Shown: positions 1 to 64,000 of the stretch, one piece after another
How the letters are laid out: every line of letters starts with the position of its first letter
How positions within the stretch are numbered: the first letter of the stretch is position 1
Assembly: GCA_032358165.1 (NCBI GenBank)
Contig: JAALGY010000052.1
Span: 558,001 to 622,000, forward strand
Reading direction: 5' to 3'
Length of the DNA: 64,000 bases
Source: Diplosphaera chodatii
Taxonomy: Eukaryota; Chlorophyta; Trebouxiophyceae; Prasiolales; Stichococcaceae
The notes under the pieces: model-generated
What the model was told of the DNA's origin: nothing
What the model saw: only the letters and a program-made list of their open reading frames with translations
Database searches by the model: none
Position numbers and translations under genes: made by a program

Positions 1-1118
1 TCGGCTGGGGATCGAATGCCGGCAATTGATGGCAGCTGGCGCAGTTGCGCCTGGCAAAGCTCCTAGCATGATTATTCTACAGCTATCCGATCACCGAGAC
101 CGCTTATGTCCCGCACCCTCCCATGTTGCTTGCCTCTGTGTCAAGCACCGCCATATTGGTTACCTTTACCACAAATTACAAGCCCTTATCTCGCGCGTAA
201 ACCTACACATCTGTTGGCAGTAGAGTCGTGAGTCGTGCGGCTCTTATACCCCTTGGATGCACTGTACACGGCACACATGGCTGTTGGAGATCAGACACAG
301 CAAACATCCTGTAGCCCGCGGATCTGCTGCAGAAGGTCATCAGGTGTTTCCAAGTCCGGTCAGTCTATCTTGGGAACCCCGCTTCAGTCTGCTGTAGCAT
401 CGATATGAGTGAAGTCCAGTTGCCACCTGGTTCTGTGTGCAGCTCTTACTCACCTGATACGCAGGCGATCAATGGTTGCCGAGTAGAACTTTGTGGCGTT
501 CCACACTGATTGGGCCCACCGCGGGCAGTACCCGCAGGAGTGCGGCGTCGTGGCCGACGGGTCTGGCGGTGCTCATGGCCAGCATCTGCCGCTACTGCTG
601 GGCATGCACCTGTAGCGCGAGTACCTGTCGCTGTGGAGCAACCCCACCAGTCTGTTCAGCGTTGTCGTCGCCAATCTGCAGCACCTTCCAGGGGCCGACA
701 CCACCAGCGACAGTGCTGGCGGAAATGGTGGAGCTGCTCCAGTCAGCCCAGCGGCGCCCCTCCTCGGCAACAGCTCGATGGTGTCAGCGCGAAACGTAAT
801 GTGGCAAGGGGCGGGCTCACCCATGCCTGTGAGCGTGTCACCTGCTGTAATCGACTGCCTTGCAGTGCTTGATTGGAACAGGCGCTCTGTACTGTTGTTG
901 TTGTAGGAGTCAGCCGCTGCAACCGTGCAGGCCTCATAAGAAAGATGGCAGTTGAGGATGTAGCAGCGACTTGGCCTTCTGTACGACGTCACGTGGCTAC
1001 ACACAACGAGTGGCGTCAGTGCCAGGTGCAGGGGGCCCTCCCTGCTGCTTCCAATCAAAGAACCATCTCATATGCCTTGACGCAACTGTCAGTCCACCAT
1101 ACTACCTCGCTGGCAGCT
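1..1118. other. 5' edge of window, no supported gene
   Basis: The longer open frames here are low-complexity or lack ATG starts, and none resembles a known family. The right-hand part is probably the promoter and 5' UTR of the gene starting near 1119. I see nothing else I can support. Confidence 0.4.
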
Positions 1119-4070
1119 ATGCTACGGTGCTCCGCAAGCGACCCGCTGGTGAGTAGGCACGACGACCCCGGGTCTCCGACCGGCGTCGCGTTTCTGGAGC
1201 ACGACTGCCGGTCGTCGGACGCCAGCTTCCCTCGGTCCTTCTCAGACCAGTGGGTCCCAGCGGCAGGAGCGGTGCCGCAGCCGCGAGTCCGAGGCAGGAG
1301 TCACTCGGGACTGGTGTTCGGTGCAGCCTGCGTGTGTGCCCTGGTTCTGGGAGTTTACGTTGGCAGACTGTCCAGGCAGCCCTGGGACTCCAGACTGCTG
1401 CTGATCCGCCGGCGCGGGGCTGTTGACAGTGTGCAGCACAGCGGTGTGCCTGTCAGCCCTGGGGCAGACCGCACCGTGCACAGCAGTGCAGCAGCGGGCA
1501 GCACCGCGGCCGACGGCCGAGGACAGTCCACCAGCAACAACAACAGCATCAGCAAAGGCGGCGTGGACCCAAACAGCAGGTCCAACAGCAGCAGCACCAG
1601 CCCAACTGTTCATGTCGGCGGCGGCGGCGGAGGCGGTGCTGGCGGCGCCAGGGGTCCTGCCAGCACGAAGCCGGGCAGTAGAAAGCGCAAGCGACGCGGC
1701 GCGCGCCTGAGCTCCAGGCGCATTGTGTGCCGTGATTTCCCGCTGCAGCGGCGGTGGGACTGGAAAGTCCACTTCAACCCAGCAGGTGCCCCCACATCTT
1801 GAATGCTGGCAGTGTCGTGGCGTCTTCTCGACGAACCGGCTGTGCTACCAACGAGGAGCTGCAGAGGAAACTGTCAAAAGCACTGGAAGCACTGGGGCTG
1901 ATGTCATGGATGTGTCGTTGATGCAGCTGTGTACCACCCACTGCGGGGGTGGGTGGTGGTCATGCGCCATGAGCACGAGTGGTGGGCCCCGTCCCCCGCG
2001 CTCACCGTCATGATGGGCAAAGTAAGCGGCCCGCGTCGGCAGGGCTGCTGTCCCAAGGATGCACTGCGGCTGCACACAGTGCATCAACGCTTGCACAACC
2101 ATCGTACTTGGGCTCAGCGGCCATTGCTGTGGTGACAACACACGTGCAGCGTTTTCCTGCTGGCCAATAAGTAGCAATGCTCGTGTCAGCAGGCCTCAAC
2201 ATGCTTGCATGCAGGACCCGAATGCACCGGATGTGGGCTTTGCAGCAGACCACCAGTTCCTGCTGGAGCTGGACAATGCCACATTGGGCAGCGAGCTCGC
2301 GCAGCAGCGCTACAGCAAGCAGTGGCTAAAGGCAGAGGACCTTAGGCAAGCTGATGTCAGAGCGCTTCAGCAGAGTGGTCTTCTGTTCACGCCTTGTGTA
2401 GGCCATGACAGTTCGTTGCTGTAGCTTGCGACAGGTGTGGGCATGCACTGGCCCTGCATCTTCGCTGACTTGAATCTTGACGGGACAAGCCCTGCCCTTC
2501 CAGGCCGTTCCTGTGGAAGGGTGGGGTGTACGCCATGGCCTCGGTGTGGGGCGAAGACAGCAGCTCCGTGTGGGAGTGCGTCCTGCGGCTGGACCTGGAG
2601 TCACAGCTGCTGGCTGCCGAGCGCTGCTTCGACAGGATGCCCATCCGGACCAACGTCACGATGTGCGTGTTGAGCCTGCTTGTCACCGCTGTCAAATTGT
2701 CACCGTGAGCAGGATGCCACCATGCAGTCCAGCGTGTGCACGACAGCGCTCGGCAGCTGGTTGGTAACTCCACCCCTCTCTTAGCTAGTGGCCTGAAGAC
2801 AGTCCGAGGTTGCAACAGTCGATTTTCTGATGCTGTCCACTCGCATGATGCAGAGAGAAGAACTGGGCGGTGGCGGTGAGGGGCGGCGCAGCGCAGGAGG
2901 TGCTGATCCTGCACCAGCTGGCGCCGTGCCTGGTGTGGCTGCGCTTTGCGCCGGCCGCCCCCAAGGGCCTGGAGCTCGTCCAGGGCACCTGCTTCACTGA
3001 TGAGGTGCGTGCTTGGTCTGCACAGCACGGTCCTTTTTGGGATGGAGCAGGTGTGCATCTGGCTCAAGGATGCCAGTGTGTAGCTGAAAAGCTTCAGCGG
3101 GACTGCAAGCGGACGCGTGCTCGCAGCGCTGCAGGCAGTGCATCAGCCTGTGGCAGAGCACCAGGTGTACACACTCCCGCTGTTTCTCCCACTGCAGCAA
3201 CGGGCCGCGGTGCGGGACTTCACAGGCGCGCCCCTGACGGCAGCGCAGCACATCAGCGGCCACCTGGTGCCCTTCCCCCGCTCGCTGGCCAAAATCGACG
3301 CCCTGCGGCGCAATGTGGCGGCGGATCGTGCAGCGGCCAACGCCGCCGCCGCCGCCGCTGTGGACGACAACAGCAGCAGCGACGGCGGCGGCGGCGGGGC
3401 CGGCGGTGATGGGAAGGACAAGGGCGGCAGCAGGAAGCAGCAGCGTAGCGAGCTGTTCCTGATGGCGCACACACGGCATGCGGACGGGCAGCACGAGCGT
3501 GATGTGTACTCCCACTGGTGAGGCCATGGCTGACATGTCAACGTGTGTGCCACCCGTCAGCCCACTACGTGCAAGCAGCAGTGTGGCCAGACAGCGTCTA
3601 AGTGAGTGAGCCCCATTCGGTGTCATGTCAACATTGCTTGTCAACTGACCGACCTAGAGGTGTGACCGGGGGACATTGGTCTGGCGTTGACGGCAAGTTG
3701 CATGTGCTGCTGTGGTATGCTTTGCAGCCCAGTGCCCCATTCAATCCCTTACAGCAGATGGCATGACAGCGTGGACTCAACATGCAGGGGCTTCAGGTTT
3801 GACGAGGACAGCCTGCAGCTGACGCACGTGTCGCGCGGCCCCGTCGCCAGCTCCTACATGGCGCCGCAGCCGCACGACTACCTGGTGGTGCTGTCCTGTC
3901 ATTTCGTCCGGTCCAACGGCGCCGATGCGCTGCTGCTGTTCTACGGCCGCAACAACACGCAGTCGTGCTTCGACACGATCGCAGCCGAGACGATCGGGTG
4001 GTATGAGGTGCCACCTGGCGCCAAAGCCATGAACATCAGTGACCCCAAGAGCATCGGGTATGAGCTGTAG
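1119..4070 (+). CDS. Type II membrane protein, GH130-like beta-propeller glycosidase (putative)
   Basis: The proposed start is the ATG at 1119. A hydrophobic segment about 65 residues in (GLVFGAACVCALVLGVYVG) has a basic flank, as in a Golgi type II signal anchor, followed by a Ser/Gly/Asn-rich stem. Later coding blocks are near 2211-2390, 2490-2665, 2865-3003, 3100-3520 and 3800-4070. They carry phrases such as PFLWKGGVYAMASVW, NWAVAVRGG, ISGHLVPF and FLMAHTRH, then VYSHWGFRFD, and finally LLLFYGRNN. That order resembles the five-bladed propeller of GH130-type mannoside phosphorylases and their eukaryotic relatives: a (D)PR-F-like blade, a KNW blade, then an H-T-R/YYHR-like blade. The family call is inference from motif order. 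A 3200-3440 insert is Ala/Gly-rich. The junction near 3521 (TG|GTGAGG to a phase-2 acceptor near 3789) is consistent, but several upstream junctions are unresolved. The true start and exon structure are uncertain. Confidence 0.45.
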
Positions 4071-4484
4071 AATAGGATCAAGGTGGTTACAACTCTGTGA
4101 CGTGCAGGCATTCTCTGTGATAGATCAGATTGTGGACTATCTGGCAGCTGTGTATGTGTGCGAGATTGATATGGGTTTGACTCTGTCACGCAACACATGT
4201 ACATCTGCTGTATCGTGCTGTTTACATATGTTCATTGAATGTTAGATGAGGGTTGACAGGCTAAGTGTGTGCAACACTTGCTCCAGCTTGTTGTGGCAGA
4301 GCTGCTGCGATCTACTTTAGCCAGGCCGTGACGCATCAAGACTGCTGCGTTTCATCAACTGTTGCGCTTCCATCTGCATGCTGCTTCTGACAAGCAGCAC
4401 GGAGTTTGACTGTGCCCAACTCGTATGCTTCCTGCTATACTCAACGTGCTCAACGTTCATCCTCCAAGCCAAGCCCGCTGCCGG
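4071..4484. other. Convergent intergenic stretch
   Basis: This lies between the stop of the plus-strand propeller gene and the stop of the minus-strand GIN-like gene. I see no coding or RNA signal. It probably holds the two 3' UTRs. Confidence 0.4.
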
Positions 4485-7400
4485 CTACACCATGCTCAGC
4501 GACGCCGGGGTCACGGTGGCGTTGCACGGCAGCGTCTGCACCGCGCCCGTCGCCGTGATGGCCTGCTGCCCCGGCCCCGTCCGCTGCGCGAACTGCACCT
4601 GGCCTGCACAGGGCAACACGAGAACCGCCTGTGAGCCCTGTGAGAGAAGCTTCACAACGAAGTGTTGGCACGCTTCGTGCCCAGCTTTGGTCACAAATCA
4701 CTGGCGTAGCCTGCATGTTGAAGATGAACAGCATGTTGACGGCAAAGTCATGTCAGGCTGGGGGTCCGGACACTCACCGCCGCCGGGGGTGCTGGCGAAG
4801 GCGACGCCGTTGCCGGAGGTGGAGGTGGACGAGGAGCCGCCGCTGGACGTGATGGTGGTGCCGCCGCCGCCGCCGCCGGGCCCCGAGCTCGAGGAGGACG
4901 CCCCGCCGAACGACTGCGCGCTGCAGTCGAACACGCCTGCGGGCGCAGGTGGCACCTCGGCAAGGGTCCTCTGCGGACTGGATATTGGGATGTAGGGCAG
5001 TGCGCTATGAGCATGGATGGCAATGTCCAACTTGCAAACTTGTGTGGCGGCTGACTCTGTCGAAATGGTCAGCAGCACATGGCTAGGCAGCAGATCTGTG
5101 ACCGACAAGAGGTTCGGATCTCGAGCGATCACCGTTGACTTGCAGGCCGCAGGTGAACTGGGGGTTTGTTGGCGGCACTCCCGCATTAGCCACCTGCTTG
5201 TATACACATACTGGAAACATTCATGGAGGCTCTGCAGCAAGTCTGATGCTCTGCAGCATGCAAGCGTTTCCACTGGGTCGAGCCACCATGGTAAAGTGGT
5301 GGGTGTCACCTTTGTGCAGGTGCCTCCCAGGGAGCCGAAGGGGTTGGTGCCCAGCAGCCCGGCCACGGCCTCCGCTGCAGGATTGTTCGTCACACCTGCT
5401 CATGGAGACATGATCATGGAGCGTATGCACATTTAAACCTCTGCACTCTCTTGCAACCAACTGTGACGCTGCACCAGGTTATGCTATACCCACTCGAACT
5501 CTGAGTTGGGCTGGCCCTGTGCACAAGCGCACCAGGGATGTTGCTGCCGGTCAGCGTGCAGGTCCCGCGCGTGTACTGGATCCTGCCCAGCAGCTGCGTG
5601 GACCCCGTGATCTGGGTGGTTGCTGCGCCAAGTTCACGCACGAGTCTCAGAGTTTGATCACGCAGTGCTTCGTTTGTGTGCGTCTGTAGCAACGTTTATG
5701 CTGGCAGGTGTTGGCGCAGGGCACACGGCAGCCCTGGCCTTCTGTTTGGCATGGCACTTTGGTATGCCTCTTGATCAGTGAAGCCAGTTTGGTAAAGCCG
5801 GTTTAGACATGATGGCTGTATCTCCAGTCTCACGGTTGGTGGGGTCGATGACGATGCGGCCGACGCCGCTGGCGGAGGCGGTGACGCGGCCGATGGTGCC
5901 GCCGGTGACGAAGGTGGATCCCGCGCCGTTGGTCGTCACCGTCACGGCGCCGTAGGAGCCCTTGGCCACCAGCGTGCCCGCGCTGCATTAGAGGAAGGTG
6001 ATTTGCAACGCTTGAGAAGCTAGGGTATGCAGCAGATGTATGTACGGTAGTTGTACAGACTGTGCAGTTTGCAGGCTGCTAGTAAGTCTGAGTGCCCTGC
6101 AGGCGCATTGGTGCTCACGAAAAACACACAGTGGACACACTGTGTGCTATTCCACACCACACTGCGCCTGCAACACAGTACCGGCAGCTCGTGCAAAAGT
6201 TATGTTGACTGTGTACGCACCCGTTGTTGGTGAGCGTCAGGTCGGTGGCATTCAGGCCCAGCAGGAACAGCTCGCCGGCGCCGGACAGCGTTGCTGCAAA
6301 GGCCGCGCCCGGCGTGAAGCCCTTGTTCACCGCCACCTGCCAGCTGGAAGCGCAGCATCACATTCTGCCAACAGTAAGCGCAATTGCAACGATCTTCCTG
6401 ACAGCAATCACATTAGATTTGGTAAGCATCCATACGGCCTGTGGCAGCAATGGGCCCGCTGCACGTACCGGCCTGCTGCAGGCATTTGCATGCACATGCC
6501 CAGACAACTTAGAAGCAGGATGAACAGCATCTATTGTACAGCTGCCTGCAATTACAACTCGGATCCGGATGTGACTGTCACGAGCACAAGCGCGGGTCAT
6601 GTTGTCAGATAGAAACACGTTGCCAGGGACACGACACACGTCCAGGCAATCCTCCGGGAAACCGTTAAAAGATGGTGCGCCGTGGTTCGATTGCTCGAGA
6701 GCTTGTATACAGCTCCATCCACCGAGATGAGGCTAGGCGCACCAACAGCACACGATCTTGGAGGATGGCCTGGATTTTTGCAATGCTACCAGCTTGCAAT
6801 GCTGGAGCACACAGCCCTGGTTGGCATAGTGTGTGACCGACAAGAGGCACCTGGGTGGTGATGGGCGCATTGGAGGTGACGGCCCTGAGCGCTGTCGCCG
6901 GCAGCCGCACCGTCAGCTTAATGGGGTTCGTTGACTGGAAGTCCTGTTGTTGCAAAAGGAATGTGATTCAATCGTGCTACACCTGCTCGCTGGACTTCAT
7001 GACTGTGCCGATGCTTCGGGAGGCCGCTAGCATACAGCAGGGAGATGCCACTTCTGGCTGTGCTGGCTGCTGCACCGGCAGCAAGTGCAGCTGCCCCACT
7101 TGCCTCGCTGGTGCCGACGGTCAGCACGCCGGTGTTGGAGATGGACGTCGTGACGGCGTTCTTGACGCTCTGGTCAGCATCCTGCACAGGCGACACACCA
7201 CAGCTGTGCAGTCCAGCAGGTCAGCGTGCCACCCACCTACAGACCAGCAGCTGCACCACCTGCAGCAGGCTCAGCTCACCAGCGAGATGGAGAAGGCCCC
7301 AGGAGTGACAAGGGCGCCAAAGGGCGTGCAAATCTGGACCCTGCAGCATTGACAAGACTCATCTGAGGCGGGTCTCGTCAGCACACGCACACTGCATGCC

Positions 7401-7568
7401 CGTGCAAGCCTTCCGCCGCGGAGATATACGGCGGCCGTGGGAATTGGATGTCAACATGTTGGGGTCAGACGCGGACGGCCAAGCCGGAGCCGCTCACTGG
7501 CTGAAAGGCTGCAGCGCAACGGTGCTGGCCGCTGCTTGAGCAGCCTGCCAAGGCCGCGATATTGCCAT
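4485..7568 (-). CDS. GIN/adhesin-type (DUF2807-like) beta-repeat protein
   Basis: The start is the ATG at 7568-7566. Exon 1 is 7568-7498 and exon 2 is 7340-7280; they join in phase to give LQPFSQVQICTPFGALVTPG, a typical GIN-domain opening. Exon 3 begins at 7181 (DADQSVKNAVTTSISNTG). Later blocks lie near 6946-6840, 6350-6223, 5983-5830, 5650-5515, 5393-5325, 4985-4790 and 4634-4485 (TAG at 4485). They are rich in Thr, Ser, Gly and Val in short alternating beta strands, for example GSYGAVTVTTNGAGSTFVTG, which is how right-handed beta-solenoid head-GIN domains look. A Gly/Ser-rich linker sits near 4800-4900. Such proteins are usually secreted or surface-attached, but I do not see a clear signal peptide, so an upstream exon may be missing. 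Middle splice sites are approximate; the exon 3/4 junction does not close with a GT donor. Family assignment is inference. Confidence 0.5.
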
Positions 7569-7994
7569 GAGCCCTACCAGTACACCCAGCCTCATGTTGA
7601 GACGCATTGTGTCGTGTTTTTCAGCAGCCTGTTAAGGAAGGGTCGCAATGCCAAGATTCGCAGCTGCACCGGTGCTCTTCCTGTGATGTGATTGGAGGAA
7701 GCTGGTGATGAACATGGTCCACGTGGCGTGTTGAGGGCATCTGGGACGGATCCGCTGTGGATGCGATGACAGCTGTTGCATCGCGTGCAAGCTTGCAGCA
7801 TGTGACGGTAACGGACGGCATTCCTACTTTGCAGCAAATTGTCTGTTTAAAACCCGTGGTCTTTTGTCAGGCGGACTGGCAAGGGGTTCTCCAGGCGCAA
7901 CGTCTGAGATCGTTCATGCTAGGAAAACAGCTTGTCCTTATTGCACCAGATGAGCTGACACGACATGCCCATGCACCAGCCGCCCGCCCCAACA
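7569..7994. other. Intergenic stretch
   Basis: Upstream of the GIN-like gene and downstream of PAF1, both on the minus strand. It likely holds the promoter of the former and the 3' UTR of the latter. I see no gene in it. Confidence 0.4.
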
Positions 7995-10900
7995 TCAGTC
8001 ATCGTCATCATCGCCCTCCAGCTCCCGCAGCGCCGCCGCTCTGTCTTCAGCCGCAGCTGCCGCGCCGCCGCCGACGCCTCTACCCTCTTCCAGCTGAGAG
8101 GCGTCTGCTACCTGCGCGGCACTGTCCTCTGCGGCGGGCTGCTGCTCCCCGTCGTCGTCGTCGAACAGGCCCTCCTCGTCGGGCTCAAAGCCGGTGTTGA
8201 GCACGTGCAGCCGCTTGGCACGCTCTGCTTCCTCGTGCTCGCTGTGCGCCCGCCGCTTGACGCTCACCTGCAGATGAGAAGGTTGGCATTGGCTGGATCA
8301 ATCGAGGTTGTCAGGCTGACAGCCACATTGCTCAGCAGGCACGCAGAAGGCTGCCAGCGCTTCCCAACTTGCAGAAGCATCTGGGTGAGCAAGTTCGCGA
8401 CAGATGATGCAGACAGCTCATGGACAGTGTCCGCAGCTTTTTCAGAAGCGCAGTAGGGGCCGAGATGCACCCGTGAGGGCTTGGGGAAGCTCTGGCTGAG
8501 GCGGCTGGCGCCCTTGCGGGCCCGCTGCGTGGTGAGCCGGTAGTTCATGTCCACATAGGTCACGCGGCCGTCGGCGCCAAACAAAAACACAAAGTCCTGC
8601 GGATGTGCACGCTGTCGAATCAGCACGCTACAATTGCCGGGCGGGGGCGTATGTTACATCAGCTCTGCCTCCTGATGAGTACCGGTACAAGCGCACGCTG
8701 GTCGATGGTCTGCCAGCCATCAGGTGCCAGTGCTGGCGGTTGTTGTACCAACCTGATCGTTCAGCGAAGAGCGCATGGCGTAGTCGTACTCACGGATCCA
8801 CTGCATATCCGTCTCTTCCCTGTGGCCCATGGCACACTTGCTTTGTAGCACCACTGAGTCCAGTGACTGTGATGCAGGTTTTGCCAGCATTTTGACCAGC
8901 ATCGCAGCAGCAGCAGCAGCAGTGGTGCAGGCAGGGACACACTCGCTGGGCCCGGCGTCTGGGTCCTGCTGCGCTGCGCCAGCCGCCGGCAACATGTACG
9001 CCAGGAAGGAGTAGTCCGCCTGCCCCTCCGCTGACATCTTGAAGGGCTTGGCGACGGCGCTCTCTGCGCGGCAGCACAGGAGGGGGCCCTCAGAACGGCG
9101 GGAGGCGCAGGGAGTGCCTGCTGCGGCCGCCTCGCGCACCGGCCCTGCAGCACTGGGCTTTCAAAGCCTGCAGGTTGCTGGCAGGCATGCCATGCTGACG
9201 TTTGCAGGGATGCTTCAGCCTTGGATTACGTTCCAACATCTGTTGCCTGCAGAGAACGGCAGGCACACCTGCTGCGGCGCGCCGCTCGCCGGCCGACTTG
9301 CTCCGCAGGTGCGCCACCTCGGCTGTGGGGTCGCTGTCAAACACCACCTGCACGTACTCGTTGGGCCACAGCTCCGGATCCGGCAGCACTGCGGTTACAA
9401 GCGCAGCACGGCCATCAGTAGCATGTCAACAGTCTTGGCATTAACACGAGACACTTGTGTGTGCTCTTGCGGCAACAGTGCATGATTGACTGCCCAACAC
9501 GCGAGGGTACATGGTAGCTGCAGCTAAATGCCAGGGTTTGGCTTCAATGGCGAAGCTGTGCTGTTGCAGAGCCTCATCGACGTCCCAGGAAACCGTGGGA
9601 CTGGGGATCCTGGTGGTGCTGTGAGACGGTTGAGCCGAGGCACACCTTCCAGAACCTCGACGGCGTGCAGGCCGCGGTTCTTCTGGTGCACCGGCGGCAG
9701 CCGCACCGCCTCGAAGCTGGCCTGTGGCGAGCGGACAATGGGCACTAGAATGGTCTGCCAGCTGAGAGGAGGTTATGTGAAACGATATTGCGGCACTGGG
9801 GCAAATTGTCGGAGCGGACGCGATTCCGCTGCGTAGGCGCTGGTCGGAATTGGTGCTCGGGCGCCCGTGCAGCGGGCATTAGGAGCCACCCCTGCTGCTT
9901 CAGGTCTGAAATGAAGGCACCTCGATCTCTTGGAGCTGGTGAGCGACGGGGTCCTCTGGCGGTGCGGGCCCCGTCGCGAGCTCCCGCTGCACTTTGGCCT
10001 CCTTCTCCCGCACCCCCTTGGCCGCCTGCATGCGCGAAACTGAAGCCGTGTTGCACACGCTCTCAAAGGGCGCTGAGGTCCTGCTGAAGCGGCACTTCAC
10101 ATCAACGCAGCTGCACGTCACTATGTGACCCACAGCGCATGGCTTTGCTGAAATCATCTGGAGGCCGGCACAGGCATCGCACGCATGCCGTGTCTGCCAC
10201 CCGCCTGCTTGTCCCCGTCGTTGGAGATGTAGGTGGTGCGCATGAGCCAGGACAGCTCCGCCTTGTCGCCCTTCAGCCGCTGCCGCACGCGCACCGCCGG
10301 CGACGTGATCGTCTCCACGGCCACGTCGTCGTCGCCCTGGAGCACCAGGCACCTCAGTCGTATACACACCCAGCTGCAGCCGGCCAGTGCAGCGGTCGCT
10401 GGCCAATTGTGCCGCTCGAGCAGCAAGACGTACCATGCCGGTGCCCTGCCACTCAAATCAAGGGAGGGAAGGGGGGTCAGCCACAGTGGGTTCAGAAGGG
10501 AGAGCCCAGCAGCTGGGCAGGGTCATTCAGGTGCACCTCCAGCAGCGCCGCGTCTTCGGGCGTGAGGGGCGGCGGCACGGCGGGCACATCGTACCGCCCG
10601 ACGTCGAACACCGACAGCGGGATGCCCAGGTCGGGCTCCAGCACCAGGTCCCGCTTGGGGTCCCGCTCCAGGCTGGTCAGCCGGAACTTGGCCAGCTGCT
10701 GCGGGTCCAGCGGCGTCACCAGCAGCTTTGGCTCGCATGGCACCTGAAGCATTACAGGGTCCAATCATTCGCCTGACCAGTGCCGGACGCTGCAAGTTGT
10801 GTGCCTCTGGTGCGTAGCAACGACCTTGTCGACCAGACGAACGGTCTGTTGATGCCTGGAGGCGCAGTAGAAGCCTGCAAAGCGGGCGCGGCTGCAAGGT

Positions 10901-11453
10901 GTATTGTCAGGCTGCACAGGTACCATTTGCAGACAGCATGCTGGCCGCTCACCTCTGGCAGGTTGTTCGTGAACTTGATCTCGCATATGAACGGCGTCTC
11001 CCGCTTGAGCCAGTTGCTGGGCGGCGGCAGCAGCCTGCCGCTGGTCTCTGCCGGCCGGTTGCGCGCCTCCGATGACGATGGGCGTGAGCTCTGCTGCAGC
11101 ATGCAGCTGACAAGTCCCGGATGTCTGCCATTGCACTTTCAGGCTTGCAAAGCACTCACAGCCGGGACAGCATGCGCGTGTCGTCCAAACACGTGCGAAT
11201 GCAAACATAGCATGTGCAGATGCCACGCCATGCTGCGGTCTGCACCTGCGATGGTCTGCGCTCCTGCTGCCGCTTGCGATCAGAGCTGGGAGCGCTGCAG
11301 GGGACAAGCACGAAGTATTGGCGAAAGCAGCAACCACCGTGCACCGGCTCATGCAGACACTGGCCAAGGCCTGCACGTGCCGCACCTGCCGCTGGGTCCT
11401 GCGCCTGATGCTGGAGGCGGAGGCGGTGGCAGGCCGCCCTGCACCGCCGCCAT
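7995..11453 (-). CDS. PAF1: PAF1 subunit of the RNA polymerase II PAF1 complex
   Basis: PAF1 is a core subunit of the nuclear PAF1 complex, which travels with elongating Pol II and supports H2B ubiquitination and H3K4/K36 methylation. Exon 1 starts with the ATG at 11453. Block order matches the family: PFICEIKFTNNLPE, then VPCEPKLLVTPLD, TSLERDPKRDLVLEPDLGIP, the ELSWLMRTTYIS motif, LWPNEYVQVVFDSDP, ADYSFLAYMLP, REYDYAM and DFVFLFGADGRVTYVDMNYR. The end is an acidic tail of Glu/Asp with five final Asp before TGA at 7995. Exons: about 11100-10953, 10743-10537, 10336-10201, 10039-9921, 9754-9646, 9388-9269, 9063-8753, 8596-8471 and 8267-7995, all joining in phase. The junction between exon 1 and exon 2 is not settled. 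The 9063-8753 exon carries a Cys/Ala/Leu-rich run containing a (CAG)6 tract and might hide an intron. Confidence 0.92.
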
Positions 11454-11826
11454 GCGGCTTGCGAGACCTTACAGCATAGTCAGGGCGTCTTGGACACTGC
11501 TTGCACTGGCGGTGCTGCAAACTCCTGCACTGATCCCTCTGTCAGGTCGGATCGGGAAAATGTAGACGATGGTCAGAAACACAGCAACAAGTGATACAAG
11601 CTCTGTACCAAGTGCAGGATGTCCTTCCGTGCTGCAAGCGTCTTGAACGACAGTATTAGAGCAGGTGAGCACAAACAGCACAGGGGCTGGCAAAGTGCTA
11701 CTTCCAGCTTCCACGGTCACATACTTGTACCCATGGGTCCCCATGGGTACATACTTGTACCCATGGGTAACATCGACTGTACACATGCAAGTAAACATCA
11801 GAGACATGGTCAGAGGTATACATGAT
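11454..11826. other. Intergenic stretch with a repeated 20-mer
   Basis: It lies upstream of PAF1 and downstream of the MBD gene. Apart from the repeat at 11719-11768 I see no gene. Confidence 0.4.
11719..11768. repeat. Two direct copies of a 20-nt word with internal palindrome
   Basis: ACATACTTGTACCCATGGGT occurs at 11719-11738 and again at 11749-11768. The 10-nt spacer is itself a near copy of its second half (CCCATGGGT), so the block is also partly self-complementary. It sits in the likely promoter region of PAF1. Confidence 0.85.
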
Positions 11827-13169
11827 TCAGTCGTGTCTCAACCGCACAAGCCGCAAGCGGAGCACCCGCTGCGCCAGGCGCAACTCCTCGCTCTGCAGCC
11901 CACAGTGCCCGAGCTGCACCTCCCGGGCAAGCCGCCACAGCCAGGCTGCTGTCGCATGAGCGCCTACTGTCCTGCTGTTGAGCTCAGTTGCACTGTCAGC
12001 CGCTGCCGGCGCAGAACTTTCATCAGGGCGCGATTGGTCGCTGGCGCCTGGGGCTGTCGGCAGCTGGCCGGCAACATCTCGCCCCGCCAGATCCTCCACC
12101 AGTGCAGACCAGGAGCTGCAGCGCCGGCAGCAGCGATCAGTGGCACAATAAGCTCATGCGTACCTTAAAAAGATTTATATTCAAGAAGCGACCGTTGCAT
12201 GCGCTGCATGGTCGTGACGTCACATGAAAAAACAAGCGAAAAGGCGAAAGGCGGGAGGGGCCTCCAACCTGTGCCGCTCCCCGACAGGGCCGAGGTATGT
12301 GCGGCTGCCATCCCGGTTCCTGACGACCGCCCAATCAGGCGGAAGGTATTCGGCGCGTCGAGGCTGCTGCGGCGCCTGAAAGACAATGGAGCAAACATGG
12401 TGCAAAGGTGTTGTGATGGAGACAGCAGCCAACCGTGCGCTGTGTCGCCATCTGTGTAGCATCATAAGCATCTGAGGCCGTGTGCATGCCCAGCAACGAC
12501 CTGCTGTGGTGGCGGCTTTGGCGGCTGCGCCTTGGGGCCGAACTCCGCTTGCGCTGAAGCGTACGACAGGTAGGACTTGCCAGCAGGACTGATGTAAACC
12601 TGCAGTGAAGCCCAAACTCTGACCGCATGCCGAGAGGCACTGCGCCCCGCATGTGCGGGGCTCCTACGAGGGTCGCTTCCGGCACATCGACAGGCTGGCA
12701 GCACAACCACGTGTCAGAGTCATAGCGAATCTGCATCCATTCGCATCACCCTCACCTTGTACTTCTGGCCCTCGCGCTGCCCGCTGCTGTGCACCTTGGC
12801 GATGCAGCGCCAGCCCTTGGGCAGCGGCCCGACGGGCTTGGCCGCCTGTTCCTTGCTGACCTTGCCCGCCGGGCGGCCCTTTTTCGCCGCGACAGCCGCG
12901 CGTCCGCCGTCCTCGGCCGCCTTCACGGCCTGCCGCGCTTCAGCAGCGGACTTTTCTGCCGCCGCGATCGCATCGCGCCGCCGCTTGTCGCCCACTCTGC
13001 AGTCGAAACCCTCGTCCTCGAACACGAACACCTCCGGGTCCTGAGCCTGGTTGGAGCGCTGGCTGGTGAGCTGCGGGGCCCGCTGCTGGTCCGAATCTGG
13101 GCTGAAGCTGATCACCGCATGCGGGTCCGGCCCGTCAGCGCGCACTGGGCGCACCGTCCCGACGAGCAT
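11827..13169 (-). CDS. Methyl-CpG-binding-domain (MBD) protein
   Basis: Predicted 302-residue nuclear protein. Four exons, 13169-12756, 12599-12501, 12375-12269 and 12115-11827 (TGA), join with perfect phase. Residues about 113-150 form an MBD-like fold signature across the first junction: LPKGWRCIAKVHSSGQREGQ, then KYKVYISPAGKSYLSYASAQ. That is the family pattern of a P-x-GW start, a basic loop and a Y-x-SP-x-GK-x-hairpin. Exon 3 holds a second short stretch, LPPDWAVVRNRDGSRTYLGP, that looks like another partial MBD or WW-type hairpin. The N-terminal region is acidic (VFVFEDEGFDCRV) then Lys/Ala-rich and helical, as in chromatin proteins. MBD proteins read or tolerate methylated CpG; whether this one binds methylated DNA cannot be told from sequence alone. 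Confidence 0.8.
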
Positions 13170-13773
13170 GGTCTAGCCCGCCAGACGCTGATCAACTACT
13201 GCCCATGATTAGGTTCTGCTGCAAATGAGCTTGAAACGCAACGCCTGAGGGGTCAGGTGCAGGTGCCAGCCTGGACAGATCAGACTTAGCTTCACTTGCA
13301 CGATGTCTGGCATAGGTTCCTTTCAGCAGCTATACCGTCCTCATCTGATGCAGAAATGCAGAGCTAGGCCATGCATATAGATAATGTGAGCTTGTGACCT
13401 CATCAGTCTGAGGGCATGGCAGTAGCGCAGCGGCTGCAGGATGCTGTGCAGCTCCCATAGGACAAGTGAGTGCATCTGCAGTGCTACTGTGCATGTGCTT
13501 CGCGGGAAGATGGAACATCTCAACATTGTCCATGGTGCCCTCTTCAAATTGGCGTATCTTCACGACAAATGCATGATCTTGCCAAGCATTCATGCGGCGG
13601 TACACAGCTGTGCCGCCACAAAAGCCCACTCTGACAGCATCCGAAACCACAGTACACACTGGTGCCCTCGTGGGGTGTTCAGCCTACACAACCAGTCCAC
13701 TCTCAAGTATGTGGGTAAACTACAAAATCGGATCACTAGGGGGCCTCATGCTCCAGTGAGCGTGCAGCCTTCC
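13170..13773. other. Intergenic stretch
   Basis: Between the 5' end of the MBD gene and the 3' end of UPM1, both minus strand. I see no coding or RNA signal. It probably holds the MBD promoter. Confidence 0.4.
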
Positions 13774-15849
13774 TTACAGCATGTGGCTGAACGCAACCTC
13801 GCCCAGCGCCTCCTGAGCCGCCAGCTGCCCCGGCGTCTGCAGGTGCATGTACTGCCCGGACGACGGCACCACGTCGCTGCGCCCCGCTGCCAGCCGCGCC
13901 TGCCACCCGGGCGCCAGGCTCACCACATCGCCAATCACGATCAGCGTCGGCGACTGCAGCTGGTGCTCCTGGACCGCCAGGTGCAGGTCCTGCAGGATCA
14001 CAGTGCTTCCACATAAAACCAAGAGCAATGACACAGGAGCAACATGAAGGAAACCAGATGAGCATGACTGCAAAGCATCTGGTCCAGACCCCTGCACCTG
14101 CATTTGCTGCAGTCAGGGGCCGAGCATGCAGCGGGTAGTTTACAGTGCGTTCTCCTGACCCACCTCAAGGGGAGCAAACACTGCACGCTGGGAGGGGAGC
14201 GTGCCGCGCTCCACGGCAACTGCCGGCGTGTCTGCCGCCAGGCCGCTGCCGACCAGCCGCCTAGACACCTCCGGCAGCGTGCTGAGGCCCATGTAGATCA
14301 CCAGCGTCGTGTGCGCATCCACGCCTGGGGACATGAGAGCAGGGAACTTCACACACAGCGACCACATCCACGTGCGTGCAAGCGCAGGCACATTGGCCGA
14401 GTGGACACTGAGGGGGCAAGCAAGTGCATGGTTTAGACTCGTGGGCTTCAGAATGTGACTGAGCAGGGCTGTTGGTAAACGAGTTAAAGCATTGCCACCC
14501 ACCAGAGTCTATGGACTCGTCCAGCTGCTCCTGGCCGCCCTCGCGCGAGTGCCCCGTGAGGAACTTGACGCTGGTCGCCAGGCCCCGGTGCGTGAGCGGC
14601 ACCCCGATGTCGGCGGCGATGCCCGACGCCGCTGTAATCCCTGCGCAACAAACAATGAGCAGGCCATCAGATATGCGAAATCGCATGCGCTGGGCACCCA
14701 TCGGAGAGACTGGCCACAAGAGTCTCGAAACGGAGATGCAACTTCGTCCCTGGCGGTGACCGTGCCGTGCTGCAATATCACATGCATCAATGAATGGATG
14801 CTGCGTACCTGGTATGCAGTGGACCTTGATGCCGCGCTGCTGCAGGTACAGCATCTCCTCTCCGCCACGGCCAAACACATAGGGGTCGCCCCCCTTCAGC
14901 CGCAGGACCTGCATCGGCATGCCAAGGTGTTTGCTAATGCATTTTGGACCGAACCCTTGACCCTCACAACCGCTACATGAAACGATGTGAGATGATACTA
15001 GCAGGCAAGACGATTGCACGTAGAGGATTGTCCCAGCATATCAGGTGCCGGTGCCTCACCTTGTGGCCGGCGCTGGCGAACTCGCACAGCAGCTCGTGGA
15101 TCTGCTCCTGGGACCGCGTGTGGAAGCCGGCCTGCTTGCCGACGTACACCATGCGCGCCCCGCCGTGCGCCAGCCGCAGGATGTCGTCCGACACCAGCCT
15201 GCAGCACGGGTTCCGGCCCTCAACACCAGCTATGTGCGCAGCGCATCAGAATGCATGTGCGTGCAGGATACGCGGCTGAGCACAATGCAGGTGCTTGGAG
15301 GCAGGTAGGGTTGTGTCGCATGCGCACCTGTCGTACAGCACGACGTCCGCCGTCTGCATGCACCGCAGGGCGTGCAGGGTGAGCAGCCCAGGGTCCCCCG
15401 GGCCGGTGCCCACCAAGTACACCTCGCCAGGGCCGCTGCGCTGCTCGTCTGCCGCAGGGCCATACATAACATGGTCATTGCTGAGCTGACAAATTGCAAT
15501 CTGCTGTATTCAACGTTGTACTGCATCGCACGGTGGCCTGAGCGTGTGACAGGCAGCGCTGCAGGGGGAGCTCATGTGGAAGGGGCGCAAAACCTGTGCG
15601 CCGGTCCCGCAGCAGCTGCAGCAGCTCGTCCGGCCGCAGCGTGGGCCGGTCCAGCGGCAGAGGCTCTCGGGCGGCAGCATTGCTGTTGGCTGTGCAGCTC
15701 AGGCGCTGGTGCCGGCTGTTTTGCCTCTGGGCCGGTGCCTGTGCATGCTGCCGGCTGTGCCTTCTGCTGTCAGGTCTGAGTGCGCTGTGCAGCGTTGCAT
15801 GGGATCCCAAGGAGCTCTTTGAAGACCCTTGGTGCCTGCCCAGCCGCAT
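13774..15849 (-). CDS. UPM1: Uroporphyrinogen-III C-methyltransferase, plastid (siroheme pathway)
   Basis: It transfers two methyl groups from SAM to uroporphyrinogen III to give precorrin-2, the first committed step to siroheme, the cofactor of plastid nitrite and sulfite reductases. Seven exons, 15849-15594, 15448-15328, 15198-15060, 14908-14809, 14640-14503, 14324-14164 and 13989-13774, close in phase and give 376 residues. The first 60 residues are Arg/Ser/Ala-rich, as in a chloroplast transit peptide. The SAM-binding start [19 protein letters not shown], then ADVVLYDR, the [18 protein letters not shown] motif, the [20 protein letters not shown] segment, YMGLSTLP and the closing [10 protein letters not shown] are diagnostic of CobA/SUMT enzymes. 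The TAA stop is at 13774. There is no fused CysG dehydrogenase/chelatase domain, as is normal for plant-type UPM1. Confidence 0.94.
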
Positions 15850-16639
15850 GGTGGGCTACAGGCGGGCTGCACCTGCAGTGTGTCGTCGACTTTGCACGTC
15901 GATCGGCTTACGCCACAACCGCGACAATGTGATTGGTCAATGAAGTGCGTCTCGACAATGGCTATGTCTTTGTTAAAAGCGTAACAGGCTCGAGTGGCAT
16001 ACGTATGGAAGCTTGCAGTTGGGCATTTGCGCCTCTGCGCCGAAGGGTGCTACAGACGCTAGTGAGACTAGCTTCGGTGGGGCACTTTCTACTTGCTGCG
16101 GGGCAGGCTGTGAGGTGCTCCAGGGCAGCTATGCGCATCGACATGCTGCGCCACAGTGTGCCAGTGCCATTGGCAAATTTGCAAACTGCTCACAACAGCG
16201 AAGTGAGTATCTGAAGGCGTCATTCGTGCGCGGGGTGTCGCCGACCAGTCAAGCTCCCAAAGCCTTGGGTTGACCTTGCCGCTGCACACCGCTGCCGCTG
16301 TTGCCGGTGCCACTGCTGCTGCCACTCGTGCCGTGGGCAGCCGTGTTTGTCCAAGGCGGCAAGTGTTGGTCGAACACTGCAGCATGGGCATCGTCTAGCC
16401 TGGTCTTGCTCTGAGCACGATCATGCGCGCTGCTCAGCTGGCGAGCGGCCGCTGTCAACCGGCGCCATGCGGGCACAGCCCACAACATCGGCCTGCCCAC
16501 AGTCGCCACAGCGTATCATCACCTCCACCTGACAGACAGGTTCATAGTTTCACACCTCGGGCGGTCCCAGCCTCAGCCGCAGAACGCGGCACAGAGCGTC
16601 GCCAGCCACGAAGACGGCAGCAGGCTGAACATCCAGGAG
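15850..16639. other. Divergent promoter region between UPM1 and the RsmB-like gene
   Basis: The two flanking genes point away from each other. A plus-strand frame in register with the RsmB-like gene is open from 16415 but has no ATG before 16640, so an additional 5' exon of that gene could start here. I see no other gene. Confidence 0.45.
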
Positions 16640-19600
16640 ATGCCGACGGACAGCCGCACGCGACGGCAGCCCGTGGCAAGCCGTCCATCCGGTGAGCCTG
16701 AGAGATCACTGCCAGTGGCACAGGTGGAAGCCGCTGCAGTTTGGCACATCTCCCAGCATGCATCATGTCGGCAGAATGGGCGCAAACGCGTGATATGACC
16801 AGTCATTCAGAGCGGCTGTCCTTGGCGGTGCGCAGGCGCACGCTGGACGGCGTGCTGGCGTCGCCGCGCGCCAACGCGGTGCAGCAGCTGGTGCGCATCG
16901 AGCACGAGGCGGCGTATGCGGGGCGCGTCGCGGGCCGCATCAAGCCGTACCAGGGCCACAGCGACGCCGCCGACAGGTGCTCAACATTTGATGATCACTG
17001 TTTGGGCTGCAGTCGCTGCATGTGCCAAATTGCCTGTGCCCTGTCTGTGGGCCAAACCCTGCTGTCATCCAGCTGGACCCTGGTCTCTCGCCACATCTGG
17101 CACATGCACCGTCTACCGATGCCGGCGCCAGAGCGGACCCGGTATGACCACGCTGCTTCAGCTCTGATTGGGGTCTTGCAGCACTGCACACCCCAGTGTG
17201 TTCCGCAAATGTGCCGCAGGGACGCGCGCTTTGTGAAGAACCTGGTGGCGGGCGTGACCCGCTGGCGGCGGCGGCTGGACTTCGTCCTGGACGAGCTGAC
17301 GAGCCACCGCGTCGCGCAGGTGCTGCTGCTGCGTAGTAGCACCAACCCCGTCGGTCACTGTCCCGGCTTGGCAGCTGGCCCATCCCGACAGTCAGCGCCC
17401 AAGCCGCTGGTGCACTGCCAGCCATGCAGCTGCATCTGCGGGCACAAGGCGCGCACCTGGCACGCTGCGCTTTGCTGCGCGCGCATCGGCCATGGTCAGC
17501 ACAAGCGGGGAGACCCTTGTTTACCTTATTTGTTGGGTGTTGCGCGATATTCTCAAGTAAAAGCAGCTGATCTACTCGGATTGTGACCTCGGGTAACTGC
17601 CCCGGCATGCAGATGGACCCGGTGCAGCTGATCATCCTGCGGATGGGGCTGTACGAGCTGGTGGAGCTGGGCCTGTCGCCGCACGTCATCAGCGAGCACG
17701 TGGACCTGGCCAAGGCGCTCGTCATGCCGCAGGCCGCCGGCTTCACCAACGGCGAGTAGAGGCTTCTCACTCCGTCACTCACTGGGTGCACCCCAAGCAC
17801 TTGTCCGGCGCTGCAAAGCCGCACCATGGCCAGCACACCTGCCGCTGCCGCTGCCGCTGCTCCGCTCCGAAAAGCTTCCGTGTGGCCACCTTTCTGTCAG
17901 CCTCCACAACCGTGCTGCCTCCAGTGTGATGCATCGTGTCACAAGCTCGGGAGCTATGCCTCCGGCTGCCCGCCGACACAATCACAAACTTCAAGGGAGA
18001 TTCTTTGGTCTGCTGCTGGAAGTGCTTTTCGAGCGCCCCACCGCCGGAGCCGCTTGTGCTGCAGGCGTGCTGCGGAGCGCCGCGCGGGCGAGGGACGCGG
18101 GCGCGCTGCCGGCGCCGCCGCTGCCCGCCGCCCCGCCGCCGGTGCTGGGCCCCGCCGCGGTGGACGCCCTGGCGGTCGCGACGTCGCACCCCACCTGGAT
18201 GGTGGCGCGCTGGGCGCCGCGCTTCGGCGCCCCCGAGACGCTCGCCCTGCTGCAGGCCAACAACAGGCGCGCCGCGGCGCTCGCCTGTGGCGCGTGCCAC
18301 GGGCAGCGGGCTCTCGCGGCTTGCATGTTGCAGGGCGCGTGCGCGGAGGCCGCCGTGCACAAGGGTCCAGATGCTCGGCGCGCCATCTGCAGTTGCTCTC
18401 AAAGCCCCGCGTGTGTCGCTTATGAATGACAAACGGCCGCTAAGAATACCCCTGCTCTTTCACCACATGTTCAGTGCGGGCCTTGAGCTGCAGGGAGCCG
18501 GAGCACGGGGTGCGGGTGTGCTCGGCGGCGCTGCGGGCGGACCTGCCGGCCTTCATGGAGCGCATGGCGGACGCGGGGGTCGACATCGCCGACAGCCGGC
18601 TGCTGCCGGGCGAGTTCGTGCGCGTGGCGGGCGGCCTGCAGCAGCTGCTGGCGCGCACGGTGGTGACGTCCGCAGACTGCCAGGTGCGTCCGACCGCACC
18701 GTAGCTAGCGTCGAGGTGGGCGGCCGCCCCTTGTGCTTGACGCTGCCAAGGGACAGGTTGCACCACCGAATGCAGAGGGGCAGGCTTGTTCTGCCCAGTC
18801 AGAGCCCAGCCAGCGTGTGTGCACAGGGTCTGGTGCTGGGCGTCAGCAGGGGTCCTTGACTGCGTGCACCAGGTGCAAGACGAGGCGGCGGGCCTGGTGG
18901 TGGCGCTGCTCGACCCGCAGCCAGGGGAGTCTGTACTGGACGCCTGCGCAGCGCCCGGCGGCAAGTCGCTGTTCATCGCAGCCCGCATGGGCCAGGTGCC
19001 GCTGCGAACACACACGTCTATGGACATGATGTGTTGCTCAGCCAGCACACCAGCGTCCACTGCTATACCACAGCCCCAGCAGTTGTCAAACCAGCTGGTG
19101 TAATTGGTTTGCACCTGCAGCACCGTGACCTGTTGCGGGTGCATGAGGGTGTTCCGGCCTGTTTCGGTGCAGGGCCAGCTGCTGGCGCTGGACCGCAGCG
19201 AGCGCAAGCTGCGGGCGCTGCGGGCGGCGGCCCGGGAGCAGGGCGTGGATTCCCTCATCACCACCCACGTGCGCGCCGTTGATGAACACCCGCCGCCTGT
19301 GCGCTGGACTCGCAAACGTGCTCCCGGATGCAGCCAGTCAGCCTGCTGCGGCTGCCTATCGGCTCCTGCTGCAGCCTGTCGGAACAGGCAGTGCAGACGT
19401 GGCTCTGGCTGGTCATTTGAGCTGTAAATGCCGAAACCGCTGAAAGGGTCACTTGCCGCTGCTCTTTGTGATGCAGCGATCTGCATAGCAGCCGGCATGT
19501 GCTTCGGTTTGCTGTGGGTGATTGGCACAATGTCAGCGGCCAGCCTGCGCAACCGTGGCATGTTGACGCTGGGTTGCGTCTTGCCTGCATGCAGGTGGGC

Positions 19601-20852
19601 GACCTCAGGGAATTCAGTCAGCAGCGCCAGCAGCAGCAACAGCACAGCCCGCACACCTTGGCGGCAGCTGCAGCAGGTGCGCTTGCGTGCGGTGAACTTC
19701 TCTGCCGGGCGGTTGCACACATGACAAGGAGAACCTACGTGCGGCTGTGACTGACGGCCTGGTGCTCTGTGCAGGCAGCCCTGGCGGACGTTCCACGGCC
19801 CAGACAGACGCGCATCCAGCAGCAGAGCCCGCAGCTCAGGGTGCAGGCGCTCGGAGCCCGCAGCAACCAGCAGAGGTGAGCAACATATGCATCTACCAAA
19901 CTGTCAAGACCCCACATCATCTGTTGCAGCTTCAGATGGTGGCGTGTGATGTGTTCCAGAAGCAGTGTCCACCCAAATCTTACATAACAGCAGGGCTGGC
20001 TGGGCGGCATGAACATCTGCTGCAGCAGCTGACAGCAGCGCTTGCATCAGTCCCTTTGCTCGGCGACCCAGCACAGAAGGCGATGCCCGGCGCGCAGGCG
20101 TTCGACCGCGTGCTGCTGGACGTGCCGTGCTCCGGGTCGGGCGTGCTCGCCAAGCGCGCGGACCTGCGGTGGCGGCGGGAGCCGGCGGACCTGGCCGAGA
20201 TGGCGGGTCTGCAGGTGGCCTTCAGATGTTGCATGGCATTGGTGGGGTCACAACACGGTCCGTCGGGTTCCCCGCACGTGCTGGCCCGAGTCTGGCCTCA
20301 TGACCAAGGCGGGCAGTTGGCAGAGCACACCAACAGCGAGCACACCCTTGAGGCATGCGTTTGGGATTCCTTCGGCCCCTGCATGCAGGCCGAGCTGCTG
20401 GATGCGGCGGCGCCGCTGGTGCGCCCGGGGGGCGGCGTCCTGGTGTACAGCACCTGCAGCATCGAGCCCGAGGAGAACCAGGAGCAGGCGCGCACGTTCA
20501 CACCGCTGACGATGCCTCACTTCGCTTTGGGCGACTGCTTGCTCTCGTGGGCCATGCATCGGGCTCAAAGAGTCCTCTCAAGAATCTGCACTGTTCAGCT
20601 CAAAGGCAACTGAATCAAATCCATGACCACCTGCTTCCATGATTCCACATGGTTGGTGACTGCTGACCCAACAAGCGCACTGTCTGCGTGCAGGTGGAAG
20701 CGTTCCTGGCGCGGCGGCCCGACTTTGCGCTGGAGACGTCGCTGCCGAAGCTGGCGCAGGGCGTGGTGACGGGCGACGGGTACCTGCAGACGCTGCCGCA
20801 CCGCCACGGCTGCGACGGGGCTTTCGCGGCCAGGTTCCGTCGCGTGAGCTGA
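16640..20852 (+). CDS. rsmB: RsmB/Sun-type 16S rRNA m5C methyltransferase with NusB domain
   Basis: Bacterial RsmB methylates C967 of 16S rRNA with SAM; a plant-lineage homologue most likely works in plastid or mitochondrion. Thirteen exons (16640-16691, 16811-16976, 17220-17319, 17613-17751, 18065-18266, 18494-18683, 18873-18995, 19173-19268, 19595-19676, 19775-19875, 20077-20214, 20389-20487, 20694-20852) give 548 residues in perfect phase. An N-terminal NusB-like domain (RDARFVKNLVAGVTRWRRRL; LRMGLYELVEL) leads to HPTWMVARW, the SAM motif DACAAPGGKS, DRSERKL, LLDVPCSGSG (C435) and YSTCS (C486). C435 and C486 are the expected catalytic pair. Residues about 365-417 are a Gln/Ala-rich insert. 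The introns after 17751, 18266 and 20487 have GC donors; no GT site keeps the frame there. The start may lie further 5', since no clear transit peptide is seen. Confidence 0.9.
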
Positions 20853-21427
20853 TGTCGCACGACTGCTGCTCAGGAGGTTCCAAGCAGGGACATGCTGCTG
20901 TATGCAAAGGTTGTAAACTGAAGTTTGCCCCAGCTACTCCAGGCCTGTGGTTTGGTCGCGGTGTGCAGCTGGGGTGCAGGAAAGCTAGCTCCCATGAGTA
21001 TATATGCATGATATGTTGAAGTTTGATCTCATGCCACTCGTGAGCTTTGCAAATGCTATCTACGGTTGCTCTTCCGGGTTCAGGAGTTTCTGCTGAACCA
21101 ACCCAAGAAATGATCCAACGGTACCATGAGTCTGGTGTCATCCTGTGGCGTCCTCTAGCAGGAGGGAAATAAGGCTGAACACCTCTTCAACCTCCTCATC
21201 GTCAAGCCCAAGACGCCACAGACGCCGCACACGCTGGCTGTGATCTGCATCCTGCTGTCATCGCATGCCAGCTGACCAAAACCCGCACAACAGGTCAGCC
21301 GCTGCGGCACCCTGCTCGACTCAGTTCCTCAGAATGAACTGCGGGGCCGGTCAATGCCTGCCGACAGCCCCCCGAGCGGGCCCCATGTTCCCTCACGCTG
21401 CTGCTGCCTTTCATCCCCCATCGCCGC
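20853..21427. other. Convergent 3' region
   Basis: Between the stops of the RsmB-like gene (+) and the F-box gene (-). A TGTAA word on the plus strand at 20912-20916, 60 nt after the stop, could be the poly(A) signal of the former. No gene seen. Confidence 0.45.
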
Positions 21428-23500
21428 CTAGAACGCGCAGTGGGGCCGCGCCATGCCGCCCGACAGCCCCCGCAGCCGGCCCCAGAAGCGGGGCGCCGCC
21501 CGCTCATCCTCCGAGCTGTCCGACTCGCTGGACTCCTCGTCGTCCTGCCCGCCGATGAAGTGGTCCACCACCTGCGTACACACATGCAACAGAACCTCGT
21601 TTCTCTGTGTACTGGACCCCATGCGTGGGCCGAAACCATCGTGCCCAGTCGACAGCAGTCTGGAAGACGCCATGCCGCCGCAGGCACTGCCATGTGCTCA
21701 GCCGCTGTGGGCGGGACCCGAGACGCAACCTGCTAACCCTGCTGGGTTCTGGTGACACGCCCGGGTCAGGCGGAAATGGACAAGGGTCACCCGCACCAGG
21801 GGACCCGCACCTGGGCCACGCTGGGGAAGGAGGCCTGGGAGCGGGCGCGCCCTGCCTCTGTGCGCCGCAGCGCCAGCTGCGGGCGCTGCATCAAGAGATA
21901 CTAGCCGTGTGAGCATCAGCACACTCATCTGACCAACAGCACAGCACCTCTTTCTGGTGTCTGTTGTTTCATGTCTGCACGGCGTCAGTGTACACCTTCG
22001 AGCTGACAAGCACAGCAGTTCAGACTATGCCATCCGCACCTGGCAGTGGGGCGGCGCCAGCGCCGGGTGGCCGTCCGGCAGCCAGGCCAGGCGGCCGTCC
22101 AGCTGCACGCGCCGCGACCGCCACTGGTCCAGCACCGCGGGCTCAGCTGCAGCCAGGTTGCCATGGGCAGCTGAGTATCGTGAGGCTGCACGCCATGGTG
22201 CCGATGGGTTGGGTACGGCCATCGCAGTCATGTCCCATGCACATTTGGACGCATCACGGAGCAGCTTGGCATGTCTGGATCTGAATCAAGGGGAACCTTT
22301 GGTGACGGCAACAAAGCCAGCTCTGTAGCCCGCGCGAAAGTGGCCGGCCTGCCACGGCATGGCCGCGCAGACGCCCGTGCTGATGCACTGCCAGGCCGGC
22401 GAGGCGTCTGACGCCGCCCGCCACTGGCGGCACACGCACGCGGCCGCTGCGAGCGACAGCGGGTCCAGCACCGCCAGAATCTGCACAACCACAGAAGGGT
22501 GTCCGCCTTGCAGCTGCACGTCGTCGGGTGCCTGTTGCAACCAAGGAGCGAGGCGCCTCGACAGGAGATGCTGTCGACACCTACCTGGTCGAGGAGGTCT
22601 GCCGGCAGGAACAGCTCAGCGCCACATGCAGCGGCGTCCGCAGACCCTGCGTCGCAGCAAGCTTCGTTCCACAACCGGTCTGAAACAGGGGTGAAGGATC
22701 CAGTACAGATGTATCAATCGCATCATCTACACGCATGTGCACTCTGAGCATGAGCAGAATTGGGAAACATCAAGCCTGCAGGGCTCCTGTTGCGGGGCAG
22801 CTCACCTGCCCGTGGCTCGGCCCGCTGCAGGGCGACCTGCCGGGCGCGGTGCTCCCGCAGCAGGCGCTGCGCCCTGGCTCGGGGCAGCACCCGCTCGCCC
22901 GCGCGCGCCACCGCCGCCGCCGCCGCCCGGCTTGCGGGCCGCCTGCAGTTTGACCGTCTGACGTCGGCGCCGGTTTTCAGGTGCGGTCTGCCGACGAGGC
23001 TGCGGAGGCTTACAAACCCCCTGCGGGACGGCGCAGGGCACTAGGGAGGGGCGAGGTGCTGCTGGCGGGTGCGCACGCGTCGCACAGCTCCACTGCGAGC
23101 AGCGCGTCTGCGGCGAGCGCCGCCTGCAGGGCCTTGCCCCCGCCCGCGTGCAGCCGCAGCAGGCAGCCCGCCAGCTCCTCGGCAGCCCGCCGGTAGTCGG
23201 GCCTGAGCAGCAGGCAGCATGTGTTTCAACATGATGAGCGCACTTGAGGGGTGCTACGGCGCTTGCGCGCATCGTCTGCGTTGGCGTTGCCGGAAGCCTG
23301 CTCTGTGCACCAGCTGCCTGCCCATCGTCCATGCATGCTCGACGCCATGCATGACGTGCAAGGAGTGCTCTCTGTGTTTGTGAACTGCACGCAGGCGCGG
23401 CCTTGTGGCCAGCCACAGGTTCCGAGCACCTGCGCCGCAGCGCCGCATCGAGCTCGGCGTCCGCATAGCGCCTCGCGATGCTGTCCCGCTGCGCCGGCAT
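21428..23500 (-). CDS. F-box protein
   Basis: F-box proteins are substrate adaptors of SCF ubiquitin ligases. The F-box spans the junction of the exons 22679-22585 and 22480-22297: ELFLPADLLDQ joined to ILAVLDPLSLAAAACVCRQW, then RAASDASPAWQ, with the usual hydrophobic core and CRxW. The start is the ATG at 23500: exon 23500-23430 joins 23202 onward in phase, giving a helical, Ala/Leu-rich N-terminal region of unknown family. Then come about 22942-22806, the two F-box exons, 22146-22040, 21885-21811 and 21571-21428 (TAG). The C-terminal exon has an acidic Ser/Asp/Glu run (ESSESDSSEDER). The donor ending the second exon is uncertain, somewhere between about 23010 and 23085. No WD40, LRR or Kelch repeats are visible, so the substrate class is unknown. 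Confidence 0.68.
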
Positions 23501-23638
23501 GCCGCCTCACCGGCCGGCTGCCGCCGCTGCCGCGACCGACCAGCGCGCCATGCCCGCGCCGTGCGCAGCTGGCCGCCTGCTGTGTGCCGCCGGCTGCGCC
23601 CCCCCTGCTGGCTCTGCGCCTGCTCGCTGCGCCCTGTG

Positions 23639-24309
23639 TCACTCGGCCCGCTCCGTCTCCGGCTGCACCTGCGCCTGCTCCTGCTGCAGGGCCGCCGCCG
23701 CCTTCAGCCGGTTCGCTCGGTAGTGCAGCCAGTGGTAGTACTGCTGCGTGTGAATGAGCTCCTGTGTGCAGAACGCACGCTGCGTCACGACAGGTGGGGT
23801 GAAGGACGTGGCCAACAATACACCAATGAACATTGCAGGCGCGGACATGTCATGCCCTGTGAACCCGCACCTTGACCTGCGTAGACGCCAAAGCGGTGCG
23901 GAACTCCTCGCTCTGCAGCAGCTCCAAGAAGAACAACGCGTGCGGATATCTGCAGGAAGTGCAGCATCATTCGCAACATGCTTGGTTGCTGCCGTTACAT
24001 GCCGCATGCCATTATCGTATGCTGCATGCACGATGCAGCAGTAGCGCGGGCCTTAAAGAAGACGGCGAGGCGTCCTCACATGATATATGCGGCGTACTCG
24101 GGCCGCAGCCAGTACTGCAGATAGTCCAGAAATCTGATGAGCGCTGGGTCCTTCAGCTGGTCGGACTGCGCGAGCCACGTCAGGTACGTTGGGTTTGCCA
24201 GCAGCTGCACAAACTCGAGCTCTAATTCGAACCGCCTAGCTTCGCTGCAGCCAGTCTCGATTGAAGTTGCCGTCTGCGCGGGTGCCTGTTCTGAGCCAGA
24301 GGCTGGCAT
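23639..24309 (-). CDS. MED31: Mediator complex subunit 31
   Basis: MED31 (SOH1) is a small, highly conserved subunit of the middle module of Mediator, the coactivator that links transcription factors to RNA polymerase II. Three exons, 24309-24080, 23949-23871 and 23761-23639 (TGA), give 143 residues in phase. The hallmark block RFELELEFVQLLANPTYLTW continues with LAQSDQLKDPALIRFLDYLQ, YWLRPEYAAYIIYPHALFFL and ELLQSEEFR. After the last junction ELIHTQQYYHWLHYRANRLK aligns without gaps to the plant form. The choice of the acceptor at 23761 rests on that gapless alignment. The tail is Gln/Glu-rich. It lies 138 bp from the F-box start on the same strand. Confidence 0.93.
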
Positions 24310-24618
24310 GAGGGGTTCAACAACAGCAGCAACCTGTGTACACTGTCACTTAGTATAGTGCGGTCAAGTGCCGATGTATGTCACAATGCAAACTGTCGGT
24401 GTCGCTGTGTCGTGTGAGCCACGATGCGAAGGCATGTAAAGGACAGGCCACATTGCTGCTTCCAGCCAACTGCCGCCGCTGGTCAACAGGATGGAGGCTC
24501 AGCTGAAAATGTCTGCTCTGCTCCCATCCAACATCATCCTTTCATCCTGGACCAACAGCAGAATCACAAGAAACCTGAGCTGATCCATACACGCTACAAA
24601 ATGATGACAGAGTAGCTA
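24310..24618. other. Intergenic stretch
   Basis: Upstream of MED31 and downstream of the RING-H2 gene (both minus). Nothing coding is seen. Confidence 0.4.
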
Positions 24619-26519
24619 TCAGGCCGGCGCGCTGCCCGCCACCAGTGGTGCATTGCACATCGGGCATGCAGCGGGCCGTGAGTAGTCTGTGCTGCTGAGC
24701 AGCCACCGGTCGATGCACTCCTGCGGCAGTCAACTTTGCACGGTCTGTCATGCATGCTGTTTGCACAAGGTGCATGTCCTCGCCTTCGAGCCCTACTGTG
24801 AGTACCAGCTACACACGGTAAGCTCACCAAGTGGAAGGTGTGCGAGCAATGCAAGCGGCGCAGCACATCACCTGGACACAAGCATACACACTGGCATTGG
24901 TCACGGACAGCTGAGGGCATACCATATATCTCATGATCAGAAGCTCGACAGCAAGACGATGGACACCTGCTACACAACTTGATGTGGCTCACCAGCTGCA
25001 TAGTCCTCACAGCAGATGCTGCAGGCAACATCACTGGACGGGCGGTCCGCGAGCAGGGCATCAACCAGCTCCCCCTTTTCTACTGCTTGCGGCACTTCTC
25101 GTCCAGCTGACCGTAAACGTGCCTGCACAGGATGTTTAACGATTTGCTGCCACTGCCAACACACCTGGGTGTTCAGATCATTCATAGCACTCCTGTGCTG
25201 TGTGTGGTTGAGATCGTAGCCCAGGGTTGGCGCATGTCGGCAGACGCTGTACTTGCAGCTGTTCTTCGGAATGCCCTGTTCTCAGGCTCAGCTTGGATAA
25301 CCTACATTGGCCACTGTGGGTGAGGTTGCTGCTGAGTGGGCAGGCTACCTTCAGGTCGTGTGCGGACAGCACCATGAGCTGCTCGCGTCCGGCGTACTCC
25401 TCTGCCGGCATCTTGTGCAGGATGCTGATCACCTCCTCAAAGCGCTGCTCGTGGCTCTGAGCACCCCTCCTGCCCCTCTGTGGTCACGAGTAGTCATATC
25501 TCATGAGCATCACATCGCCGCGGCATAGCAGAAAAGCCTGCACACTCAGACCCTCCAATCATCCGGGCATACATGCAGTGGTCACACGACACACTGGTAG
25601 CTACGACCAACTGGGTTGTTGCCATGATCTTGCAGACAGCCACCTGGCCGCTGCCCCGTGCTCTGGCGGGGTCCCCCGGCAGCGAGAAGATCCGCCTCAC
25701 CAGCCGCCGCCACCCATGCCGCTGCACCTGCACATGTAGCATGCACTGCTCAGCTTGAGCGACCGTCTGATGGCGCTCGTCGACGAGCAGCTGCAAACCC
25801 TGAGACGCCGTTGATGCCCGCTGCTTTGCACCTGTGAGGCGGTCCACGCCAGGAGGAACAGCAGCACCGCCGGCAGCACCCCAGCTATCGCCAGGTCCAC
25901 GAGGCTGATGCCTGCGCGGTGGCGGAATGGGTCTTCTGTGTGTGGTGCACCCGGTCATCACTTGCTGTGCGCCTGCCAGTGAAGCATCACTGCTGATCAA
26001 AGGACAGCAGGCTTGCCTGCTGCTGCGCGGCGTTGGGGAGAAAGCAACCGTGTATGAAATGGCTGCCGTGCGCCTTCAATGCGCTGCCACTCATCTGGCC
26101 GTAAGACCTGCATGCCGATGTTCCTCAGTCATGCTGAAGCGCAGCCAGCGCGCAACCGTACAATGCCGTCGGCAAGCAGACGAGTACTTGACAACTAGCG
26201 GTACGCATCAATCCCCATGCCCTACATCTCACAGAGCCCCTTTCAAACATTTACAAAACATCAGGCTCACCGGGAGCAGCAGCTCCCGCAACAGGTATAT
26301 GAGTGCCATGAAGGGCCGCAGCACATTGGGCAGGATCAGCGGCGCGAAGAAGAGCAGCGGCGCCAGCCACCACGGGCCATCTCCAGCATACACAAACACG
26401 GCCGGCATGCAGCTGGACAGGCGCTGCAGCAGCGTGTCGTAGGTTTCAGGTGTCAGTGGCGCTCCCCAGCATGCTGCTCTGACGCTACACTGCAAGCTGG
26501 GCCGCTCAAGAGGACGTGA
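24619..26519 (-). CDS. Membrane-anchored RING-H2 E3 ubiquitin ligase (5' end unresolved)
   Basis: Seven coding exons close in phase: 26519-26255, 25911-25832, 25799-25644, 25456-25349, 25122-24993, 24871-24828 and 24720-24619 (TGA). The first two hold hydrophobic stretches, WWLAPLLFFAPLILP and, across the junction, SLMFCISLVDLAIAGVLPAV followed by LLFLLAW, which should span a membrane. A helical region follows. A SAP-like motif (ARLRSAGREVPQAVEKGELV) precedes the C-terminal RING. That ring is C-x2-C in DVACSICCEDYAAG, then C-x-H-x2-H-x2-C in LHCSHTFHLEC, then CPMC; it is the H2 type with a longer than usual gap before CPMC. The ring is pieced from three exons, one of only 44 nt. The open frame reaches back past 26519 without an ATG; the first in-frame ATG is internal at 26409, so an upstream exon is expected. 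Confidence 0.75.
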
Positions 26520-27043
26520 CTGCAACACGAAAGGCAAAGTGGTGCATATCCTGCAGATTCAGGCTTGTAGAGTAATTAGCATCAGCGGAGATGCCGCTGC
26601 ATCTGCCGCACCGCGGTCACGCAATGCAACCAGTGCTCAGCGGCGCTCAATGCAGATCAAAGTCACTGCGGTCGATATGCACTATCGTTGTCATAACTTT
26701 GTGAAGTGTGACAACCAACAGTGCAGGAAGTGCACAATGCAAGCAGGCCATGCTCGCAGGTTGCATCCTGGTAGATTGCATGCACAATTGCACATGCTCA
26801 TTTCGTCATTTGCCACCTCAGCGCCTGGCTGGATTCGCCTTGCTCAGCTTTGGCCGTGTACATTTCAACTTGTTCTCGTAAATCCCTCACATACCCAACA
26901 GCCAACGCGACGCAGCTGCAACACCGCTTATCAGCTGGCCTGAATCAAGCAAATGCTCGCCATTTTCATACTATTTTGCAAGCCTTAGGCAGGAGTCCCT
27001 GAATCAGTTTGACTCTTGATACTTCGTTCAGTGTCGCTGTTCG
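26520..27043. other. Divergent region between the RING-H2 and M48 genes
   Basis: It should contain both promoters and probably the missing first exon of the RING-H2 gene, which I could not place. No other coding signal. Confidence 0.4.
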
Positions 27044-29426
27044 ATGACGCCGTTGCACAGTGGCAGGCATGCTACAGCAGGGTGGGCCGCACGGTCGCAG
27101 TACAGCGTCATCCAGCTCCAGGCAGCGCATCTGCATCGCTTCCTGCATCATCTAGAGCGACGTAGCATCAGAGGCAACTACAGATCAGGCAGCCGAAATG
27201 TTGCGCCGACCGTTGCCTCGGCTTATCAGGACAGTACAGCCGAGGACATCAGGACCGCTGCGACGCCGCGGGTGGCAACCTTCCGCGGCCTGTCTGGCGA
27301 CGACTTCAGGTCCGCAATGCGAATGCTGCATGAAACACGCGTGCAGTCCCTGCAATATGATCTGCATGCGCTTGTACCATGTAGTCACATGGAGTTGGCA
27401 TGGTATGCAGCAGTATCGGACGCTTCTGGTTATGCTGCCCACAGGCATCCACTCGACCAGCAGAACACACGGCTGCTGCGGCTGCTGCCCGGACTAGAAG
27501 GGCTGATTAAGGGGCTGATTGGCGGGGCTGGCGAAACCATCCTGCTGCTGGAGAACATGGGCAGCAGCATCCTCGTTGGGCCGGAGCAGGTGGGGCCTGG
27601 ATTCATGCTGATGGATGTACATGGGGTACGATGCTGTGTGCGTGAGCATGCAGCATAGTTTCCGCACTGGAATATGAGTGTCACAGGCAGCGTGGTGTGC
27701 ATGCAGCTGCCCAGCTTGCACCGGAGCATGCAGGAGGCAGCCAAGATCCTGGGCGTCGAGCCGCCCGAGCTGTACATCCGGCAGGTGGGGCACCACCACA
27801 TGAGGCATACAATAACGAATGCCGCTGGTCTGTTGCACTTCCAATCACGGCCCAGCAATGGCCAAAGGCAGCGTCTCAGGCTCTCAACGAAGTGCTGATG
27901 CCTGCCATGTCAGGCTGCTTGAGCCGGGTGTTTCCTGTTTGCAAAGTCGCCCACCCCTAACGCCTACACCCTGGCGGTCTCGGGGCGGCGGCCGTTTGTG
28001 GTGGTGCACTCCGCGCTGCTGGAGCTGCTGACCCCGCTGGAGGTGCAGAGCGTGCTGGGGCACGAGCTGGGGCACCTGAAGGTGCGGCACATTCAGCAGG
28101 TTTTAGGGCGGCCGGGTGTGCACTCTGCGGCAGCTGCAGGGTCAGCATGGCGCCGTGCTGCCCACCCCACAATGTCGTGCGCCCTGCACAACAGATGCAC
28201 ATCACAGAAGCAACCAGTGCATGCACATGCACCATACGGAGCGCTGCTGGCGCAGTGCGAGCACGGCGTGTGGCTGAACGCGGGCGCGCTCGCGTCCAGC
28301 GCGGCCGCCACGCTGCCCTTCATGTCGACGACCCTGGAGGACGGGCTGCTGCGCTGGCTGCGTGCCGCGGAGCTGACCTGCGACCGCGCCGCGCTGCTGG
28401 TGGCGCAGGTGCACGCCGTGGCCAGCTGTTGTTGCCACACAACCCTGTACACGCACATCTCTACCATGCCTGCACCTCACGCAAACTTCGTTGGCTTGGG
28501 TGAGCAGCATGGGGCCATACCTCCTTGCTGGTGCGGTTGGCGTTACAATGCCCTGATGCCGCCATTTGTTGGGCGCTTCGTCCATGAGACCCACTTTGAT
28601 GTGCCAGCCACAAAGCAGTTGGCCCGTTTGTATTATCATAGGCAGGTGTCGGCCTGCCCATGCTGAGGAAGGTCTACATGTGGTGTGTGCAGAAGGGTGC
28701 GTGCACACTCATGTGGTCTGCTCTCTCTCTCCATTGCAGGACCCGCGTGTGGTGGTGTCGGCGCTGATGAAGCTGGCCGGCGGCTCGCCCTCGCTTGCCA
28801 AGGAGCTCAACGTGGACGCATTCTTGCGGCAGGTGCGAACTTCAAGCGCAGCACAGCAGAGCGCCTGCAGAGGGCCAGGCACTTGACCCCCCGGTTGGCC
28901 CCTGTCGCTTCGCCCTCATGGTCGATTGTATCGTTTGCATGATATGAGGGTTTCTTGATGCAGGCGCGATCATATGATGAGGTGTCGGCCAGCCCTCTGG
29001 GCTTCTACCTCAGGTGAGGTGCCGTCAACAGCAGACACCGGCTGATCACAGTGGCGCGTCAGTGCTTGCAGACTTATGAGACTGCTTCGTCTGCAGGAAT
29101 GCCCAAACCCGGGCTTTGTCACATCCACTACCTGTGCTCAGAGCCAAGTAAGCATATCACATCATGCATGTCATCTGCCTTGGGCCTGCTGCGTACAGTT
29201 CCCACTGTGATATGCTAGCGTGTGCCACTTCTGTGCCTGATACAGCAGCTCCTGATGGTGCAGGGAGATAGATGGCTGGGCGCTGAGCACGCAGTACCAG
29301 CAGCTGCTGCAGCGCAACAAGCAGCACGACAGTAGCCAAGGCAATGGCGTGCACAGTAGTGGTGACAGCAGCGGTGCGCAGCGTGGCAGCAAAGAGATAC
29401 GTGTACCCATCACAAGCGCAGAATGA
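27044..29426 (+). CDS. M48-family zinc metallopeptidase, probably plastid
   Basis: Nine exons (27044-27309, 27445-27589, 27707-27784, 27947-28081, 28256-28408, 28740-28832, 28964-29013, 29097-29147, 29264-29426) give 377 residues with perfect phase. The zinc site is HELGH at residues 202-206; the third ligand is probably E247 in RAAELTCDRAAL. Flanking blocks HPLDQQNTRLLRLLPGLEGL, PNAYTLAVSG, DPRVVVSALMKLAGGSPSLA, and SHPLPVLRAKEIDGW match the conserved plant and cyanobacterial M48 subgroup. The N-terminal 75 residues are basic and Ser/Arg/His-rich with few acids, fitting an organelle transit peptide. All introns here are GT-AG. A TGTAA word at 29456-29460, 30 nt after the stop, may be the poly(A) signal. 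The start ATG is the first in frame, but an extra 5' exon cannot be excluded. Confidence 0.9.
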
Positions 29427-29646
29427 CTTTGTTCAGCACCGCATCTCGCGAACACTGTAATTTTGTTGACTCAGAAATGGTCTTGGAGTCGTTGCCCTAT
29501 CTGTTGCAAGCGCAGATGCCCATCAGTTCTGGAACAGCACTTCGTGCAAATACCAAGTCAACTGTGCTGCTGTTGTATTCAACGTGAACGATCGTGCGTA
29601 GACAAGACCTAACAGCGATGCGTGAATGTTCAAAAGTGCAACCTGT

Positions 29647-29650
29647 AAAA
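29647..29650 (-). terminator. Pol III T-run terminator of the permuted tRNA
   Basis: On the minus strand a run of four T lies 5 nt after the end of the 5' half, where an RNA polymerase III transcript of the permuted gene would end. Only the run itself is seen; the role is inferred. Confidence 0.55.
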
Positions 29651-29655
29651 GGATT

Positions 29656-29740
29656 TGTGAGACACATGTGATAACCGACTACACCATCCAGACATTACCA
29701 ATGTTGTCTGAACCCAGGATCGAACTGGGGACCTTGTGTG
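29656..29740 (-). tRNA. Circularly permuted tRNA-Val(CAC) gene
   Basis: Read on the minus strand, the 3' half comes first (29740-29705), then an 11-nt linker (29704-29694), then the 5' half (29693-29656). Joined 5' to 3' they make a 74-nt tRNA. The acceptor GTCTGGA pairs with TTCAGAC over 7 bp (one G-U). The D arm GTGT-AGTCGGTTA-TCAC is of the standard valine type. The anticodon stem TGTGT/ACACA has 5 perfect pairs around the loop CTCACAC with anticodon CAC. The variable loop is AGGTC and the T arm CCCAG-TTCGATC-CTGGG has 5 perfect pairs. The discriminator is A. The break falls at 37/38. Flanks form a bulge-helix-bulge: CTCA (29661-29658) pairs with TGAG (29746-29743), with 3-nt bulges CAA and GTC whose standard cuts give exactly these ends. 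TTTT at 29650-29647 can stop Pol III. No ordinary colinear tRNA can be drawn here. Confidence 0.94.
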
Positions 29741-30193
29741 ACCTCAAGTTGGCGCGCTGGCGCAACCATGAGATGGCAGCTTGCTATTATTTACCATTCA
29801 TATACTACAAAACAAAAGTTTGTCGAGGCCATTCGAGGCGAAATCTGCCTTCTGTTCAGCGCGCTTTTTGCCTACCCGCCCGCAACGATGCGCGCACCGC
29901 CATATATTCCAGCGGCAGATGTGTCTTGCTCAGCCTTCACCTGACTAATCTGCAGCGTTCCTGGGTCCAGTTGCTTCTGCTATTGTGAACGTGATCATCA
30001 CTCGCGATCACGGGCCAGTTGCATTGGTAGTATGAAGTTTGGGCGCTAGGTACCCTGATGTGACGAGCTCTTCATGACAATATGTCAGCAACATCTGTTT
30101 GCGATCCACCGCCTGCCGCCTGCCAGATCGTTTGTCTTTATAGCTTGCACCTTGCAGTACTCAACCACGTGGCGAGCGTTTGCAGCGGGGATG

Positions 30194-35953
<5,760 letters not shown>

Positions 35954-36413
35954 CTCAAATGCACATTTTCGACAATTGAAGGTGTATATTGGGTGAACTC
36001 GCTCTAATGCTTGCAGAAATGCGATAATCAGACGTCATCATACGAAGAAGGCCTCTGCTAGAGTGCCTCAGCAGCAACTGCGGCACGCTCCGCGACACCT
36101 ACATCCTGTGTACATATAGGCCTGCATAAGACAGATCGGGTGGCGTGCGCTCGGAAAACATATCAACGTCAGGAAGCGGTCCAACAGATGGCAGATGTTA
36201 TCAACATGCCATCGTGCGAGACAGAGATACCGAGCGCTAATATCAGGCATCAGGCATGATGACATAAAATCAACGTGGCAGCCCCGCAGATTTTACTGAT
36301 GCAGCGCGCGTGTTTGGCGTCACTCACCCCTTATAGCTTGCAAAGCAGACGATATATAGCCTCTGTATCGCTTGGAGGCCAAGCTCCGTCGCTAGGCCGC
36401 GCGCTGGGCTGCG
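35954..36413. other. Divergent promoter region, DEAH helicase and heme oxygenase
   Basis: The region separates two head-to-head genes. Apart from the TATA-like word at 36353-36358 I see no element I can name. Confidence 0.45.
36353..36358 (+). promoter_or_regulatory. TATA-like box of the heme oxygenase gene
   Basis: TATATA lies 56 nt before the start codon of the heme oxygenase gene, a fitting distance for a TATA box and a short 5' UTR. This is inference from position and sequence only. Confidence 0.4.
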
Positions 36414-37274
36414 ATGGCTCCAGTCATGGCAGCCCGTAGTCAGGTGTTGGCCCCGGGCCAGACGCGCTCGCAGCTCGCAGCCCGCTGCACGCTGCTGCAC
36501 CAGCGACGAGGGTCCCATGCGCTGGCTGCCTCGCTCTCAGCACCTCGCAGGGGCGTCGGCCTCCAGATCACAGCCCACGGCACCGGCGCAGCAACTGCGT
36601 CAGCACATAGCAAGAGGCCGAGGCCCGGGGAGAAGAAAGGCTTTGTTGAGGAGATGCGCATTGTGGCAATGAAGCTGCACACGAAGGACCAGGCTCCCAA
36701 GGAGGGCGAGCAGAAGGCAGCTGAGAAGCCGTTCCCGAAGTGGGAGCCGACGCGGGAGGGCTACCTGAAGTTCCTGGCGGAGTCCAAGGCGCTGTTCTCG
36801 ACGCTGGAGGACATCGTGGAGGCTGCCCCACACCCAGATTACAAGCGCTTCCAGAACACGGGCATCGAGCGCAGCGCTGCACTGGAGCAGGACATTCGGT
36901 GGTTCCAGGACACCTACAACCTGGAGGCTCCGGCCGTGACAGAGGATGGCCCTGGCGAGGAGTACTCCAGGCTAGTGCAGCGGCTGGCGCGGGAGGACCC
37001 ACAGGCGTTCCTGTGCCACTTTTACAACATCTACTTTGCGCACTCCGCCGGCGGCCGCATGATCGGCAAGAAGGTGTCGGAAATGTGCCTGGACGGCGCG
37101 CAGCTGCAGTTCTACCAGTACGACGGCGAGCTGAAGGAGCTTCTCGAGAAGGTGCGGGACAATCTGAACGAGGTGGCGGAGACGTGGACAGACGAGCAGA
37201 AGGAGCACTGCCTACAGGAGACGACAGAGTCGTTCAAGTACTCTGGCGCAATCCTGCGGTCCATTGCTCAATGA
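36414..37274 (+). CDS. HO1: Heme oxygenase, plastid (biliverdin-forming, HY1 type)
   Basis: It opens heme with ferredoxin as reductant to give biliverdin IX-alpha, iron and CO; biliverdin feeds bilin synthesis. The 286-residue frame is a single exon, unlike almost all neighbours. The first 70 residues are Ala/Arg/Gln/Ser-rich, a plastid transit peptide. The mature part begins GFVEEMRIVAMKLHTKDQAP, where the His near residue 89 is the expected proximal heme ligand. It continues with KWEPTREGYLKFL, the FLCHFYNIYFAHSAGGRMIG distal-helix block, FYQYDGELKELL and FKYSGAILRS, all diagnostic of plant and algal HO1. A TATA-like box sits 56 nt upstream and the gene is divergent from the DEAH helicase. 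Confidence 0.95.
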   Translation: MAPVMAARSQVLAPGQTRSQLAARCTLLHQRRGSHALAASLSAPRRGVGLQITAHGTGAATASAHSKRPRPGEKKGFVEEMRIVAMKLHTKDQAPKEGEQKAAEKPFPKWEPTREGYLKFLAESKALFSTLEDIVEAAPHPDYKRFQNTGIERSAALEQDIRWFQDTYNLEAPAVTEDGPGEEYSRLVQRLAREDPQAFLCHFYNIYFAHSAGGRMIGKKVSEMCLDGAQLQFYQYDGELKELLEKVRDNLNEVAETWTDEQKEHCLQETTESFKYSGAILRSIAQ

Positions 37275-37784
37275 GCACAGCAGCCACAGCATGCGCTCTG
37301 AAGTGATGGTGGTCTAGTGGCGGCGGCGCACGGTCTCCGGCCTGTGACGTGTGGAGGATGAGTTGTGGTGGCAGCAGTGGAAGCGTTGCTGTGGGCAGTC
37401 TGCAATCCTTGAACCAAGCAGGCAAACCAAGTGCTACACAACGACCGTAGAAGCGGTCAGTGCAAGGACGAATACTTCGAAACAGCTCGCTTGACACATT
37501 GCCACCCTGCCAGAACATTGGGACAAAACTGAACACTTGCAATGCCGGACAAAAGGCTGCCCCTGTACCCCACTTCGTTCAGTGGTCCCTGCCTCCATCT
37601 CCATGTGATCAGCGGAGTGAAACGGATGGCATCCAGATCACCATGTGGCTCAGCAGTGCCATGCACCACCCCGTGGCACAAGATGCACGCATGAGCCTTA
37701 TGCAGCTGATCAGCATGACACGCTGCAGCGCTGTGCCTCGCGGCACGGTGCTGGCCCAGCAGACCAGGCCCCGTTTGCAGCACG
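37275..37784. other. Convergent 3' region
   Basis: Between the stops of the heme oxygenase (+) and the SR protein (-). No gene seen. Plus-strand open frames here and across 37785-38566 are shadows of the RS domain. Confidence 0.4.
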
Positions 37785-40463
37785 TCAGCGGGACAGGCTG
37801 CGGCGTGGGGAGCGGCTGGCGCTGCGGCGGGGCGAGGCGGAGCGGCTGGCGGACCGCCGGGGCGAGAGGCTGGGCGTGCGGCCCGGGGGCGTGCGGGAGC
37901 GGCCTGCACGGCAGCGGTGCCACAGGCCTGATAGCAGGGTTCGTGCACAACACAAGACGACCACGTGAAGGGCCTCGACAGCATTCACACACGGGGTGCC
38001 AGCCAGCAGGAAACACCGGGCTGTCAGCAGTCTGCCGGGCGCAAGTTCAACAGCCAGAGCGCCAGGCGCACTTGGGGTGCGGGGGCGGCGGCGGGGCGGC
38101 GGCGTCGGGCTGCGGCTGTAGCTGCGGCTGTAGCTGCGGCGGCTGCTGCGGCGGTCGCCCCCGCCGCGGCGGGGCACAGGGGACACGCTGCGGCGGCTGC
38201 TGCGGCCGCCGCCGCTGCGGTGCGGTGCCGGGGAGGCGCTGCGGGAGTAGGAGCGGCGGCGGCTGCGGCGGGGCGGGGTGCGGGAGCGCGACCGGGAGTA
38301 GGAGCGGCGGCTGCTGCGGCGCACCGGGCTGCGGCTGCGCATGCGGCTGCGCTCCGCATACGGCCGCACCGGCTCGTTGGGCCGCCTGCAGGTTGCCAGT
38401 GACAGCTTGTTGGTGGTGGGAACCAGCTGTCACCGGAGCTGCATGTGGCCTCTGGCCCGAACTTGTCGCACAACTGTCCAGCCTCCATATCCCCCGGTAC
38501 AGCTTCAGAAACTTGATCAATGATGCCACAAACATGGACTCGCAGTCCCAGGAAGCAGCCGGTTGAACAGCACGCACCCGCCGTCGGCCTTGTTGGCAAC
38601 ATACTCCACGTTCAGCGTGCGGCCGTGCCAGGAGAGCTGGTTGGTATCCTTGAGCGCCTCCTCCGCCTGCCCCACATCCTCAAACTGCAAGTGACAGAGG
38701 GGCAGCAGGGTTGCTCATGGTGGAATGCCTGATGCAGCTTGGGTGATCAGCTTCAGATGAAGCACAGATTGCAAGAGCAAGGCTGGCCGCGTGCCATGCT
38801 TGCAGGCGGACAGTGCATGCACTGCTTGACGGAAGTGGTTCGATGTAAGTCTGTTGCGGGAAGGGATTTGCAGTTGCGAACTGTAGACATTGAAGCGCTG
38901 TGCAGACTGTACCTCAACGAACGCAAACTTCCTCTTGATCTGCAGCAAAGGGTGCACAACGATTTTCATGGACAAGCACAAGCAGGGGGATGACATCACA
39001 CCTCCACAAAGGCGAAGCTCTTTTTGATCTGCATGGCAGCCGGCCCTGACGGAGCTCAGTGGTCAGCGCATTGGGGCATGCAGGCAGCAGGCGAGGCGAC
39101 ACACGAAGCACTTGACATCTTGCAGCTTCCAATATCAAGCATTGCATATGCCATATAAATAGCCCCTTTGCCGAGAAAGCGACATGTGATGCATTGCGAC
39201 CTCTGAGTCTGCTTGGCAAGCACACCTGCACACGGCGCAGGCGGCCGTAGCGCTCGTACAGGTCCTGCAGGTCGCGCTCGCGGGTGCGCACGACGTCGAA
39301 GTTGACGACGAACAGGGTTGTGGACGGTGTGGTGTTCTTGCGGCGCTCCGCCTCCCGGTTCTTGATGTCACGGTCGCCCTGTGGCAAACATACTCCTGCC
39401 GCTGTCATCAGCATGCGGATGCAGCTTCAACAGGCTGGTCACGGGCCACAGAGGCCAGGCTGACATCATGCGACATCAGAGCATGACGGCCCGAGACGCA
39501 ACTGCATGCATTCAACGGCCAGCCTGCGCCAGCGGCAGCTACACCGCACCTTCGCCCAGTCCATTCTGAGGGGTCGCCGCTTGATGCCAAATTCACGCCT
39601 GGTGCACAGGCATTGAACCCTCAAGTCACTAGCCTGCACTTGCAAGGAGAGCCCACCCCACTGCTTCGGTGTACCAGCACACTTGCAGCGGCGCACCCCT
39701 CCAGATCTCGGATGGCATCCTCCCCATCCCGCTCGTCCTATGAATGCACAAGAGGGGTCTCAAACAGAGGAGCAGTCTCGGGTGTGAAACCACCCTAGGA
39801 CAGATCATCACCTGCACTCGCAGGAGAATGGGCAAACGCACCTTCATGTACACAAAGGCGAAGCCTGCAAGGAAAACAGCGTAATGAGTGCATGCCGCAG
39901 AAACATCATGCACAACAGTAATGATGCCAGGCCGTGAAGCTAAAGCAGATGTCGGGAGAAGAGCAGGTGTCGCGGCAGCAATCTAAGGAGTATGCCTGCT
40001 CCCATCAATTCTGCTGCTGCTGCTGCACCAGCAGCTCACCTGGTGTGCATGCATTAGGGCGAACACACGTTGTACGACAGGGTACGTTCTGGGTATTCGG
40101 TAGGCATTTGGAGGTGTCATTCGGAGGTCGATCGTTGCCAGAGGAGCGGTCGGAGCACGACAGCCGTTGAACTGGGCAGGTTGATCAGGAGGGTGGCAGG
40201 TCGTGGCTGTGCCCCGTCTGCCATTGCAGCCGTTGCGAGGTACCCCGTGCTCGCACAGCGCTGTCGCAGATGACCAGAGCTGTCGGGTGACCCGAAGCGG
40301 AAGGCAGCCGGCGATGGTCGCCAGAGCTGCACATATCTTCACCTGTCTTCATGTCGATGGAGTCGACCGGGCCATACTTCTCCATGACCCGCCGCACCTC
40401 GTCCACCGACTCCTCATACGCGAAGTTGCCAATGAACACCGGTCGGTCGGCGTGCCTGCCCAT
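37785..40463 (-). CDS. SR splicing factor with two RRMs (plant RS31/RS40-like)
   Basis: A nuclear pre-mRNA splicing regulator. Exons: 40463-40343, 39864-39842 (23 nt), 39737-39697, 39598-39550, 39378-39226, then one of two 27-nt exons (39028-39002 or 38939-38913), 38684-38578, 38385-38072 and 37903-37785 (TGA). With one 27-nt exon the protein has 317 residues and all phases close. RRM1 starts PVFIGNFAYEESVDEVRRVM; its RNP1 core GFAFVYMK lies in the 23-nt exon. It ends REFGIKRRPLRMDWAK. RRM2 has TLFVVNFDVVRTRERDLQDL, the alternative RNP1, and FEDVGQAEEALKDTNQLSW then LNVEYV. The C-terminal part is a long Arg/Ser domain (SRSRSRTPPRRS), ended by RTPSRSRTPPG across the last junction. Domain order matches plant RS-subfamily SR proteins. 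Confidence 0.92.
38913..38939 (-). other. Alternative 27-nt exon B of the SR gene (IKRKFAFVE)
   Basis: Phase-0 exon with a CAG acceptor before it and a GTACAG donor after it. It encodes IKRKFAFVE, the RNP1 strand of RRM2. It lies 62 nt downstream of its near-copy, exon A. Confidence 0.85.
39002..39028 (-). other. Alternative 27-nt exon A of the SR gene (IKKSFAFVE)
   Basis: Phase-0 exon with a CAG acceptor and GTGTGA donor. It encodes IKKSFAFVE, the same RNP1 position as exon B with two changes (R to K and K to S). Using both copies would duplicate one strand and break the RRM, so one or the other is expected in each mRNA. Confidence 0.85.
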
Positions 40464-40981
40464 GGCTGCTGTAGTGACCGGTTTTGGACGGGAACCCCTT
40501 GCCTCAGCGTTGCCAGACTCGAGAATGCTGCTTCGCCAATGCGCCTGACACTGACACAGCACCGTGTGAACTTGCTGGATGCGGCTTCAGCGGGGGGTCG
40601 CCTGACACAGCAGGTATTGCAACCCGGCAGAACCGTCACTATCAACACATTTGCACACAGGCCGAGAAAGCGAGGCTCTGTTGACAGGCACTCTGCATCA
40701 GGGTACAGATCACACTCCCAGTTTCCGACAAGCGAGAGGCGCAAACCCTAGTTTAGCGGGCCGCCCTGGATCACTCCGAGACTGGCAGTGAACTCATCGA
40801 AGCACTTGCATGTGACGTACACTTCTTTGCTGAAGGTGATGTGGTCACGCATCTGCCGCACAGAAGTAACAGTACCGCACACTTGAGTCGAACGCAGCAA
40901 CATTATCGTCGTGTTTCGCGACACTGAATTCCCGTACACAGCTTCAGCTCAGCTGACATTTCCAGCAAGCTGCAGGACATC
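40464..40981. other. Divergent region between the SR and oxidoreductase genes
   Basis: Likely promoters. The oxidoreductase frame stays open upstream of its ATG back to about 40927 (HSFSSADISSKLQDI), so an extra 5' exon of that gene may end here. Confidence 0.4.
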
Positions 40982-43867
40982 ATGCCTCTGGATCCGGCAC
41001 ACATACCTTCACCCTTCCAACACGAGGACGGTCGACTGGGTGGCGAGCCGTCGCTGACATCCCGCCTGTGGAGCCGGCTCATCAAGGCGCCAAATGGGCT
41101 GCCGCTCATGCAGATTGCGCAGGACATCGACATGCCAGAAGCGGACGTGGAGGCGGTCCTCGAGCACAACGACTACTTCATTCAGGAGGGGACTGGGTAC
41201 TACAGCTTGTCGATCTTCAGGCCGCTGCGGTGGGGTGTGGCTGGCGTCGGCAAGATCAGGTATGTGTGTCACACCATGCGTGAGACTTCTCATTCATGTC
41301 GTGCCCTGAAGTGGAGGTGTGATTAGCATGCGTCATGGCATCGCCTCCCTCAGCAGTCATGCTCGACTTACATCTTACCTCCTCACGGCGCCCGCAGCGA
41401 TGACTTCATCACAGCAGCAGCCTTCCTGCCGGGCAACCAGCTCGTTGCAGCGGCAGCGGGATCGAGCAAGCAGCGTGCTGAGGAGTTTGCGCAGCGCCAC
41501 GGCTTTCAGAAGGCATATGGCAGCTACGTGGAGTTGGCAGCAGACAAGGACGTCGACATTGTGTATGTCGGCAATGTGCACCCGCAGCACAGGGTGAGGG
41601 GTGCGGCGCATCATGCAAGCTTGGCAGGGTTCATTTCATTTTGGACAAGGTCATGTGCTGGTGGGGTCTATTCTGCCGCATCCGCCTGTATCATGCTTCT
41701 CCACGCTGCACTCCAGCATACTACTGCTTGTGTGTCGTTCAGGATACGGTGCTGACAATGCTCGAGCATGGCAAGGCGGTGCTGTGCGAGAAGCCGATTG
41801 GGCTGACTGGCGGCCAGGCAGAGGAGATGGCCGACTTTGCCAAAGAGATGGTCTGTGCTTTGCGCTCACATGCAGTACCATCATTGTGCTCATGTACCTG
41901 ACCACTTTCTTGCCATCCCAGCCATGTATATGCACCTGCAACCAAACGGCAGGATGCGCTGATGTACTGCAGGGGCTGTTCCTGGTGGAGGGTCACTGGG
42001 ACCGCTTCTTCCCGGCAACACAGGCCGTGCGCGTTGCTGTTAAGCGTGGCCTCATCGGCAAGTACGTGCCTGCATGCCATGTTGTGGTAAATCCATGTCG
42101 CCAGCTGTGGGCGTGCCTGCCAACCTGCCTATATTCGCAGTAGCTGGTCGAGTGGCTGAGGTGCAACGGCAGTGTGCATCGGCAACATGCAGCTTTGCCA
42201 ACGTGCCTGCATCTGGTGGAGTCTTGTGTACTAAAATGTGATTCCGTGCGCAGCGTGCGCCACATTGAGTCTCACTTTGGCATGAGTGCGGATGAGAGTG
42301 TGGAGCGGCTGTACAAGCTGGAGCTGGGTGGCGGCGCGCTGCTGGACATTGGCGTGTATCCACTCTCGTTCATCCAGGTACGCCTGTCATACGCCAGGTT
42401 GCACATGGCTGCCAATGCATGCTATTTTCGGGGCCAGGACACGCAGGTTCCTTCCAGCCATGCCATTTCAGGGACCAACAACGCAGCAGAGTCCCTGGCA
42501 ATGTCTGCGGATCTGCAAGCTGCTGCATTGCGGTGTGTGAGGCTACAAAGCTGGACGTTCAGGGTTGAGCTCTGGATATGTATGAGAGGTGGAGGCTTGC
42601 GGGGCGATTGTCACCTGCAGTTGCACCTCATCCTGGGCTGCAGTAGCAGGTCTGATGTCGTGTGTTTGTTGCTGTGCAGTATGTGCTCGAGGGTGAGGAG
42701 CCCACACAGGTGCAGGCGACGGCAGAGCTGAAAAGGGGCGTCGACACGCATGGCACCGCACTGTTGCAGTAAGTCCACCAGAAGACCACTGCGCTGCTAA
42801 GCCCAAGAAATGGTGACCATGCTGCTCGTGTATCATCGAGCAACGGGCTGAAACTGATACAGCCCTGATGGGCTGATGCTGATTTGCAAGATGTGGTGGT
42901 GTTCTCGTGTTGCAGATATCCAGAGGGCAAAACAGCAGTGGCCACCTTCAGCTTCCAGCTTGCCTCCACAAACGGCGGCACGGTGTATGGTGACACTGGC
43001 CGCATCTGGGTGCCGGATGCCCATGCGCCCACCGAAATCACCATCTACTCGATCAAGTGAGGCACCCACGGATGATGTCACACGACGATGCGCTGTCTGG
43101 TGACGCTGTGATCGTTGCAGTCGCCTGGCCTCCTGCATGGCTGCCAGTCGATGCAACTGTCTGCTTGTGGGCACGTTGCAGGGGCAGCGGCCCTGGTGCC
43201 GAAGAGGAGGCCCAGACGATCAAGTTCGAGCTACCGCCAGTGCCTGACTCGGTTCAGCATGGCGAGTCCGCTTTGAAGGGCTTTCACTTCCCAACCTCAG
43301 AGGGCTTCATGTTCGAGGCGATGGCAGGTAAGGATGAAAAGACGGGCCTGCGACAGGTGCACATTGCTCACCTTGGCTGCAACATGGGTCACGCTGCCAC
43401 ATGCCTGACCACTTCACATGACGCCAACTCTGCGTGCTGACCTGTGAGATGGTTGCTGCAGTGCATGGCGCAGTCCTCAACAAGGCCACAGAGATGCACG
43501 GGTGAGAGCTGACCCTTGTCGTCACTAGGCAACCGTGCCCTGGCCTGCTTCATGCTGCCCTGGCCTGCTTCACGCTGTAGAATAAACACCGACCATGCGA
43601 TGGCCACCTGATCCCTGCTGACGCACTGTCTCGTGGCAATGTGTAGGGATGTGCCTCTCCACCAGACTGGTGCGGTCTCTCGTGATGCAATGCCTAGCTG
43701 TGCTGCTCAACATGCTGCAGGTGGCTGCAGCATCGTGACTGGGCACCCGCACAAGTGGTGATTGACCTATACCTTGCCTTGCAGTCGCACTCATGCAACT
43801 GTGCGACACCATCCGCTGGAAGATTGGCGTCGATTATGATGCCGCACTCAAACACTTTGCCAAGTAG
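40982..43867 (+). CDS. Gfo/Idh/MocA oxidoreductase, dihydrodiol-dehydrogenase-like, with N-terminal extension
   Basis: NAD(P)-dependent oxidoreductase of the family of trans-1,2-dihydrobenzene-1,2-diol dehydrogenase. Eleven exons (40982-41259, 41398-41593, 41743-41850, 41973-42061, 42254-42377, 42680-42768, 42916-43056, 43182-43327, 43462-43501, 43647-43669, 43785-43867) give 438 residues in perfect phase. The Rossmann start is RWGVAGVGKISDDF near residues 82-95. AYGSYVELAADKDVDIVYVG follows, then HPQH, the conserved CEKPIGL (EKP 174-176), WDRFFPA and the LGGGALLDIGVYPLSF block. The last four exons are 146, 40, 23 and 83 nt. Before the Rossmann fold lie about 80 residues that the family normally lacks, including SRLWSRLIKAPNGLPLMQIA and PEADVEAVLEHNDYFIQEG, which look like a small winged-helix-type domain. 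The natural substrate is unknown. Confidence 0.87.
43537..43576. repeat. 20-nt tandem duplication in an intron
   Basis: GCCCTGGCCTGCTTCATGCT is followed directly by a copy with one change (C for T). It lies in the intron before the 23-nt exon of the oxidoreductase gene. Confidence 0.9.
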
Positions 43868-43870
43868 CCC

Positions 43871-43912
43871 GCAGTGTGCGGCTCCTTTGAGGCAGTGTGC
43901 GGCTCCTTTGAG
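43871..43912. repeat. Perfect 21-nt tandem duplication
   Basis: Two identical 21-nt units, 43871-43891 and 43892-43912, each beginning GCAGTGTGCGG and ending CTCCTTTGAG, lie just after the oxidoreductase stop, in its 3' UTR. Confidence 0.92.
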
Positions 43913-44083
43913 GTCGGGGCAGTCCTTCACCGCTGTTCTTCGATGGTCGTGGCAGTTTCTACCGATTTTGTGCATTTTGTGTTTGGTAGTGCCTCAAGTG
44001 CGCATGTCAGGTGTTACAATGAACAGCTTTACAGCGCCGGGTTCTGTGCCACACTGCTATATTGTTTAAAACTGCACAGTAGA

Positions 44084-44647
44084 TTAAGCGACCAGCTCGA
44101 TGATGGCCATCTCAGCGCTGTCCCCCCGGCGCACACGGTCCTCTGTGACCACGCGGCAGTAGCCTCCGTTACGGTCGCCATACCGCTTCGGCGCCTCCTC
44201 AAACAGCGACTTGACGATGTCCTTGTCGTAGATGTAAGCCAGTGCCTGCCGCCGGGAGTGCAGGGAGCCGTCCTTCGCCAGCTGGATCATCTTGTCCACC
44301 CATTTCCGCGCTGCCTTGGCCTTCGTCTTTGTCGTGGTGATCTTGCCATGGCGCAGGATCTCCGTGGTCAGGCTGCGCAGCAGCGCCTTGCGCTGATCAG
44401 CTGGCCGGTTAAGCTTCGGGAGCTTCTTTCTGTGCCGCATGGCAAACACCGTGGCGCCGTTTGATGGACACTGCAGCACGCCGGCGTCTGTGGCTGGACC
44501 AACCCGCGTCCTGAGGCCGCCATTGAGGCTGGTCACCGGAGCAAAGGCCGCTGGCGCTGGTTTGAGGCTGGCTGGGCTGCACCGGTGCTGCAGGCGGCAT
44601 GGGTGGTGCAGCGCCGTTCGCATCGCCGTCATGTTGAACGCCGCCAT
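44084..44647 (-). CDS. PRPL17: Ribosomal protein bL17, plastid
   Basis: A large-subunit protein of the 70S-type ribosome, nuclear-encoded for the plastid (a mitochondrial destination is less likely). A single exon of 187 residues from the ATG at 44647 to the stop at 44084. The N-terminal 65 residues are Ala/Pro/Arg-rich transit-peptide-like sequence. The bL17 body starts [20 protein letters not shown] and continues [40 protein letters not shown] and [11 protein letters not shown], closing EMAIIELV. These are family hallmarks. An upstream in-frame TTG at 44677 is not used as start here because eukaryotic genes start at ATG. A TGTAA word on the minus strand at 44018-44014 may be its poly(A) signal. 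Confidence 0.94.
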
Positions 44648-45456
44648 CTTGCCACTCACAACGCTATCAAGCCTCAAGCAGTGCAGCTGCTACTGTGAAC
44701 TAGTACGCTACAGCGCCCAAGCTGGGCCTGGATCGCTGGATGCAGTGGTGGGCGAGCTGCTTCCTGCGTTCCCCACAGTGTTCACGCCAGCCGTGGCACG
44801 CCAGGCTTAGCCAGCATTCCCGAGTTGCTGCTTGATGTCAGCTCTCACCCAGGTACAAACGTACCCATAGAGCTGCTGCAGCCGGGTTCCTTAGCGCTGC
44901 CGCCTGTTGTCACTACTCAGACAGTGAATCAAACATCCACTCGTCTTGCAACACTTTAGTTGATCAACTTCGCAAGCAGATCCTTACACAGCCGCAACAA
45001 GCGCATCCTCTCAGGGGCAATTGTGTGCTCAGTGGCACTAAAGGCGCCCCACACTGCTTGTTGCACTGCTTGGGGGCGCAGGCGCCCAGCAGTGCAGTCT
45101 ACTGCTTGGGGCCGTGGACGCTGCAGCTGCCATCACCCTGCAAAAGTTGCGCTTCGCTTCAACCGCAGCGTCCCGCGGCGTCGCGCGCCATGGCTGACAC
45201 TTCGCAGCTGCCGGCGCCATGAGCCCTGTGGCTGCCGGCTCCAGCTCGGACTGCAGTCTTCTGCTGCACTCCGGGCTGGCCTGGACTGGCGGCTGGTGGC
45301 TGCTCAGTGTTCGTCGGCGGCTGTGAGGCCGGCCAGCGGCCGTGATGCCGGAGCGTGGCAGCTCGCATGGCCTCATTGGTGGGCAGCCATGAGTCGACCT
45401 GCACTTGCACGCAGCCTTATGCTCATGTAGTGTGCACGCTCTGTACGGTCTATGCC
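44648..45456. other. Divergent promoter region, bL17 and cyclin L
   Basis: The two genes are head to head. The cyclin L frame is open upstream of 45457 back to an ATG at 45367, so the coding region may begin there. No other gene is seen. Confidence 0.4.
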
Positions 45457-48400
45457 ATGTATGCAATTCTGCGTGGGTGTGTCACGTTGCAAATGCACCT
45501 GACAGGTTGCTGCGCTTTTGGTGCAGACAACTTTTACTTGAGCAAGGAGGAGCTGCTGGCGGACAGTCCGTCCCGCCGGGTCGGCGTGGATGCAGATACG
45601 GAGGCGCAACTGCGCAATTTCGGCTGCCAGCGCATCCAGCTCGGCGTGCTGTACCTCAAACTGCCGCAGGCATGTGGCAGAGCGATACGAATGTATATAT
45701 AATTTACACACGGAAAGCAGCAGTTGGCCACAGACTGCTGTCTCAGCAGGTTGACCTGGTCATGTTGTCACCCTGGTTGGTGTGCCCTGCAGCGTGTGTC
45801 AGAACATTGTAACGCTGCTGCCTGCAGGTTGTGGCGGCCACAGGCCAGGTGCTGCTACACCGCTTCTACTGCAAGCAGTCCATGATCGACTACGATGTCA
45901 AGGTGCACTGCTATGTTTCAGGCTTGCACAATGCTGTTCGCATGTTGTCGTTCGCACTTGTGGCGCGCGGCCAAGTGGCTGAACGGCATCTCATCGCCTT
46001 GCTTTGCAGCGAGTGGCGATTGCTGCAACCTGGCTGGCCTCCAAGCTGGAGGAGGCTCCAAAGAAGTTTCGGGATGTGCTGATGGTGTTTGCCCGCATTG
46101 ACAGCCGCGCCGAGGAGCGCCCGCCTGAACTGCTAGACCCAAACTCCCAGGTGGTTACGAACCAAACAACCCTGCGAGTTGTCGCACGTCAGGGTCACAG
46201 CGAGCCCCATGTCTCTGGGTCGTGAGCCCAGCAGCTGGTGCTCTTCAATGCATGCCCATGTTTTGTAAAAAAAGTCCTTCACGTCTGTGTGGGTCAACAT
46301 CGACTCGTGCCGTTGCTGCTCTGCAGAGGTTTGAGCACCTGAAGCAGGACGTCTTCAGGGTGGAGAAGTCCATGCTGCGGGCGTTTGGCTTCGTGACGCA
46401 TGTGGAGCACCCCCACAAGTTCGTGCTCAGCCTGCTGCAGATCCTGGACATAGCGTCCCTGGAGCAGGAGGCGTGGAACCTCACCAACGACAGGTGTGAC
46501 CCCTTGAAACATGCACGGCACGCCTGAACAACTCGTGTGCGTGCTGTTTTATAGCAGGACGTCGTGTGGTCAAATCAAAGCGCGTTAGGCACAGTTGGTT
46601 GCATTGCTACGGCTGAGCACTGCACAGGAGCGTCCCTGAGGTGAAGTTGTACATTTGCAGCTTGCGCACGACGCTGTGCGTGCGCTTCAAGAGCGAGGTG
46701 GTTGCCTGCGGCATCATCTTTCTAGCAGCGAGGCGCAAGCAGGTATGCCCACATACATGGTGCCATCGCTTCATCAGGAAGTGTCTCTCGTGTCGTCATG
46801 CAATGGAAAATGCCCCCTGGCTTGCATCAGCCTGAGGTGCCACCTGCGCAGGTGGTGCTGCCAGAGCGGCTGGGCGATGCTTGGTGGGAGCTGTGCTCCG
46901 TGTCCCGTGCGGATGTGCTGGAGGTGGCGTCAGAAATACATGCGCTGTACTCGCAGCCGGCGCCGGTGTACGTGGCGCTCGGCCGCGCGGTACCAGGTGC
47001 CTCGGTGCCACGGGTCAGCAGCCTGGCGGCCGCCGCCTCGCCCATATCAGTCCCGGCTTCGCCCCAGGGTGGGCCGCCGGCAGCTGGGGCAGCCGCCGCA
47101 GCCGCCGGCGAGGGCTCCGCCGTGGTGGAGCAGCTGCCCAACGGCGCCACAGCAAGCGCCGATGGTGATGCTGGTGGCGTTGGCGGCGCCAGCGCCGGCC
47201 GCAGCGACAGCAGGGGCCAAGCTGCGTCTGGCCCCGAGCAGGCGAGGGATGCAGTGGCAGGTACTGACGACGGCCATCGTGGTCGCAGCCGCAGCGCCAG
47301 TGCAGAAGCTGAGCGCTCAGGCCGCCGCCCCGGCTCGCGGTCGGAGGATCGCCCCAGGGTGCCCGAGCCCGAGCGCTCCAGGGCAGGCGACAGGCCCCCG
47401 GCAGCCGGCCACGATGGCCGCCGCGAGCGGGGCAGGGACTACAGGGACGGCCGCAGGGACGGCAGGGACCGGGCCGACAGCCGCGGCGCCGCCGCCGAGC
47501 GCACCGGCAATGGCTACAGGGAGGGGCGCCGCGAGGACCGGGACAGAGACGGCCGTCGTGAAGAGCGCCGCCATGACAGCCGGGAGCGCGGCCGGGACGC
47601 GCAGCGGGAGTCCAGGGACCCGTCGCGGGACCGGGACCGAGGGGAATATGAGCAGAAGCGCTCACGGCCCCCCCTGCCTGCCGAGCCAGGTACTGCGATC
47701 AGCCCACACCTCCACCTGCCTCCTGAACACTGGCGTATGGGCCACACTATCTTAGAATCATGTTGTGAAAGCCCGCCCTGCTGCAATGAGGCAGCTGAAG
47801 ACAGCAACCCACTGGGGAATGCCTCGCCATGAACATCGACCATCACACTGGCGGGTTGCTGGCACTCCTGGCACTCCTGGTCACAAAGCAAGCTAGATGC
47901 TAGCTTTGCCTGGTGCACCTGGCTTCTATACATCAACTCGCCTGTTGATGCTGACAGTTCACCAGACAAGGTTGTACACAAGACAGTCGAGGCCATGATT
48001 GCTGACATGCACTGCTTTGCTCCCTAGGGCCTCCCTCCCTTGTACCGGAGCTGACAGCAGAGGCATGACAGTCAACTGCCAGCCCTCGCCAGTGATTGGC
48101 TCAGCTGTCTATGATCAGCAGTCAGGCGTGACAGAAGGTAGAGTAAACTGCTGGCTGCGGGCATGTGTCGGTCACCATGTCTGTTCTGCTGCCTCTGCCA
48201 TCGTCATGCACCGTGCCACTCATTGTGGTTCCGAGTGCTTTCACCTGGCTGTCAGGCTCAGAATGCGTGCAGGCATGGCATCGGCTGACAGCCTGATGTG
48301 GCACAAGGCTCTGTGCTTTGTTCCTGCCTTCCAAGGCAAACAAAGCCAGTGGCGCAGCAGAATTCAGTATGGCAGCGGCAAGGCAGCCTAGACAGCGAGA

Positions 48401-49387
48401 CTGTAGTTTACCACTTTGGCAAGTTGCGTAAGCAGAGCGCAGTTGCTGCTCGGCACAGAGCTCGCAGCTGCTAGCAGCGCAGTGCAGCCCGGCAGATAGG
48501 CTCTGCTCCCGCACACTGCACACCATGTGCAAGGGCAACGCATTCGAGGGCATCTGTGCCAGATGGGACTAGGCTCCACTATGCCACGCTACCGTGTCGA
48601 TGTGTTGCATGCAGGGCAGAAAGGGTGGATGGGCGCCTGATCACTGCCGCGGGTGCCCGGCACAGACAAGCCCACAACCCCCGGTCGCCTGGTGATTGCG
48701 TAACATACATAAGAGGTGCTCATTGTGGGGTGTGCATGTGCTGCAGACGCCGGGCGCAAGCGCAGCCGCCTGACGCCGCCGCCGGATCGCCACAGCAGCC
48801 GCCCCACCCTGGAGCCGAGGGAGCCGGAGGGTTCCGGCAGCCTCGCCAACGTGCGGCCGGCGCCGCTGCCAGCCGCTGGGGATGACGGCCTTGCAAGGGC
48901 GGCGCCCCGCGTTGACAGGCCAGGTGACATGCGTGGCACAACCCGATGTAGGGCGACAGCAGCGCCCGCCGTGCCTCGCTGCATGTGCTGCTCGCCCAGC
49001 GTGCCTGCGCCTGCGATGGCGCGGCCATCGCCCTGCCTGTGCAGTCCTTGCTGATCGCGGCAGCATGCCCCACGATGCCATTGAGCATGTGCACGATGTG
49101 GCGCATGATGCTTGCCTGCAGGTCCATCAGACCGGGTGTCTGCAAAGGAGCGCCTGGGGCACAGGCCATCCAGCGCCGGGCTGCCGCCGCCGCCGGAGCG
49201 CAGCAGCAGCGCAGCCCCCCTGGAGCGAGGCGCAGCGGACGGCGACCGCAGCAGCCGCGGCGGCGAGCCCATCAAGTTCCAAAGCCGCGGCGACGGCGGC
49301 AAGGCCGGGCAGCAGCCTGCGGCTGGGCGGCATGCGCCACGCGGCAATGCGCAGCAGCCGGCACCTCTGCTGACGCGGCTGCCGTAG
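45457..49387 (+). CDS. CYCL: Cyclin L with C-terminal RS-like tail
   Basis: Cyclin L pairs with CDK11/CDKG-type kinases and works in pre-mRNA splicing in nuclear speckles. Exons: 45457-45472, 45527-45669, 45828-45902, 46010-46150, 46327-46493, 46628-46742, 46852-47689, 48747-48923 and 49122-49387 (TAG); 645 residues, phases closed. The start MYAIL-HNFYLSKEELLADSPSR fits the family's opening. Cyclin-box blocks are LGVLYLKLPQVVAATGQVLL then HRFYCKQSM, RVAIAATWLASKLEEAPKKF, VFRVEKSMLRAFGFVTHVEH and VKLYICSLRTTLCVRFKSEV. From about residue 310 the protein is rich in Arg, Asp, Ser and Gly (RRDGRDRADSRG), the SR-like tail seen in cyclin L. The intron after 45669 has a GC donor (GCATGT). The 16-nt first exon is tentative, and the 1057-nt intron before 48747 is the longest resolved here. 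Confidence 0.88.
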
Positions 49388-50069
49388 CAGGTGCCGACTG
49401 CATCGCACACCGCTCCGCGCATGCAGTTGGCCATGTGTCCCGCTGGCCATGTGCGCTGCCTGGGCTGGAAGTGATGGTGCTGCTCTTGCTCTGTGACGAT
49501 GAAATATATACGCTATACTTAGGGCCACTGGCGCTGCAGACACACAGACCTCTGAGAGCAAAGTGTTGCGTGTATCACCAAGACGTTTAGTAGCGTCTGC
49601 AGACGGTGACTGATGTTGTGACTCCGTGCAGGTACTCCTCGTGATCACCACAGCCTTGGTTCCCGCCCTCTGTAGCCTGGCGTGCGTGCTGGTTCATGAA
49701 TGAGCTGCAGCCGAGCAAGAGGCGGGCACGCACAGCATCGTGCTGAATCTGACACGGTAGCTCAGCAGCAATTGCGGGCAGCACCCGCCTGTTTTGACAT
49801 GTCACCAGGGCCAGGGTGCCACCCTGGTCCTGTGTAATGAAGATCACCATCAATGTTGTTCGATCGCTTGGTAAAGTCAGCTGTGCTCGGAAACTGCAAG
49901 TATTGACTCCGAGTCCAAACGCCATACGTTGCTAGACTGAACACTGTGGAAGCCCACTGCCTGGGTCGCCAATCATATGCACTATGTGCACAAGGGCAGG
50001 CGCTGCACTCGTGTGACAGCTGACAGTAGCACAGCCCTGCACATACATGCCTGTCCCTTGCCACCAGTG
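49388..50069. other. Convergent 3' region
   Basis: Between the stops of cyclin L (+) and RBBP5 (-). I see no gene. It probably contains the two 3' UTRs. Confidence 0.4.
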
Positions 50070-53000
50070 TCATGACTGCCGCTGCCGCTTGGCCTTGCTG
50101 CCTCCAGAGTCTTGCCCGTCCGCATGCTGCTCACCTGTGGGCGGGCAGCACAGCCTTGTGCATACATACAAGCACACTGGCTGCAAGCTGCGATGCAGGA
50201 TACGCAAGGTCGCAGTCACACAAAACGGCCCACGTGCGCCCTAGGTTTCTCCTTCACCCACCTGCAGGAGGCCTGACGCCTGGATTTGGATCAGTTTGCT
50301 GCATGCCGAAATCTGGGAGCGCCACGCTGGCGCGCTGCTCCGCCGGCAAGCCGTTGCCGTCTCCACTACTGCAGCACGGCAATGCCAGGCATCGTCATCC
50401 ACCGCTGCTTTGCGCACCGCGGCTTCCGAAGGACGCCAATTACATGGCACCGGATGATGGTGGCTGTGCTGGTTGGCGTGTGTGTAGCGGCTGCCATCAG
50501 GTCGCTGCAGCAAGGCAACACAGCGACCAAGCCGCAGCAGGTCTGGCAATCCTGCAGAGCTCCTGCGTGCGCGGCGCTCTCGCGGCACCTGGGCGGCGGG
50601 TCGGCCAGGTCCGGCTGCGGCGGGATGACGACCGGCAGGTGCGTCAGCGGCCGCCGCGCGGCGGCCCCCGGGTGCAGCGCCCCCTCGTCGTCGCTGCTCA
50701 GGCCGCGCAGCTCCGGGTCCAGCGCCACGATGTCCACCTCGGTGTCGCTGGCGTCCGCGCCCCTGCGGGGCGCAGGGTGCGTGCGCAGCGCCGGTCACGG
50801 GGTGCGACTGCCGATCGGCACCGGCGCTGTGCGGATGCGGCGCGCCAACCCGGTGTCACGTACTTTTAGGCAGCTGCTGGCAGAGGGCATGTGGAATGAT
50901 GACTCAAGGCAGTCGTGGGCTGAGCCCGCGGGCCACAGGTGCGCACTCGTCGGCTGTCGGGCTGGCGGGCCGCTCGTTGACGTCAAACTCGTCCTCGCGC
51001 TCCACATACTCCTCATTCGCCTCCAGCTCCTGCTCATGGGAAGGCGGCGCTGACGGGTAGCATAGCAAGGAGAGCCCTGGCACTATGACGGGTGTGTGCA
51101 GGTATGGACTTTACGACATCACCACGAGTGCAGGGACGGCGCCGACAGCGATGGGGCGGCACCTTGAAGTCCGGGGCAAAGGCGCTCCAGTTCTCCTGGT
51201 AGTCCTTCGACCAGATGAAGATCTGCAGCGCGACCGACACAGCCACTGACACGCTTGGTTCGGCAGGTCAGCCTTCTGGTCCTGGATGGCATCTGATCAG
51301 GGTCAAACGCATCCGTACGCCAACTGCGGTTGCACGACCGGGACGAACAGCCGCAGCGGCACCAGGTACTCCGACAGTCAATAAAATTGGTGCCACGCGC
51401 CTGGCCAGAGTGGCAGGCGGCGGCGAGGAGGTGGCGCCGGGGGTGGGCGGCCAGCGCGAGCGCCGCCGGCTGCCCCCGCGCCTCCAGCACCTTCTCCAGC
51501 CGCCCCGTGTACGCCGACCAGATGTACAGCAGGTGGTCTGCATGAGTGGCGACCGAAGTGCTGGCTGCGTCCAGCAACACACCCAGCCAGTGCTCTGCCG
51601 GCGTTGGAGCCAGCCAGGATGCATGCCAGCCCCACTGGACACTCTTGCTGCTGCAAGCTGTCAACACATGTGGCCGAGGCCCAAAGATTTGCAAGTGGAG
51701 AACCTGCAGCACGGTTCTAGGGCGCAGGAGCTGAGGCTTGCCATGGCATGATACCTGCAGAGCTGCTGGCTGCCCCGGCGGCGGCACCGGCCGCGCCCAC
51801 CACATACTCCGAATCGGGCGTGAAGGTGGCTGCCCGCCAACCTGCAGACAGATTGGGGACTGCTCGCCTCATCTAACCCCAGCCCAGCGCCAGGGGCTGC
51901 TAATAGCACTAGTGGCTGAAGCTGCCCTCATTCTGGCTTCGACACCCAGCCTGGTGCACAGACTGGACGGCTGGCCCGACGCTCTGGCACCTGTGCGGTC
52001 CACGGCATTGCTGAAGTCGCGCAACGGCGTGAGGGCGGGGACGACACCAGGCGCCCACAAGGGGCCGCCCTCCGCTGACAGCGAAGCGCCCTTGCTGCCC
52101 TGCAGCAACTCAGTCGCAAGATGCTACGACCAGTAGCATGAAGCGCCCGCTCTTCCTCCCGAGCCAAGCACTGCAGCCAAGTGGCAACCGTGCAGCAAAT
52201 TCTGTGGGAACACAGCGCACCCCACTGGCAGCGAGTGCTCGTCGCACGGCGTCAGCAGAGTGCAGCGCCGCGGGCTGCTGGGACTGCTTCGTCACCTCGA
52301 ACAGCCGGATCACTCGGTCGCTGCACACCGCCAGCAGCAGCGTCCCCGGGCGGTTCAGGGTCAGCTCCAGAATGCGAGCCGCACCGGGCACCTGGCCAGC
52401 AGATCAAGGGCACGTCCATCGCAGCACAGGAATGTCGTGGAGCGATGACATGCTGCATGCTGTGTCCACATGTGACGGTTGCGTGTACATGAGATCATGT
52501 CCCTCTTGCGGCAGTGTAGCTGCTGGCTGTGACAAGCTGGGTGCATGCATGCAAGATGGGTGCACTGGTAGTTCCTCCGTGGCATTCTATGGAGATCACC
52601 TTGATGGCATCTGTAATCTGCAGTGTGGCGGTGTCCACCGCCAGGATGACGCCACGAGCTTGGCTCAGGAAGATCTGCCTGCCGCTGTGGGTCGCTACTG
52701 CCGTCGCTGCCGCTGTGCTGTTCTTCGTCTCTGGCTCTGCGCATCAGCAGCCGCATCGGCCATGCGTCTCTCAACATGCGCAAGGTCGGCAGCGCTCCGA
52801 TCAGCCCATCGACCAGGGTGCGACACGATGCCAACCACAGCAGTCGTGTCGACATCGAAGCCCACCTGCTGATGTGCTTGGGAGAGGCGCAGAGCTGCCC
52901 TGTTGCAGGTCGATCATGTCTGGCGGCCCTGACATGTGGGATGCCACGCAGATGCAGTCTGCATGCTCATCTGTGCTGATGGCCGACACCATAGTCTTCA

Positions 53001-53792
53001 GGTCGACGTCAGCCACCTGCCGGCAAGACGCTCTCTGTGAGACATTAGTGCATAGATGGTCGGGTGTTAGCCAGCACCTGCCAATGTGCTCATTGCACTT
53101 TGCAGAGTGAAAAACCGATGCAATGTGCCAAGATGCACATGTACGATAAGATGCACGTCGTGCGATGTTCTCCTGCCTGTGAGCCGTCCTCCACATGCCA
53201 AGTGATGACATGGCCGTCGAGCGAGCCTGACAGCAGCGTCCGACCATCCCGCGACCACTCGATGCCAGTGACGGCTTTGCTGCACGGGGCAGGACACAGC
53301 ATGTGGGCACGCGCTGTGCACTTGCTGGACACGAGTCTGAAGATCACCGAATGCCTCTGCGCAATGCTGTGTCTGTTGACACGACGTGTACCTGTGGCCC
53401 TCAAGAAGTCTGGCTGCACTCCGCGTCTGAAAGTCCCATAACACAATCCTGCCATCCTGGCATCCAGCTGCAGTGGCAAGAAGAGACAACCAATGTGCGT
53501 CTGATGTCACGCTGCAGATCCGCGACTTCTTGCGAGTGGTGCAGCACAATGTCTCGATCGGCTTGTTGCTGCACCTGCGAGGATCGTGCCATGGCGGTTG
53601 AAGGCGATGGTGCATGCGATGCCCTCAGACAGCACCTCTTCCACCACGTCTGGCAGCTGCACGCTCTGGAACGGATCTGCAGAACATGCGAGCACCAGTC
53701 AGCCATGCATTTGCAACGCTTGATCTTACTCAAGTTTGAAGGCGCAGCCAGTGAACAGCGCTCACGCTCTTACCCAGCAGAAGCCGGTTCAT
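50070..53792 (-). CDS. RBBP5: RBBP5/Swd1 subunit of COMPASS histone H3K4 methyltransferase
   Basis: RBBP5 is a WD40 scaffold that, with WDR5 and ASH2L, activates SET1/MLL-type H3K4 methyltransferases. Fifteen exons from the ATG at 53792 (exon starts 53792, 53676, 53467, 53279, 53016, 52674, 52391, 52099, 51841, 51537, 51222, 51029, 50762, 50368, 50134) to TGA at 50070 give 478 residues, all in phase. Diagnostic order: IACTIAFNRHGTILAAGCQD, GRIVLWDFQTR, AVTGIEWSRDGRTLLSGSLD, TLLLAVCSDRVIRLFEV, HLLYIWSAYTGRLEKVL, then IFIWSKDYQENWSAFAPDFK and ELEANEEYVEREDEFD, the hinge that contacts ASH2L. TEVDIVALDPELRGLSSDDE follows, with a basic Lys/Arg/Gln end like a nuclear signal. Introns after 53177 and 51401 use GC donors. 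Confidence 0.92.
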
Positions 53793-54370
53793 TGCGTATC
53801 AGAATTGCATGAGATGCACTGTGCTGCATCTGAGAGGCACGGCTGCTTGTTTGCAAGCTACATTATACGGGGTGCACGCGATCCAGAGCATGCAAGGATG
53901 TCCTGAAATTTGAAGGCTAGATCCGACAAGCAGGAGTGGCTCAACGTACAGTTGTCAAAGGATGTGCGATCCGTAGGAGGCAGCTGCAAGGTGCATGGTC
54001 GGCAGCACCGTAACTGCTGCTGACATCAGGTTCGACGATGATGTCCGATGCAGTCTGACAGCCCTCAATGTGATGAGTCATCCCACCAAATGGCAAGCAA
54101 CAGTTCAGGCTGCAGTGTGCACTGCACAGAAAGTGATTTGCACACATGACACCCTCTTGTGCCTTGCCTGATCATCCATTCAGACGTACGAGAATGAGCA
54201 CTGCCCCACCATATGCATCATGTATGGACAAGCTGCCACATGCACGTCAAACGTACGGTAGTGCACTCTGAAGTTAGTATGTACATAAGAAGACAGCTTG
54301 CTTGGTGCCGTGCCGTGAGAGTGGTTGCAGCATGCTGCTGCTGCTTGTCTCGCAGCGTCCACACTCTGTA
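53793..54370. other. Intergenic stretch
   Basis: Upstream of RBBP5 and downstream of the DUF1348 gene (both minus). No coding or RNA signal seen; likely holds the RBBP5 promoter. Confidence 0.4.
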
Positions 54371-55823
54371 TCACTTCCACCACCGATCACTCTCCTCAAT
54401 CGGCACATCGTTGATGCTGCGAATGCAGCAAACGCTTCAGCACACTCAGCATTGTGACCTGACAGCCACATCCTGCACTTTGTGTGCGGACGCAACACAG
54501 CCATCATGCATGTCTGTGCACCTGCACGACCGTGCATGTCTGCCACACCGACCTGGCCTGTCGACGCTCCATGTAGCCATTCTGATCAAAGTCCCAGTTC
54601 TGCAGAGCACAGTACAACCTGCGTTGGGCGTCCTGCCATGCCAAGACTGCCCAGCTGTGTGTTCACCAGTATAGCATCATGTGGTCACTTTTAAATGACC
54701 AGCAGCACCTCGTTGCCGTAGGCACGGAACCACTGTCCCTCGTCATTGTGGTACTCATACTGAAAGGTGACCGCAATCCTGTTGTCCTGCATAAGCCGTG
54801 CAACAGCAGCCTCTGCACATCACACTTGGATTCGAGGCGGAGGGTCAAATTGATGCCTTGTATACTGTCACGTTGTGCTGAACGGCCCAGAGAAACATCA
54901 GGTAGCTGCCTCGCCTTGAAGCAGAACAGCTGCTTCTGCAGTCAACAGCATCGCAACCTGTCAGTACAAGGTCAGCAACACGCATGTTGTCCTGCTCCTG
55001 ATGCGACGTTGCACTGTGCAAGGCCAATGCTGACAACCCTTGAATGACAGTGTGGTCTTTTGGCACCTTCAGCTTGTACTCGTGCTCTTTCTCCCACTTG
55101 CTGGTCAAGAACTCACGGATCTTTTCGCGGCCAGTGAAGAACTCGTGGCGATTGCGCCACTCAGAGTCTGCATAGGTGATGGCCCAGCAGAACAGGTGGC
55201 AACAGGACTATGTGTGCAACCTTTGCAGCCACGCACGAAAGTCGGTGCTGTGCTCATGGTATACAGGCTGCACACCTGGCGTGTATGCCATGCTGACTTT
55301 GGCTGGGTCCCTTCAGGCAGCAGGCGAGGGTCAGTGGAGTCTTCACTGAGCAATCAGCAGGCATGGAGCCAATCACCAGCGCATCACGTCTGCATTAGCA
55401 CGTAGTGGCGCCCATGGTCATGGCTGAGCTCACCGTGTGTTCCAGGCATCCTCAGCCAGCTGTACCTTCTTCTTCGCAGACTGCATCAACGCAGATTGCG
55501 AGATTGGTATTCTGATTCTAACCTGTGTTTTACACTGTGCGAGCCAGTGATACATCATGCGAGCCAGACTTGCGCACCGCATGCCGGGCAGGGCTGCTGC
55601 AGCAGCGTCATCCCGGATGAGGCACGGGCTGCCATTTGACGGGCAGATCGTGTTGCAGGTGGGACTTTCGACGAATCACCTCTTCGTCCAGGAATGGAGG
55701 CACTGGGTGTCGCGGCGGCTCGTCGGTAGCCATCGCACGTGCACCTGCTGCGGCGCCCGATCTTGGTACGCACGATTGCGATGCGGTGGCCAGGCGCGCG
55801 AGGTATGCGCTGCACCTGAACAT
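54371..55823 (-). CDS. NTF2-superfamily (SnoaL-like, DUF1348) protein
   Basis: Small single-domain protein of the DUF1348 group of the NTF2 fold; the substrate or ligand is unknown. Eight exons, 55823-55680, 55480-55434, 55309-55275, 55167-55067, 54935-54915 (21 nt), 54786-54709, 54599-54553 and 54416-54371 (TGA), close in phase to 172 residues. Family blocks: [109 protein letters not shown]. If translation starts at the ATG at 55823 there is a 30-residue N-terminal extension ([17 protein letters not shown]) that could target an organelle; starting at 55733 (MATDEPP) gives a 142-residue cytosolic form. The intron after 54915 has a GC donor (GCGAGG). Confidence 0.88.
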
Positions 55824-56473
55824 TTCACGAAGCAATGAGACGCATAACAGGCCTGGACCCCCTACATCCTGCAGAAATGGCCCCCTTTACCAAGCTGTGC
55901 CCCACTTGGCAACCGGTGATCTCCAGCCAGATTGGCATCAGTGCGGAATCTCCAATATGATGATGACAATCAGCAGCATGTGGAAGTTGCAGCACGTCAA
56001 GCACGCCATCAGCGTGTGTTCGTTGCTGCTGCACAGCATGGCGAAACACACCAGTGCCACGCTGTCGCTGCTCCGAAGCCTTACTCATCGCATGCATGAC
56101 ATTCGTTGGGGCTGCATCACATTACACTTCACGCAGCCGGGAGGCAACTCCGATCATTCTGAGGCGACTCAAGGCCTTACAGTACAAGCAGCCTGAGGAT
56201 TGACCTGGACAAGTGGCTGTATCCGGTGTGGTACATTTCACGAGGAACTTCCCGTGTGCTTTCATTCCGTTACCAGCTGGATTTGCAGCAGTCACCTTGG
56301 CTTGACAGTGGTCAGCGGCTCGCAGGTAGCCAACTGCGGGCGCAGGCCAGCCGAGCGTGGCGCCTGCACAGTTTTTGTCAGAATGCCTCCTGCGCAGGTT
56401 CAGTGATTTCCTAATCCACATAACGGTTCGAGGCGGTGACAGCATCGGGCGTTGACAGCACCGCAGAAGCAGC
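55824..56473. other. Divergent region
   Basis: Between the DUF1348 gene (-) and the unrecognised membrane protein gene (+). No gene supported; presumably both promoters. Confidence 0.4.
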
Positions 56474-59400
56474 ATGTCGTCCTACTACGAGCTGCCAAAT
56501 ATTGAGCCGCAGCGCGGGACGCAGGCGGAGTTGGAGCGTCGCCTCATGGCCCGTGTGGCCCAGGTGTGCACGCCCGCATTGATCATACGTACTGTTCATG
56601 TTCGACGACATCTACCATGCTGGTGCCTCCTGCGGCTGCGGCGCCAGAAGGCATTTCATGCCTTGTCCACTGCCTGGGTACAGGAGGCGCAGCGCCGGCT
56701 GCGGCCGGTGCGGCTCAAGGTGGAGCTGTTCGCGGACAGCGGCAGCAACGGCGAGGGCTCCGTGCACGGCGGCTCCGCGGCGGCAGCCGCCGGCCTGGCG
56801 GTGGCTGCGGCGGACGCTGCCAACGGCGCCAGCCGAGGCGCAGGCGACAGCGCCAACGGCAGGGCGCAGGCAACGCAGGCAGCCCTGCAGCAGGCGCTCA
56901 GCCACTCGAGCGGCGGCAGCGCTAACGGCAGCAGCGGGAACGTCCAGGCGCTGGCGCCCAGCAGCGCGTCCGAGAGCTCGGCGCTGTCGCGCCACGTGCC
57001 GGGCCTGCGGCACCTCACGAGCAGGCTGCCGGCGGCGGGCGCGCTGCCGAGAGTGCACCTGCGCCACGCCGTCAGTCGTGCCAACCCCTTTCGGGCGGTG
57101 CGCTCGCTCACACGGCACGAGGAGGCGGCGGAGGACGGCGGCGGAGGCTCCGGGCTTAGCGTCGTGTACGAGGTGCGCGCTCGAGCCAATTATAATGTGG
57201 CGGGCAAGGCAGCAGACAGGGGGCCGACAGGCACCTGACATCCTCACTGTCACTGGATGGTATTGTCACTGCCCTGCAAGCCACGTGTTCTTGGGGAGGC
57301 TGCTTCCTCTCCCTGAGATCGGCCCATCGTGTACTGTCGAGTCACAGGATGCTCTGCTGGTGATCGGCGCGGAGCTGCTGGACCTCCACCTGGCTTCCGA
57401 CGCGGCGTCTGACGCTGAGGACACGGAGGCAGCAGCGGCCGCGCCCGGCATCGGTGTTGGCGCTGCGCCGGAGACTAGTGGCACGTCCTACCCCGGCCCC
57501 GCAGGCCTGCGGCTGGCCAAGGTATGTCACATCTGGGTGACCGCAAGCACTGCCACATGTGGACAGCACCACGATGTGGTCATGTGCAATTCGCTGTGCG
57601 TACCATGAGGCCGCTTCGGGCAGCCTGCCACACCGCACTATTTGCTACTGCACAAGTGGGTGCTGCGCAGCATGGCAATGGCATAAGCTCGGCAACCTCT
57701 GAGACCAACAGCTCTCAGTGTCGCACTGACAGGGGCGGGAGCTGCGCAGCCGGGCGGCGGGGACTGCAGAGCTGCAGGACGAGCTTGGTCCCGCTTCCAT
57801 CTCCGCGCTGCAGAAGTCGTACTCGCTGTCGGTCTCCTTTGCGCAGGTCAGGGCCGATGTGTGTGTTGCCGCAGATGGCAAAGTAGCAGCAACGCCATGC
57901 ACAGCAGCTGCCTCTCACACTGCCCTCGTCCTACGTGGTGAAATATTTTCTGTGCTATTTTCTGTGCAGATCCTCTTCGTGACAGTGGTCGAGGAGGAGG
58001 TCACCGTGTCCTACTGCCACAATGTGGCCTCGCAGCACCAGAACGAGCTGCACTTCACGCTGGCCATGCCCTCGTCAGAGGTCCTTCCTCATGCAATGTG
58101 CCAGTTGCCTGTGGTAGGCTGTAGCAAACGTTGCTCATAGAGTTGGAGGTTTCCAGCCTGCCTAAGGCGTACCTGTATATGTTGTGCAGGACGCGGCCAG
58201 GCTGGCCGGTGACATTCGGCAGTACATCTGCAAGTACCTGCAGGCGATGCTGCTGCTACAGGCAAGTGGGCATGAGGCGCTGCCTCGTCGGCATGTCTTT
58301 AGCTTGGGACTTGTTGTTGGCACGTCAACTCGCTGGGTCTTCTCATCAGTGCTTGTGCCTTGAGACTCTTGACGCCCAACCAGTACACCCTCCTTCCTCT
58401 GCAGAACAACTACCGGCTGGATGTGACGTGCATAGCGCGGCTCGTGACGCTGTCCACATGGCGCACATGCGGCACAGCGGATGAGCGTGTGGTCGCGCAC
58501 TCCCCCGCATGGGGCTCCGCTGTGCAGCTGCCGCCGACTCCAGAGGTGTAGAACGCGCACCTGATTCCTGGAGATGCCTCAACCTGCATTGTACTGCGCT
58601 GGCTCAGAGCAGGATGTAAGAAGCAGTAGATAGTGCAGAGGCAGGAAGTGGTGCTGTGCCGCAATGCTGGTCTACATGTCTGGCACTGCAGGGCGGGGAA
58701 GCGGCGGTACTGCGCGTTTACTGCTCCTCGCCCATTGGAGGCGTGTACGCAGACATCACAGCGGCGTTGGTCCAGCAGCATCAGCAGGTATGCTTGCTGG
58801 TTGCACATCGCCTCGTGAGCATCCGGCTGACATCCCTGCAGCGTCGAATGCATGATGACCTGAGGCTTGCAGCCTGGCAGCTGAGCCCTTCTGTTGGAGC
58901 GCGCCAGGCTGGGCAGGAGGAGGTCAAGCTGTGGGTCAAAGCGCAGCGTCAGCCCAACATGGAGGTGCCCTACAAGGCGCGGGATGTTGACGAGAAGGAA
59001 ACGTCTTCTCAGGTGCGCTACACATTTTCCCCAGCAAGCAAGGGTGTCACATTTGCAACCTACTGCGGTGTTGGGCACATGTAGGAGTAGCACTTCCTGT
59101 GCTAAAAACACTTTTGGACGCACAGGGCGAGTATGTGGAGCCGGGCATGGACCACGAGATACAGCTGTACATAACAGTCACGCCAGTGACGGTGCCTGTA
59201 GCACCGGCTGCGGCACCACCGGCAGCACCAGCACCGCCCACAGCAGCAGGTGACAAAAAAGATGACCATATTGACACGTGTTCTTGGTTTGGACAGCGAG
59301 TATGCGTTGCACGACTGCTTGGGATCCGGTTTGCACCTGACGATGCTTCACAGATGGGGGCCGTGGGTGCCTGATGCATGTATCGTGTTTCCAGGCTCGC

Positions 59401-59877
59401 CCTTTGCTGCCAACCGGCTGATGGTGGCGAGCCTCGTGCTGGCGCTGCTCGCCATCGCGCTGCGACACGCTCCGGGGCTGGGTTCCCGCGCAGCCGGCGC
59501 CGCCGCCGACGCCTGCTTCCTGGCCAGCATTGCGACGCTGTCGGGGGCGCTGCTGCAGGGGGGCGTCGGCGGGCTGCTGGCCCGCAGGGTCGCTGCCCCG
59601 CAGCAACAGGAGACGCCTCGTGAGACGCCCCAGGGTGGGCAGGCGACAGCGTGGGAGGTGCAGCTGGAGGCGGCGCACCCAGTTCACGACCCCTCCATGG
59701 CAGGCGTGTCCCATGTCCTAAGCACGTTGTTTGCTGCAGCTGCGTGCTGGTGTCCTGCAGTCTGAGCCAAGCGGAGTGCAGGTGCCCACCTTCACTGTGC
59801 TGCCCCACGATGTGTGCTTCTGCCCTGAGGAGCCGGTATTGCACACATCCAGCATTGCTGCCGCCACCTTAGTCTAG
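56474..59877 (+). CDS. Unrecognised protein with C-terminal transmembrane segments
   Basis: Eleven exons in phase: 56474-56563, 56648-57172, 57348-57521, 57733-57846, 57970-58080, 58190-58261, 58405-58443, 58692-58787, 58842-59012, 59126-59249 and 59395-59634. I do not recognise the family. The N-terminal part (MSSYYELPNIEPQRG; KAFHALSTAWVQEAQRRLRP) is followed by Ala/Gly/Ser-rich low complexity at 56750-56960, then mixed alpha/beta sequence such as ILFVTVVEEEVTVSYCHNVA and DIRQYICKYLQAMLLLQ. A Pro/Ala linker precedes two hydrophobic helices (LMVASLVLALLAIAL; FLASIATLSGALLQGGVGGL). The donor after 59634 is in phase with the SEC14 exon at 59926, giving one 875-residue protein. Alternatively a donor after 59657 joins an exon 59740-59877 ending at TAG (LPHDVCFCPEEPVLHTSS). 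The intron after 58261 has a GC donor with the ideal GCAAGT sequence. Confidence 0.5.
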
Positions 59878-59925
59878 CCCCACATGATTCAGGAGTTGAC
59901 ACCATCGCTTGTGGTGCTGCCGCAG

Positions 59926-62277
59926 AGTCGGGCACCTGGTCGGAGGGCGGCGTCGTGGGGGAGGAGGAGCTGCTGGAGCGCAGCAGGGCGCCCCCCGCCC
60001 CGCAGCCGTCGGCCGACACGCCGCAGGACGGGCCCTTTGGCAGGTGCACTGGGAACAAATTTTCTCCTCATCTGCCTCTGATGGTTTCTGGGGCGCAGCA
60101 CACCATGTCGGGGCTGCGGTTCCAGGCGCTTCTGGTGGTTGAAGTTCTTAACCTTTGCCCGCCGACAGTCTGATTGACTGCTCAGCCCCGCATAGTTGGA
60201 CCGTGTGAGATCATGACCTGTACAGACCCCAGAATCAGACGTGAACTTCATGTATGCATGCTGCTGCTGCTGCAACAGGTTCACAGCAGACGAGGAAAAG
60301 CGCTTCCTCAAGGGAAGTGATTTCGATCAGAAGGAGGCACTGCGCCGTCTGCGCAACACAGCGGTGAGTGTCCCTGGGTAATTTCTTGACTTGTTCCATT
60401 TCCTATGTGATAGCCAATGGTGCAGCTCGCTGTTGGTCGTCATGGTGGTGTGCAAAGGTCCGGCAATGCTATGGCAATACCATCATGTCTTGGCCACTCG
60501 CAGCTACCAATCGGCTGCAGCAGCCTGTCAATGTTGCTATGCTGACTGATATGCTGTGTGAATGGTGAAGCATCAGACGTTCATGTGCTATCTACAGCAG
60601 CAGTGGCAGAGGTAGATCTGCTTGCGCAGACTGCAGCTATGGCTCATCTGCTGTGGTTGACTTGCTGACTCTTGACATGCAGGAGTGGCGGCGGCGGAAA
60701 GGCATCAACACCATTTTGGAGCAGCCGCAGCCGGCGTACGACTTCGGCAAGAGCATGTACGCGCACGGGGTGGCGTGCTTCACGAGGCGGGGGCAGCCGG
60801 TGTGGGTCGACAAGATCGCCGACATGAAGCGGTCCTTCGCCGAGTTCAAGGTGACTCAGCCCCCTACACACGGCTTGTCATACGTCACAGCAGGTGCACG
60901 CACCATTGCCATGGGTGCAGCCCAACTGTGACCAAGCCCGATGGCAGACAGGCAGTTGGACGTTAGCTGCAGAGCAGTACTCTCAACCGTGTGCTTCCTC
61001 AGCAATGCTGGTTGCAACCATGTGCTCGTGGCGCGCAAGGCTTCGACCTTACAAGTGCTGTGCATTGCAGGCGTCAAAGTGGTCTTCGGACGACCTGTAC
61101 CGCCACGCCGCGTTCTGCGAGGAGTGGCTGTTCCGGGTGTGCGCCCCGGAGCCCTTCCCCCTGGGCTCCCGGCTGGAGGTGGTGGACCTGAAGGGCATGC
61201 GCTTCACCGACATCGGCAGCGGCTGGTTCGGCTGGTGAATGCTTGGCTGCTGCCATCTCCTCCCCGACCTGTGCTCATCGCGATCTTTGGCCTGCAACGA
61301 GACTGCGTCCAGCGCCACATGGCAAGAAAGTGGTCCAAACATGCAAATGTGCATGCCAACGACACCGGCTGCCGCTACGCCTGAGGGTCTGGTCGCTGCG
61401 GTGCAGGATGAAAAGCCTGGGGCTCTTCCTGCAGGACCACTACCCCGAGCGCATGTCGCGCTGTTTTGTGATAAATGCCCCGGGCTTCTTCAGTGTGCTG
61501 TGGCGGTGCGTACCAGAAGCTGTTCCTTGGCTCGTGCAGTTGCCGCTGGTTTTCGTTTTGGGTTTTTAATTTGTTTTTTCAAAATTGATCAGCGTGATGT
61601 TTGATCACGCTGAGAAGAGCATGAACCTCCTGGGCATGGTGGTGACGAATCCGCCCAATGACTGCGCAGGGCGCTGGACCCGTTCATCACGGAGAACGTG
61701 AAGCGGAAGGTATCGGTGGCGGGCTCCGACCCCAAAGCCATCAAGAAGCTCTTTCTGGAGGAGCTCAATGAGGAGGTGAGCATGCGACATGCAGCTGGAA
61801 GGCTTGGCATTGTACTGCTTGCCACGGCAGGACAGCATACACCTGCGGTGCACTGTGCAGCAAGGCAGCATCATCACTTGGATCAGCTCGCGCACATTCC
61901 TTCATTTCTGCACAGTAAATACTTGTGTTGTTGGCGTCCTGATCTTCACGTTAGTTGGAACGGCGCCCATATGGGACTGATGCAAAGGGTGCCTGATGCA
62001 TGCTGTTCATCTGGATACTGCAGGACATCTTGGTGGAGTGGGGTGGCACCAAGCAGATGGAGGTGCGCAGTTGTCATGAGCATAATCTTTAGGCTGCTGC
62101 CTTTTGAAGTGTACAGAGCTGCTGTGCTCATGGACGTCTCGACACCAACAGCGTTTGTAATTGGGCGTTAGTGCTCCGCTGCAGCTGTACGACAGCAAGT
62201 GGGAGATGGAGTGCGCTGCATTCGTGCGGAGGCTGAACTCCGGGCATCGGCAGGCAGAGCAGTGGTGTCGTCAATGA
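59926..62277 (+). CDS. CRAL-TRIO/SEC14-domain lipid-transfer protein (or C-terminal part of the upstream gene)
   Basis: Eight exons, 59926-60043, 60279-60363, 60683-60850, 61071-61234, 61407-61505, 61670-61775, 62024-62062 and 62185-62277 (TGA), close in phase. The CRAL-TRIO-N helix block is FDQKEALRRLRNTAEWRRRK. The lipid-binding fold follows: VACFTRRGQPVWVDKIADMK, WLFRVCAP, LEVVDLKGMRFTDIGSG, LFLQDHYPERMSRCFVINAP, GFFSVLWRALDPFITENVKR and KVSV. LEELNEEDILVEWGGTKQME follows it. Those are the SEC14 family hallmarks of phosphoinositide or phospholipid transfer. The first exon needs a preceding phase-1 exon and I see no in-frame ATG between 59635 and 59926, so this domain most simply belongs to the gene that starts at 56474, behind its two membrane segments. 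A separate gene with an unseen start exon remains possible. Confidence 0.82.
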
Positions 62278-62603
62278 AGCAGCCAGCCATGCAGCAGCAT
62301 CCATCTAACTGGAGGCGGCAGGCATAAGACGCGACGTCTGGTGTCATTGTGTACTGCGCTATTCTTAGGCAGCAGTCAAGGGTTCACGACTTCCCCGTTG
62401 ATGGTGTTGTCTCCTTGCGATATCCTGTGCTTTCCATTCCCTTTGACTAATGCTGATAGTGTTGCAGTTCTGCAGAACAAAGCTAGTCGGTGGGCCATTG
62501 CTCGAGGCAAAAGGAGGTTATGCTTTGAAATATCCTTCAGACCAGAGTGGAACACAGCACAGAAACCATGGTGTTCGGTTTCAAGCGTCGTGTAGCACCA
62601 TCG
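62278..62603. other. Convergent 3' region
   Basis: Between the SEC14 stop (+) and the stop of the last gene (-). Nothing coding is seen. Confidence 0.4.
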
Positions 62604-63990
62604 TCAGTGCATCTCCACAGACCGCTCCCCCCGCGGCGGCCGCTTCATCACAACCTCATAGCCGCCATACCTCGAGTCGATGTACCTGCAGAGGTGGAAC
62701 GTGCCGTCAAGCAACTTCCTATTTCAGACCAGCGGCGCCTGGCAGCAGCCGCTGTGACAGTGCATCTTGGGCGCGATCCAGTGAGGCACTCCATCTCCAG
62801 CATCACCTCTTCCACCCCAGGACCACGGCCCCCAGCACCACCGCGGCCAGCGCAAACATTCCGGCGATTGCCCCCCACCCCGTGAGCGTGAGCGCGTTCC
62901 TCAGCTCCGGGCCGGTCGGCGTGTCCGCGACCCTGATCTGCGTGAAGGTGTCCGGCTGCATAGCATTGGCACAGTAAGCATCAGTAAGGGCCACGCTCTC
63001 GACGCCAGCCGCTGAGGGCGCTGCAGGGTGCGGTATCTGCTTGGAGATGCACGATCAGAGCGAGTGCTCGGTAGCCCCGTTGGATGCTGTGCTGTCTTGA
63101 CAGGTGTGTGTGTGTGTGTGTGTGCGCAGGCGTGCCGTGGCGCGATGCAGGATGGCAGGTGGCCAAGTGACTGACCAGTGCGAATGCAAACCCTGATGTG
63201 GCCACAGCCGCACAATGCTCACCGGCAGGTTGAGCGCGGACTGCAGGCGGGACAGCTGGCTGACCAGGCGGCCCCCCTGCAGCGCCGCCTCGAACTCGTC
63301 GAAGCTGGACGTGTCGCCCAGTGCCACCAGCGCCTGGCACTCCTCGCTCAGCAGCTCCTCCTTGGGCCGGGCACCCTGCGTAATTCCTCGACTTGGTCAT
63401 GTTCCCGTCAGCCTGGCTCAGTATGCAAGAGTCTACAAGTGATGAGCTGCACAGCAATCTTGCGGTCCTGTGTGACTGCAGCCATGCGGACCCCCCGGCA
63501 GCACCATGAAGGCATGCAATCAGGGACATAGCAGAGCGCAACATGTTCATCAGTCCCGCATTGGGGCAGTGTGGGCAAGACGTCGGCTTACCATGCCTCC
63601 GCCGCTGCCTGTTGCGTGCGCATGGGTCGGGTCCTCTGGGATGCCATCGCCGTCCCCAGGCGCGGGTCCCGCATCCTGCCGCAGCCGCCGGCGCCCGCCC
63701 GCCATAACCTCCTAACATGTTGAGCATAAACGTGAGACAACACGACCAATACCTTGTGCAGATTCCAGTGTGGGTCAGGCCACAGAGTGGGACATGCCTG
63801 ATGCTGTAAGACCAGGGCTGCCACTGGGAATGCCAGGGTCTGGAGGCACAACCGCCAGGACCAGCATCAGCAGGCAGCCAACAGGACTTTGGCAAACCGG
63901 CTCGGTCTGGTTGGCAAGTGCATCCATCATGCCGTCCAGCCCGCCATGGTCGTCCACCGTTACACTGTGCTCGGCCAGGCATGTCCTGAT
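62604..63990 (-). CDS. Single-pass membrane protein, 3' part (5' end beyond the window)
   Basis: Five exons close in phase: 63990-63898, 63711-63592, 63375-63223, 62955-62807 and 62685-62604 (TGA). The first carries a phase-0 acceptor at the window edge, so the gene starts outside. The extracytoplasmic part contains CLAEHSVTVDDHGGLDGMMD, an Asp/Gly/Pro-rich linker, and a helical stretch LLSEECQALVALGDTSSFDE. A strong hydrophobic helix (IAGMFALAAVVLGAVVLGW) near the end is followed by a short basic tail with Tyr motifs (YIDSRYGGYEVVMKRPP). This fits a type I membrane protein with a cytosolic sorting tail. The tail faintly recalls V-ATPase accessory proteins of the ATP6AP2 type, but that is not enough for a name. 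A (GT)n tract lies in the intron at 63104-63124. Confidence 0.55.
63104..63124. repeat. (GT)n microsatellite
   Basis: About ten GT units inside an intron of the terminal minus-strand gene. Confidence 0.95.
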
Positions 63991-64000
63991 CTGCAGAGCA

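Follow-up and report, generated by a model that had tools for sequence, protein, structure and literature searches.

A circularly permuted tRNA-Val(CAC) gene, very probably functional, in two homeologous copies in the green alga Diplosphaera chodatii

A tRNA gene whose second half is written before its first lies on the minus strand of a nuclear stretch of the green alga Diplosphaera chodatii (the window, by which I mean the whole 64 kb of DNA that was analysed), and this permuted layout is that of a tRNA-Val(CAC) gene. It is very probably a functional, circularly permuted nuclear gene of type II with its junction between positions 37 and 38, present once on each of two homeologous contigs; its activity is what I infer, and at the level of sequence the main evidence for function is conservation between these two copies. 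The features to which the argument refers are the following, in the order in which the minus strand is read:

29786 to 29792, minus strand: AAATAAT, TATA-like, a possible upstream Pol III promoter, kept in both homeologs
29741 to 29775, minus strand: upstream block of 35 nt holding the leader hairpin, identical in both homeologs (35/35)
29748 to 29766, minus strand: possible leader hairpin GTTGCGC-CAGC-GCG(C)CAAC, from the sequence and a ViennaRNA fold
29743 to 29746, minus strand: TGAG, the leader-side strand of the hBH motif's central helix, conserved in the homeolog, with a predicted cut between 29741 and 29740
29705 to 29740, minus strand: 3' half of tRNA-Val(CAC), positions 38-73, 36 nt, without an encoded CCA, identical in the homeolog (L002)
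29694 to 29704, minus strand: linker of 11 nt joining the acceptor-stem ends, 10 nt and altered in the homeolog
29656 to 29693, minus strand: 5' half of tRNA-Val(CAC), positions 1-37, 38 nt, carrying the anticodon CAC, identical in the homeolog (L002)
29658 to 29661, minus strand: CTCA (tRNA positions 32-35), opposite strand of the central helix by sequence, with a predicted cut between 29656 and 29655
29647 to 29650, minus strand: TTTT, a putative minimal Pol III terminator, kept in both homeologs

Leader, 3' half, linker, 5' half and a trailer with TTTT therefore follow one another on one strand, the short linker standing between the acceptor ends, and the same order is found in the homeolog. 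The initial annotation had placed both halves and the 11-nt linker exactly to the base. When the halves are joined in the order 5' then 3' (74 nt), ARAGORN calls a tRNA-Val(cac) with the 7-bp acceptor (one G-T pair) and the 5-bp anticodon and T stems that had been described, and a D stem of three pairs and one T-T. In native order ARAGORN calls no tRNA anywhere in the window, and the Rfam search gives no match there at the gathering score and none up to E 1 within 29500-29900; box A and box B of the gene stand in reversed order.

A permutation-aware search was run over the window, the homeolog and 48 other loci. Its covariance model was built by permuting in silico 12 colinear tRNAs that this genome also carries, with the tRNA-Val(CAC) locus left out of training. 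This out-of-sample model scored the locus at 66.2 bits (E 1.3e-19), the window having no other match up to E 10, and the homeolog at 65.3 bits, both well above the rest, of which the best reached 31.5 bits at a locus with two neighbouring tRNAs on the plastid contig; an earlier model trained with the permuted gene included had given 75.4 and 73.2 bits. Viral contigs and prokaryote species genomes had no match to a strict pattern describing this permuted tRNA-Val. The joined tRNA used as a DNA query matched only the two permuted loci in the genome, each as two halves in reversed order, and no joined, colinear copy was found by this search. With the independent model match, both halves perfectly conserved in a diverged homeolog and no joined copy found at the DNA level, the locus is best read, by a wide margin, as a circularly permuted tRNA-Val(CAC) gene.

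The assembly comprises 85.6 Mb in 55 contigs, of which two (83.9 and 174.1 kb) hold dense tRNA sets and are probably the mitochondrion and the plastid. Since numerous tRNA loci have a partner locus on a second contig, two diverged chromosome sets are probably present, through hybrid origin or an old duplication. The partner of the window's gene lies on contig C17 at 259384-259467, minus strand, and the two regions align at 76% identity (1549/2045, BLASTN). Over this divergent background every one of the 74 tRNA columns is identical (36/36 in the 3' half, 38/38 in the 5' half), as are the 35 of the leader, while the linker keeps 8 of 11 aligned columns with a change in length, the trailer 8/10, the nearer flanks 17/40, 16/25 and 18/40, and the outer flanks 66, 70, 67 and 67 of 100. 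With both halves fully identical while flanks and linker drift, these alignments suggest that strong purifying selection acts on the permuted tRNA as a whole but not on its linker. A colinear tRNA-Gln(TTG) pair offers a contrast: its introns of 15 and 14 nt (ARAGORN) share little and its 5' exons are equal. In the homeologous locus a further call, Gly(gcc) with an intron of 50 nt, was taken as spurious and left out of the tRNA count; it sits in a flank aligned as protein-coding.

By translation, the permuted gene sits between two protein genes whose ends face it. The plus-strand gene ends near 29429, with an ORF further upstream that carries an HExxH stretch and reads by eye as an M48-type metallopeptidase; the minus-strand gene ends near 30200. 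Elsewhere in the window a single ORF (36414-37274) encodes heme oxygenase, and among the best 120 of 914 relatives the four best with an organism label are from Myrmecia bisecta (66%), Elliptochloris bilobata (59%), Coccomyxa viridis (63%) and Symbiochloris irregularis (55%), all four genera being trebouxiophytes; in the same 120, five further relatives (70-91%) score above these and land plants come later.

At the junction, the 4-bp CTCA/TGAG helix and the cuts at 37 and 38 of the initial annotation are borne out by the sequence. The leader strand reads GTC in the bulge and then ACACA (39-43); with a cut after the second bulge base the 3' half would begin at C38. On the opposite strand CAA follows CTCA, and a cut after the second base of CAA would end the 5' half at A37. 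What cannot be kept is the description of a textbook bulge-helix-bulge, since the outer helix is missing on the trailer side: beyond that bulge I see by eye one possible pair here and two in the homeolog, and with a bulge that no helix closes the junction is the relaxed hBH motif. A 37/38 junction with a motif of the bulge-helix-bulge type is thus present as hBH, and the fold energies do not single it out. In ViennaRNA predictions the hBH helix has a probability of 0.51-0.71 at leader lengths of 10-14 or 26-30 nt, about 0.35 at 24 nt and at most 0.06 at 20-22 and 32-45 nt, the leader hairpin outcompeting it from 32 nt upwards and other folds at 20-22 nt. Where the helix does form, a slipped anticodon stem using the CACACA repeat is better by about 1.4-1.6 kcal/mol, and the proper anticodon stem has a probability of just 0.06-0.15. 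The predicted fold is compatible with hBH and is no proof of it.

A working tRNA probably requires that an RNA circle is formed and then reopened elsewhere. A single RNA polymerase III transcript would run from the leader through the 3' half, the linker and the 5' half to the trailer, and its halves would fold as a tRNA with the acceptor closed by the linker and the anticodon end open; a Sen-type endonuclease would cleave the hBH junction twice, once after T 29741 of the leader and once after A37, a ligase, probably RtcB, would join A37 to C38 into a circle, and RNase P and tRNase Z would excise the linker, with CCA added. The genome has matches to genes for both a splicing endonuclease and a ligase. 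The endonuclease domain PF01974 matches at four places, over the cut-off on C47 (30.6 bits) and C15 (29.3) and below it on C31 (22.6) and C9 (21.9), in exons that resemble Sen34 and Sen2 by motif. RtcB (PF01139) is matched by many exons on C30 and C29, with a second form on C36 and C8; the T4-type RNA ligase domain PF09511 is uninformative, since it had zero matches here and zero in the controls as well. Counting against the functional reading are the predicted folds, which do not clearly favour the hBH, and the A and B boxes, which stand in the wrong order for TFIIIC.

The leader is as conserved as the tRNA and therefore probably belongs to the system too, as a promoter or a processing element. 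Among 18 tRNA pairs, mostly homeologs, of which two are comparable over only 24 and 29 nt, its 35-nt identity is the longest perfect upstream run, the next-longest being 22 (initiator Met) and tRNA-Lys reaching 34/35. The hBH motif uses just a few of these 35 bases. The hairpin can be extended by a helix between ATCTCA (29774-29769) and TGAGGT (29746-29741), and in that extended form the hBH helix is excluded. One conjecture, on the doubtful side, is that in the nascent RNA the conserved hairpin stacks beside the junction or hides the TGAG strand, delaying cleavage until the whole tRNA is made; an alternative of equal standing is that the 35 nt may be a DNA promoter replacing the inverted A and B boxes, with AAATAAT as a TATA-like box. 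No such leader switch was met in the accessible parts of the literature on permuted tRNAs, and a search on leader hairpins found nothing.

That the leader hairpin might be unusually stable was considered and is unsupported (z -0.84 and -1.98 against shuffles). Across tRNA loci the mean fold z is -0.82 for 37 upstream stretches (p 0.003, homeologs not being independent), -0.16 for 37 downstream stretches (p 0.58) and -0.64 for 26 farther-upstream stretches (p 0.026); by these figures the upstream fold signal is weak. Hairpins of 6 bp also stand just upstream of four tRNA-Asp genes, with stems that differ in sequence and keep their pairing:

L048, 302-326, minus strand: CTCAGA/TCTGAG
L049, 175-205: CCCAGG/CCTGGG
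L050, 268-292, minus strand: CCCGGT/ACCGGG
L051, 204-228: CTTGGG/CCCAAG

In a fifth tRNA-Asp gene, an array copy (L110:217-241), no hairpin was seen within 25 nt. Colinear selenocysteine tRNA genes called by ARAGORN, one each on C19 and C25 (L082 and L085), carry an upstream hairpin AGCAGC/GCTGCT with equal stem and different loop.

Conservation of the upstream 35 nt, at a level matching the tRNA halves, would also be expected if the locus, through its boxes or the upstream block, were kept as a chromatin or transcription-factor site from which no tRNA is made, and other organisms do have TFIIIC sites at which no tRNA is transcribed, which counts for this reading. It is nevertheless very improbable, since conservation extends to all bases of the tRNA, those in the loops and the anticodon among them, and breaks in the linker, and since another good tRNA-Val(CAC) candidate was not found in an incomplete survey. 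The locus could instead be a dead relic, the leftover halves of tandem tRNA-Val genes with expression lost; tandem tRNA arrays (Asp, Gly, Trp) are present in this genome and it has been proposed that permuted genes can arise by tandem duplication (PMC3978253, in part), but a relic would hardly keep 74 of 74 tRNA bases between homeologs while flanks and linker drift, and the lost outer halves have left no trace within 300 nt on either side in both copies, where eight comparisons were no better than shuffles. I hold this, too, to be very unlikely.

The halves being separate in the DNA, they might also be expressed as two half transcripts joined in trans, as split tRNAs of archaea exist (PMC4033280, in part). 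Here both halves lie on the same strand, the 11-nt linker has no T run and the one TTTT comes after the second half, and the homeolog shares this arrangement, all of which makes a split tRNA extremely improbable. The preferred reading stays that of a functional, circularly permuted tRNA-Val(CAC) gene.

A colinear tRNA-Val(CAC) gene of other sequence, which the initial annotation had named as part of a case against the permuted one, was searched for. In the incomplete survey the one ARAGORN call of Val(cac), L058 on C13, has a T-T mismatch in the anticodon stem and, by eye, two of seven acceptor pairs mismatched, and in my judgement looks degenerate. This tRNA-like sequence (L058:39-112; C13:2976341-2976414) is flanked by short inverted repeats CTCCATTGACACT / AGTGTCAATGGAG and resembles a small mobile element. 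The colinear tRNA-Val genes that were seen have the anticodons TAC (L020, L021) and AAC (L096, L099). Of the 11 Val codons in the one ORF counted, a small sample, 8 are GTG. Wobble might in principle let tRNA-Val(TAC) decode GTG, so the need for the permuted gene is not proven.

The survey drew on several searches. From the Rfam tRNA search of the genome 63 of 1132 candidates were scored, so that a colinear Val(CAC) gene of very different sequence may still exist; a query of 19 tRNAs gave 8 candidates. The B-box pattern GGTTCGAATCC had 33 matches, of which the 18 outside the two organelle-like contigs were all read; GGTTCGATTCC had 101 (100 listed, tandem-array members mostly left out of reading), GGTTCGAACCC had 24 (12 palindromic ones left out) and GTTCGATCC had 550 (100 listed, left out of locus reading). 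In this incomplete survey the 43 other nuclear tRNA loci called by ARAGORN are all colinear, eight of them with introns, and besides the two permuted loci no further permuted tRNA was found; the count excludes L058, L062 (a tRNA-Tyr 3' half), L091 (by eye a Gln(CTG) with a long intron, on which ARAGORN makes no call) and the array copies in L110 and L111. One locus, L103, is Phe by its ARAGORN call, yet matches the Ser(TGA) gene L098. Nuclear genes for Ala, Asn, Cys, His, Ile, Leu, Phe, Pro and elongator Met were not seen in the same incomplete survey, and because colinear genes for them were not seen some of these isotypes may be permuted.

By the spacing of B-box or tRNA matches, tandem tRNA arrays were seen at four places:

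C17, 1179609-1184300: Asp, period of about 235 bp
C18, 889940-896663: Gly, period of about 130 bp
C1, 1790116-1791977: Trp, period of about 263 bp
C7, 846894-847524: Gly, period of 124 bp

At a tRNA-Tyr locus on C26 (L062, L073; C26:215303-216430) the 3' half is kept; a search of the upstream 1 kb for the 5' half, which C27 (L065) has intact, gave only an 8-nt match. Among the 100 of 550 matches listed, GTTCGATCC forms a single cluster of some 30-50 kb per contig on five contigs, perhaps centromeric repeats:

C1, 1170605-1222199
C7, 978529-1005168
C8, 565366-607892
C10, 360927-408859
C13, 1701310-1739792

Prasinophytes are a different class of green algae from that of this alga. Their type II genes (Ostreococcus, Micromonas; Maruyama et al., 2010) resemble the present one in being nuclear and green-algal, with a junction mostly at 37/38, an hBH motif and a short linker, but they carry Ser, Cys, Leu, iMet, Arg and Asn, and Val is not in the table in the accessible part of the 2014 review (PMC3978253). 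The same part of that review counts 34 permuted tRNA genes, spread over six algae and one archaeon and without a Val gene among them, reports circular intermediates and hBH 37/38 junctions for other algae, and names hBH as the junction form in green algae. It also describes Cyanidioschyzon merolae (Soma et al., 2007), where the 3' half likewise precedes the 5' half between an upstream TATA-like sequence and a downstream T stretch and where a circular intermediate was shown, but which is a red alga with several junction positions, some extra introns and no Val in the table. Two more permuted Ser genes are given for the Amorphochlora nucleomorph (PMC4494063, in part); the accessible part of PMC4033280 adds no permuted Val, and that of PMC13353863 merely cites the 2007 paper of Soma and colleagues.

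Permuted tRNAs are also reported for Auxenochlorella (PMC12636532; preprint PMC12633428; both in part). Strain UTEX 250-A (Plant Cell 2025) shares with the present case a trebouxiophyte nuclear genome with two divergent haplotypes and permuted tRNAs, and differs in being another organism, with 22 Mb haploid; in the accessible part the permuted tRNAs are referred to a supplementary figure, and Val may be among them (PMC12636532). The known range as the initial annotation gave it, the red alga C. merolae and prasinophytes, has now to be extended to Auxenochlorella, which it did not include (PMC12636532, in part). A permuted tRNA-Val was not found in the accessible parts of the literature searched, which does not prove its absence in print. 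The locus is a new case of a known and rare permuted gene layout, with a leader feature that is possibly new.

A trebouxiophyte case on two diverged chromosome sets amounts to a natural experiment, in which tRNA, junction and leader stay while the linker drifts, and it raises the question of how Pol III starts on a gene with reversed A and B boxes. Furthermore, because ARAGORN and the Rfam tRNA model both miss the permuted gene, the tRNA sets of green algae may be undercounted.
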